This document shows, piece after piece, positions 1 to 49,230 of a stretch of 49,230 nucleotides of DNA. Position 1 is the first letter of the stretch, and each line of letters opens with the position of its first letter. The notes beneath the pieces were generated by a model that searched no databases, was not told the origin of the DNA, and was given only the letters and a program-made list of their open reading frames with translations. The position numbers and the translations under genes are program-made. This DNA comes from an uncultured Candidatus Saccharibacteria bacterium. GTDB lineage: Bacteria > Patescibacteriota > Saccharimonadia > Saccharimonadales > Saccharimonadaceae. The DNA lies in contig CANDYV010000002.1 in assembly GCA_947425085.1 (NCBI GenBank), forward strand, positions 1 through 49,230, in the 5' to 3' direction.

Positions 1-19
1 TACTAATTTTTGGGCATGA

Positions 20-54
20 AAAATCCCCCGGCCTGGATAGGTCGAGGGCTTTTA
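20..54 (-). terminator. Probable intrinsic terminator of the 62..946 ORF
   Basis: Minus strand AAAAGCCCTCGACCTATCCAGGCCGGGGGATTTTT: imperfect GC hairpin followed by a T run. Confidence 0.6.
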
Positions 55-61
55 CCAAGAA

Positions 62-946
62 TCAAAACAGCAAGCCGAGAACGGTGCGAATGGCGGTCAA
101 CTCAATCATAGCATCAAGGAGTCCGCTGTCCTGCATCAGGTCAAAATGCTCGGCCGTCTCAACGCTTCGGCGAAGGGTGGGGATACATTTCGCATCATAG
201 CGGATGCGGTCGACCCCGTTCGGAGAGGTAATTTCGACACAGTCATCCTTCAACTCCAACGTCGTGCCGTCGGGGCCATAGACCTTATTGAACCGTTCAA
301 TGAGGTCGGTTTTCTCCAGCTCATTGCGGCGCTCAGCCTTATGTTCCTGGAAGTCGCGCTCAGCCTGGTCGCCAGCATCAATGGACTGTTGTGTAGAGGC
401 GGCCAACGAATAGCAGAGCGCCTTCACAAAACCGGTCGCCGGAAGCATCCAGACGTCCTCGTTGCCATAGGTTGTGCCCTCGTCGTCGGAAAGATTCTCA
501 AAACGACGGTACCAGATAGCGCCGTGGCGCTTGGCAAAGTTGCTATCCATTCCGCCAGCAGGCGGCATAAGATTTGCATTCCAGCAGACATGCAGGGCAA
601 AACAATCAGCCTCGCCGGGGTGCTGAAGGATAAAGCGAGGCGGCTGGCCGTCGGCAGAGATCAGATGTCCGGTATGAACATGGAGCTGCACCAGACGCGG
701 CAGTACGCCCAGATCGAAACAGAGTTGTGGACAGTTGACTTCACCGACACCACCGGGCAGGAGGAAGCCTCCGCGCCCATCAACGGGCAGCTTTTCGGGG
801 AGCAGGAGCAGAGGATAGTCGGCGGCGCGGCCAGTTTTCGCAGCGTTCTTGCTCTCGAGGACGTAGTGGCCACTACCAGCCTCATGGCTAATATTGGCGT
901 CCTTGATAGCCTTACATAGGATTTCAATGGGAGCTTTTTGTAACAC
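62..946 (-). CDS. Hypothetical protein (294 aa), orphan single-gene unit
   Basis: Long ORF (GTG start) flanked by a consensus promoter (1095-1123) and a terminator (20-54); no family recognised. Confidence 0.65.
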   Translation of the reverse strand: MLQKAPIEILCKAIKDANISHEAGSGHYVLESKNAAKTGRAADYPLLLLPEKLPVDGRGGFLLPGGVGEVNCPQLCFDLGVLPRLVQLHVHTGHLISADGQPPRFILQHPGEADCFALHVCWNANLMPPAGGMDSNFAKRHGAIWYRRFENLSDDEGTTYGNEDVWMLPATGFVKALCYSLAASTQQSIDAGDQAERDFQEHKAERRNELEKTDLIERFNKVYGPDGTTLELKDDCVEITSPNGVDRIRYDAKCIPTLRRSVETAEHFDLMQDSGLLDAMIELTAIRTVLGLLF

Positions 947-1094
947 GGAAAAGACCTCTTTTCGTCAAAATTACTGTCATCGACAGCGTTAGGAGCATAG
1001 AAGGCGATGTACTCCCGACGCTATCGACGATAGATTCTTGGTTTTTGAAGGAGCAAACCACTACAGATAGAACCTCCGCGAGGCTTATATTTTT

Positions 1095-1123
1095 ATTGTA
1101 GCACAGGTTACACTTTTTGTCAA
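1095..1123 (-). promoter_or_regulatory. Sigma70-type promoter TTGACA-N17-TACAAT
   Basis: Minus strand TTGACAaaaagtgtaacctgtgcTACAAT upstream of the 62..946 ORF. Confidence 0.75.
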
Positions 1124-1187
1124 TAGTTATTCGAGATTCTTGGGATTTTGGCTAGCAAAAAATAGGCGCTGAGAGGCTCTTGAGGAT

Positions 1188-3725
1188 TTATTTTCGCTGA
1201 GCGAGGAACTTGTAGCCTTCGAAGATGCCGAGCGGGACGAAGAAAGCGGTAAGGACGGTGATGACAAGAGCGAGAAGTGGGACAGAGACCGTGTTGACGA
1301 TAATCATCAGCGGGCCGAAGAGGGCGAGGATTTGAAGTATGATCGCGGCGAGCATAGCGAGATGAAAGCTGTTGTGCTTGACCTTGAGGCGTTTCCAAGC
1401 GGATTCGTAGGTACCGCGAGCAGAGAAAGCGCTAGCCCATTGCATAACGACTAGCGCCGTAAAGGCGAGAGTATTGGCCTGAGCGGGGTCACCGAGAACG
1501 GCGCGAGCGATATAGAAGGTAGCGAGAGTGCCAGCGGCCATCGTGAAGGCGATGAGCGCCATGCGACCGAACATTTTACCGGAAAGGATCGGTGCGTCCT
1601 TTGCTTCGGGTTTCTGGCGGAGGATTTTCTGTTCGGGCGGTTCGAGGCCAATCGGGATGACCATGAGAGAGTCGGTGACGAGGTTGATCCAGAGAATTTG
1701 GATCGGAGTGAGGAGCTGGCTGCCAGAGAAAATCAGAGCGCCGAGCATCGTGAGGGCTTCGCCGGCGTTCGTGGCGAGAAGATAGCCGAGCATGCGACGG
1801 ATATTGGCCAGAACGGTGCGGCTTTCCTTGATGGCTTCGGAAATGTTTTTGAAATTATTATCGAGAAGAACAATGTCGCCGGCGTCTTGGACAATAGAGG
1901 GGCTATTACCCATAGCGATACCGACGTGAGCGCCGACGAGAGCGGGGACATCATTCACGCCGTCGCCGGTCATGGCGCAGATTTCGGTCGTTTTGATAGC
2001 AGAGAGGACACGATATTTATCTTCAGGAGTGACGCGGGCAAAAATCGTGATATTTTTCACGGCATCGGCGAGATCGTCATCGCTAATATTTCCTAGCTTC
2101 GAGCAATCGAGAACTTGCGAAAAGTCGTCGGCAAGGCCGAGTTCGCGACCGATAGCGTAGGCGGTGCCGGCATGGTCGCCGGTGACCATTTTGGTTTTTA
2201 CGCCCATGCGCGCGGCCTGACGAATTGCGGCAGGAGCCTCCTTGCGCAAAGCGTCAGCGACGGCAATAAGGCCTTCAAACTTAAAAATACTATGCTTGTC
2301 GAGGCGACCGAGCTCGTTGATTTCGCGGTCAATTTCGGCGCTAGCAATCGCGATAACTTTATAACCTTTGTTGGCGAGCTCGATAAGTTTTGCATCGGCG
2401 GCATCACGCTCTTTTTGGTCAAGATTACTGCGGGAGAGGATGGTTTCGGGAGCGCCTTTGACACGAAGGATGAGTTTCTCGTCGCTACGATAAAGGTTAC
2501 CGGAAAGCTTAATACTTTGATCAAAAGCATAGAGTTTTAGGGATTCAAGTTTGGAGATTTTGAAGTTTTCTTTCTTCAGATAGTCAAGAATACAGGCATC
2601 GAGCGGGTCCATCACGCCGACGCCGCCGTCAGTATCCATGAAAACCGATTCGAGGAGAGCGGTGCGAGCGAGATTGTCAAGAAACTCACGCTTCGGCTCG
2701 GTGGTCCAGATTTCTTTGAGCTCGAGGCGATTCTCGGTCAAGGTGCCGGTCTTGTCGCTGGCAATAGTGGTGACGATGCCGATAGACTCGATAGCCTGAA
2801 GCTCCTTGATGAGGGCGTTTTTCTTCGCCATGCGCTTCGCACAAAGGGCGAGAATAATCGAAATCGCGATCGGAAGACCTTCCGGCACAGCAGAAACAAT
2901 CATGGCGAGGGTAAATTCGAGAGCGTCGAGCAGGTCGATGCCATCAACGAGCTGGATAATCAGAACGACGAAAGCCAGAACGACCACGACTGCGGCGATT
3001 TGAGCGACAAGCTTGTTCATTTTGGCCTGGATAGGACTTTCCTCGCCGAGCGAAGAGGCGAGAGAGGCAATGCGGCCGTATTCGGTATCATTACCGGTCG
3101 CGGTGACGACGAATTTGCCGGTGCCGGTGATAACAAAAGAGCCGGCGAAGACCATGTTACGCTGTTCGTAGACTTTTTTGGTACCGGAGATGGCCTTGGC
3201 GTCCTTCGCGATAGCCTCTGATTCGCCGGTCAGCATGGACTCGTTCGAGAGGAGGCCGGATTCACTCACAATGCGGCCGTCAGCCGGGATGCGATCGCCC
3301 TCGCGAAGAATCACGATGTCGCCGGGGACGAGCTCGGTCGATTCGATAGCCTGTTCTTCTCCGCCGCGGAGGACGGTGATAGTCTGGATAGTGCTGTTTT
3401 TGAGAGATTGGAGGATTTTTTCGGTCGAAAAACGCTGTATATAATATATAATGGCGTCGACGGCGATGATAATTCCGATCGTGATAGCCTCGATCCAGTT
3501 TTGCTGAATGGCGGAAAGCGCGAGCGCAATCACCAAAATAACCATGAAAATATCAACGAACGGCTCGATTAGCTTTCGCCAGAGCGGAGTTTCCGCTACT
3601 TTGAGAATGTTTTTGCCGTAAGTTTGTTGGCGCTTCTGCACCTCTTTATCGCTGAGACCAGTCTCGGGATTGACCGCAAGATTGCCCAGTACCTCCTTAG
3701 TCGTCTGGTTGTAAAAATTAGCCAT
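1188..3725 (-). CDS. P-type cation-transporting (Ca2+-like) ATPase
   Basis: SDKTGTLTEN phosphorylation motif, GDGVNDVPAL hinge, TGES motif, multiple TM segments. Confidence 0.95.
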   Translation of the reverse strand: MANFYNQTTKEVLGNLAVNPETGLSDKEVQKRQQTYGKNILKVAETPLWRKLIEPFVDIFMVILVIALALSAIQQNWIEAITIGIIIAVDAIIYYIQRFSTEKILQSLKNSTIQTITVLRGGEEQAIESTELVPGDIVILREGDRIPADGRIVSESGLLSNESMLTGESEAIAKDAKAISGTKKVYEQRNMVFAGSFVITGTGKFVVTATGNDTEYGRIASLASSLGEESPIQAKMNKLVAQIAAVVVVLAFVVLIIQLVDGIDLLDALEFTLAMIVSAVPEGLPIAISIILALCAKRMAKKNALIKELQAIESIGIVTTIASDKTGTLTENRLELKEIWTTEPKREFLDNLARTALLESVFMDTDGGVGVMDPLDACILDYLKKENFKISKLESLKLYAFDQSIKLSGNLYRSDEKLILRVKGAPETILSRSNLDQKERDAADAKLIELANKGYKVIAIASAEIDREINELGRLDKHSIFKFEGLIAVADALRKEAPAAIRQAARMGVKTKMVTGDHAGTAYAIGRELGLADDFSQVLDCSKLGNISDDDLADAVKNITIFARVTPEDKYRVLSAIKTTEICAMTGDGVNDVPALVGAHVGIAMGNSPSIVQDAGDIVLLDNNFKNISEAIKESRTVLANIRRMLGYLLATNAGEALTMLGALIFSGSQLLTPIQILWINLVTDSLMVIPIGLEPPEQKILRQKPEAKDAPILSGKMFGRMALIAFTMAAGTLATFYIARAVLGDPAQANTLAFTALVVMQWASAFSARGTYESAWKRLKVKHNSFHLAMLAAIILQILALFGPLMIIVNTVSVPLLALVITVLTAFFVPLGIFEGYKFLAQRK

Positions 3726-3731
3726 GGTTTC

Positions 3732-3821
3732 ATTATAGCATGAACCTCCGGTTCATACTGTAATTTCCTCGCGCTCAGAAAAACATGCTAGCATATTTTC
3801 GTTCGCTGCTCGTTATTATAG
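3732..3821. repeat. Structured two-hairpin intergenic element, copy 1
   Basis: Hairpin ATGAACC-TCC-GGTTCAT (3740-3756), stem CTGTAAT/ATTATAG (3758-3821) enclosing hairpin GAAAA...TTTTC (3778-3800). Confidence 0.65.
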
Positions 3822-3876
3822 CGAGAGGGGTCTGATTTGTCTAATGAACCCTGGCTTGGTTGCACCTGGCTGCGCT

Positions 3877-4863
3877 TTATTGTGCGGAATGCGCCTCAAT
3901 CCAGCCTAGAATATCTGACCAAACTTCGAGCTTGCCGCGCTCATTGAGGATTTCATGGCGCATTTTTGGATAAAGTTTGCTGACGACGTCTTGGTAGCCG
4001 CGGGCGCGCATAAAGTCGACCGCTTCGTTGAACTTCTTATGGCTAATAATACAGGGGTCGTCGGCGCCGGCAATGAAGAGGATTGGGACGGAGGGATTTC
4101 GCATTTGCCAATCTTTCGGGCTGTAGGCGCGCTTCATAAGGCCGAAGAGCGTGATAAAACCATTGAGAGTGAAGACGAAACCGTCGCGCTCGTCCGCGTC
4201 GTAGGCGGCGACCACGGCCGGGTCGCTAACAATCCAAGCGTTCGGGCTGTTGTCATAGGTGGCGTCGAGATTGTTGTTGGACTTGGCGAGTTTGGCGGAA
4301 CGCTTGTTGTAACTGCTAAAAGCAAGGTTGTTGATAAGGTTGCTGCGATGGCGATCGCCGCGGAAGACCTTTAGGAACTTCGAGATAGCGATAGCGGGCC
4401 CGGCACCGGGATTGTTGCTGGGCGAGCCGCAGACAATGAGGCGACCAACGTCGGCGTCGTATTTTTTCATATAGCAACGGACGACGAGCGAGCCCATGCT
4501 GTGGCCGAAGAGAGTGAGCGAAAGACCCGGGAAGCGTTGTTTGACGTATTTGGTGATTTGATGGACGTCGCTGATAATGCCATTCACGCTATCCTTGCCG
4601 AAATAACCATAGTCATCTTCTGAGGCGACGCTGGCGCCGTGCCCGCGGTGGTCATGGATGATGACGACATAGCCGCGCTCAGCGAGATAATCCATGAAAT
4701 CGTGATAGCGCTCGCGATGCTCGGCCATGCCATGAACGAGCTGAACGATGCCTTTAGGGGCGGCCGGAATGCGGAGGCTGACGCCTAGCACGAGACCGTC
4801 ATGATTGCTTTTGAGGGTGAATTCTTCTTTTTGAAAAGTTGCGTTTTTGGATGGTTCGTCCAT
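3877..4863 (-). CDS. Alpha/beta hydrolase (monoacylglycerol lipase-like)
   Basis: VQLVHGMAEH, GHSMGS nucleophile elbow; ORF track start is 62 codons too long, start placed at MDEPSKN behind AAGGAA. Confidence 0.88.
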   Translation of the reverse strand: MDEPSKNATFQKEEFTLKSNHDGLVLGVSLRIPAAPKGIVQLVHGMAEHRERYHDFMDYLAERGYVVIIHDHRGHGASVASEDDYGYFGKDSVNGIISDVHQITKYVKQRFPGLSLTLFGHSMGSLVVRCYMKKYDADVGRLIVCGSPSNNPGAGPAIAISKFLKVFRGDRHRSNLINNLAFSSYNKRSAKLAKSNNNLDATYDNSPNAWIVSDPAVVAAYDADERDGFVFTLNGFITLFGLMKRAYSPKDWQMRNPSVPILFIAGADDPCIISHKKFNEAVDFMRARGYQDVVSKLYPKMRHEILNERGKLEVWSDILGWIEAHSAQ

Positions 4864-5004
4864 ACTTATTCCTTGTGCTAAATAAACTAATTTTATTATA
4901 GCACAGGCCCTCGACTTAAAAATAGCAGCCCCGACAGAGAATTTTTGGCCTACTAACTGCAACAAAAAATCGCCCTTGTCGGCGCTATTGAACATTATCA
5001 CATA

Positions 5005-5081
5005 TGGTGCGGGCGAAGAGACTCTAACTCTCGACCTCTTCCTTGGCAAGGAAGCGCTCTAAACAACTGAGCTACGCCCGC
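5005..5081 (-). tRNA. tRNA-Gly (anticodon GCC), CCA encoded
   Basis: Revcomp GCGGGCGTAGCTCAGTTGTTTAGAGCGCTTCCTTGCCAAGGAAGAGGTCGAGAGTTAGAGTCTCTTCGCCCGCACCA folds as a cloverleaf. Confidence 0.95.
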
Positions 5082-5091
5082 GTATGTGGTC

Positions 5092-5120
5092 ATTATAGCA
5101 CACGGTGCGCAACGAGGCAA
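5092..5120 (-). promoter_or_regulatory. Promoter of tRNA-Gly: TTGCCT-N17-TATAAT
   Basis: Minus strand TTGCCTcgttgcgcaccgtgtgcTATAAT. Confidence 0.75.
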
Positions 5121-5206
5121 GGGATTTTTGCGAAGTTTTTTGAGATAATGGATAGGGCTTAAGCCTTTCGCTATACGTTTTATAGTTCGTGGTTTGCTTT
5201 GCGGAC

Positions 5207-5229
5207 AAAAAATGGCTACTTTCGTAGCC
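5207..5229 (-). terminator. Intrinsic terminator
   Basis: Minus strand GGCTAC-GAAA-GTAGCC-ATTTTTT. Confidence 0.8.
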
Positions 5230-5239
5230 CTATACTTCC

Positions 5240-5268
5240 ATTGTAGCACTCTTTTCTGATTTTGTCAA
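5240..5268 (-). promoter_or_regulatory. Sigma70-type promoter immediately upstream of a terminator
   Basis: Minus strand TTGACAaaatcagaaaagagtgcTACAAT. Confidence 0.7.
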
Positions 5269-5272
5269 GAGT

Positions 5273-5357
5273 TGGTGCCCGAGACTGGACTTGAACCAGC
5301 ACGCCTTGCGGCATATGCTCCTAAGGCATACGTGTATACCAATTTCACCACTCGGGC
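5273..5357 (-). tRNA. tRNA-Leu (anticodon UAG), CCA encoded
   Basis: Revcomp GCCCGAG...GTATGCCTTAGGAGCATATGC...CTCGGGCACCA; long variable arm. Confidence 0.94.
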
Positions 5358-5396
5358 ATGGGTTCATTATAGCACGAGATAGTTGATAGCGAAAGT

Positions 5397-5413
5397 GTTG
5401 TAATTTTTACAAC
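5397..5413. promoter_or_regulatory. 17-bp palindromic motif GTTGTAATTTTTACAAC
   Basis: One of three near-identical palindromes in the window. Confidence 0.5.
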
Positions 5414-5416
5414 GTT

Positions 5417-6049
5417 TTATTTCCGGTAGACCGTCAGGCGGGCCGCGGCGTAAGTGCGGGTGGTTTCCTGCTGGAGACCAGGGATTTCAAGGGGATCAAT
5501 TTTAGCGGGAGAAGAAAGGAGAAAGACGCCGCCTTCATCGAGGATTTGGCTAATGTTTGCGAGATCCTCAGGATGGAAGTTATCATATGGCGGATCAGCA
5601 AGAATAATGTCGAAGTATGACAGATATTCGGGGCGCCCGCAAAAAGTCGAGACGGATTCAGGGAAAACCGCAGAGGATTCCGGGGCGGGGTTTAGGACGG
5701 CGAGATTTTCGGTAATAAGGCGGGCGATGCGGGGGGATTTTTCGACGAAGACTACTCGGCTAGCGCCGCGGCTCAAAGCTTCGATACCGAGTGCGCCGGA
5801 GCCGGCATAGAGGTCGAGAACTTTAGATGAATTGTCGAGATAGGGCTGGAGAAGGTTAAAGAGGGCTAGTTTTTCGCGGGCGCCCATCGGGTGAGTGAGG
5901 GCGGATTCGGGCGAGCGAAGCCTTTGTCCTTTATAAAGACCGGAGATGATGCGCAGATCAGAGGCAGGGCGGGGGTGAGAGCCGGAACGAAGCGCAAGGC
6001 GGTGGTCTGAGGCGGGGTGACGAGCAGAGTGGCGATTGCTAGTTTTCAC
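5417..6049 (-). CDS. rsmD: 16S rRNA (guanine966-N2)-methyltransferase RsmD
   Basis: LRIISGLYKGQRL, LDLYAGSGALGIEALSRGA, DIILADPPY; GTG start with AAGGAGATTC upstream, overlapping the previous stop. Confidence 0.93.
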   Translation of the reverse strand: MKTSNRHSARHPASDHRLALRSGSHPRPASDLRIISGLYKGQRLRSPESALTHPMGAREKLALFNLLQPYLDNSSKVLDLYAGSGALGIEALSRGASRVVFVEKSPRIARLITENLAVLNPAPESSAVFPESVSTFCGRPEYLSYFDIILADPPYDNFHPEDLANISQILDEGGVFLLSSPAKIDPLEIPGLQQETTRTYAAARLTVYRK

Positions 6050-7010
6050 GAATCTCCTTCGACGCGCGGTTCGGCTTGGATAGAGATTTCGGGCGAATAT
6101 TATACGCCTCTGCAACCGCGGAATACCAGCCGAGCGTAATGGCTTTGACGATTTCCGGGAGAAGAATCTCTTTAGTCTGGAGGGCGAGGTCGGTGGTCCA
6201 GCCGTCTTGACAAAAACGGTCATACATCTTAAGGCTTTTCACAAGTTCGAGGGATTTGTCAAAAATATGTTCAATATTCGTATCTTCGAGGTCGCTAGGC
6301 TTAATATCGGGGATAAAAGATTTTGGCGGGAGGGTGGCGGCAATCATCGCGACGCCATATTCGTAAGCAATATGCTTCGACATATGGCCGCCGGCGCCCC
6401 AGTAAAGCCAGTTGTTGCGAATGGTCTCGAGCATGCTGCGGCCATGCATGACGCCCTTAATCGGCTGGCCGAAAACGCGCATCATTTCTTTGTCGGTCAT
6501 GAGCTCGTCCTGAACCTGCGAAAGCGGATAGTGGTGGGCCGGGGTGAGGCCGTCAGTAAGCATATGCGCCATCCAAGCAGCCTCGAAGGCGGCGCGAACG
6601 TCATTCTTCTGTTTGAGGGCGCGGACCAGATTCCAATGATGATCCTGGATCAGAGTGAGGACGGAGCGCTGGTCGAGATGCTCGTGACCGGGGGCGTTGG
6701 CGGGGCTGGAATCCTCGAGGCATTCAGCGGCGTTAGCGGTTTCAATGATGTCGGTAGGATCGGAGGGATTGACAGCTGGTTCCGGGGTGAGCATGTGCGA
6801 AGGCTCGTCGACGCCAGGGCTTTTGCGCTTCAGACCGTCAGGGCCGCGAATCCCCTCGAAGTGGACGATTTCCTTGCTGGCAGGAAAATATTTGCCCCGA
6901 GGTAAATGATGAGCAAGGGCCTTGCGCGCGGCTTGGTCGAGACGCTGGTGCGTGCCAACAATTCGGCCGGAAAGCTTCGAATTTTTCGAAATCGCAGTCG
7001 TAGAATACAT
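6039..7010 (-). CDS. Hypothetical protein with a helical zinc-hydrolase-like motif (HMLTDGLTPAHH)
   Basis: Motif HxxxD...PxHH resembling zinc phospholipase C / S1-P1 proteins; eyeball similarity only. Confidence 0.6.
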   Translation of the reverse strand: MYSTTAISKNSKLSGRIVGTHQRLDQAARKALAHHLPRGKYFPASKEIVHFEGIRGPDGLKRKSPGVDEPSHMLTPEPAVNPSDPTDIIETANAAECLEDSSPANAPGHEHLDQRSVLTLIQDHHWNLVRALKQKNDVRAAFEAAWMAHMLTDGLTPAHHYPLSQVQDELMTDKEMMRVFGQPIKGVMHGRSMLETIRNNWLYWGAGGHMSKHIAYEYGVAMIAATLPPKSFIPDIKPSDLEDTNIEHIFDKSLELVKSLKMYDRFCQDGWTTDLALQTKEILLPEIVKAITLGWYSAVAEAYNIRPKSLSKPNRASKEIREN

Positions 7011-7090
7011 TACTTAATAAAGTATATAACATTTTTGTAAGGTTTCCAAGCGGTTTTGGTAATTTTAGTGATTCTTACTTGACTTTTATA

Positions 7091-7161
7091 GCGGCCAAGC
7101 CGCATAAAAACCTGCGCGCACTCGAAAGAGGCTGCCGCCAGCACCCTCTTTGCTCGCTTAC
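7091..7161. repeat. Structured two-hairpin intergenic element, copy 4 (divergent)
   Basis: Hairpin GCGGC-CAA-GCCGC then ...GCGCGCACTC-[AAAGAGG...CCTCTTT]-GCTCGCT. Confidence 0.45.
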
Positions 7162-7190
7162 TTGACTTTCGAGGAAAAGTGTGCTATAAT
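7162..7190 (+). promoter_or_regulatory. Plus-strand promoter facing the recG 3' end (antisense)
   Basis: TTGACTttcgaggaaaagtgtgcTATAAT, 17-bp spacer. Confidence 0.65.
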
Positions 7191-7202
7191 GAAGGGGTGG
7201 GG

Positions 7203-9320
7203 CTAGTTCAGAGTGGTGAGCTGCTGATATTTCTTAATGCGGGAGGCAAGTTCGGGGTAATTTTGGAGATTTTCGGGGTGCTTGGCAAATTCGGTGGCAT
7301 GATGACTTGCCTCAGCGATTAATTTCGTATCTGTCAAGCTGGCAACTTGGAGGTTCAGCTCGCCATGTTGCATGGCGCCGTAGATTTCGCCAGGGCCGCG
7401 AATTTTGAGGTCGACCTCAGCAAGGTGAAAACCGTCGGTCGATTTTTCCATTTCGCGGAGACGGCGCGAAGGCTTCCCTTCCCCGGTCGTGAGGAGAAAA
7501 CAGCTAGCCGGCTGGTCGCCGCGACCGACACGGCCGCGGAGTTGGTGGAGCTGAGCGAGACCATAATTCTCAGAATCCTGGATGATGATCATGTTCGCAT
7601 TCGGAACGTTGACACCGACTTCGACCACCGTCGTCGAGACTAGAATCTGGATTTTGTTCATTGCAAAATCCTCCATAATCTGGTCTTTTTCGTCAGCTTT
7701 CATCTTGCCGTGCAAGAGACTGACGGTATAATCCGGGAAGAGTTCCTGGAGTTTTTTAGCTTGGCGTTTGACGGGAGTGGCGCCGGAAGTTTTACCGGAA
7801 CCGGATGTCTTACTAGACGAGGCCTTTGCGCTTTCGTCAATTAGTTGACAAATCCAGTAAATCTGCTGGCCCTTGGCTAGCAATTCGCGCATTTTCGGAT
7901 ATAATTCGTCGCGTTGTTCGGTTTCATTCAAGATGCGGGTCGTGATGGGCTGGCGACCGGGCGGCAGCTCATTCAGTAGCGAGACGTCGAGGTCGCCGAA
8001 GACGGTGAGCTGAAGAGAGCGCGGAATTGGGGTAGCGGTCATCGAGAGGAGATGCGGAGCATGGCCTTCAGGGGACTTAAGGAGGAGTTTTTGACGCTGA
8101 TTGACGCCGAAACGGTGCTGTTCGTCGATAATACAGAAGGCTAAAGAGTTAAACTCAGTGTCGTCGGTCAGGAGGGCGTGAGTGCCGATAACGAGGTCAA
8201 TTTCGCCATAAGCAATGCGTTTTTTCAAGCGCGGTTTCTGCTTGGTGGCACCGGTAAGTAAAGCGATTTGGGGCAGTTCGAGGCCAGGAATTGCCTCCTC
8301 AAGGCCTTGAAATAACTTCTGAAGGCTTTCATAGTGTTGAGTGGCTAGGATGGCGGTCGGCGCGAGGAGGGCGGTCTGGTGGCCGTTACGGGCGGTCTGG
8401 GCGGCAGCTAGAGCGGCGACAATCGTCTTCCCGGAGCCGACATCGCCTTGAAGTAGGCGGTTCATCGGGGTCGTCTTCTCGAGAGCTTGGAGGATCTCCC
8501 AGGTCGAGCGGCGCTGGGCGCCGGTGAGCTGGAAAGGCAGATTTTTGACGATTTGCTGGATAAACTCGGCTTCGAAGGGTAAAGAAATGGATTTTAGGCG
8601 CTGATTTTCGTGTTTATTGAGCTTTGCGGCGAGGATGAGCTCGAAAATTTCCTCGTAGGCAAGGTAGGCGCGACCCTTCTCGGCGTCGGCGGCATTTTCG
8701 GGAAAATGAACCGCGAAGAGAGCTTCGGCGCGAGCTCCAGGCTTGACATATCCTGGATTTCCGTCGATAAATGGCAACAAATCTGGGATTTTAGCGAATT
8801 CCGGGCGGAGGTTAGAGAGGATTTTTTGGAAAAACTGGGGTTTTAAGACATTTTTGGCAGCGTAAATCGGCTGACAGTCAGAGGAAGTGCCAGATTCGGA
8901 GGCGGTTTTTTCGATATCTTGGGCGAGGACTGCCGAGGGCGAAGTGAGGACGTAGCGGCCGTTTTTGAGCTCGTATTTGCCGGTAAAAAAATACTCATGC
9001 TTGTCATCGAATTGCTTGGCGCGGTAGGGCTGATTGAACCAGACTGTGCGAATGGCGCCGGTTACATCGTGGATGACGCCTTCGGTGATAGTGAGGCGGC
9101 GACGGCTGGTGTGGCGGGTACGAAGGTCGCTGATTTTGCCGCGAATGATGACTTTTCCGGGGCGGAGGTCGGTAATACGGACGGCGGCTTGGTAGTTCTC
9201 GTAGACGCGGGGGAGACAATAGATCAGGTCGCCGACCGTGCGCAAACCGACGCGGGTGAGCGCGGCAGCGGTTTTCGGGCCGACACCCTTGACGGTGTCG
9301 ATGGGGGCGGACATATCCAT
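7203..9320 (-). CDS. recG: ATP-dependent DNA helicase RecG
   Basis: LLQGDVGSGKTIVA, DEQHRFGV, SMTATPIPRSL, QLRGRVGRG. Confidence 0.97.
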   Translation of the reverse strand: MDMSAPIDTVKGVGPKTAAALTRVGLRTVGDLIYCLPRVYENYQAAVRITDLRPGKVIIRGKISDLRTRHTSRRRLTITEGVIHDVTGAIRTVWFNQPYRAKQFDDKHEYFFTGKYELKNGRYVLTSPSAVLAQDIEKTASESGTSSDCQPIYAAKNVLKPQFFQKILSNLRPEFAKIPDLLPFIDGNPGYVKPGARAEALFAVHFPENAADAEKGRAYLAYEEIFELILAAKLNKHENQRLKSISLPFEAEFIQQIVKNLPFQLTGAQRRSTWEILQALEKTTPMNRLLQGDVGSGKTIVAALAAAQTARNGHQTALLAPTAILATQHYESLQKLFQGLEEAIPGLELPQIALLTGATKQKPRLKKRIAYGEIDLVIGTHALLTDDTEFNSLAFCIIDEQHRFGVNQRQKLLLKSPEGHAPHLLSMTATPIPRSLQLTVFGDLDVSLLNELPPGRQPITTRILNETEQRDELYPKMRELLAKGQQIYWICQLIDESAKASSSKTSGSGKTSGATPVKRQAKKLQELFPDYTVSLLHGKMKADEKDQIMEDFAMNKIQILVSTTVVEVGVNVPNANMIIIQDSENYGLAQLHQLRGRVGRGDQPASCFLLTTGEGKPSRRLREMEKSTDGFHLAEVDLKIRGPGEIYGAMQHGELNLQVASLTDTKLIAEASHHATEFAKHPENLQNYPELASRIKKYQQLTTLN

Positions 9321-9369
9321 AGGGATATTATAACACGAGCGGCAGACTGCGCGCTTGAAGGCTCGATGG

Positions 9370-10050
9370 TTAGTTGGCCTTTTTACCGCTGTGCTCGGCG
9401 CGCCAAGCAGCGATTTTGCCGTGGTCGCCAGAGAGAAGGATTTCCGGCACTTTCAGACCACGAAAATCGGCTGGCTTAGTGTATTGAGGGTATTCGAGAT
9501 TGTCGCCGTCGGAAAAACTCTCAATCAGGGCGGAAGTTTCGCCACCGAGGACGCCGGGGAGGAGGCGCGAAATACTATCGATGAGAATGAGAGCAGGCAG
9601 CTCACCGCCGGTGAGGACGTAATTGCCAAGGGAGATTTTGTGGTCGATGATAGTCAAGATGCGCTCGTCGTAGCCTTCGTAGTGGGGGCAAAGAATGATA
9701 TAGTGGCGCTCTGAGGTATCGGTGGTATCTACGCCGGCAAACTGGCGGGCGAGATCCTGGTTCCAGGTCATACCGACAGGGGTCGGGAGAATCACCTCGG
9801 CGTCAGGACTGACTGCTTTGACGCTCTCAATCGCCGCAAAAACCGGCTCGCAGCGTAACAGCATGCCGTCGCCGCCACCATAAGGCGTGTCATCAACGGA
9901 TTTGTGCGGGCCGAGCCCAAAATCGCGCAGATTGACGTATTCAATCGCGATAATTCCCCGATCCTGCGCCTTGTAGAGCATAGAACTGTCGAGATAAGGC
10001 TTCAGCGCCTCTGGAAAAAGGGTGATAATAGTGAATTTGATTTTTGGCAT
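9370..10050 (-). CDS. trmD: tRNA (guanine37-N1)-methyltransferase TrmD
   Basis: ITLFPEALKPY, DDTPYGGGDGMLL, LCPHYEGYDERI, SLGNYVLTGGELPALILID. Confidence 0.97.
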   Translation of the reverse strand: MPKIKFTIITLFPEALKPYLDSSMLYKAQDRGIIAIEYVNLRDFGLGPHKSVDDTPYGGGDGMLLRCEPVFAAIESVKAVSPDAEVILPTPVGMTWNQDLARQFAGVDTTDTSERHYIILCPHYEGYDERILTIIDHKISLGNYVLTGGELPALILIDSISRLLPGVLGGETSALIESFSDGDNLEYPQYTKPADFRGLKVPEILLSGDHGKIAAWRAEHSGKKAN

Positions 10051-10099
10051 AAGTTGAGATAATTATAGCATTTTCTGCTCAAAAAATCTAGTTCTAAGG

Positions 10100-10330
10100 G
10101 CCAGCGGAAGCCCAGGCAGCAAACTGACCTCCGCGATAGAGGTCAGTTTCAGTTTCTGCGCCAGATGTTGATCTGCGCTAGCGCTGATGCTTTTCGAGCA
10201 GTTGCACTTCTGCTGATGCGCGCCCACCCTAGGGCACATTGGTTTGTTTTAATCCGCTGTTTGTTTTTATCGTTTTGTCTCCACACTCCACTTTGAACTT
10301 CAGTGGAACCCTGTGAAGCGTATCAGCTTA
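10100..10330 (-). ncRNA. Candidate structured non-coding RNA (family unknown)
   Basis: No ORF; sigma70 promoter at 10336-10364; terminal GCTGATaCGC/GCGcATCAGC pairing, nested stem-loops and an 11-bp perfect 3' hairpin (10121-10149). Confidence 0.6.
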
Positions 10331-10335
10331 TACTT

Positions 10336-10364
10336 ATAATAAAGCATAACCGTCGCCACGTCAA
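10336..10364 (-). promoter_or_regulatory. Promoter of candidate ncRNA: TTGACG-N17-TATTAT
   Basis: Minus strand TTGACGtggcgacggttatgcttTATTAT. Confidence 0.75.
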
Positions 10365-10382
10365 CGGATTTTGCGCAAAAAT

Positions 10383-10399
10383 GTTGTGATTTTTACAAC
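10383..10399. promoter_or_regulatory. 17-bp palindromic motif GTTGTGATTTTTACAAC
   Basis: Same motif as at 5397 and 10447; just upstream of the ncRNA promoter. Confidence 0.5.
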
Positions 10400-10446
10400 A
10401 TATTTGAACAAACAAGGTATTTTTGGCGCAAATATCTATCAAACGT

Positions 10447-10463
10447 GTTGTATTTTTTACAAC
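10447..10463. promoter_or_regulatory. 17-bp palindromic motif GTTGTATTTTTTACAAC
   Basis: Same motif family; 3 bp beyond the obg stop codon. Confidence 0.5.
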
Positions 10464-10465
10464 GC

Positions 10466-11890
10466 TTAATAATCTTCGACGAGAGTGAACTCTTTGCCGG
10501 CGATAGAGATGATAGAGGTCGGCTCGGCGCCTTGAGAGGTGAGTTCGGCGCGAATGCCGAGCTTTTTCATGATGTCGCGGAGGCGGTTGACCGAAGCGTA
10601 GTTCGCGAGGTCAGTGCGACGGGCGAATTTCTCGATTTTCGGACCAGTAACGACGAATTTGGCTGGGACTGGCGGGTCTTGCGCAAGGTCGGCTTCTTCG
10701 ATTTTTTCGATTTTCCAGGCGTTCGAGAGCTGCTCGGGACCGAGTTTGATGACAGGGAGAGGCTGTTTGCGGACAGCACCGTCCACCAAAGCAGTGGCGC
10801 TCCCAAAATCGAGCTCTGAAGAGTCGTGATTTTGGCCCGCGCCAGCCTGGTTGTCATGCTCTGGCGAGCGTTCCTGCCCACGAGCAATTCCTACCGCGGA
10901 GGTATCGTGTCTGGCGGAGTTTTTCAACTTAACGAGAGCACGGAGGACGTCGGTGATTCCCTGGCCAGAGGCGGAAGAGATGGTGAAAATCTGGGCGTCA
11001 GGATTGACGGCGAGAATGGCATCCTTTTGCATTTCGAGAATGTCATTGTCGACGCCCTCGCATTTGGTCAGGGCGACAATTTCAGGACGCTTGGCGAGGT
11101 CGGAATAGCGCTCGAGTTCGCCGCGAATCACTCGATAAGCGTCGCCGGCATCGTCATTATAGACATCAATGAGATGAAGGAGGGCGGCGGTGCGGTCGAC
11201 GTGGCGAAGGAAAGCGTGGCCGAGGCCCTTGCCGTCGGCGGCACCTTCGATAAGGCCGGGGATGTCAGCGATGAGGAGATCTTGATCGTCGACAGTCGCG
11301 ACGCCGAGCTGAGGAGTCAGAGTCGTGAAGGGATAATCGGCAATCTCGGGACGAGCATTCGAAACACGAGAGAGGAAGGTGGACTTACCGGCATTTGGCA
11401 GACCGACAAGGCCAATATCAGCGAGGAGCTTCAGCTCGAGAGTCGCCTCGAAGGCATCGCCCGGCTCGCCAACTTCGGCGATGAGCGGGGCCTGACGGGT
11501 GGAAGATTTGAAGTGGGCGTTGCCGAAGCCGCCGTCGCCGCCCTTGGCAATGACAGCTTCTTGTTGGTCGACGGAAAGGTCGGCGAGGACTTCTTCGTCG
11601 CGCTTGACAATAGTGCCGATCGGGACTTCAACGATGAGATCTTTTCCGGAGCGGCCGGCAGAGCGCTGGCCGGAGCCGTTTTTGCCGTTTTCGGCGGTTA
11701 GCTCAGGGTTAAAGCGAAAATCGAGAAGAGTATTCGTGTCTTTGTCGGCGCGAAAAATGATTGAGCCGCCTTTGCCACCGTCGCCACCGTCCGGACCGCC
11801 CTTCGGGATGTAAATCTCATGGCGAAAAGAGACGGCGCCGTCGCCGCCTTTGCCGGCTTGAAGTTTGACTTTTGCGGTATCTACGAACAT
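10466..11890 (-). CDS. obg: GTPase Obg/CgtA
   Basis: Gly-rich Obg N-terminal domain (KLQAGKGGDGAVSFRHEIYIPKGGPDGGDGG), GLPNAGKST, Obg C-terminal domain. Confidence 0.97.
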   Translation of the reverse strand: MFVDTAKVKLQAGKGGDGAVSFRHEIYIPKGGPDGGDGGKGGSIIFRADKDTNTLLDFRFNPELTAENGKNGSGQRSAGRSGKDLIVEVPIGTIVKRDEEVLADLSVDQQEAVIAKGGDGGFGNAHFKSSTRQAPLIAEVGEPGDAFEATLELKLLADIGLVGLPNAGKSTFLSRVSNARPEIADYPFTTLTPQLGVATVDDQDLLIADIPGLIEGAADGKGLGHAFLRHVDRTAALLHLIDVYNDDAGDAYRVIRGELERYSDLAKRPEIVALTKCEGVDNDILEMQKDAILAVNPDAQIFTISSASGQGITDVLRALVKLKNSARHDTSAVGIARGQERSPEHDNQAGAGQNHDSSELDFGSATALVDGAVRKQPLPVIKLGPEQLSNAWKIEKIEEADLAQDPPVPAKFVVTGPKIEKFARRTDLANYASVNRLRDIMKKLGIRAELTSQGAEPTSIISIAGKEFTLVEDY

Positions 11891-11898
11891 ATAATACC

Positions 11899-11927
11899 AT
11901 TATAGCACAGGTTATTCAAAAAGTCAA
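11899..11927 (-). promoter_or_regulatory. Promoter of obg: TTGACT-N17-TATAAT
   Basis: Minus strand TTGACTttttgaataacctgtgcTATAATGG. Confidence 0.75.
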
Positions 11928-11970
11928 TAAGCATAAGCGCTAGATAGGTTTAGTATATTATTTCGTGAGA

Positions 11971-13062
11971 TTAGTGGATGTAGCTGAAGTTAGCGACGAC
12001 GTTAGCGGGGATAGTGGATTCGGTGATAACGTTGACGCGATAGCCGTAGTTCATTTCGCGAACGAGGATGGAACCGTCGTCATTCACGCGAAGGACGACG
12101 CCGACGTGACCATACCAACCTGAGGTAGTTTGGAAGACGGCACCGGCTTCTGGGGTATGATCGACGCGGAGGCCAAGGGCGCTAGCGTTTACGGCCCAAT
12201 ATTTAGCATCGCCAGTCAAGGATGCCGGGAGCGGGTTGCCATAAGCTTCGCGCCACCACCAAGCATAATAGGTACATTGACCCCAAACCATACGGTTCGT
12301 GGCGCTACGAGTGACGTTATCGTAGACAACACGCGGATTCTGGCGATCGGAAGTGCTACCCTGGAAAGTATAGGTGTAGACTGGGACATACTCAGGGCGC
12401 TCGGTGAGCGGCAAAGTACCGTTCGGGAGAACGATCTGAGAGCCAGCGACTAGACCCGTGCTTTCGAGGTCATTGTAAGCAATAATGCGCTCAGCGTCGG
12501 AGCCATAGCGAGAGGCAAGGCTGGCGGCAGTATCGCCAGCGCGAACTTCATAGACAATACCCGAGGTGCCAGGAATATTCAAAGAGGTGTTGACGGCGAC
12601 ATCAGTAGTCTTAAGACCGTTCGACCAGCGAATCTGGTCAGCAGACACGCCGTAGAGAGAGGCGATAGTGTTAACATTTTCGCCCTCTTTCACGATGTGC
12701 TTTTTCACACCGCGAGAGTCCTGAATCGTGACGTAGCCCGGCTTCTCAATGCGGTCAGTATTGGTCTGAGCGACTTCTTTCAAAACCGAGGCAGCGACGT
12801 AGTTACTAGCGACAGTATCAATGCTAGCGAGGTTAAACGAGTTGGAGAGGCTAGCTACGACATAGAGTTCCGAGAGCTGATCGGCGGAAATGCTGTTCGA
12901 AGCGGCAAGAGTGTTCATGTTGATACTGGCCGGGTCGGTCGAGTTTTTGTCGTCGGTGCCAATTTTTGCGAGCGCAAAAATCAAGCACGCCGTCAGCGCA
13001 TAGGGCAAAACCTTACGGATTGCCCGCAAAAACTTATGTTCTTTCTTCTGCTTAGTCTTCAT
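11971..13062 (-). CDS. Membrane-anchored LysM + CHAP-domain peptidoglycan hydrolase
   Basis: N-terminal TM, two LysM repeats (HIVKEGENVNTIASLYGVSADQIRWSNGL; YEVRAGDTAASLASRYG), CHAP-like C-terminus (WGQCTYYAWWW...GHVGVVLRV). Confidence 0.88.
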   Translation of the reverse strand: MKTKQKKEHKFLRAIRKVLPYALTACLIFALAKIGTDDKNSTDPASINMNTLAASNSISADQLSELYVVASLSNSFNLASIDTVASNYVAASVLKEVAQTNTDRIEKPGYVTIQDSRGVKKHIVKEGENVNTIASLYGVSADQIRWSNGLKTTDVAVNTSLNIPGTSGIVYEVRAGDTAASLASRYGSDAERIIAYNDLESTGLVAGSQIVLPNGTLPLTERPEYVPVYTYTFQGSTSDRQNPRVVYDNVTRSATNRMVWGQCTYYAWWWREAYGNPLPASLTGDAKYWAVNASALGLRVDHTPEAGAVFQTTSGWYGHVGVVLRVNDDGSILVREMNYGYRVNVITESTIPANVVANFSYIH

Positions 13063-13114
13063 AATTTAAGTGTAGTTTCTAGGTTATTTGAGATAGCCTG
13101 GGCTATCTACAACT

Positions 13115-13143
13115 ATTTTAGCACAAGCGCCATTTGTTGTCAA
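13115..13143 (-). promoter_or_regulatory. Promoter of the LysM/CHAP gene: TTGACA-N17-TAAAAT
   Basis: Minus strand TTGACAacaaatggcgcttgtgcTAAAAT. Confidence 0.7.
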
Positions 13144-14688
13144 CTACAGAGCAACATTACAGAGGCTTTGGCAGTATTCATGGATGTTCTGGTTATGCTC
13201 ATCCTCTGTACTACTATAATACATCGTACCGTCGTCGCCTGTCAAGAAGTAATACTTGTCGGCAACGCTTTCATCAGGGGTGGCGGTAGAGGTTAAGGCT
13301 TCGAGACCAGGATTGGAAATTGGGCCGTAAGGCAGGCCAGGATTTTTGCGGGTGTTATATGGCGAATCGATTTCGAGAGCGGCAGCATTGTCACCATAGA
13401 CTTCACGATTCGGGTCGACGAGATCGACGGCGTATTGAACGGTGACATCACTACCAAGCGTCCAGCCATCGGCAAGGCGATTGTAGAAGACTTTGGCGAC
13501 CTTGGCTTGGTCTTCGGCATTATTGGCTTCGCGCTGGACGACGGAGGCGAGGGTGATTCCTTGATAAAGATTGAGGCCTTGTGCTTCGAATTTAGCTTTC
13601 AGGTCGTTCTCCTCGAGGACGTCGGCCATTTCTTCAAGAAGACGACCGACAATGTTCTCAACTTTATCACCTTTGTAAAATTCGTAGGTATCACCAAAGA
13701 GATAGCCTTCGAGGCTAGTATTGTCCTCGGGGCGACCTTCAAAAATCCAAGCATAAGGCTTGCTGGAATAGTCAGCGGAAAGGCCAGCGGTAATTTCTTC
13801 ATCGGTATAACCATAGAGTAGGAGTTTTTTACGGAAATCGAAGATGTTTTCGCCTGGGAAGAAAGTAAAACTAAAAACGTTGTCGCGACTGCCAGTAAGG
13901 AGCAAATCGGTGATGTCGGCGACAGACATGGACTTATTGAGGTTATATTCACCGGCCTTGAGGCTGTCACCGCCCGAGGTGAGGCGGAAATGAATCTGAA
14001 AAACAAGGCTGTCACGGATGAGGCCAGCCTCTTTCAGCTCGTTTGCAACATCGCTAACGCTGGAGCCGGTCAGAACTGCGAAGACAGTGTCGTCGCATTC
14101 GTCGGCGTCAACTTCAGCGCAATTAATCTCAGAAACTGGGCGCGAGTTGTATTTATAGTATCCAAAAGCTGCACCGCCCAATAGGCCTAGTAAAACTAGA
14201 ATAGCAATAATTGCGGTCGCAAAACGGTGCGGCTTAGCTGCCTTGACGCTTTTGCGATGAGTCGAGGCGGCGCGAGTTGTGGACTTTCCGGTTTTCTCTT
14301 CGAGAAAGTCCTGAAGAATAATCGTGGCGGCCTCGGAGTCAATATCACCCTTTTTATAACCTTTTTTGCGATTTTTAAGGCGCTTTTCGGCTTCGACTGA
14401 GGTGAGAGATTCATCCTGAAAGCAGATTTTGGCGCTCGGAATAGACTTTTTGAGATCGCGCGCAAACTGTCGGACGTAGCGGCTTTGCTCGGTTTCTTGG
14501 CCCTGACTGTTGCGAGGGAGGCCGATCACGAAACTATCAATGTCCCAGGCGCGAGCCAGCGAGGCGATTTTTTGGAACTCGGTGCCGTCGACTTCTACGG
14601 CACTATAAGGGATGGCGATGCGGACTTTCGAATCAGCCTTAGCGACGCCAATGCGCTTCGTGCCGACATCAAGGGCGATTAGTTTCAT
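13144..14688 (-). CDS. Fusion of YqgF/RuvX RNase H-like domain and MltG-type endolytic transglycosylase
   Basis: N-term MKLIALDVGTKRIGVA...FVIGLPRN...DESLTSVEAE (YqgF), TM segment, then MltG signatures (ASVVQREA, VAKVFYNRL, YNTRKNPGLPYGPISNPGLEAL). Confidence 0.92.
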   Translation of the reverse strand: MKLIALDVGTKRIGVAKADSKVRIAIPYSAVEVDGTEFQKIASLARAWDIDSFVIGLPRNSQGQETEQSRYVRQFARDLKKSIPSAKICFQDESLTSVEAEKRLKNRKKGYKKGDIDSEAATIILQDFLEEKTGKSTTRAASTHRKSVKAAKPHRFATAIIAILVLLGLLGGAAFGYYKYNSRPVSEINCAEVDADECDDTVFAVLTGSSVSDVANELKEAGLIRDSLVFQIHFRLTSGGDSLKAGEYNLNKSMSVADITDLLLTGSRDNVFSFTFFPGENIFDFRKKLLLYGYTDEEITAGLSADYSSKPYAWIFEGRPEDNTSLEGYLFGDTYEFYKGDKVENIVGRLLEEMADVLEENDLKAKFEAQGLNLYQGITLASVVQREANNAEDQAKVAKVFYNRLADGWTLGSDVTVQYAVDLVDPNREVYGDNAAALEIDSPYNTRKNPGLPYGPISNPGLEALTSTATPDESVADKYYFLTGDDGTMYYSSTEDEHNQNIHEYCQSLCNVAL

Positions 14689-16433
14689 GCTTTTTCGTCC
14701 TCTCCGGTCAGGATGATAGTGACTTTGCTACGGTCGTTCGGAACGGACCAGACCCAGAAATACGGGGTGCGAACTTCGACTGAGCTGACGCCGTTGATTG
14801 GGCGGAGGAGCGATTGAACTTCGCCAGTTTTATGGCCTTTGACTTTCTCGAAAATATCATCTTCGGTGACAGTCGGGCCGGCCGTAAGGGTGGTCTTTAG
14901 GCGAGCGTTTTCTTCGAGGCTAGTGAAGCGTTCGAAATATGGACTGCCGATCGAGTAAATCTTCTGCCCTTCCTCGAGATCAGCTTTCGATTTGATATAT
15001 TCTTCGATTTTGTCTCTAGATACAACATAGACAGAATATTTGACCGGAACGGTTACTTTCGGGGTGGTGCTACTACCAACTTCGTCGCCGACGGCTGGAG
15101 TCGAGTCGGCATCACCCGGCTCAGCTTTGAAACTGGAGTCAATCGCGACGACATCTTCGCCAAGATCCTCGAACAGATGCGAACGGCCTTCGCTTTCGTG
15201 CTCGGAAACTAGGGTTTCTTTGACTTTTTTAATATCGTCTTCGCTGACGACTTTGACCATGTGGGTCGTGCCGCCAGAGATAGTGCTGGAGTTGTTAACG
15301 GTCGCAGCGCCGTCATCATAGGCACTCCAACGCGCGCCGGCGGAGATGTTATATTTTTCGCCGCCTTCGACGGCTTCGACAGGAACTTCGAAGGTTTTCG
15401 TACAAAGCGCGCTAGGATTTCTAACTTGACTGTCGCAGAGGATAGGATAATCCCCGCCGTCCCAAGAGAATGTCGTACTGGCGGTGGTGGCGCGATATTT
15501 CAGACCATCAGAAGTCGTAAAAACTTCACCTTCGGGAATATGGTATGAAAAACCTTTGTCTTGGAAATCGCGGCCATAGAGTGAATAAACGACGCGAAGA
15601 GTGCCCTTTGCCTTGTCGCCTTTATCTTCTTCGCCGGTGGCGGTAAATTCGGTGTTGTATTTTTCTTCAAGGGTTATTTGCTCGGTATAGAAGACACCTT
15701 CAGAGAGGTTTTCCGCGGCTTGGTCGGTCGTAAAACGGACGGTTTCGTTGAAGTTACTAGAGGTGCTACTGATGGCGACGGTGATAGTCGCGGCGGGAGC
15801 GAAGACGAAGGCCCAAACTAGGGCGATAACCAGCACGATGGCGGCAGGCACGCCAATCATGATCCATTTGCGGTATTTCTCGAACGATGGCACTTTCGGG
15901 CCGTTTTTGGACTTTTGGCCCGGTTTTTTGCCGTTTTTAGGGTCTTTTCCGTCGTTTTCGAGGCTTTCTTCGGTCAAGTCGATAGTTTCGGCACCTTTTA
16001 TTTTGCGATCGTCAGAATCAACGTCAGAGGCCTTAGAAGCCATTTTAGCGCTATCTTTTTTGGATTTGGCGGATTTTTCGGGTTTTTCGTCGCTAAAATC
16101 GCCGGTTTCCTCGTCAATGACCTGTTCCTCGCGCTCAGAGGCCTTGAGGCTTTCTTCGGTCGGCACCATCGGGCGCGACTGAAGAGTCTTCGCGACGGGG
16201 ATTTTGGCGGCCATGGCCATTTTGATAATTGCCGGATCCGCAGTTACGATCACGGCGACCTTTTCGCACTCTTTAGCGACGCGGGCGACGAGCTTCATAT
16301 TCACAGCGCTACGAAGCATAGTAGCCTTTTTCGGCGGCACAAGGGCGACAAGTTTTTGTTCAGCCTGCTGGAGCTTAGTCAAGATATCGGTGATATCATC
16401 CTCCGGCTCCAAGTAAATAACTTCCTTGTTCAT
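14685..16433 (-). CDS. Hypothetical single-pass membrane protein (CPR-type)
   Basis: 582 aa, TM WIMIGVPAAIVLVIALVWAFVF, large extracytoplasmic part; 4-nt overlap with the next gene. Confidence 0.8.
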   Translation of the reverse strand: MNKEVIYLEPEDDITDILTKLQQAEQKLVALVPPKKATMLRSAVNMKLVARVAKECEKVAVIVTADPAIIKMAMAAKIPVAKTLQSRPMVPTEESLKASEREEQVIDEETGDFSDEKPEKSAKSKKDSAKMASKASDVDSDDRKIKGAETIDLTEESLENDGKDPKNGKKPGQKSKNGPKVPSFEKYRKWIMIGVPAAIVLVIALVWAFVFAPAATITVAISSTSSNFNETVRFTTDQAAENLSEGVFYTEQITLEEKYNTEFTATGEEDKGDKAKGTLRVVYSLYGRDFQDKGFSYHIPEGEVFTTSDGLKYRATTASTTFSWDGGDYPILCDSQVRNPSALCTKTFEVPVEAVEGGEKYNISAGARWSAYDDGAATVNNSSTISGGTTHMVKVVSEDDIKKVKETLVSEHESEGRSHLFEDLGEDVVAIDSSFKAEPGDADSTPAVGDEVGSSTTPKVTVPVKYSVYVVSRDKIEEYIKSKADLEEGQKIYSIGSPYFERFTSLEENARLKTTLTAGPTVTEDDIFEKVKGHKTGEVQSLLRPINGVSSVEVRTPYFWVWSVPNDRSKVTIILTGEDEKA

Positions 16434-16541
16434 AAAACAAATATATCACATTTTGACGTGCTTGTGTTAAATAATGACGCCGGGCGGAGATTTTTCCGAA
16501 AATGCACGCCAAATTATCTCGTCTATGGTAAAATAAGAATA

Positions 16542-18143
16542 ATGAGTTTATTTAGTTTTGGTTTTGGCAAGAAAAAGGCAAGTAGCGCGGGAACGGATAC
16601 GGCAGCGTTGGCGCAGCGGGCTTTGGATTTTATTACTGAGGGGGTGATTGTGATTGATGAGCGAGGGATGATTAAGTTTGCGAACCCGGCGGCGGCGACG
16701 TTGACTGGATACGACGCGGCAGACACGATTGTCGGGCTGGATTATCAGCTGATTCTCCGACTTCAGACCGAGGAAGGCGCGCCGGTCGAGCCGACACAAT
16801 CGACATTATATACGGCGATTATGACGAATCAAAATTTCACTACGCGGGAATATTGGTTGGTTTCGGCGCAAACGGAACATCGGGTGGCGGTGGCGCTGTC
16901 GTGTATTCCGACCGGCAACGAGCGGGCGGATCGGATTGTGACTTTTCGCGATATTACGAAAGAATTGGCTGAGGAAAACGAGCAAGCGGAGTTTATTTCG
17001 ACGGCTTCACACGAAATGCGGACGCCGGTGGCTTCGATTGAGGGCTATCTCGGGCTGGCTTTGAATCCGCAGACGGCGACGATCGATGCGCGAGCGAAGC
17101 AATACCTCGAGGCGGCGCATTCAGCTTCGCAACATCTCGGACATTTATTTAAGGACTTATTGGACGTGACGAAGCTAGACGACAATCGTTTGAAGGCGCA
17201 TCTGGTGCCAGTGGATGCGGTTGAGGTCGTCCAGAGGATTGCGAGCGAGCGCGAGAAGGACATGCTCGCAAAGAAGTTGAAGTTTAGCTTCGGGACGCCA
17301 GAAGCTCCGGTGTCTTTGGATAAGAAACGGCTGGAGCCAAAGGTTTATATGGCGACGGATATGGACTTTTTGCATGAGATTATTGATAATTTGATTGAGA
17401 ATGCAATTAAATATACGCCAGAAGGGGGCGAGATTTGGGTGAATGCGCGGGGCGATGGCGATAAGGTTCTGATTAATGTGACAGATACTGGCATCGGGAT
17501 TTCCAACGAGGATGCGGGACATATTTTCCAGAAGTTTTATCGAGTAGATAATTCACAAACGCGCCAAATCGGCGGAACAGGGCTGGGGCTTTATCTCGTG
17601 AAGCAGCGAGTCGAGGCGCTTGGCGGCCGGGTTTGGGTCGAAAGTGGATTCGGCGACGGTTCGACGTTCTTTGTTTCCCTGCCGCGGATTTCGGATGCGG
17701 AGTATGAGAAAATGCGGATCGCGTATGAAAATGAACAGATGATTCGGAACTTCGCTGCGGCCGAGCAAGCGCAAGCGGTTCAGGCGGCTGTGCAAGCAGC
17801 ACCGGAGGTACAAGTTGTCGTTGGCTCCGCAAGAGCAGGAGTCGCCGACGCGCAGGGTTCGGTAAATGGGGCTGAAACTAGCGTCGCTGCTCCTCAAGCC
17901 CCCGTGGCTGCTCAGCCGTCGATTGTGGCGCGGAAGCCAATGGCGCAGTCCGATCCGACGGTCGGGGCGAATGAGGGGGTTTTACAACCGCAAGCTGTAA
18001 TTCAGCCGCAGGCGACGGAGACTAGTGGAGGCGCGATGGCGGCCGGGGCGGTTTCGCAATCGACGCAAGTGCCGCATTCGTTGCAACCGCAAGTTTCGCA
18101 AGCGCAACCACAAATTAATAACCCCAATGAGGAGACCGCATGA
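16542..18143 (+). CDS. PAS-domain sensor histidine kinase, no TM segment, low-complexity C-tail
   Basis: FISTASHEMRTPVASI H-box, NLIENAIKYTPEGG N-box, GTGLGL; ORF-track start at 15915 rejected, start MSLFSFGFG at 16542. Confidence 0.93.
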   Translation: MSLFSFGFGKKKASSAGTDTAALAQRALDFITEGVIVIDERGMIKFANPAAATLTGYDAADTIVGLDYQLILRLQTEEGAPVEPTQSTLYTAIMTNQNFTTREYWLVSAQTEHRVAVALSCIPTGNERADRIVTFRDITKELAEENEQAEFISTASHEMRTPVASIEGYLGLALNPQTATIDARAKQYLEAAHSASQHLGHLFKDLLDVTKLDDNRLKAHLVPVDAVEVVQRIASEREKDMLAKKLKFSFGTPEAPVSLDKKRLEPKVYMATDMDFLHEIIDNLIENAIKYTPEGGEIWVNARGDGDKVLINVTDTGIGISNEDAGHIFQKFYRVDNSQTRQIGGTGLGLYLVKQRVEALGGRVWVESGFGDGSTFFVSLPRISDAEYEKMRIAYENEQMIRNFAAAEQAQAVQAAVQAAPEVQVVVGSARAGVADAQGSVNGAETSVAAPQAPVAAQPSIVARKPMAQSDPTVGANEGVLQPQAVIQPQATETSGGAMAAGAVSQSTQVPHSLQPQVSQAQPQINNPNEETA

Positions 18144-18823
18144 GCAAGGTTATGCTAGTCGAAGACGACGATAGTCTTCGCGAGATTTATAGTATTCGTT
18201 TGACCGCTGAGGGCTATACGATTGTGACGGCGAAGGACGGCGAGGAGGCGCTGGCGGTGGCGGTGCGCGAACGGCCGGATTTGATTGTGTCGGACGTAAT
18301 GATGCCGAAAATTTCGGGGTTTGACATGCTCGATATTTTGCGGTCGACGCCAGAGACACAAAATATTAAGGTGATTATGATGACGGCACTGTCGTCGGAG
18401 GATCAGCGAGTGCGGGGCGAGAGCCTAGGGGCGGATCGCTATTTGGTGAAATCACAGGTCGGAATTGAAGATGTAGTAAACGTGGTACATGATGTGCTAG
18501 GCGACCGGGCGGCGGACGGGACGATAAACCCTTCGACGCCAGCCAACGACGTAGCGATGCCAGCCGTAGCGGAGACGGTGATTGAGGTTCCGACGACGCC
18601 AGGCCCAGCCGCAATGCCTCAAACCCCGGTTGCACCAACCCCTACGATGCCTGCTCCTGCGTCGGTGCCTCCAGCCCAGCCTACTAGTGTTCCAGTCCAG
18701 CCTACTAGTGTTCCAGTCCAGCCTACTAGTGTTCCAGTCCAGCCTGTCGAAGCGGCGACTAATCCAGCGGTGCCGGGTTCGCCCGTTGACGGTGCGGCCG
18801 GGACGGTTTCGCCGATGGCATAA
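18140..18823 (+). CDS. Response regulator: REC domain plus Pro/Val-rich tail, no output domain
   Basis: MLVEDDDSLREIY, DLIVSDVMMPKISG, VIMMTALS; ATGA overlap with the kinase gene. Confidence 0.92.
   Translation: MSKVMLVEDDDSLREIYSIRLTAEGYTIVTAKDGEEALAVAVRERPDLIVSDVMMPKISGFDMLDILRSTPETQNIKVIMMTALSSEDQRVRGESLGADRYLVKSQVGIEDVVNVVHDVLGDRAADGTINPSTPANDVAMPAVAETVIEVPTTPGPAAMPQTPVAPTPTMPAPASVPPAQPTSVPVQPTSVPVQPTSVPVQPVEAATNPAVPGSPVDGAAGTVSPMA
18680..18742 (+). repeat. Three exact 21-bp tandem repeats (cctactagtgttccagtccag)
   Basis: Direct inspection; encodes (PTSVPVQ)x3 in the regulator tail. Confidence 0.97.
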
Positions 18824-18839
18824 TCAGCGTTAGGAAGTT

Positions 18840-19523
18840 ATGGAAGGAAAAGTGCGGCTAAACAAGTTTCTGGCGGAGCGCCTTGGGCTATCAAGGCGAC
18901 AGGCGGACGACGCAATCGCGGCGGGCAAGGTTCTCGTCAATGATTCGCCGGCGATTTTAGGGGCGCGTATTGACAAAAATGATAAGGTGTGCTATAATGG
19001 GGTTATAATCCCCTTTGATATGGGCTATCTTTACGTGGGCTTGAATAAACCGGCTGGTTATGTCTGCTCGAGGAAGGCGCAGGGTGAGTTCCCGACGATT
19101 TATGAACTTTTGCCGGCGAAATATCATGACTTGAAGACGGTAGGTCGGCTGGACAAGGATTCTTCAGGGTTGATTTTATTGACGAATGATGGTGATTTCG
19201 CGTTCAAGATGACGCATCCGAGTTTTACGAAGACGAAGATTTATGAAGTGGAGCTGGATCATGCTTTAGAACCGCTGCATCAGCAAGAGATTAGCGATTT
19301 TGGGATTGAGATTGGCGACGGAGTGTCGAAGCTAGGGCTGACGCGATTGGATGATTTGCGCCGGCGTTGGCGGGTTGAGATGATCGAGGGGCGCAACCGG
19401 CAGATTAGGCGGACGTTCGGAGCGCTAGGATATACGGTGACACGGCTGCACCGGACGGCGTTCGGGCCATATCAACTGAGCGGGCTGGAGCCAGGGGAAT
19501 TCGCAGAGGTGAAGAAGGTTTAG
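18840..19523 (+). CDS. Pseudouridine synthase, RsuA/RluB family (S4 domain)
   Basis: VRLNKFLAERLGLSRRQAD S4, GLNKPAGYVCS, VGRLDKDSSGLILLTNDG. Confidence 0.94.
   Translation: MEGKVRLNKFLAERLGLSRRQADDAIAAGKVLVNDSPAILGARIDKNDKVCYNGVIIPFDMGYLYVGLNKPAGYVCSRKAQGEFPTIYELLPAKYHDLKTVGRLDKDSSGLILLTNDGDFAFKMTHPSFTKTKIYEVELDHALEPLHQQEISDFGIEIGDGVSKLGLTRLDDLRRRWRVEMIEGRNRQIRRTFGALGYTVTRLHRTAFGPYQLSGLEPGEFAEVKKV
18970..18998 (+). promoter_or_regulatory. Consensus promoter inside the rsuA-like CDS
   Basis: TTGACAaaaatgataaggtgtgcTATAAT, 17-bp spacer. Confidence 0.5.
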
Positions 19524-19590
19524 AATACGCTATTCCCGGGGATGTTCTTGAGGGGCTAGGCTAGTTGAAGAAAATATTGGAAGACATGCG

Positions 19591-19618
19591 AAGGGCGTCC
19601 CTTGCGGGGCGCCCTTTT
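19591..19618. terminator. Intrinsic terminator between convergent genes
   Basis: AAGGGCGTCCC-TTGC-GGGGCGCCCTTTT. Confidence 0.8.
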
Positions 19619-19630
19619 GGGGAGAGATGA

Positions 19631-20362
19631 TTATTCCTTACTGACACCGTAATAGTCGCGAGCGACTTTGCGGACAGGCGCGTTGCTGTTCACCATCCAT
19701 TCGTAATACTCGCGTTGCGCAAAGACAATGCTGTCCGGGCCATAGGCCTCGAGATATTCAGCATAGTCGCTATCGTCGCCGGGTTTGACCGCGAAGTGTC
19801 CTTTCTCATCAACGGTCGCAATGACGCAATCGGCATAGTGCCGGGCGGCGCGGCGGATGCGCAGGATTTCTACCGAACTCGCAAGGATTCCCAGTGCAGA
19901 GAACAGTAGCATGACGACAGCGGCCGAACAGGCCAACGGTTCGTAGGGGCCAAGAGCAGGACGAACAGCCGGCCAGAGGCAGTAGCATGCGATGAACGTG
20001 GCGCTCATGGCCAGAGCAACCAAGCCTACCTTAAGGTCACGGCAAAAGCGATGGAGGTCTGCAACGCCGGAGGGACGGGGAGGAAACCCAGTCTTGCTCT
20101 TACGACGCTGACCTACGGCGGGCTCTTTTGCGCGACGGAGATAGTAAAGGAATGACCTCCGGCGCAGGCGAGCGACAGGGCTGGCGGGCGGGCGACGACA
20201 GAAGATCAACTCGAACAGGTTCTGGCGGCGACCGCTCTTTGCTTTGATGACGCCAGCAGAGGAGCTGGGCTCAGCTGGAGGCTCGATCTTTGCGTTGTTA
20301 GCCTCAGCCAGAGGTTGGTTCCAGGCGGTGGTGGTAATACGGCAGTCGGCGATGGGATTCAT
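19631..20362 (-). CDS. Hypothetical membrane protein (243 aa), orphan single-gene unit
   Basis: Two predicted TM segments; own promoter (20461-20489); no family recognised. Confidence 0.65.
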   Translation of the reverse strand: MNPIADCRITTTAWNQPLAEANNAKIEPPAEPSSSAGVIKAKSGRRQNLFELIFCRRPPASPVARLRRRSFLYYLRRAKEPAVGQRRKSKTGFPPRPSGVADLHRFCRDLKVGLVALAMSATFIACYCLWPAVRPALGPYEPLACSAAVVMLLFSALGILASSVEILRIRRAARHYADCVIATVDEKGHFAVKPGDDSDYAEYLEAYGPDSIVFAQREYYEWMVNSNAPVRKVARDYYGVSKE

Positions 20363-20460
20363 AAGATCACACTCTCTTTCTTAATTTTTCTTCATGCTCG
20401 GATAGGTTGGGCACGACGCAACCGGGGCGTCATAGACAGGCTATGCGTCCTTATATTTCC

Positions 20461-20489
20461 ATTGTAGCACAGATTATGCTTTTTGTCAA
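20461..20489 (-). promoter_or_regulatory. Promoter TTGACA-N17-TACAAT
   Basis: Minus strand TTGACAaaaagcataatctgtgcTACAATGG. Confidence 0.75.
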
Positions 20490-20490
20490 T

Positions 20491-20588
20491 ACTTAAGCCA
20501 TAAATGGCTTAAGTATTGCTAGCTGCGTTGTTAGGAAGAAAAAGTAAACTTTTTCTTCGCTCACTATCCTCGCTAGGGCAATAGCAAT
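20491..20588. repeat. Structured two-hairpin intergenic element, copy 3
   Basis: Perfect hairpins ACTTAAGCCAT-aa-ATGGCTTAAGT (20491-20514) and GAAGAAAAAGT-aa-ACTTTTTCTTC (20535-20558), enclosing stem ATTGCTA/TAGCAAT. Confidence 0.6.
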
Positions 20589-20603
20589 GAAATAATAAGG
20601 GCG

Positions 20604-22427
20604 CTATTTTATGACAATTTCGGGGTTAAAGTATTGCTGAGGAATTTCGCCAAGACTGAAAGAATAGAAGTAGCTCGAACCGGATTCGGAGTCGTCCTTG
20701 AGATTGATAGTGATGCCGGCGCCACCAGAGAAAATATAAACGAATTCATGGGATTGTTTTTCGGCTTCGGTATAGCAGTGTGGATTCCACGTGCTAGCAC
20801 AAATTTCATGATAGGCTTTTCGTTTGAGGTAGTCTTCCCAACCAATGCTCAGTGCGGGAGAGTCGACCAAGATCCCATCGACGTCTTCAATAATGGCGCC
20901 GGAGTCTGTAATGGCTACGCTTTTCTGCTGGCTACAGACTTCGGTGCTGCCGTCAACTGGAAGTTGGATGACTCGATTTTCGTCATATCGTCCGGCCTTC
21001 AGAGGAGCGAGCCAGTTACGTTGGACTTTTTTATCGATAATAACCTTTCTGTAAACCGAGTCATAGTATGCTTTATCCGTCTCGTTGACGCAAAGAGTTG
21101 CATAACCAATGCGAAGATTATCCCATTTAGTGACTGCGCCACTCGCGGAAACGTAACGAAACTTTCCCTCCTCTCCAGGCGCGGAGAGACCCTTGTTCTT
21201 GAGGTAATCGCGGAAGGCTTGCCGAATTGAGGGCGAGATAATATTGTCCGATGAGATACTCTCTGTGTAGTCGAAGAGGTAGTCGTCAGTCTCTTCGTTA
21301 AGATATTTTTGATAAGAAGTGGGGATCTCGGTGAAAAACGGGTTTGAGGAATCAGATAGTCCGTCTTCGAAGAGTGGGCCATCGGAGCGATAGTTTTTGA
21401 GATAAACTGCGTAGCGAATATTGTCTTTAAGTTCCATCTCAACAACAGTACCGTCATCTAGAACGAAGACAGGACCGAAGCTGTTGAGATAGAAGCGCTT
21501 TTCTCCAGCTAAATATTTCTGTATAGTGTCGATAGTGATTTGCTCAATATTGGCCAGCTGAGCGTCGTAGGTTGCGATGCGTGCGCGAAGATCGTCATAG
21601 GTCTCGCCAGGAGAAGGGCAATACTGTGCGTTGCACTGCGCAGGGTCCGGAAAATATTGCTCGGCGGCGAGGCTTCTCTCAGCATAAAGTCGGTTGAATT
21701 GAATTGAAGTCGAGAGCGAGTCGTAGAAACTATTGAAAAGTAGCGAAGTCAGATTAAGATTCTCCGAAAATAGGTTATTGAAGTTTAACTCTTCGCCGGT
21801 ATTGAGGTCAAAAGTAAAATAGGCGTTGTGCCATGCTCCGGCATCATAATCATACTGTTCGATCGTGAATGACAGAATGTTGAAATAATTCGCCGTAATA
21901 TCCATACTAACGCCATCACGCTCCGGAGCGATATCGTGATATTCTCTAGCTGTCGCTAGAATGCGATTGTTAATTTTGTCTTCGATGGACTTATTCTTCA
22001 GGCCGGAGATTAGGTAGGCGCCCTTTTCCCTACCTTCGGACTGTAGCGTAAAGGCTAGCGGGTTCGGGACGTAATAGCCGTAATAATCGAGATCGTCCAC
22101 CGTATCGAGGATTTCCGCAGAATTTAGCCCGGAAAACTTGTAAGCTTCGACAATAGCGTCCGTATAGACGATTTCCGGAGCAGGCTTCAGCAATAGCGCA
22201 ACGCCGGCAGCGATACCGAGGAGTAGAATCCAGCCGGCGACAAGCAAGGCAACCTTGGCTTTCTTACTCAGCGGTTTCTTTTGGGGTTTAGGTGATGTCG
22301 ATGCTTCTGGCGCTGTGGCGGGTTTGGGAGTAGAATTGCTAGAGTATACATCACCGCCAACAAGTGCAGAGTTAACCTCTGATACAAAATCGACCGCGCC
22401 AGCAGATTTATTTTCCGACTGGGACAT
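20604..22427 (-). CDS. Membrane-anchored protein with DUF3298/RsiV-like region
   Basis: TM VALLVAGWILLLGIAAGVALLL; YFTFDLNTGEELNFNNLFSE resembles DUF3298. Confidence 0.75.
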   Translation of the reverse strand: MSQSENKSAGAVDFVSEVNSALVGGDVYSSNSTPKPATAPEASTSPKPQKKPLSKKAKVALLVAGWILLLGIAAGVALLLKPAPEIVYTDAIVEAYKFSGLNSAEILDTVDDLDYYGYYVPNPLAFTLQSEGREKGAYLISGLKNKSIEDKINNRILATAREYHDIAPERDGVSMDITANYFNILSFTIEQYDYDAGAWHNAYFTFDLNTGEELNFNNLFSENLNLTSLLFNSFYDSLSTSIQFNRLYAERSLAAEQYFPDPAQCNAQYCPSPGETYDDLRARIATYDAQLANIEQITIDTIQKYLAGEKRFYLNSFGPVFVLDDGTVVEMELKDNIRYAVYLKNYRSDGPLFEDGLSDSSNPFFTEIPTSYQKYLNEETDDYLFDYTESISSDNIISPSIRQAFRDYLKNKGLSAPGEEGKFRYVSASGAVTKWDNLRIGYATLCVNETDKAYYDSVYRKVIIDKKVQRNWLAPLKAGRYDENRVIQLPVDGSTEVCSQQKSVAITDSGAIIEDVDGILVDSPALSIGWEDYLKRKAYHEICASTWNPHCYTEAEKQSHEFVYIFSGGAGITINLKDDSESGSSYFYSFSLGEIPQQYFNPEIVIK

Positions 22428-23583
22428 ATCCAGCCTCGCTAGCTACGTATTGACCGCGCCGGGAGAGCATTGCTCGTTTCAGAAGCGCAACGTTTTCGTT
22501 CTCGTCGCCTTTGCGCGTAACTATATAATAGGCGGAGAGAATCGGGTATGTTTCATTTTGGATAGTAGTGTAGGTCGGAGCGACGTCGTTGATGGCGAGG
22601 TATTTTAGATTATCATTATAATACATCGTGTTGACATAATAATAGAAGCCGTAGCCGATAGAGTCAATCGCGTTATCATAAGACGCAACATAGTCGATAA
22701 TACCAGCCATCGAAAGCGTAACTTGTTCTTTGATGGTGGGGATTTTCACTTCTTTGCCCTTAAGTACTAGATTATACAGGCCGGTCTGCGAACCGGAATT
22801 CTCAGGGCGTTGGTAAGCTACAATCTCTGCGTCGTTGCCACCAAGATCTTTCCAATTAGTGATTTCACCGGTGTAAATTTTGACAATATCGTCAAAGGAG
22901 GCGCTGGAGACCGGGTTATTTTTATTAACAAAAAAGGCGAAACCCTCGTTGACTACTTTTGTAACTTCAAGCTCGATTCCCTTTTCGGCAGCGAGAGCAA
23001 GTTCTTCCTCGCTCGGTTCGGTAACAACAATAAGATCAGCTTCGTTGTTAATAAGTTTTACGTAGCCGGGGTGAGTGTTAGAATATTCGATGCCGAGTTC
23101 TTCGGTAGTTTTGCCGGTGAAATTTTTAATGAAAGCATCCGTGAGTGGTTGCGTAGCGAGAGAGGCGTCGATGCGTGGCAAGTTCTCGCTTATAAAAAGA
23201 ATTTCAGAAGAAGTTTCGAGGAACTTTTCGTCGTCTTCCGGAAGATCATTCACAACGACAACCGTTTCTGGTTTCTGAAGAGCCCTCACGAGACAGAAGA
23301 CACTAACAGCAGAACAGAGTGCAAGGACAATCAGTATAACAGGAACGAGAGGAAACTTTTTCTTATTCTTTTGAGAGGATGAAGCGGGCATTGAAGGAGC
23401 TGTCGGATTCGTTTCCGGCGAAGGCTCGGCAGCAAGTTCGGTGGAGAGTTCAGGGATAGCTGAAGCGGCATGACCAGGAACGGTCGGCGCAGCATCAGGT
23501 TCGTTGAATGGAGGCTGGTTATTAATTACGTCTAGGTTATTATTGACGACTGACTTTACATCAGAGTTTTCGTCATCTTTCAT
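22408..23583 (-). CDS. Membrane-anchored PstS-like phosphate-binding protein
   Basis: FDDIVKIYTGEITNWKDLGGNDAEIVAYQRPENSGSQTGL signature; N-terminal TM. Confidence 0.88.
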   Translation of the reverse strand: MKDDENSDVKSVVNNNLDVINNQPPFNEPDAAPTVPGHAASAIPELSTELAAEPSPETNPTAPSMPASSSQKNKKKFPLVPVILIVLALCSAVSVFCLVRALQKPETVVVVNDLPEDDEKFLETSSEILFISENLPRIDASLATQPLTDAFIKNFTGKTTEELGIEYSNTHPGYVKLINNEADLIVVTEPSEEELALAAEKGIELEVTKVVNEGFAFFVNKNNPVSSASFDDIVKIYTGEITNWKDLGGNDAEIVAYQRPENSGSQTGLYNLVLKGKEVKIPTIKEQVTLSMAGIIDYVASYDNAIDSIGYGFYYYVNTMYYNDNLKYLAINDVAPTYTTIQNETYPILSAYYIVTRKGDENENVALLKRAMLSRRGQYVASEAGYVPVGK

Positions 23584-23617
23584 ATAATATATGGTCCTTT
23601 AAAATTTGTAAACAAGG

Positions 23618-25003
23618 CTAGTTCTGGAGGAGTTTGGCGAACTTGCCGCGGAGGCCACCTTCGTCGGGAGAGCCGGCGAGGGTGTCGAGGGCGACACGGA
23701 GCAGGCCGAGAGCGGTGATGTAGGAATGGTCGAGATGGGTCTCAGTCGAATTGTGGACGCCGGGGATATCGGCGGACTCGACGAGATGAATAACTGGACG
23801 ACGGGCGAAAGGGAGCTCCTTGAACCAGTCGGTCGTACTCAAGACTTCCTGAAGCTCGCTGAGACCGGCGCCGCCACCACAGAGGAGGATCTTGTTCGGG
23901 AGCATTTCGGTCAGCTGGAACTCTTCGAGGGTGATTTGGACGCCAGAAAGCCAGACGGCGAGATTGCGCTGGATGGCGAGCATCATCTTGTCCCGGAGGT
24001 CAGCGGGGACTTTGGTCGGATTGTTGACGGAGAGCTTATATTTCTCGGCGGTGTCGAAATCGACGTTGAGAGCTTCGGCGATTTGGTGGGTGAAGCTACG
24101 ACCGCCGATGCCGAACATCTTCGTTCCTTCGACGCCGCCATCATCGACGACGGCAATATCGGTCGTGCCGCCACCGATATCCATGACGATACCGGAGAAA
24201 TTGCTATCAAGCTCGTCGCCGAGGCAAGCGCGGCAAACCGCAAACGGTTCGACAGCGACGGCGAGCAAGTCGAGCGAGAGCTCGGCGCAAACTTTCTCGA
24301 TGGCCGAGATATGGACGAGCGGAGCGAAAGCGGTGTAGAACTGGAGGACGACGTCGGTTCCCTTAAAACCGATTGGGTTGCTGATCTTGTAACCGTCGAT
24401 AGTAATCGAGACGATAGCGGAGTTGATGAGGCGGACTTCAACGTTCGGGTTGTTGGTTTCGTCGGCGATTTCCTTACGGGCGCGCTCCCCGGCGCGATCT
24501 TGGACGCGCTTGATGATGAGCGCCATTTCTTGCTCGGAGAGCGGTTTGTTGCCGCTCTTGCGGCGGTAGCGAACGGTCGACGTGTTGCCTTTGATTAATT
24601 CGCCAGCAATACCGACGACGGTGAGCTTGCTGGTCGTGCCGGCCATTTTTTCGGCTTGGCTAAGGGCTTTTTCACAGACGCTGGCGACGCCGGGAATGTC
24701 GGCGATGGCGCCGGCGTACATGTTGCTGGAATCTTGGTGGGCCTTGCCGATGCCAATGATGTCGAGGCCGTGGTCTTTAGTCTGGCGGGCGATGACGGCT
24801 TTGACGAACTCGGTACCAATGTCGAGGGCAAGAATAGTGCCATCGGAGGCTTTCGGAGGGATGTAATCGGCATCATGAGCGGAGGCAGTATTCGCGGATT
24901 TCGCCGACGGACCATTCGCGCCGTCGTAATCGGTAGTTTTGACGGCTTTAGCGGCGGCTTGAACTTTCGCTTTGGCTGATTTTACTGTATCCAGGAAGCC
25001 CAT
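23618..25003 (-). CDS. PilM/FtsA-like actin-fold ATPase
   Basis: TILALDIGTEFVKAVIA, GIVMDIGGGTTDIAVV, ILLCGGGAGL. Confidence 0.85.
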   Translation of the reverse strand: MGFLDTVKSAKAKVQAAAKAVKTTDYDGANGPSAKSANTASAHDADYIPPKASDGTILALDIGTEFVKAVIARQTKDHGLDIIGIGKAHQDSSNMYAGAIADIPGVASVCEKALSQAEKMAGTTSKLTVVGIAGELIKGNTSTVRYRRKSGNKPLSEQEMALIIKRVQDRAGERARKEIADETNNPNVEVRLINSAIVSITIDGYKISNPIGFKGTDVVLQFYTAFAPLVHISAIEKVCAELSLDLLAVAVEPFAVCRACLGDELDSNFSGIVMDIGGGTTDIAVVDDGGVEGTKMFGIGGRSFTHQIAEALNVDFDTAEKYKLSVNNPTKVPADLRDKMMLAIQRNLAVWLSGVQITLEEFQLTEMLPNKILLCGGGAGLSELQEVLSTTDWFKELPFARRPVIHLVESADIPGVHNSTETHLDHSYITALGLLRVALDTLAGSPDEGGLRGKFAKLLQN

Positions 25004-25107
25004 TTATTTCTCCATTCGGGGTGTCTTGATGATTATAGTTATCCTTAGTTTATATTATACTACACTTTTCGAAATGGCGATATTTAATTCGGCTGGAAAG
25101 TTGCTGA

Positions 25108-26454
25108 TTATACGCCAATTTCGACGGGAAGTTCAAAATCTAGGCCGGGGAGCTCTTCAGGCCCCATAAGATAATAGTTAAAAATCTCGACGGCTTCTTC
25201 AAAAAGCTCGGTAATCGGGCGATATTCACTCGGCGCGGAAACTTCGGAGTTATCGTAGGAAAACTTCAGATAGCCATAAACTTGGTTATTATCAGCGGAG
25301 TCACCGAAGGTAATCGCATCTAGAAGATGGCTTGAAGAATGAATATCAAAGCGAATCGTCGGCTCATCAGAGAAAGCTTCGCGAAGATCATTTGCAGTAA
25401 TTTTCTCGGCGTCATCCGGGGAAACCGTCTCTTCAGTATTATCGGTGGCTTTGAGGAAGTCGTTATAACAGGTGGTAAGTTCCAAAGAATAAGAAGCATG
25501 GGGCAGGGCGTTCAAAAAGTTGGCAAGATTATCGTAATTGATTGACATATCATAGATTACTTGGCCAGGAATATTCGAGCTTTCGACCGACTGGTCAAAA
25601 ATAAGGAACTGGTTACGATTATATAAGTCTGCGATTTCGCCAGAATAATCTTGGTTCATGACATTAACAGCACAGCTATAAAGCTCTTTAATCTCGCTAC
25701 TTGGCAGGTCAAGACCGGAATCGTCCAGTTCGTCGATAAGGTCAGGGATGGAAATTTGCCACCATTCGTCTTCAATCAGAATAGCTATTTCATAGAGGGC
25801 GGTCTGGAATACATCAGCATCGTCTTCATCTTCAAAGAAAGTATCAAGGGCGGTGGTGATTTCGCTGGCACGGAAATAGATGATTCCATCAGACATCTGG
25901 ACACTACCGAGCTCGACGCTAATTTCGTGGTCTTCGATAACGGAGTGATCGTCGAGGTCGACCTCGCTCATAGTGAGTGTAGCGGTCGTCGCGGTCGGAA
26001 GCGACTTGGATTGGTTGCCGAACTTAATCTGAAAAAGAATCGTGCTATCGTCGTATTTTTCATACGGCGCGAGGAAGTTGAGCTCGCCTTCGGTTTGAAC
26101 ATTTTTAGCGGTGATAAGTTTGTTCACAGAGTCGAAAACGACGTTTTCGGGGGATTGGTAGACGGCGAAATACCAGATTGCGAAGCCGATTCCGCCGAGG
26201 AGAAGTAGGATGACAATAATGATACTTACGATGAGGCCGGTTTTCTTTTTCTTGAGCGGCTTGACCAGGACGACGGTGTCGACCGGAGCGCCAGTCACGG
26301 GGTCGGTCGCAGGCATAGTTTCAGCGGCGGTCGTCGAGTTAGGCTCGTTGATTGGCGTCTCAACAACCGTGACGACAGGCTGCGCCGGGGCGTCCGGCGA
26401 ACTGTTTGAAGCTGGCTCAGCGGTGCCAGCAATGTTAGTGGATTTTTTATCCAT
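25108..26454 (-). CDS. Hypothetical single-pass membrane protein
   Basis: SD AAGGAGGGAT before ATG at 26454; PTE-rich N-term, KKKK-TM, extracytoplasmic domain. Confidence 0.8.
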   Translation of the reverse strand: MDKKSTNIAGTAEPASNSSPDAPAQPVVTVVETPINEPNSTTAAETMPATDPVTGAPVDTVVLVKPLKKKKTGLIVSIIIVILLLLGGIGFAIWYFAVYQSPENVVFDSVNKLITAKNVQTEGELNFLAPYEKYDDSTILFQIKFGNQSKSLPTATTATLTMSEVDLDDHSVIEDHEISVELGSVQMSDGIIYFRASEITTALDTFFEDEDDADVFQTALYEIAILIEDEWWQISIPDLIDELDDSGLDLPSSEIKELYSCAVNVMNQDYSGEIADLYNRNQFLIFDQSVESSNIPGQVIYDMSINYDNLANFLNALPHASYSLELTTCYNDFLKATDNTEETVSPDDAEKITANDLREAFSDEPTIRFDIHSSSHLLDAITFGDSADNNQVYGYLKFSYDNSEVSAPSEYRPITELFEEAVEIFNYYLMGPEELPGLDFELPVEIGV

Positions 26455-26517
26455 ATCCCTCCTTAAGTTTAAGCCTATTATAGCACGGATTTTTATGAAA
26501 GTGGTATAATAGTAATT

Positions 26518-27804
26518 ATGGATAAATTTACAATTCAAGACATAAAGGCGCGGCAAGTTCTCGATAGCCGCGGAAATCCGACCGTGGAGGCGGATGTATT
26601 TCTAAGCACGGGTCAAGCGGCGCGGGCAATGGTGCCTTCGGGCGCATCGACGGGTGAAGGCGAGGCGCTTGAACTTCGCGACGGCGACCCGCAATATTAT
26701 AATGGTAAGAGTGTTTCCAAAGCCGTCTGGAACGTGAATCATGAGATTCATGATCTCTTGGTCGGAAACTCGGCGAACCAGGAACAAGTTGATAAGTTGA
26801 TGCTCGAGCTCGACGGAACCGAAAATAAGAGTAAACTCGGCGCGAATGCGATTCTGGCAGTTTCCCTGGCGGTCGCGAAAGCGGCAGCGAAGGCGCAAAA
26901 TCTGCCGTTCTACCAGTATGTGGCGGCGATTGCGGGGACGACGCGCGATATGTGCTTACCGATGCCGATGATGAACGTGATGAACGGCGGTGCGCACGCG
27001 GACTGGTGCACGGATATTCAGGAATATATGATTATCCCGCGCGGCGCAGGAACGATTGAAGAAGCGGTGCGGATGGGCGCGGAAGTTTTCCACGCTTTGA
27101 AGCGAGTTTTGAAAGATCGCGGCTATACTGTGACGGTCGGCGATGAAGGCGGCTATGGCCCGAAGGTGCGCGAAGGCAATAATGAACCGCTTGAATGTAT
27201 CATGGCGGCGATTCAGGCAGCCGGGTATCGCCCGGGCGAAGACATTGCGCTCGGCCTCGACGTGGCGGCTTCGGAGTTCTGGAACCATGACCACTACGAA
27301 TTGAAGACTGACGGCTCCTGGAAGACGGCGGCGGATATGGTCGACTGGTATGCTTGGATGGTCGAGAATTATCCGGTGGTTTCGATTGAAGACGGTCTTG
27401 ACGAGCACGACTGGGAAGGCTGGAAGATGATGACCGAGCGGCTCGGCAAGTCGACGCAGTTGGTCGGCGACGATCTCTTCGTGACGAACACGAAGCTCTT
27501 GGAATATGGCATTAATGAGCATGCGGCGAACGCAATTTTGATTAAGCCAAATCAGATTGGTTCGCTCACGGAGACGATTGCGGCGGTGAAGATGGCGAAG
27601 GCGGCCGGGTATCGGACGGTGATGTCGCACCGCTCGGGCGAGACCGAGGATACTTCGATCGCGCATCTTGCGGTCGGTCTCGGGACGGGTCAAATCAAGA
27701 CCGGTTCCCTCTCGCGCTCGGAACGCATCTGCAAGTACAACGAGCTAATTCGGATTGCCGAAGACCGCCCGGACTTGCAGCTGAAGGATCCGTTCGGAAA
27801 GTAA
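26518..27804 (+). CDS. eno: Enolase
   Basis: [61 protein letters not shown]. Confidence 0.98.
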
Positions 27805-27816
27805 ACAGCAGCCATG

Positions 27817-27845
27817 AAAATACCCCTCTGGTTGAGGGGTATTTT
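27817..27845. terminator. Bidirectional terminator between eno and the MFS gene
   Basis: AAAATACCCCTC-tggtt-GAGGGGTATTTT. Confidence 0.9.
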
Positions 27846-27849
27846 TGAT

Positions 27850-29085
27850 TCACTCTTTTCTGATGCGACTAACGACATACAGCCCGGCCGGGACAAATAG
27901 GATAATGGTCACTAAGGCAGCATACCGGAGATCAAAGTCTGCCACAAAACCAATGAGCCAAACGGCAGGCATGTAAAGTAGTTGACCGAGAACTTTCGCA
28001 AGCGATACAACTGAAGTCTGCTCGCCGGGTAAAGCTTCTTGTTGTACAAGCGAGAGCGCCGAAGCGCCAACCCACCCCTGAGCAATACTTGCCAGCAGGT
28101 AGCACCAGACGGTTATAGCGTTCAGCTCAATAGTAATTATTCCAAGTCCACAGGTGATAATAACAAGCGGAATAAGCAGAACCTTCCAAGCCGGCAGATT
28201 AACCGAAAAACGCCGAGCGAGCCGAGCGCCAATGGTACTAGCAACCGAACTCAATGCCCAGGCGGCCGAAACGACAGCTAGCGGAACTCCGGCGACAAGC
28301 AGCATCGGAGTAAATATCCAGATGATACCGTGAGTCATTTCGCGGACTATTGCGAACGCAACGATACGCCGGCGCAGGCGACCAGGCGTGAAACTTTCGC
28401 GCGCAATACGGCACATGTCGCCGAGCGGAGTAGCTTTGGTGGTCGTCAGTCTTTCGCTGTCATCCTGAATGAACAGGCCGACAATTCCAGCGATGAGATA
28501 AGTTATGCCGTTTGCGGCAATAGCAAAACGAAAGCTGACAACGCCAAGTGGTCCACCGAGGAGGCAAAGTAAAATAGATGCGAGATACTGATAGGTGACA
28601 AGATTTGCGCTCTGGCGGCGAAAGTTTTGTTCCTGGGTTGATTGGTCTTGTTGAGCATTGCTGGAAGAGAGTTGTTCGGAGAAATGCTTAAGCAGGCTAA
28701 AATCGACGCCTTGACTAAAGGCCATGAAGAAGCCGAGCAATATCTCGCAGGCGACAGCCGTGAGGAAGGAATTGGCTCTGGAATAACAGAGGTAGCTGAT
28801 GGCGCAGCCAAAATCACCGAGAACATTCGCCCATTTACGGCTGAAGCGATCAGCGAGCCAGCCAGTCGGAAAATTGAGGAGCATGACGACAACAGTGAAG
28901 ATGGCTTGGACGGCGGCGATTTTTGCCTGGTTGAGTCCGATCGAAATGAAGAACGGAGTCATGATGGCAATAGAAATTGATCCGTGTGTAAGTGCCGACT
29001 CGAACATAACAAGTCTAAGGTTACGCCTAGGATTTGAGTGGAGACGAGAGCGGACTTCATAGGAGTTGGTAGTTGACTTTAGCAT
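27850..29085 (-). CDS. MFS transporter
   Basis: About 12 hydrophobic segments; PTGWLADRFSRKWANVLGDF loop motif. Confidence 0.9.
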   Translation of the reverse strand: MLKSTTNSYEVRSRLHSNPRRNLRLVMFESALTHGSISIAIMTPFFISIGLNQAKIAAVQAIFTVVVMLLNFPTGWLADRFSRKWANVLGDFGCAISYLCYSRANSFLTAVACEILLGFFMAFSQGVDFSLLKHFSEQLSSSNAQQDQSTQEQNFRRQSANLVTYQYLASILLCLLGGPLGVVSFRFAIAANGITYLIAGIVGLFIQDDSERLTTTKATPLGDMCRIARESFTPGRLRRRIVAFAIVREMTHGIIWIFTPMLLVAGVPLAVVSAAWALSSVASTIGARLARRFSVNLPAWKVLLIPLVIITCGLGIITIELNAITVWCYLLASIAQGWVGASALSLVQQEALPGEQTSVVSLAKVLGQLLYMPAVWLIGFVADFDLRYAALVTIILFVPAGLYVVSRIRKE

Positions 29086-29132
29086 GATTTTCTTCCTTTC
29101 TGAAAAGAGTTGTTAAGGTGCTTAAAGTGCAT

Positions 29133-29237
29133 GTGCTAGCGTAGAGCTTTTGGCGCTACATTAGCACGGAATGGTTAGCCGCTTTTTAAGATCTGCGGCT
29201 AGATAAATCCCGAAGGCAAGCTCCGGGACTTATCTAG
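29133..29237 (-). promoter_or_regulatory. Three consecutive hairpins in the MFS 5' leader
   Basis: GTGCTA..TAGCAC (29133-29167), TAGCCGC..GCGGCTA (29176-29201), CTAGATAA..TTATCTAG (29199-29237). Confidence 0.6.
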
Positions 29238-29264
29238 AAATCATATTACATGTCGTAAGAAAAG

Positions 29265-29372
29265 TTATTTCGATAGTGATAATTCCCGCACATCTTGAAG
29301 CGTTGGCAAACCGAAGCCATTAAGGTTGGCCTCTGTTAGCTGCTGATAGTGTGCGAAAATTATGCTACACAT
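29265..29372 (-). CDS. Possible 35-aa leader ORF upstream of the MFS gene
   Basis: MCSIIFAHYQQLTEANLNGFGLPTLQDVRELSLSK; ATG 6 nt after the -10 box, i.e. predicted leaderless. Confidence 0.45.
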   Translation of the reverse strand: MCSIIFAHYQQLTEANLNGFGLPTLQDVRELSLSK

Positions 29373-29378
29373 ACTACC

Positions 29379-29407
29379 ATTGTAGCACAGTTTATGCTTT
29401 TTGTCAA
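29379..29407 (-). promoter_or_regulatory. Promoter of the MFS transcription unit
   Basis: Minus strand TTGACAaaaagcataaactgtgcTACAATGG. Confidence 0.8.
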
Positions 29408-29409
29408 TA

Positions 29410-29694
29410 TTAATTAGATTTTTCGATGACTTGGAAGGTCCCGTAGGCAAAAATCTGGTCGGCTGAGAGGTTCTGATCGAGAAGGTGTTGGATGATGGCG
29501 CCGGCGACAGCAGAGAGGAGGAGCTTAGCGACTGGAGAGAGATCGGTTATTTGGTTAATTTTTGTAGCCTCCATTTCGCCTAAGCTATAGGTTCGGCCAG
29601 TGAGCTCACCGAAATATTCGCTGGCCGCCCAGATGATTTCGCCGGTAATCGGAGGCTTAGCGGGCGAGTCGACTTGATAGGTTATACTGGTCAT
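29410..29694 (-). CDS. Hypothetical protein (94 aa)
   Basis: ORF between dnaE and the MFS unit, plausible start. Confidence 0.6.
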   Translation of the reverse strand: MTSITYQVDSPAKPPITGEIIWAASEYFGELTGRTYSLGEMEATKINQITDLSPVAKLLLSAVAGAIIQHLLDQNLSADQIFAYGTFQVIEKSN

Positions 29695-29731
29695 TATTAT
29701 TCCCTTTCTAGATTATCTTATAATACGCTGA

Positions 29732-32700
29732 CTATTGGACTTTGACGCAGGCGGCGCCGAGGAGCTTGGCGAGGGGGCCGGTGAGTTCGTCGGTAGCTTC
29801 GACACGGAAGGGGAGGCGGATGGGGCGCTTGCCGGATTCATCTTTGAGGACCATGACGACTTCTTGGACGCCGGGGTTTCGCTCGCAAAGATGGCGGATT
29901 TCGTTCAGGATTTCGAGATTGTTCGGATCTTCGATGAGGACGTAGAGGCGCTCGTTGCGATGGTCTTTCGGGGGAGTGATGATGCGGCGAGGAGCGTCGT
30001 CAGAGGAGGGGGCGGCGGCGCGGGGGGCACCGCTAAAGCTGGTGCCGCCACGGCTGTAATTACTTCCGCCGCCGACCCCGCTAGCACGCGACGCTCCTCG
30101 CCGGCCACGGGCTGGAGCCGGGGCAGCCTTCGGAAGCGGGAGTTTTTGGCCGGTGGCTTGATAATTATCAAGTTCGGCATCAGGAATAATCTCGACGGTA
30201 TCGGCGATAACTTTGACCTCAGAGGAGATATTGCCGTCTTTATCTTTCGCGTTGACGCGACCGGTAACTTTGATGACGTTGTCCTGCTCGAGTTTCGCGC
30301 CGACGGTTTCGTAGAGGCTAGGGAAAATGATGACTTCTTGCTCGGAGGTTTTATTCTCGAGCTTGACGAAGGCCATGCGAGTATTGCTCTTAGTCATGAT
30401 AGTGCGGACGGCGCTGATGATGCCGCCGAGAGTGACGAGACGACCATCGTTCTCGGCAGTAATGAGGTCGTAAGGATGAGTCTGTTCCTCAAAATAGACA
30501 TCATAGCGGTCGAGCGGATGTGAGGAAATATAGAGGCCCATGAGGTCACGCTCCCAAAGGAGTTGTTCTTTCTCGGAATATTTGGTCGGAGCAGTTTTAA
30601 TCTCTGGCTCCGGAATCGCGCCAGCATCGCCCATCGCGCCGAAGAGATCGGTCTGGCCAGAGGCGGCGTCTTTTTGACGCTTGGCGCCGTAAGCTTGGAT
30701 GTTCTCGAGATTGAAGAGGAGATCGCTGCGATCACCGAAACGGTCGAAGGCGCCGGTCTTAATGGCAGCTTCCCAAGATTTCTTGTTGAACTTGCTGGAA
30801 TTGACACGCGAGGCAAAATCGCAGACGGAAGTGAAGGGGCCGTTCTTGTCGCGCTCGGGGATAACAAATTCTTCGACCAGAGCCTTGCCCATGGATTTAA
30901 TGCCGGAAAGGCCGAAACGGATCTTCCCTTCCGTGCCGACGATACCGAAGTCGCCATAAGATTCGTTGATGTCGGGGCCGAGGACCGGGATGCCCATGCG
31001 CTTACATTCGGTGATTTCGATGGCGAGGCGATCGGTCGAGCGCATATCAGCGGTCATAAGAGCGGCCATGAAGGCGTCGGGGTAATGGGCTTTCAGGTAG
31101 GCCGTCCAGTAAGCGACGAGGCCATAACACGCGGCGTGAGATTTGTTAAAACAGTAGTTCGCGAAGTCGAGTAGCTCACGCCAAAACTCTTCGGCAATTT
31201 CCTCGGTCGCGCCACCGATTTTAATCGCGCCTTCAATAAACTGCGGTTTCACCTTATTCATGAGGTCGACTTTTTTCTTACCGACAGCCTTGCGGAGCGT
31301 ATCGGCCTGGCCACCGGTAAACCCGCACCATTCACGCGAAATCTGCATGAACTGCTCCTGGTAAATCATAATACCGTAAGTATCTTTGAGGGAGTTTTCG
31401 AGACCGGGATGGAGATAGGTAATCGGCTCCTTGCCGTGTTTGCGACGAATGAAGCTGTCGATGAACTGCATCGGGCCCGGGCGGTAGAGGGCCACCATAG
31501 CGATAATGTCCTCGAAGCGGTTCGCCTGGAGGTCCTTCAGATAGCGTTTCATGCCGGCAGATTCCAACTGGAAGACGCCAGTCGTCTCGGCGCGCTGGAG
31601 AAGCTCATAAGTCTTCTGATCGTCGAGCGGCAGGGCATACATGTCGACGTCTTCGTGATAGACTTTGCGAATCATGCGAAGAGCGTTGTTAATCACGGAA
31701 AGGTTCGAAAGGCCGAGAAAGTCCATCTTGAGAAGGCCGAGCTCCTCAATCTGCGGGCCAGGATATTGAGTTGTGAGCGGGCCTTTCGCACTAACTTCCA
31801 TCGGGAGGAACTTAACTAAATCATCCGGCGCAATCACCACGCCGCAAGCGTGGACGCCGTGGCTACGAATTGTGCCTTCGAGGCGCTCGGCAAAGTCTAG
31901 AACTTCGTGCGACGTCGGGTTGCTTTCGTATTCCTGTTTCAGCTCTGGAACTTCTTTGATCGCGCGGCCAATCGGGACGTGATGACCCTGCTCGGGGTCG
32001 GGGACGAGCTTCGCGAGATGATCGGCCTCAGCATAGGGAACTTCCATGACGCGGGCGACGTCGCGAACGGCCATCTTCCCCATCATCTTGCCGAAAGTGA
32101 CGATGTTGCCGACGCGACCCTTACCATATTTGTCAGTACAATATTCGATAACTTCGTCGCGACGAGTATCCTGGATATCGGTATCGATATCCGGCATCGA
32201 GATACGGTCGGGGTTCAGGAAGCGCTCGAAGAGAAGATCATATTTCAGAGGATCGAGCTCGGTAATCCTGAGAGCATAAGCGAGAATCGAACCGGCAGCC
32301 GAACCACGACCCGGGCCGTAGACGATACGCTGACTTTTGCCCCAGTTAATAAAGTCTTGGACGATCAAGAAATAGCCATTATAACCCATTTTGTCGACGA
32401 CGGAAAGTTCATAATCAATGCGCGGCAAGATTTTTAATTTTTCTTCGGCGCGCTCGGGGCTTTTGTCGACTTCTTCGAGAAGTTCGCGACACTTGGGAAT
32501 TTCAAGGTCGAGCGTCTCATCAAGTTTATAACCACAATAACGATAAACTAGCCCCTGAAAAACGAGGCGGTCGAGATAAGCCTTCTCAAGTTGCTGCGAA
32601 GTAGCGTTTTTAACGTCGTCAAGTTCTAGTTTTGGCAAAGCGTCTTCGGGCACGGGAAACTTCGGGATCAGAATTCGACCAAGCTGAAGGTCGATATTGC

Positions 32701-33571
32701 AACGGTCAGCAATGCGACGCGAATTGCGTACTGCTTCAGGGCAAACCTTCTCCCAGCGGTTGATAATTTCTTGAGGCGGAATAACATGAAGTTCAAAATC
32801 TTTCAAGCTCATGCGGTTCGGATTCGAAAGGTTCGAGGCGGTGCCGACGCAAAGCAAGACTTCATGCGCGTCTTGATCTTCGTGGTTGAGGTAGTGGGCG
32901 TCACAGGTTACGACCAGCGGAATGTTGGTCTCGTCATGGAACTTCATCAGCTGTTGGTTAATAGTGTTCTGGACGTCCCAATGAGTCGGTGAGTCGGGAT
33001 GGCCGTGGTCCTGCATCTCGAGATAGAAACGGTCGCCGTAGATGCCGTGATACCAGTCGATTAGCTCGCGAGCCTTTTTCAGATCATTCGCGCGAATCGC
33101 TTCGGAAATCTCGGAACCGGCACAGCCGGAAAGACAGATAATTCCCTCGCTGTATTGCTCCATGATTTCATGGTCGATACGGGGTTTATAATACTTACCG
33201 TGGATTTCAGCCTCGGTCATCAGGCGACAAAGGTTCTCAAAGCCTTCGTTATTCATGGCGAGGAGGGTGATATGGAAGCGCTGCTTATCGTAGGCCGGGT
33301 CACGGTCTTCGCGGCCGCGAGCGGCAACGTAGGCCTCGAGACCGAGGATCGGCTTGATTCCGGCATCATTACAGTTCTTATAAAGCTCGACTAGGCCGCT
33401 CATGGTGCCGTGGTCGGTAACGGCGACAGCTTCCATGCCCTGGGATTTGACAAAGTCAACTAGCTCGGGGATCTTGGTCAAACCGTCGAGCAGAGAATAA
33501 TGGGTATGGTTGTGCAGATGGACGAAGTCGCTACATTTGAGCGGTTCGCCTTCCTTGGTTACCTCCGTCAT
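29732..33571 (-). CDS. dnaE: DNA polymerase III subunit alpha
   Basis: FVHLHNHTHYSLLDGL PHP, PDIDTDIQDTRRDEVIEY, HGVHACGVVI, FNKSHAACYGLVAYWTAYLK; 1279 aa. Confidence 0.98.
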   Translation of the reverse strand: MTEVTKEGEPLKCSDFVHLHNHTHYSLLDGLTKIPELVDFVKSQGMEAVAVTDHGTMSGLVELYKNCNDAGIKPILGLEAYVAARGREDRDPAYDKQRFHITLLAMNNEGFENLCRLMTEAEIHGKYYKPRIDHEIMEQYSEGIICLSGCAGSEISEAIRANDLKKARELIDWYHGIYGDRFYLEMQDHGHPDSPTHWDVQNTINQQLMKFHDETNIPLVVTCDAHYLNHEDQDAHEVLLCVGTASNLSNPNRMSLKDFELHVIPPQEIINRWEKVCPEAVRNSRRIADRCNIDLQLGRILIPKFPVPEDALPKLELDDVKNATSQQLEKAYLDRLVFQGLVYRYCGYKLDETLDLEIPKCRELLEEVDKSPERAEEKLKILPRIDYELSVVDKMGYNGYFLIVQDFINWGKSQRIVYGPGRGSAAGSILAYALRITELDPLKYDLLFERFLNPDRISMPDIDTDIQDTRRDEVIEYCTDKYGKGRVGNIVTFGKMMGKMAVRDVARVMEVPYAEADHLAKLVPDPEQGHHVPIGRAIKEVPELKQEYESNPTSHEVLDFAERLEGTIRSHGVHACGVVIAPDDLVKFLPMEVSAKGPLTTQYPGPQIEELGLLKMDFLGLSNLSVINNALRMIRKVYHEDVDMYALPLDDQKTYELLQRAETTGVFQLESAGMKRYLKDLQANRFEDIIAMVALYRPGPMQFIDSFIRRKHGKEPITYLHPGLENSLKDTYGIMIYQEQFMQISREWCGFTGGQADTLRKAVGKKKVDLMNKVKPQFIEGAIKIGGATEEIAEEFWRELLDFANYCFNKSHAACYGLVAYWTAYLKAHYPDAFMAALMTADMRSTDRLAIEITECKRMGIPVLGPDINESYGDFGIVGTEGKIRFGLSGIKSMGKALVEEFVIPERDKNGPFTSVCDFASRVNSSKFNKKSWEAAIKTGAFDRFGDRSDLLFNLENIQAYGAKRQKDAASGQTDLFGAMGDAGAIPEPEIKTAPTKYSEKEQLLWERDLMGLYISSHPLDRYDVYFEEQTHPYDLITAENDGRLVTLGGIISAVRTIMTKSNTRMAFVKLENKTSEQEVIIFPSLYETVGAKLEQDNVIKVTGRVNAKDKDGNISSEVKVIADTVEIIPDAELDNYQATGQKLPLPKAAPAPARGRRGASRASGVGGGSNYSRGGTSFSGAPRAAAPSSDDAPRRIITPPKDHRNERLYVLIEDPNNLEILNEIRHLCERNPGVQEVVMVLKDESGKRPIRLPFRVEATDELTGPLAKLLGAACVKVQ

Positions 33572-33607
33572 AGGTTAATTATAGCACAAAATTTAGGCTA
33601 GGCGCGG

Positions 33608-33997
33608 TTATTTCTTGGCTTTGCTAGACTTGGCGTTGTCGCCTTTGCCGCGAGCATCGCGAGAGGCCTGGGCGTTTTCGCGGGCCGCTGCCTCGGCGGC
33701 TTCGGTGACAATTTCTTCGGCAGCGGCACGAGCAGCGTCTTCTTCGGCGTAGCGACGTTCTTGATTAGTGATAACGCGATTGGCGAAAGTTTTGACGATG
33801 CCGCCGACCGAGGTCATACCTTTGACGTTGTCGACAATATCGTCGGCCTTGGTAGCGATTTGCTGGCCGGTGGCGACGATTTTTTGTGCTTCCTCGGTGA
33901 GCCGGATAAGTTTGATGGCGAGGACGATACCTGCAATCAAGAAAATCAATAATGCGCATGAGAGCATCACGACTAAAATCCATTCTGCTACGTTCAT
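33608..33997 (-). CDS. Small membrane protein (DUF948-like)
   Basis: N-terminal TM followed by charged coiled-coil and Ala-rich tail. Confidence 0.65.
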   Translation of the reverse strand: MNVAEWILVVMLSCALLIFLIAGIVLAIKLIRLTEEAQKIVATGQQIATKADDIVDNVKGMTSVGGIVKTFANRVITNQERRYAEEDAARAAAEEIVTEAAEAAARENAQASRDARGKGDNAKSSKAKK

Positions 33998-34072
33998 TTA
34001 TTTACCTCCTTTGCGAGCGATTTTGCCTGCTATTAAATGTGCCGCAGCGAACGAACTGCGGCACAAAAGTTT

Positions 34073-34951
34073 TTAATATTTCTGGGCGGTTTCTTTGATC
34101 AGGTCACCAAGACCGTCGACCTCAGCGGCATATTTCAGATAGGCCTGGAGATAATTCTTCGGGTCGCCGGTCGTCATCCATTCACCATGCGTTTTTTCGA
34201 CGATCACATCACCATCATCAACCATGCGAGTAATCGCGTCGACCGTCCAAAGTTCATTATCGAGACCGGTGTTGCGCGGGTCAAGATAGTCGAAAACTTC
34301 CGGAGTGAGCAGGTAGCGGCCATAGCTAGTGAGATTCGAAGGAGCATCTTCGATTTTCGGCTTCTCGACAATGTCGTGGAGAAGCATTTCGTTACCTTCT
34401 TTTAGGCGGATGATACCATATTTATTAAGCACCTCGCGAGGCATCTCCTGAGAGATGATAATCGCCTTCGCTTCTGGGTGCTGCTGATAGGATTCAATAA
34501 GAGTTTTTACGTCTGACGAGCCGAAGACGACGTCATCAGAGTAAAGAACGACAAAGGCTTCGTCATCCTGGATAAACTTGCGCGCGGAAGCAATCGGGGA
34601 GCCATTGCCGTAAGGATAGGACGGATCTTGCTCGATAACGGTGATTTTAGGGAAGTTGAGGATTTGTTCAATTGGAGCGTAGCGATCTTCTTTGCCTTGA
34701 GAGCGGAGCTGTTTCTTGATTCGGGTGATAGCGTTGTTGAAATAATCTTCGTAAATCGGCTTGCCTTCAGGGGTCGCGACGATGATGATTTCTTCGATGC
34801 CAGCCTCGGCGCATTCTTCGACGACGAGTTGCATAATCGGCTTCGCACCGAGCGGGAGCATCGCTTTCGGCACGGTTTTAGTAATTGGTAAATAACGGCT
34901 CGCAAAACCAGCATCGGTAATGATCGCCTTGGTTGGGGTACGATAGTTCAT
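34073..34951 (-). CDS. galU: UTP-glucose-1-phosphate uridylyltransferase
   Basis: AIITDAGFASRYLPITKTVPKAMLPLGAKPIMQLVVEECAEAGIEEI. Confidence 0.95.
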   Translation of the reverse strand: MNYRTPTKAIITDAGFASRYLPITKTVPKAMLPLGAKPIMQLVVEECAEAGIEEIIIVATPEGKPIYEDYFNNAITRIKKQLRSQGKEDRYAPIEQILNFPKITVIEQDPSYPYGNGSPIASARKFIQDDEAFVVLYSDDVVFGSSDVKTLIESYQQHPEAKAIIISQEMPREVLNKYGIIRLKEGNEMLLHDIVEKPKIEDAPSNLTSYGRYLLTPEVFDYLDPRNTGLDNELWTVDAITRMVDDGDVIVEKTHGEWMTTGDPKNYLQAYLKYAAEVDGLGDLIKETAQKY

Positions 34952-34988
34952 ATCGCTATTATAGCATATTGCGTGCTAAAACAAGGGG

Positions 34989-35612
34989 CTATTTCTTGGC
35001 TAGCTTTTTGGCGGTTTTTGTCTTGCGAGCGGCTTTGGCGGCTTCGGCGCGAGCCTCGCGGTCTTCGAGCTTCTGGGAGCGGTTATGGACACCATAAATT
35101 AGGCTGGAGACGCCAAAGATAAAGAGGTATGCGCCGAAGAAGCGGACGAAGTCGATATTCATGAGATGACCGGAGTTCAAGATTACGATACCGAAGATGA
35201 TGCCAGCGATGCCGGTGAGAACCCAGATGAAGCGGTCGGTCGGGTCGACGGTAGTGCGGAAACCGATAACGAGCTCGAAGATGCCGCGGATGACAGTATA
35301 GGCAGCGAGGGTAGAAAGTTGCCAAACCATTTCTTGGCCGGTGAGACAAATTAGAACGAGACCAAAAGCGGCGTCAAAGAGCGCGACGAGGGTTGCGATG
35401 AGCCAGCCCTGGCGGTTGCGGCTACGATGGAGGGAGTTGGCGAATTCGACGACGGCGAGAGCGAGCAGAGCGATGCCGATGGTCGGGGTGAGAGTTCTCG
35501 GGCTTTCGCTGCCGGTGAACAAGGTCAGACAACCAAAGAATAAAGCGATTGCTCCCTGAAAGATAAACACTAGCCAATGGCTGTCAATATATTTACGCTT
35601 GATGTGCGCCAT
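34989..35612 (-). CDS. HdeD/DUF308-family membrane protein
   Basis: Six hydrophobic segments with HdeD-like repeats (GIALLALAVVEF; TGIAGIIFGIVIL). Confidence 0.8.
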   Translation of the reverse strand: MAHIKRKYIDSHWLVFIFQGAIALFFGCLTLFTGSESPRTLTPTIGIALLALAVVEFANSLHRSRNRQGWLIATLVALFDAAFGLVLICLTGQEMVWQLSTLAAYTVIRGIFELVIGFRTTVDPTDRFIWVLTGIAGIIFGIVILNSGHLMNIDFVRFFGAYLFIFGVSSLIYGVHNRSQKLEDREARAEAAKAARKTKTAKKLAKK

Positions 35613-35679
35613 AGTTAAAAATCCTCTTACTTTAGTCTATTATACCATACGCATAAGCGTTTTGGCGAAGAATTTTGGA

Positions 35680-36948
35680 TTAGACGTGGCGGACTTTTTT
35701 GCGGACGGACTCGATGAGCTTGGTGATGGCGTATTTGGCGGGTTTTAGGATGATGTCGTGAGCGGGAGTATAGCGAAGCTCGTCGACGCCGAAGCCACGT
35801 TTGAAACAGGAGACGCCGTAGAAACGGTGGTGGATTTCGTCTTCCTCGACTATGCCCCAGAAATTGTAGCGCTTAATTCCCCGTTCGCGAGCGTCGCGCA
35901 TGGCTTCCATATGAAGGAGCGGAGCGCCGGAATACTTCGTGCCAAGCTCGGAAGAGACGCCGTAATGATAGGAGGCCTCGTTGCCATAGAAAATCATGAA
36001 GTTTTGGGCGAGGATTTGGTCCTGATATTTGGCAGTATATAGGACAGCTTCGCCGTTTTTGGCGAGGGCGGCAAATTGCTTGGTCAGGAAGTCTTCAGAG
36101 AAGGCGACGAATTCGTGACGACCGGCGGTCTGGAGCTGAATTTGGTAGAACTCATGGATATCTTTCGGGTCGGTGGACTTTTCGACTTGAATATCATTTT
36201 TAGCGGCTTTGCGAAGAGCGCGGCGGAGGCGCTGACGCATACCTTTCAGGATTTCGTCTTCGGATTTATTGAGGTCAAGAACGCCGGCAAACTCGACCGA
36301 AAGATACATTGGAGCTGGCTTCAACCCGCGGCTTTCGAGAAGCTGGAGATTTTCGGGAGTGCGTTCGAGCTGCGGGCGAACGCGGACAAAGACGCAGTTT
36401 TCTTTCTTACCCTGGATGCGCATGTCTTCAAAGATAGCGGTGACAAGGGGCTGGTTCGACCAGTCAAGAATCGGACCGCCAGCGATAGCGAGGTGGCGGC
36501 CGCGCCGAGCGGCTTCAATAACGCCAGCATAAGCGGCAACGATTTTGCCACTCTCGTCTTTGGCGAGGCGGCGAATGATATGGTTGCCGCGGCTCAAATG
36601 GAACTCATAAAAGTCCCAAGACTGGAGGAAGTTTGCCTCGGGGTGGCTAGTGACGAAATCGTCCCACTCTTCGCGATTTTTAGCATCTTCGAAATTGAAG
36701 ACGGAGACAGTAGGAGTTTTGGCTTTCGCTTCGGTCTCTACTTCGGCAATGACGGCGGCTTCAGATTTCCCTGTGGCTTTCGCGGTTTCGGCGATCTCCG
36801 AAGCGGGGATTTCTTTGGTAGTGGTTTCGATGATAACAGTACTGGCTGGAGTCCTGACAGTGGTGCGATGGACTTTTTCGGAAGTTTTTGGGGCGGTGGA
36901 CTGGTTTTCTGCCTGGGATTCGGGGATGGATTTAGTTTTTTCTGACAT
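35680..36948 (-). CDS. FemAB-like aminoacyltransferase (paralogue 1)
   Basis: PEANFLQSWDFYEF, VRPQLERTPENLQLLESRGLKPAPM, YNFWGIVEEDEIHHRFYGVSCFKRGFG. Confidence 0.93.
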   Translation of the reverse strand: MSEKTKSIPESQAENQSTAPKTSEKVHRTTVRTPASTVIIETTTKEIPASEIAETAKATGKSEAAVIAEVETEAKAKTPTVSVFNFEDAKNREEWDDFVTSHPEANFLQSWDFYEFHLSRGNHIIRRLAKDESGKIVAAYAGVIEAARRGRHLAIAGGPILDWSNQPLVTAIFEDMRIQGKKENCVFVRVRPQLERTPENLQLLESRGLKPAPMYLSVEFAGVLDLNKSEDEILKGMRQRLRRALRKAAKNDIQVEKSTDPKDIHEFYQIQLQTAGRHEFVAFSEDFLTKQFAALAKNGEAVLYTAKYQDQILAQNFMIFYGNEASYHYGVSSELGTKYSGAPLLHMEAMRDARERGIKRYNFWGIVEEDEIHHRFYGVSCFKRGFGVDELRYTPAHDIILKPAKYAITKLIESVRKKVRHV

Positions 36949-37016
36949 TTTTACTCCTGTTATTTAGATTATTTGGTTGCTTTCTTGTGATTTTGGCAAC
37001 TTTTGCGAGCTGATTA

Positions 37017-37045
37017 TTGACTTTTTCGGAAAAGTGTGCTATAAT
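37017..37045 (+). promoter_or_regulatory. Plus-strand promoter facing the 3' end of femAB paralogue 2
   Basis: TTGACTttttcggaaaagtgtgcTATAATGG. Confidence 0.65.
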
Positions 37046-37073
37046 GGTATTATGGGGCATTTCTGGCAGTTCA

Positions 37074-38081
37074 CTAGAGGCGCCTTTTCTTTTTGCGGAC
37101 GGTTTCGACGAGGAGGTTCAAGAGGTAGCGGAAGCGGCGGATGACAAGGTCACTGGCAGGGACGAACTCGACGATTTCGCCGCCGAAGCCGGTCTTGAAA
37201 GTGGTAACGCCGGCGTAGCGATGATTTTTCTGGCCATGAGGGGCAATCCCCCAGAGATTATAGCGTTTTATACCGAGTTTTTTGAGGTCTTTGATGACTT
37301 GCCACTCGAGAGCATAGGCGCCAGGAAGCTTGTGGTTCAGCTCGGTCGAAGCGGCTTCGAAGTATTCGGCCTCGACGCCGCTAATCAAAATGAGACCATA
37401 AGCAATCGGCTCACCTTCGGCGGTTTTGGCAACATAGATGCGGGCGTGGTCGTCGAAGGCAGCACGCTCGGCGAGGAGGGTTTTGAGATCGGGCGGGACA
37501 AAATGCTGGCGGAGAGCGGTCTCGGCCTGAACTTGATGAAATTCGCGGAAAATCTCCTCGCTGCTAGACCAATCGACCGTAATGCCGAGCTTGCCGGCGC
37601 GGCGAACTTCGTAGCGGGTCTGGCGACGCATTTCTTTCAAGAGTTCATCTTCGGATTTCTCGAGGTCAAGGATGACGGTATGCTCGGCGTGGAGGTGCAT
37701 AGGGGCTTTCTTCAGGCCGAGGCTAGAGAGGAGCTGAAGATTCTCGGGGGTATTCCGAAGCTGGGGGCGAAGACGAACAAAAACACATTTCTCGCGCTTA
37801 GCAATAGCGCGAATTTTGGCAAAAATCCCCTGAACAGCGGTTTCGTCTTGCCAATCGAGGAGTGGACCGCCGGGAACTTCCAGATAGCGTCCGCGCTTGG
37901 CATTTTTGACGATCATCAAGCACCATGCTTTATCGGTTGCTTCGATAATAACTTTATGACCGATAAGTTCATTCATGCGACCCCATTCGGGGGATTGGAG
38001 GAAGTTCGCCTCGGGGTAGAGCTGCTGGATTTTAGGCCAGAGTTCGGCGAGACTGGAAGAAAGGTTCTGCGGACGCGTCAT
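37074..38081 (-). CDS. FemAB-like aminoacyltransferase (paralogue 2)
   Basis: PEANFLQSPEWGRM, VRLRPQLRNTPENLQLLSSLGLKKAPM, YNLWGIAPHGQKNHRYAGVTTFKTGFG. Confidence 0.93.
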   Translation of the reverse strand: MTRPQNLSSSLAELWPKIQQLYPEANFLQSPEWGRMNELIGHKVIIEATDKAWCLMIVKNAKRGRYLEVPGGPLLDWQDETAVQGIFAKIRAIAKREKCVFVRLRPQLRNTPENLQLLSSLGLKKAPMHLHAEHTVILDLEKSEDELLKEMRRQTRYEVRRAGKLGITVDWSSSEEIFREFHQVQAETALRQHFVPPDLKTLLAERAAFDDHARIYVAKTAEGEPIAYGLILISGVEAEYFEAASTELNHKLPGAYALEWQVIKDLKKLGIKRYNLWGIAPHGQKNHRYAGVTTFKTGFGGEIVEFVPASDLVIRRFRYLLNLLVETVRKKKRRL

Positions 38082-39367
38082 AGTTCAACCTCATAAGGTT
38101 TGATGATTTCGCGAGCTTTTGCGAGCTTAGTCTCCGGATACCAAGTCGGGAGATTGATGATGTGCTGGGCGACTTTGACAGTATTCGGGCAGCGATCGGT
38201 CGGAAAGTCGGCTTCGAGAGCATAGCGCACCGGAGAAACTGGGGTGTCATACCAGATTTCACAGAAGTCGTAGCCGTTATGCTTAAGCTCCTGGAGAAGC
38301 TGATCGCGTTTTTTTACAAAGGCATGTTCGCGGAGCGGGGTTTTCGGAAGCTTGTCTAGTTGCTCACGGGCGAGTTTAGCCTGCCAATGAGTTGAGCGGG
38401 TTTCTAGAGACAACTCAGCGTCGGCGGACTTTTCGATCCAGCGAAACTTGACGCAGACAGCAAGGATGGCTTTGCCGAGGCCGATGCTCCAGAAAGTGCG
38501 GCTGAGACCGGCGAAGACTGGATACCAACGGTCGCGCAAACTGGCGCTCAGGCGAGGTCGCTTAGGCGGCTGGTCAAGGGTCTGGTCGGCGGTAGATTTG
38601 GGCTGGCGGACGATAAGAGCGCCGCCGCAAATCGTGTCGATGGCCTTGCCCTTGCCAAAACTGAGAGCGGTCGCGGCGCCGATAGTGCCGATTTCGCGAC
38701 CATCGGGATAGAAACGACCAGCAGAGTGGGCAAGATCTTCGATGATAATCGCATTGTGTTTTTTTACGACTTCTTCAAGCTTCTCGGCGTCGAGAGGGAG
38801 ACCGAGAGTATTTTGAGCGATGACAACCGGCCGAGGCTGGTTTTTTGCTCGGACGAGGTTATTTTCGGTGTTTTCCGGCGAGCTGGAAGCATCGCCGGGG
38901 CGTGGAAAAGCGGGGCTCATCGAGCCATTACTACCATTGTCTTCACTATCGTTCAGATAATGGGGCGTATCCTCGGAAGAGTCCGAGCAAGCTCGGCTCT
39001 CCCCTCCTATACTACCATTGTAGCACAGCGTAAGCGTTTTGTCAAGAGCGTCGAAGTCGTATTGGAGAGTTTCTGGGTCGATGTCGGAGTAGACGGGGAT
39101 ACAGCCGGCGGCCTTGATAGCGCGGACGACAGCGATACAGGTGAGTCCGGGGAGAATGACCTTCGCGCCAGGCTCGGTGACAGCAAGGAGGGCGGCGGCA
39201 AGAGCGGAGCGGCCTGTGTGATAGAGTGCGACTTGGTCGACGGCGGAGCCGTAGCGGGAGGCGAGGGCGTGACGAAGGGCTTGGCTATCTTTCGGGGTGC
39301 CCCAGGCAAAAAGATGTCGCAAAGTGCGGCCGACGGGATAATTCGAGGCAAGACCAAGAAAAATCAT
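38078..39367 (-). CDS. DegT/DnrJ/EryC1/StrS-family aminotransferase with a ~60-aa in-frame insertion
   Basis: YHTGRSALAAAL, VILPGLTCIAVVRAI, IIEDLAHSAGRFY, ALSFGKGKAIDTICGGALIV. Confidence 0.88.
   Translation of the reverse strand: MIFLGLASNYPVGRTLRHLFAWGTPKDSQALRHALASRYGSAVDQVALYHTGRSALAAALLAVTEPGAKVILPGLTCIAVVRAIKAAGCIPVYSDIDPETLQYDFDALDKTLTLCYNGSIGGESRACSDSSEDTPHYLNDSEDNGSNGSMSPAFPRPGDASSSPENTENNLVRAKNQPRPVVIAQNTLGLPLDAEKLEEVVKKHNAIIIEDLAHSAGRFYPDGREIGTIGAATALSFGKGKAIDTICGGALIVRQPKSTADQTLDQPPKRPRLSASLRDRWYPVFAGLSRTFWSIGLGKAILAVCVKFRWIEKSADAELSLETRSTHWQAKLAREQLDKLPKTPLREHAFVKKRDQLLQELKHNGYDFCEIWYDTPVSPVRYALEADFPTDRCPNTVKVAQHIINLPTWYPETKLAKAREIIKPYEVEL
39017..39045 (-). promoter_or_regulatory. 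Promoter module inside the aminotransferase CDS
   Basis: Minus strand TTGACAaaacgcttacgctgtgcTACAATGGTAGTAT. Confidence 0.6.
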
Positions 39368-40605
39368 CGTTTCCCTTTCGTGGATTTTTTCGTAGAGGAG
39401 GCGGGTTTGGCAGCGGATTTGACTGATTTTGAAGAGGTCTTTGTGGCGACTTTTGGTTCCAGGCCGATTTTGCGGCGAGCGCGCTCGAGGCGACCGACTT
39501 TCGGGACGGAGGCGCTGGAGATAATCTGGTGCGGCTCGGGCGCCGGCAAATCAGCGGCTTCATACTCGACGCCTTCAGGTCGTTCAGGGGCAGCCGCGAC
39601 GACGGGCTGAGGCGCGTTGGCTTCAAATTGACGCTTGATAGCGGCGCGCTGACGGCGGGTGAGCGGAGCTCGAGAATGGATCGCAGCAGGCTTCGCCTTC
39701 GAACTCGGAACGGCGAGAGCGGCAGACATCTTCGAGGCATCATCGGCGCTCGGGCCGGCTGCTTTCTTGAAAGCGAGCGTGGCGGAAATCGGCGCCGTAC
39801 TCGGGACGACTGGCTCGGCTGCCTTCTTCATGGCCATCGACGCAGAAACCGTGGCGGCCTGAGTGACCTCGACAACCGGCTTCACTTCGGGCGGATGGCG
39901 ATAGGCTTGTAAAATCGCTTTCGCGAGTTCGTCGGGGTGAGAAAGATAAGGTGCGTGGGTCCAGCCTGGGAAAATCTTCAACGTGCTACCTTTGATAGAT
40001 TGATGCATGATTTCGGCTTGGTGCGGCGGAGTGACGGTGTCATTCGCACCCCAAAGAATAGAGGTCGGAGTCGTCACCTTGGCGAGATTGAGATTTTTGT
40101 CGCTATCGAGCATATTGGTCAAAGTTTTCTTCATATTTTCGGGAGCGCGAGCATAGTCAGAGGCGCCGGTGAGTTTACGCCAGACCTTAGTCAAGCCAGG
40201 GACTTTCTTGAGAAAGCCGAGTCGCTTCGAGAGATTGCGGGCGACGTCGCGCTTGTTGGAGGTTTCATAAACTCCGGCGGCGTCAAGCAGAATGAGATGG
40301 GAAAGTTTGTCAGGTTTTTCGCTACAGAGATTAAGTAAAATGCGACCGCCGTTGCTGTGGCCGAGGGCAATAGCGCCATCAGGGATGTTGCGGTCAGCCC
40401 AGTCTTTGTACTCGTCAATCGTCCAGACTTTCTTTGAGGAAGTAGTGAGGCCGGGGACATTGAGCATTTCGACGACAAGCCCTTGCTTCTCGAGGAGGGC
40501 AATGGTGCGTTCCCAGGGTGCAACGGTATAGGTCCAGCCATGAATGATATATAATTTCGGGCGGCGACTCCTGGGGAGTTTCTTCGGGTCAGGGATACTA
40601 GGCAT
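39364..40605 (-). CDS. Alpha/beta hydrolase with long basic Ala/Ser/Lys-rich C-tail
   Basis: YIIHGWTYTVAPWERTIALLEKQG, ALGHSNGGRI; tail of about 170 aa. Confidence 0.87.
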   Translation of the reverse strand: MPSIPDPKKLPRSRRPKLYIIHGWTYTVAPWERTIALLEKQGLVVEMLNVPGLTTSSKKVWTIDEYKDWADRNIPDGAIALGHSNGGRILLNLCSEKPDKLSHLILLDAAGVYETSNKRDVARNLSKRLGFLKKVPGLTKVWRKLTGASDYARAPENMKKTLTNMLDSDKNLNLAKVTTPTSILWGANDTVTPPHQAEIMHQSIKGSTLKIFPGWTHAPYLSHPDELAKAILQAYRHPPEVKPVVEVTQAATVSASMAMKKAAEPVVPSTAPISATLAFKKAAGPSADDASKMSAALAVPSSKAKPAAIHSRAPLTRRQRAAIKRQFEANAPQPVVAAAPERPEGVEYEAADLPAPEPHQIISSASVPKVGRLERARRKIGLEPKVATKTSSKSVKSAAKPASSTKKSTKGKR

Positions 40606-40668
40606 AAGCGACCTCCTGCGCGAAGACGACGGACGAGCTTAAGTCGGAAATGGGCGAGACGGAGATCA

Positions 40669-41940
40669 TCAGTCTAACCCCCATTTCTGGCGGCGTTTGA
40701 CGGCGGCTGGCTCGCGGCGGGGTAGCTTCGCGGCGTCGGCCGGGTCGGCAAGGAGCTTCTCGATAATCCACTCAAGATACTGGCTGCCCTTGAAAACGAT
40801 AGTTTCTTCGCCAGTGGCGTTATTCTCGATGAACTTGAGGGCTTTTTTCGGGTCGAGGGTGGTGCGGGCAGGAATACCAAGTTCCTTGAGGCGGGGCGCG
40901 GTATATTCTTTCGTGCGGCGACCGACCAGGATGACCATTTCCGGACCAGCGTCAGCAATGAGGTTGGCGAGCTTATGATGCTCTTCGCCTTCGATTGATC
41001 CCTGGTCGACAATATCGCCGATAACGAGCCACTTATGGCCAGCGCGGAGATTGCGGGTCATCTCGAGAATAGATTGAGCGCTGATGATATGGGCGTTATA
41101 ACTGCTGTCGATAAGATTAAGACCTTTTTTACCCTTAAAATAGCTGCTGCGGCCGGGCGGGACGGGCATAGAACTGAAATCGGTGCGAAGCGGAACGCCG
41201 AGATAGACCATGAGATCCTCGAGCATGAGGAGCTGGATGGCGATATCTTTCGGCTGAGGTTGGGCAAAATGAAACGAGGCGGACTCAAAGACGAAATCGG
41301 TGCGGGTCGGGTAGACGTTGTAGCGCTTGAGTTGCTTCTTCGAGAGGGCGATAACTTCGGCTTTGATGTTTTTGGTCGCTTCGCGCATCGGCTCGGAATC
41401 AGCATCGATATAAACGCGCTTCGTTGTGTTCTCGGGGAGAGTGGCAAATTCATGAGCAATGGCAGCGTCGAGGGTCGGGAATTTCCCTTCGGCGACGGCG
41501 TTCTCGAACTGGATGGCGTGAGAAAGACCGAAGGAGACCCAGAGAGTAACCTCGGGCTTCAACCAGGTCGCGAGAAACTCGGTCTCGTGCGGGCGTTCGC
41601 CATCGATTTCGACGACATAGAACTCACCTTTACGCTGATAATAGAGAGCCTTGAACGGCGCAAAAAGGAAAAGCTTAATCCAGCGGAGCTTCGAGCCGCG
41701 GACGCCATCCATCCCGAGGAGATCAAAGGTGATACCGAAGGCGGAATTGGCATCGTGGGAATAATGGGCGCGGTCGCCAAGCTCAAACTCAATCATGTGG
41801 AGCAAAGTGGTCTTCCCCGCGGAGCCGGTGACGGCGATGATGCGGGGATGCCAGCGCCGGAGAGCGAAGTTCGCAAAAAACCGGAAGTAGCGAGCAGCTA
41901 CGAAGTAAAACCGTTTTTTAAACCTCATCACGGGCGTCAT
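40669..41940 (-). CDS. Mur ligase family protein (MurF-like)
   Basis: IIAVTGSAGKTTLLHMIE P-loop, DSSYNAHIISAQSIL, WLVIGDIVDQGS. Confidence 0.9.
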   Translation of the reverse strand: MTPVMRFKKRFYFVAARYFRFFANFALRRWHPRIIAVTGSAGKTTLLHMIEFELGDRAHYSHDANSAFGITFDLLGMDGVRGSKLRWIKLFLFAPFKALYYQRKGEFYVVEIDGERPHETEFLATWLKPEVTLWVSFGLSHAIQFENAVAEGKFPTLDAAIAHEFATLPENTTKRVYIDADSEPMREATKNIKAEVIALSKKQLKRYNVYPTRTDFVFESASFHFAQPQPKDIAIQLLMLEDLMVYLGVPLRTDFSSMPVPPGRSSYFKGKKGLNLIDSSYNAHIISAQSILEMTRNLRAGHKWLVIGDIVDQGSIEGEEHHKLANLIADAGPEMVILVGRRTKEYTAPRLKELGIPARTTLDPKKALKFIENNATGEETIVFKGSQYLEWIIEKLLADPADAAKLPRREPAAVKRRQKWGLD

Positions 41941-41946
41941 AAGTTC

Positions 41947-42037
41947 ATTATAACATAAGTCTTCGACTTATACTGTAACTTCGTCGCGCTCCGAAGAGCC
42001 TGCCAGCAGGCTCTTCACTCGCTGCTCCTTGTTATAG
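41947..42037. repeat. Structured two-hairpin intergenic element, copy 2
   Basis: ATAAGTC-TTC-GACTTAT (41955-41971), stem CTGTAAC/GTTATAG enclosing GAAGAGCCTGC-CA-GCAGGCTCTTC (41993-42016). Confidence 0.7.
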
Positions 42038-42117
42038 CATAAATTTCGGGGAGGCTCGGGAAAACATTGAATTTTGCGAGGTTTACCTCTGTTATTTTGG
42101 GCTTATTGGTTTTATGG

Positions 42118-42146
42118 TTGACAAAAGTGTTTTGGTGTGATATAAT
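42118..42146 (+). promoter_or_regulatory. Promoter of the 42269 ORF
   Basis: TTGACAaaagtgttttggtgtgaTATAATGG. Confidence 0.75.
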
Positions 42147-42268
42147 GGTAGAGAGGAGGTCTGTTTTATACTTTTTGGGAAATTTCTATTTTGGGAAGAT
42201 TTTAGAGAGTAAATGGGCTGAATTGTAGTATTAATTTTGCTAGAGATTGTTCATTCGAAGGAGGGATT

Positions 42269-43120
42269 TTGATGAACAAAAAGACCACGCCACAGGATGT
42301 GGCTCGACTGTTCCCGAACGCAAGGAGCGAGAGAAGGGGCGGCAAATTTATTCTGCCGCTACATTCCAACGCGCCCAGCCTAAAGCTGGTAGTCCCTGAG
42401 GAGCTGCCAATTGGCATCAATGCCGTAGCAATGCTGCCGGGCGATATTCACGTTGCCTCCAGCTCCAAGATTAGCCAGGACCTCGGCACCGAGTTTCCGA
42501 TTTGGATTGGAGCAGGGCGCTACGAGGAGGATGCTGAATCTGGGCCGGAACTTCACTTCGAGGACTGGCTGGCGGCGGGACAGCTGCTGGTGGTTTCGAG
42601 GTGGGAGTTGACCCCGCCTGTTCAGACGGTCAGCGGGATGAATTCGCTGTTTGCCAAGAGCTACCGAGCGCATGCGCTGATGCGGCTGACTCCGCCAGAG
42701 ATGCTGGGGCTGAATCCGGTGCTGTTGCCGGTTCCGACGGAGCTGTCTCCGCCGATTGGCCCGATGTCGGGGCTGGATTTTTGGATTATTGACCGGCCGG
42801 ACTTCTATGAGGTTGAGGCCAAGATTTTATCCGAAAATCTGCGCCAGGCAATTCTGATGGGCGACCGCGAGCAGTATAACGATACCACGCGGAGTGTCTG
42901 TAAGAATATGTTTGAGGCTATCGCCAAAGATATCGAGACCGACGACAAGCTGAAAGGCTGGACGCTCAAATGTGGCGATACCGAGGCGGAGATCACTATG
43001 TTTGACCGGAACGGGCGCAAGCAGACCCAGACAGCGCTATACACGCCAGCCTATCTCGCGGGCGTCCAGCGATATATCACCGAGGGGCGCAACGGGGCTC
43101 TGGTGTTCCCCGATCCGTAA
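42269..43120 (+). CDS. Hypothetical protein (283 aa), orphan single-gene unit
   Basis: SD GAAGGAGGG, own promoter and terminator; no family recognised. Confidence 0.75.
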   Translation: MMNKKTTPQDVARLFPNARSERRGGKFILPLHSNAPSLKLVVPEELPIGINAVAMLPGDIHVASSSKISQDLGTEFPIWIGAGRYEEDAESGPELHFEDWLAAGQLLVVSRWELTPPVQTVSGMNSLFAKSYRAHALMRLTPPEMLGLNPVLLPVPTELSPPIGPMSGLDFWIIDRPDFYEVEAKILSENLRQAILMGDREQYNDTTRSVCKNMFEAIAKDIETDDKLKGWTLKCGDTEAEITMFDRNGRKQTQTALYTPAYLAGVQRYITEGRNGALVFPDP

Positions 43121-43168
43121 TGCGTCGACGGCGATGAACTGACTTTGGATTTCACTCTATACTCTAGC

Positions 43169-43202
43169 AAAAGTCCTCGACCCTGACGGGTCGGGGACTT
43201 TT
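43169..43202 (+). terminator. Terminator of the 42269 ORF
   Basis: AAAAGTCCtCGACCCtgacGGGTCGGGGACTTTTCTTTT. Confidence 0.85.
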
Positions 43203-43246
43203 CTTTTGGTCTTCAGCCGGTCGGGTTCGTCGGGTTCGGGCAGCAA

Positions 43247-43270
43247 AACCGGAGCCGCAAGACTCCGGTT
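43247..43270 (-). terminator. Terminator-like hairpin next to the degenerate rpsJ tail
   Basis: AACCGGAG..CTCCGGTT. Confidence 0.6.
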
Positions 43271-43277
43271 CTCTGTT

Positions 43278-43313
43278 TTACATCTTGATTTCTATCGGCA
43301 GAGAAATCTGCAA
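43278..43313 (-). pseudogene. Degenerate partial copy of the rpsJ 3' end (LQISLPIEIKM-stop)
   Basis: Compare rpsJ C-terminus [16 protein letters not shown]-stop 48 bp away; near-identical GAAATCAA[A/G]ATGTAA. Confidence 0.4.
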
Positions 43314-43326
43314 TGCGCGTCAAGAA

Positions 43327-43351
43327 AAATCCGAAGTGGGACTTCGGATTT
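43327..43351 (-). terminator. Terminator of rpsJ
   Basis: AAATCCGAAGTcccACTTCGGATTT. Confidence 0.75.
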
Positions 43352-43360
43352 GCTCTTTCC

Positions 43361-43687
43361 TTACATTTTGATTTCTGCGTCGACGCCGGCTGGAAGGGCG
43401 AGATTCTGGAGAGAATCAATCGTCTTCGGGGTGGCGTTGGAGATGTCGATGAGGCGCTTGTGGACTTTCATCTCGAAGGCTTCACCACCGGTCTTGTAGA
43501 CATGTGGGGATTTGACGACGGTGAAAGTGCTGCGCTTGGTCGGCAGAGGCACAGGACCGGAAACGGTCGCGCCGGTGCGGACGGCGGTGTCAACGATTTG
43601 TTTTGCGCTCTGGTCGATCACGCGGTGATCATAGGCCTTGAGGCGGATGCGGATCTTCAGACCCTCTTCTTTTTTGGCTTCGGTCAT
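43361..43687 (-). CDS. rpsJ: 30S ribosomal protein S10
   Basis: [41 protein letters not shown]. Confidence 0.98.
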
Positions 43688-43776
43688 ATTTCCTTTCTCT
43701 GCTCTATAACCTCAGATGACCGCTAGACGGGCCGTCGATGAGTTTTTAGGGCAAAATGCTTATACCTTATCTTTCC

Positions 43777-43805
43777 ATTATAGCACACTTCACCTCAAAA
43801 AGCAA
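43777..43805 (-). promoter_or_regulatory. Promoter of rpsJ: TTGCTT-N17-TATAAT
   Basis: Minus strand TTGCTTtttgaggtgaagtgtgcTATAATGG. Confidence 0.7.
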
Positions 43806-43876
43806 GAGTTTTCGGGGTTTCTGGCGGCGTTTGTCGGTTTTGCCGATCTAGCAGTAGCGTTTGTTGGTTTTATCGC

Positions 43877-45064
43877 CTAGAAGAGGCCTTTGTAGGATTT
43901 CCAGGCGAGGATTTGGCGGGCCATGCGGTCGATCTGGGCCTCGTCGAAGACTCCGCGCTGGAGAGCGGATTTGATGGCGGTGAGACTGTTGAGGTAATCG
44001 GTTGTGACGATGAGGTGGTTGCCAGCGAGGACGGCTTGGACGGCGGGATTCTCGGAGAGGGCTTGAAGGCTCTCGGGGTCGGCAGAGTTCTCAGAGGAGG
44101 GGTTCGCGAGGTTTTGCGAGGAGGCGGCAGCGGGGTTCGCGATGGCGCCCATGGCGATATCGTCGGTGATAATGACGCCGGTGAAACCGAGAACGTTAGT
44201 GAGGAGCTCGTGGACGACGGGCGAGAGGGAGGCGGGACGGGCGGAGTCGAGGGCGGTGACGATATTATGGCTGACGAGGACGGCTTCGGCGCCAGCGATG
44301 AGGCCGGCGCGGAAAGGCTGAAGGTCGATGCTTAGCAGGTCGACGAGGGAGCGGCGATCGAGCGAAGTTCCCTGGTGAGTGTCGAGATTGTTGCCATAGC
44401 CGGGGAAATGTTTGAGGGTATAGGAAACGGTGGAGGCTTCGTGATTTTCGGAGGTGAGTTCGGAATTGAAGGTGCGGCTGGCGTCGATGACGGTCCGGGC
44501 GAATTCAGAGGTGATTTTGGCGTCTTCGCCGAGGCTGCGGCTATACATATAGTCGGCGGGGTTGGTCGAGACGTCGACGACCGGGGCAAGGTTGAGGTTG
44601 AGGCCGAGCGAGGAAAGGAGGCGGGACTTTTCGAGGGTATCTTCGCGGATGAGCGGGAGCCCGCCAGCGGCGTATAATTCGCGCGGGGAGGCGAAACGCT
44701 CCTTGCGGAGCTTTTGATTGCTGCTAACGCGAGCGACGAGGCCGCCTTCTTCGTCAACGGCGGTCAAAATCGGGACTTTGGCGACTTTTTGGAGACTTTC
44801 GGTCATCTGACTGACTTCAACGGCGGACTTTCCCTGGAAATCTTTGGCAAAGAAAATATAACCGCCGAATTGATATTTCTCGAGGATACTCGCGGCGGTG
44901 GCGTCGTCAGGGTAGCGGACGAGGAGAGTTTGAGCGATTTTCTCGTCGAGAGTCATCTCAGAGAGGAGTTGGTCGGCAACAGCATAATGGTCGGCGAAAA
45001 GCGGCGCCTGGTTATGCGAAATCAGACCGGCGACGAGGGAGCAGAGGAGAAAAAGGCTATGCAT
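43877..45064 (-). CDS. Glycoside hydrolase family 3, beta-N-acetylhexosaminidase (NagZ)-like
   Basis: ILTAVDEEGGLVARV, NLAPVVDVSTNP, LKHFPGYGNNLDTHQG, GVIITDDIAMGAI. Confidence 0.93.
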   Translation of the reverse strand: MHSLFLLCSLVAGLISHNQAPLFADHYAVADQLLSEMTLDEKIAQTLLVRYPDDATAASILEKYQFGGYIFFAKDFQGKSAVEVSQMTESLQKVAKVPILTAVDEEGGLVARVSSNQKLRKERFASPRELYAAGGLPLIREDTLEKSRLLSSLGLNLNLAPVVDVSTNPADYMYSRSLGEDAKITSEFARTVIDASRTFNSELTSENHEASTVSYTLKHFPGYGNNLDTHQGTSLDRRSLVDLLSIDLQPFRAGLIAGAEAVLVSHNIVTALDSARPASLSPVVHELLTNVLGFTGVIITDDIAMGAIANPAAASSQNLANPSSENSADPESLQALSENPAVQAVLAGNHLIVTTDYLNSLTAIKSALQRGVFDEAQIDRMARQILAWKSYKGLF

Positions 45065-45137
45065 AGTTTAATTATATAATATTTCGTGCGGTTTGGCAGG
45101 GGGATTTTGTGAGTTTGGGGCTTGTGACTAGGAGGAT

Positions 45138-46271
45138 TTACGGTTCGAGCTCGAGGCCGGTGTCAAGGTCGAGGGTGACGCGGCAGCGATATTCGGGGTA
45201 GGCGCGGCGAAATTCGCGAACGATGCGATTCTTCAGCTTGAGTTTTTCACGATAAAAGTAGTCGATAACAAGATCGAAGGTGACGAGTTTTTGTTGGTCG
45301 TCGACGTAGAAGCCGTGCGATTGAAGGACGGCGGGGTAATGCTCAATGATTTCTTCGAGGTGACGGCGCATGGCCTGGTGGGTTTTGGTCTGGCTATTTT
45401 CGGCATAGATGCCGACGGTGAGCGTAATATTGTATCTCGAGAGCGCGCCCTGAGAGATTTCGCTGGTCAGGCGATGGATGTCTTTCGCGGTGAGGCGGTC
45501 AGGGACTTGGATATGAATCGAACCCATGTAGGCGCCGGGGCCGTAATCGTGGAGAATGAGGTCATAGGCACCACTAACCTCGGGAAAGCTGCAGACGAAG
45601 GTGTGGAGCTTGCGGGAGAGCCTAGGGTCGCTGCGGCCGCCGATGATGTCGAGGACGGAATTGCTGAGGATTTCGAGGCTGGTTTTGATAATGAACAAGG
45701 AGATGATGACGCCGAGGATGCCGTCGAGACTGACCTGGAAAAACATGGTCGAGAAAATACCGATCAAGGTCGAGAAGGAGAGGACGGCGTCAAACATTGC
45801 GTCGAGACCGGAGGCGAGGAGGCTGGCTGAATCTTGGGCGCGACCGACGGATTTGACGTAGAGGCCGAGGAAGATTTTGACAAGGATGGCAGCGGAGATA
45901 ACGATAATGCTGGCGAGAGAATAGTCGGCAAGCTCGGGGTGAAAGACTTTTGGGATGGACTCGACGAGAGCGAAGGCGCCGACCGAGAAAATGATAGCGC
46001 CGACGACAAGGGCGGCGAGATATTCGTAGCGACCGTGGCCGTAGGGGTGCTCGCGATCGGGACGGCGAGCGGCGAGTTTCGTGCCGACAATAGTGACGAC
46101 AGAAGAGAAAACGTCGGTCAAGTTGTTCACGGCGTCGAGGACGATTGCGTTGGAGGCGGCGATAAGGCCGACCGTCATTTTGAAGGCGACGAGGACGAGA
46201 TTGGTGACGATACCGATAATGCTAGTCCGAATAATGATTCTTTGGCGGTTAGGCTTATTTTTGCTCATCAT
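45138..46271 (-). CDS. Cation diffusion facilitator (CDF) transporter
   Basis: AIVLDAVNNLTDVFSSVVTIVG, DREHPYGHGRYEYLAAL, GLDAMFDAVLS. Confidence 0.94.
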   Translation of the reverse strand: MMSKNKPNRQRIIIRTSIIGIVTNLVLVAFKMTVGLIAASNAIVLDAVNNLTDVFSSVVTIVGTKLAARRPDREHPYGHGRYEYLAALVVGAIIFSVGAFALVESIPKVFHPELADYSLASIIVISAAILVKIFLGLYVKSVGRAQDSASLLASGLDAMFDAVLSFSTLIGIFSTMFFQVSLDGILGVIISLFIIKTSLEILSNSVLDIIGGRSDPRLSRKLHTFVCSFPEVSGAYDLILHDYGPGAYMGSIHIQVPDRLTAKDIHRLTSEISQGALSRYNITLTVGIYAENSQTKTHQAMRRHLEEIIEHYPAVLQSHGFYVDDQQKLVTFDLVIDYFYREKLKLKNRIVREFRRAYPEYRCRVTLDLDTGLELEP

Positions 46272-46307
46272 GATATTATAGCATAAGTCTTGGATTTTGG
46301 GCGGCGA

Positions 46308-46335
46308 AAAGCCCCTGCCACTTGGCAGAGGCTTT
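46308..46335. terminator. Terminator of the 46357 ORF
   Basis: AAAGCCcCTGCCA-ct-TGGCAGaGGCTTT. Confidence 0.8.
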
Positions 46336-46356
46336 CCTAGAAAGGTTTGTGGGCTG

Positions 46357-47271
46357 TCAGATTTTGATGCCGCGCCGCGCCAACATGGCGGCAGTCGGAT
46401 TCAGGATTTCTGAATAGTCCTCGTAGACATCCGGCAGTTTGCTGGTCGCCGGCAAATCCTGGCTGACGCCGCGCAGCTGATAATAATCGGCAGCGGGCGG
46501 ATTGAAACCGGAAGAGCCAACATGAATCAGGGTGGGACGGCTGCGGGAATTGACAAGCAGAGGCGTTCCGTTCGGGGCCAGGCCGCCGGCGCGGGCGTAG
46601 AGGCTCAGGCTAATGCGGACGATTTTGCCGCGGTGGATTTCGGGCAGGTCGTAGCCGGAGGGTAGTTGAAAACTGACGCGGATGGGCATTTTGTCGAGCC
46701 GGTCGGGAGGAATTTCATGTTTCTGGGCGATCCCAGTCAGGTCGAGGCTGTCCACTTCTCTTGGGAAGAGTTCTTTGACCAGACCATGAGGTAAGAGAGC
46801 CGAGGGCGTTTCCGGAATAAACTGAGTGTATTCCAGCGCCTCGGTAATCTTGGCGAACAGGGATAGCCCGAAATAGGGATTCTCATTTTCCATGGCGGCG
46901 GAGAGGAGCTGTATCTTGATCGGTAGAGCGCCCCGATCGGGCGTCAACGGACAAACGACATGGTGTTCGGGCGAGCTCAGAAGCAGCCCGGGCAGCATAC
47001 GAAATCGCATCGCGCAATCGGCGACAGGGTAGACGTCCAGCTCCGGCAGCTCCAACAACTCGGTAACCAGGAAAACAACACGATCGATGCCAAGGCGGAT
47101 TGTGAGGCCGGGAGGGTCAAGCTTTAGGGCAGGGGAGCGCGGAGCGTTGCTCTTGCACTCGGGGTGGATGGCGATGATTTTGGCGGCCGTTGTGTCGGCG
47201 GGGGTGGACGACTCGGACTGGTTGAATGCTCTTTTGTTGGGCGTAGCGATAGGAATTGTCTTGTCGGGCAT
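46357..47271 (-). CDS. Hypothetical protein (304 aa), orphan single-gene unit
   Basis: SD AAAGGAG before ATG; terminator downstream; no family recognised. Confidence 0.7.
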   Translation of the reverse strand: MPDKTIPIATPNKRAFNQSESSTPADTTAAKIIAIHPECKSNAPRSPALKLDPPGLTIRLGIDRVVFLVTELLELPELDVYPVADCAMRFRMLPGLLLSSPEHHVVCPLTPDRGALPIKIQLLSAAMENENPYFGLSLFAKITEALEYTQFIPETPSALLPHGLVKELFPREVDSLDLTGIAQKHEIPPDRLDKMPIRVSFQLPSGYDLPEIHRGKIVRISLSLYARAGGLAPNGTPLLVNSRSRPTLIHVGSSGFNPPAADYYQLRGVSQDLPATSKLPDVYEDYSEILNPTAAMLARRGIKI

Positions 47272-47399
47272 AGTTTTCTCCTTTCTAGTTGTGAGGTACG
47301 CTGCTTCTGGGCGGGTGCGGTCTGGCAGATTGTATCAGTTAATTATATAACTTTTTGACTGAAATGTCTATATCTCCGTTGTCATTTTCGCTCGATTAC

Positions 47400-47428
47400 T
47401 TGACTTTTATGGTGATGTGTGCTATAAT
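47400..47428 (+). promoter_or_regulatory. Promoter of the 47673 ORF
   Basis: TTGACTtttatggtgatgtgtgcTATAATGG; about 240-nt leader follows. Confidence 0.75.
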
Positions 47429-47672
47429 GGGGGTATAAGGTGTTAGCGTTAGGCTAATAGCCGAGGTTTTTGATGAGCTTCCGAGTGTTTTAGCTTGAGA
47501 TTGTGAGCTGGATTTCGACTTGGAGTTTGATGACTTTGGCGCTATTTGGACCGGAGTGGGCTGGCGAAGCTAGGCATTATGGAAATGTTGGCGACATCTG
47601 GCACATTTTGGTTAGCTTTATTTCGGTTAGCGTTTTGATGAACTCTTAAAATTATTGCAAAGGAGGGGTAGC

Positions 47673-48425
47673 ATGAGAGGGCAAACGACAGCACCGAAGC
47701 GGCAACGCGGGGATTCGGAAGCAGATTTTGAGCTGCGGATGAAGCTGCTCGAGGCGCAAATGGAGCGGCTGATGCTGGAACGTTACGGAAGGGCGACCGA
47801 CCGGGAGCGTTATGAAGATTTGCGAGCGAGGGCGCGGGCGGTCGGCGGCGAGCTGGAGAAGACTTTTGGCTTCGATGAGAAAGGCTGTGTCACAGCGGCA
47901 ATTTCCGGATCTAAATGCGCGACTTATCGGCGGCCGTATTGGTTGGTCCGCGAGGCGAGCGAGCTGACGGCAACGCTGGCGTTCGATTTGCCAAAACAAT
48001 TTGCGCGGCTGGAGCGGGCAATCGCCCGCGACGAACAGACTTATCAAGAGCGGATTCGGTCGCTGGCCTATGGCGACGAGATTCCGGCAGTCTGGATGAT
48101 GACTCGGGCAGATTTCGAGAGTCGGCTGCAAAAGTTGGCACGCACGGCGGGCGGGAGCCTGGAGCTGAAGACTTCTCGCCAGGACGGAAAAGTTTATGTC
48201 TATTATTATCGCTACAAGCGGCTGAAGACGGCGACGGTGTTCAATTCCCTGCTCACGCATGCACCCTATCACAGCACCGGCAAGCATCGCTACACGTTCT
48301 GGCTGCCGATTGACTATGTCCTGCTGCGGCAGCTGCTCGATAGAGACGCCGAGATTTATGCGGCGCTGCCCGAGGAAATGCGACGGCCGGGGTATCCGGC
48401 ACGGAAAGCGGCCGATCCGGCGTAA
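47673..48425 (+). CDS. Hypothetical protein, orphan single-gene unit
   Basis: SD AAAGGAGGGG before ATG at 47673; own promoter and terminator. Confidence 0.75.
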   Translation: MRGQTTAPKRQRGDSEADFELRMKLLEAQMERLMLERYGRATDRERYEDLRARARAVGGELEKTFGFDEKGCVTAAISGSKCATYRRPYWLVREASELTATLAFDLPKQFARLERAIARDEQTYQERIRSLAYGDEIPAVWMMTRADFESRLQKLARTAGGSLELKTSRQDGKVYVYYYRYKRLKTATVFNSLLTHAPYHSTGKHRYTFWLPIDYVLLRQLLDRDAEIYAALPEEMRRPGYPARKAADPA

Positions 48426-48515
48426 GCAGCTTGTTTTATCGGCATCGGTTTATTAGCATTGTTCTATCGGCATTGACTTATTAACATTGGTTTACCTGCA
48501 CTGGCTAACCACAAT

Positions 48516-48548
48516 AAAACTCCCCCGCGAGCGTGCGAGGGAGTTTTT
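48516..48548 (+). terminator. Terminator of the 47673 ORF
   Basis: AAAACTCCCccgcgagcgtgcgaGGGAGTTTTT. Confidence 0.85.
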
Positions 48549-48580
48549 CTTTGTGTACCGACGATAAATCTTGTTTGCGT

Positions 48581-48628
48581 AAAAAAAGAAAGCGACCTAT
48601 TGTCCATTACTGGACGCATCCGCTTTCT
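48581..48628 (-). terminator. Terminator of the nuclease-like ORF
   Basis: Minus strand AGAAAGCGgatgcgTCCAgtaaTGGAcaataggtCGCTTTCTTTTTTT. Confidence 0.8.
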
Positions 48629-48652
48629 ACTAGTTTTATTGTATAGCGAAAA

Positions 48653-49048
48653 CTATTTTATGTCAATAACTTCTTCTGCTTTCGTAATGAGAATAACTCC
48701 GTCGAACTTTACTTTCGTGTGCGACAGCATGTATTCAATTCTGGTTTTAGTGCGACGCGCGTCGGCCTTGCTTGCGCGCAATAGGGATATAACGACATTT
48801 TTAGACTGCTTGTCGGCTTTTCGCAAGTTGTCTTCAATAGTGTGCTTACTATTGCCTTTAATATTTTTAATTTCCCAAAACTGGCCAGTTTTGAGGACTT
48901 TTAGATCTGGAGTAGTATGATTACCGCGAAGAACAAAAGCGACATCGCTCTTGAAATAAAGTGCGCAAATCTCTGCCACCATTTCCTCGAATTTATCAGG
49001 CATAGGCTTCAATCCAGCGGGACGGATTATGTTGTATTGTTTAGACAT
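48653..49048 (-). CDS. Stand-alone PD-(D/E)XK nuclease-like protein resembling the CdiA C-terminal tRNase domain
   Basis: TPDLKVLKTGQFWEIKNIKGNSKHTIEDNLRKADKQSKNVVISL: PD-x10-ExK core and KGNSKxTIExNLRxAxxQS context of CdiA-CT-type nucleases. Confidence 0.75.
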   Translation of the reverse strand: MSKQYNIIRPAGLKPMPDKFEEMVAEICALYFKSDVAFVLRGNHTTPDLKVLKTGQFWEIKNIKGNSKHTIEDNLRKADKQSKNVVISLLRASKADARRTKTRIEYMLSHTKVKFDGVILITKAEEVIDIK

Positions 49049-49106
49049 GATTTATCTATCTTATCATGATTGCTCCGAGGCGCCAAACATATGCAACATA
49101 GCGAAC

Positions 49107-49133
49107 AAAAAGAGCCCCTTTCGAGGCTCTTTT
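49107..49133 (-). terminator. Terminator of tuf
   Basis: AAAAGAGCC..GGCTCTTTT. Confidence 0.75.
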
Positions 49134-49153
49134 CGTGTATCAGTAAGTAGTAA

Positions 49154-49230
49154 TTACTTGATAATGCTGGTAACGACACCAGAACCGACGGTCTTGCCGC
49201 CTTCGCGGATAGCGAAGCGGTCGTTGTTGT
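49154..49230 (-). CDS. tuf: Elongation factor Tu, 3' end only
   Basis: Minus strand translates to NNDRFAIREGGKTVGSGVVTSIIK-stop. Confidence 0.95.
   Translation of the reverse strand, partial: NNDRFAIREGGKTVGSGVVTSIIK

Follow-up and report, generated by a model that had tools for sequence, protein, structure and literature searches.

Miniature two-hairpin elements inserted beside promoter boxes in Candidatus Saccharibacteria: candidates for single-stranded DNA mobility

The closest working parallel to the miniature elements of this study is the insertion sequence IS608, whose target is chosen by base pairing and retained on the left, the guides at the hairpin feet pairing with the cleavage sites (PMC5934647). 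The elements described here resemble members of the IS200/IS605 family (IS608, ISDra2) in their subterminal hairpins and in being inserted immediately 3' of a short target retained on the left, as seen in an empty/filled pair and at CIRCE sites. They also hold a complement of the target at a hairpin foot, here termed A' and located beside hairpin 2, which by analogy may act as a guide. However, they carry no internal tnpA or tnpB, their 5-8 nt target is copied at the right end, and they possess a specific core with two tandem G.A motifs. Whereas IS608 has separate guides for its two ends, the single A' would serve both, and the element ends are unrelated to those of the one tnpA-bearing IS examined (locus L158 in genome G064). 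A derived IS200/IS605 miniature element is possible. A second resemblance is to the REP/REPIN sequences and their RAYT (TnpA_REP), with which the elements share the format of short extragenic palindromic ssDNA-hairpin repeats and the organization in superfamilies of many small families (PMC3733652, PMC3116915). At the hairpin foot, where REPs have an unpaired GTAG (or CGTC) tag, many elements show GTAG or near variants and others CAAG, GAGG or CGAG. Unlike REP/REPIN, the elements show a target duplication and an internal target complement, they number about 1-20 rather than hundreds, and most of the genomes that carry them have no RAYT. Since nearly all carriers lack the Y1 gene, we do not claim REP/RAYT membership. 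Like the MITEs of DDE transposons, the elements are non-autonomous, short and accompanied by a target duplication, but they have no fixed terminal inverted repeats; their termini vary with the target, A' and A change by site, and insertion is asymmetric and oriented. With integron attC sites they have in common conserved boxes flanking a variable folded ssDNA stem, but their outer stems are site-specific instead of RYYYAAC/GTTRRRY, and they are dispersed without a cassette array.

Genomes of Saccharibacteria and other Patescibacteria are very small, and few mobile elements are known from them; among the cultured Saccharibacteria, Southlakia epibionticum ML1 and Nanosynbacter lyticus ML1 are tractable and naturally competent (PMC10633639). 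The elements measure about 83-150 bases, their sites are mostly gene promoters and their hosts are ultra-small Saccharibacteria. Our literature search found no paper describing these repeats in CPR, and the family and its mobilising enzyme appear to be undescribed so far.

Anatomy and folding of the window copies

The window, i.e. the whole stretch of 49,230 nucleotides that was analysed, comes from a Ca. Saccharibacteria MAG of 717 kb (45 contigs, 75% complete). An earlier note on this DNA had described a dispersed two-hairpin element at 3732-3821, with copies at 41947, 20491 and 7091. The sequences and pairings that it quoted are present, but the active strand is the minus strand, and the element proper occupies 3732-3814, positions 3815-3822 being the host target. 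The copy at 41947 was rightly grouped with copy 1; those at 20491 and 7091 (core model, E = 7e-11 and 1e-4) represent different subfamilies within one superfamily. Copy 1, read on the minus strand, is arranged as A1, a conserved joint, hairpin 1, a conserved joint, A' (the complement of A), hairpin 2 and A3, where A is GCTATAAT (Table 1). Copy 2 follows the same plan, with GAAGAGCCTGC/GCAGGCTCTTC as arms of hairpin 1 and ATAAGTC/GACTTAT as arms of hairpin 2, and the joints of copies 3 and 4 are only loosely shared with these two. In a scan with the core covariance model, copies 1-4 were the sole credible matches in the window (E values of the four matches in ascending order: 9e-12, 7e-11, 2.5e-10 and 1.3e-4). 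Copy 4 and another locus, L102, adjoin an opposite-strand promoter, TTGACT-N17-TATAAT; no obvious plus-strand gene follows that of copy 4 in the window.

Table 1. Positions of the elements, their parts and adjoining promoters or repeats in the window
Feature	Position	Strand	Basis
Copy 1, left target A1, the host -10 box GCTATAAT	3815..3822	-	17 nt from host -35 TAGACA; empty-site comparison
Copy 1, 5' joint AACGAGCAGCGAAC, conserved, tandem G.A motif	3801..3814	-	alignments, parsed joints
Copy 1, hairpin 1, arms variable yet paired	3778..3800	-	covariation
Copy 1, 3' joint TGAGCGCGAGGAA	3765..3777	-	alignments, parsed joints
Copy 1, A' ATTACAGT, complementary to target A from within the element, putative guide	3757..3764	-	pairs with A1 and with A3
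Copy 1, hairpin 2, ATGAACC-GGA-GGTTCAT, DNA-type GNA triloop	3740..3756	-	folding, loop classes
Copy 1, right end A3 GCTATAAT, re-forming the -10 box; the P-type ATPase ATG follows after 6 nt	3732..3739	-	empty-site comparison
Copy 2, copy-1 subfamily, at -10 box of Mur-ligase-like gene (40669-41940)	41947..42038	-	subfamily covariance model, E=8.5e-21
Copy 3, -35-box subfamily (TATTG^ACA), core 20523-20571, hairpin 2 20487-20518	about 20487..20578	-	core model, E=7e-11
Promoter TTGACA-N17-TACAAT adjoining copy 3, restored at its right end	20461..20489	-	sequence
Copy 4, most diverged, between 13-bp direct repeats	7087..7156 (core-model match 7112-7164)	-	core model, E=1.3e-4
Direct repeat CTTACTTGACTTT adjoining copy 4	7074..7086	+	sequence
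Second direct repeat CTTACTTGACTTT, flanking copy 4 opposite the first, holding the -35 of TTGACT-N17-TATAAT (7162-7190)	7157..7169	+	sequence

Folded as RNA, copies 1-3 gave z-scores from -3.2 to -6.1, and copy 4 alone folds weakly (z -2.3 and -0.6). Compensatory changes in the arms and in an enclosing stem had been put forward from the window sequence, and both are borne out. When the five full copies of the copy-1 subfamily are aligned, 98.5% of the cells are paired and 8 pairs carry changes in both partners (shuffles: 1.8, with 0 of 500 as high); in the alternative structure that includes the enclosing stem, the number of such pairs is 10 as against 2.4. Covariation also holds in a larger alignment of 85 related elements, which favours hairpin 1 since it was fitted to a model containing that hairpin: 98.6% of its cells are paired, with 250 double-changed cells against 63 after shuffling. 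The joints themselves form two tandem G.A motifs with a short stem in between. In this stem, which lies outside the covariance model, Watson-Crick pairing is seen at the first, Y-R position in 46 of the 52 distinct joints (C-G in 33, T-A in 13; 29.7 expected by shuffling) and at the second in 40 of 52 (23 expected). The pairings A1:A' and A':A3 are mutually exclusive and both are conserved; the A:A' stem has a mean length of 4.96 bp, compared with 2.55 bp when flanks are swapped between elements (sd 0.15; z about 16). In congeners, many copies take the form of a larger cloverleaf that also has an outer stem and a third arm, e.g. GAACC-GAA-GGTTC. Copy 2 and its ortholog L191 differ over most of hairpin 1 while pairing is kept and the CDS is 84% identical; each of three processes could account for such divergence, namely selection, hairpin-templated repair, and gene conversion with another copy as donor. 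The proposal of selection on structure is thus supported as regards structural conservation but not proven as regards selection as the sole cause, because hairpin-templated repair (quasi-palindrome correction) also yields compensatory changes.

Assigning the strand by folding energy alone had to be rejected since both strands fold about equally, and the orientation therefore rests on the joints, the loops and the side of the target. Loops of the cGNAg/cGNNAg type were found in 29 of 57 hairpins 2 and in 12 of 27 first arms, versus 6 of 80 background hairpins from the same genus (p=1e-8 and 5e-5, respectively); about half of the hairpin-2 loops fall outside this DNA class. Hairpin 1 has YNNR loops in 44 of 59 cases versus 8 of 80 in the background (p=3e-15), mostly gCNNGc, the chief form, aCNNGt and aTNNAt. 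Folding of the other strand would instead give mirror-image loops (cTNCg/cTNNCg), and these are nearly absent. GNA and GNNA mini-hairpins are reported to be exceptionally stable in DNA (PMC4686876), and the loop classes of the elements are among those described as unusually stable in DNA by Nakano 2002, as cited in PMC8373063. We infer that the folded form is single-stranded DNA rather than RNA.

Filled and empty sites

The insertion character of the elements, the empty site and the duplicated promoter hexamer lie beyond what could be seen from the window. In the congener G064, the orthologous P-type ATPase gene (protein 93% identical, DNA 82%) is preceded by TGGACA-N17-TATAAT-GAAACC-ATG with a single GCTATAAT (L289). 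The own locus reads TAGACA-N17-TATAAT, followed by 83 additional nucleotides ending in GCTATAAT and then by GAAACC-ATG; after removal of the 83 nucleotides, it aligns with G064 and the junction is free of gaps. Since G064 is devoid of exactly these 83 nucleotides and has a single GCTATAAT, copy 1 is an insertion 3' of the host -10 box. Read from the sequence, its right end restores the -10 box, so that the gene keeps one. Clean empty sites in more distant species point to a gain in the own genome rather than a loss in G064. The copy-2 locus is filled in two species and empty in others: a 96%-identical relative (L191) is filled at the matching site, and in L195, L196 and L198 a single TGCTATAAT precedes the ATG without an element. 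CIRCE-type heat-shock promoters are filled in G004, G006, G024 and G027 and empty in most other congeners displayed; there, the insertions lie 3' of TTG in the -35 region and the target is partly repeated at the right end. Judging by these comparisons, insertion is precise and oriented: the element enters 3' of a short target, and its right end repeats that target.

Within the own genome, the full members of the first subfamily occupy five unrelated loci, and every one of the five adjoins a -10 box. All seven copies of the second subfamily, to which the copy at 20491 belongs, end with TTGACA and have a -10 box (TANNNT) 17 nt further on; this subfamily relates to -35 boxes (TTG^ACA) as the first does to -10 boxes. 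Other copies are found after stop codons (tuf, two species) or at tRNA 3' CCA ends. At the tuf 3' ends, A' tracks the last codons of each species (AAATAG/CTATTT in L114, AAAAATA/TATTTTT in L129). Direct repeats of at least 7 bp are present in only 14 of 67 elements, versus 3.6 expected, and the cloverleaf-type members, for which no empty site was demonstrated, are therefore only possible insertions.

Several further loci deserve mention. At L107 (G023:C3:45701-46349), an element lies within the 3' end of a coding gene, and the C-terminal codons EPPRG-stop are doubled around it as the direct repeat CGAACCACCACGAGGATA. The loci L125, L276, L284, L273 and L149 comprise copies at tRNA 3' CCA ends, where A = ACCA or GACCA is repeated after the element, and two copies that appear to interrupt the T arm of a tRNA-Gln-like gene. 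Elements just after the stop of paralogous genes ending in FPVRCL/PLRCL (L106, L108 and L109 in G023, L117 and L118 in G063) were probably duplicated along with their genes.

A proposed single-stranded route and its alternatives

We put at roughly two in three the probability that these elements are non-autonomous, miniature mobile DNA of the ssDNA-hairpin type, IS200/IS605- or REP-like, with A' as target guide. As far as sequence can tell, mobility is established by genome comparison; the single-stranded route, the guide role and the enzyme we infer. The element would be recognised and moved as folded single-stranded DNA. Hairpin 2 and the core, in which joints with two tandem G.A motifs enclose hairpin 1, would be the landing structure for the enzyme, and A' would base-pair with the target as well as both ends, in the manner of IS200/IS605 guides. 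The moving enzyme may act in trans or have been lost. Promoter hexamers rebuilt by the element would limit the harm of insertion in a compact genome; that the gene is left with such a hexamer may explain why these copies are tolerated. A bolder version, conceivable though doubtful, is a new kind of DNA-guided miniature element in which a non-Y1 enzyme moves folded single strands. In such an element the single A', by pairing with both ends and specifying the target, would allow changes of a few bases to redirect subfamilies to promoter boxes (-10 or -35), stop codons or tRNA ends. A promoter-seated family that rebuilds the hexamer it enters would supply regulatory change in streamlined genomes, and most members of the genus carry it. 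With the target complement lying inside the element, the base-pairing rule of targeting is directly testable, and the missing enzyme constitutes a concrete search goal.

The elements could alternatively be cis-regulatory RNAs, with an aptamer-like or attenuator core in which A' alternates between A1, closing the core, and A3, giving a long hairpin 2, thereby controlling the downstream gene. The mutually exclusive, conserved pairings of A', the resemblance of conserved internal-loop joints between variable stems to an RNA motif and the many copies directly upstream of genes agree with this, but we find it unlikely: the downstream genes are unrelated (P-type ATPase, Mur ligase), some copies follow stop codons or tRNA 3' ends, the loops are of the DNA type, and, with a promoter hexamer forming the right end, the main transcript would begin past the element. 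Rfam returned only tRNAs at the gathering cut-off and no credible match at E<=5, so that identity with a listed riboswitch or ribozyme was rejected, in line with the earlier statement that no riboswitch class was recognisable.

Less likely still is a REP/REPIN family mobilised by RAYT, whose Y1 gene would be missing through incomplete assemblies or transience. GTAG lies 5' of the hairpin in many members, as in GTAG REPs (PMC3733652), and the elements are extragenic, palindromic and multi-copy; however, GTAG alternates with CAAG and with GAGG/CGAG, no RAYT flanked by the elements was found, and the Y1 transposase domain (PF01797) occurs in only 2 of 60 congeners while the element is present in 36 of 40. 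The own MAG (75% complete) has no PF01797 match, Pfam scans of 30 of the larger ORFs of the window gave no transposase, as already noticed from the sequence, and an autonomous parent of IS200/IS605 type was not found. The IS200-like Y1 element of G064 (L158:1232-1318 and about 1300-2010) adjoins a decayed copy of the window subfamily; it was rejected as a partner, its end hairpins CCACCGGCTTAGCCGGTGG and AACCCCCGGCCTAGCCGGGGGTT being unrelated to the core. BLAST gave no match that would indicate a phage or plasmid origin. In IMG/VR, three of four pattern scans yielded 40 stretches, in none of which a good hairpin 1 was combined with an A/A' stem, and the four stretches that passed a loose stem filter were discarded as resembling coding sequence. 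A first pattern search with fixed joints had given mostly chance matches.

Immobile quasi-palindromes, made and kept perfect by template switching at the replication fork and then inherited vertically or lost, are very improbable. Hairpin-templated repair could yield the diverged yet paired hairpin 1 of copy 2 and L191, but template switching can produce neither conserved joints at unrelated loci nor the precise presence/absence of 83 nt with a duplicated hexamer, and the empty site already strains this explanation. Least credible of all are bidirectional intrinsic terminators or insulators between genes, spread by selection for termination: an A-run and a T-run often flank hairpin 1, but that of copy 2 is G+C-rich without a T-run, and termination needs neither joints, A' nor a duplicated target.

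Relatives in the own genome and beyond

Model searches of the MAG, from which the copy counts derive, gave five full members of the copy-1 subfamily, along with a single deletion derivative. Besides those in the window, the full copies lie on contigs C41, C9 and C3 (n=3), and mean column identity is 87% across the five. The internal-deletion derivative of this -10 subfamily (L031, G000:C4:29009) is joined at a CATGCTA/TATGCTATAAT micro-homology. Given the incompleteness of the MAG and the position of several copies at contig ends, the copy number is a lower bound.

No strong relative of copy 1 was found in 35 congeners with its sequence model; the matches were weak, with shared anatomy and different stems, and for this reason the core covariance model was built. 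It finds about 15 elements in the own MAG and matches in 36 of 40 congeners, with up to about 20 elements per genome, so that the further copies whose absence the earlier note had set as a refutation do exist. Relatives detected with this model extend to other genera of the same family, and relatives with simpler joints are found in three families from other Patescibacteria classes. The named relatives are all Ca. Saccharibacteria, one of them being Ca. Nanosyncoccus alces. In the Patescibacteria families f81 and f82, related hairpins (L314, L318, L313, L316, L312) have GAAGTGAGCGAA / TGAGCGAACAAG or similar joints and keep the double tandem-GA plan with a spacer of 2 bp; together with the core elements, they possibly form a phylum-wide superfamily. 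Many copies occupy a single locus within their own genome and may be old. In G013, the loci L137, L140, L141 and L142 hold a strongly palindromic family of about 150 bp, with near-identical copies in which a long outer stem, TTTTGGTGCTGGAC...GTCCAGCACCAAAA, encloses the shared core. This family is the best candidate for a recently active subfamily.
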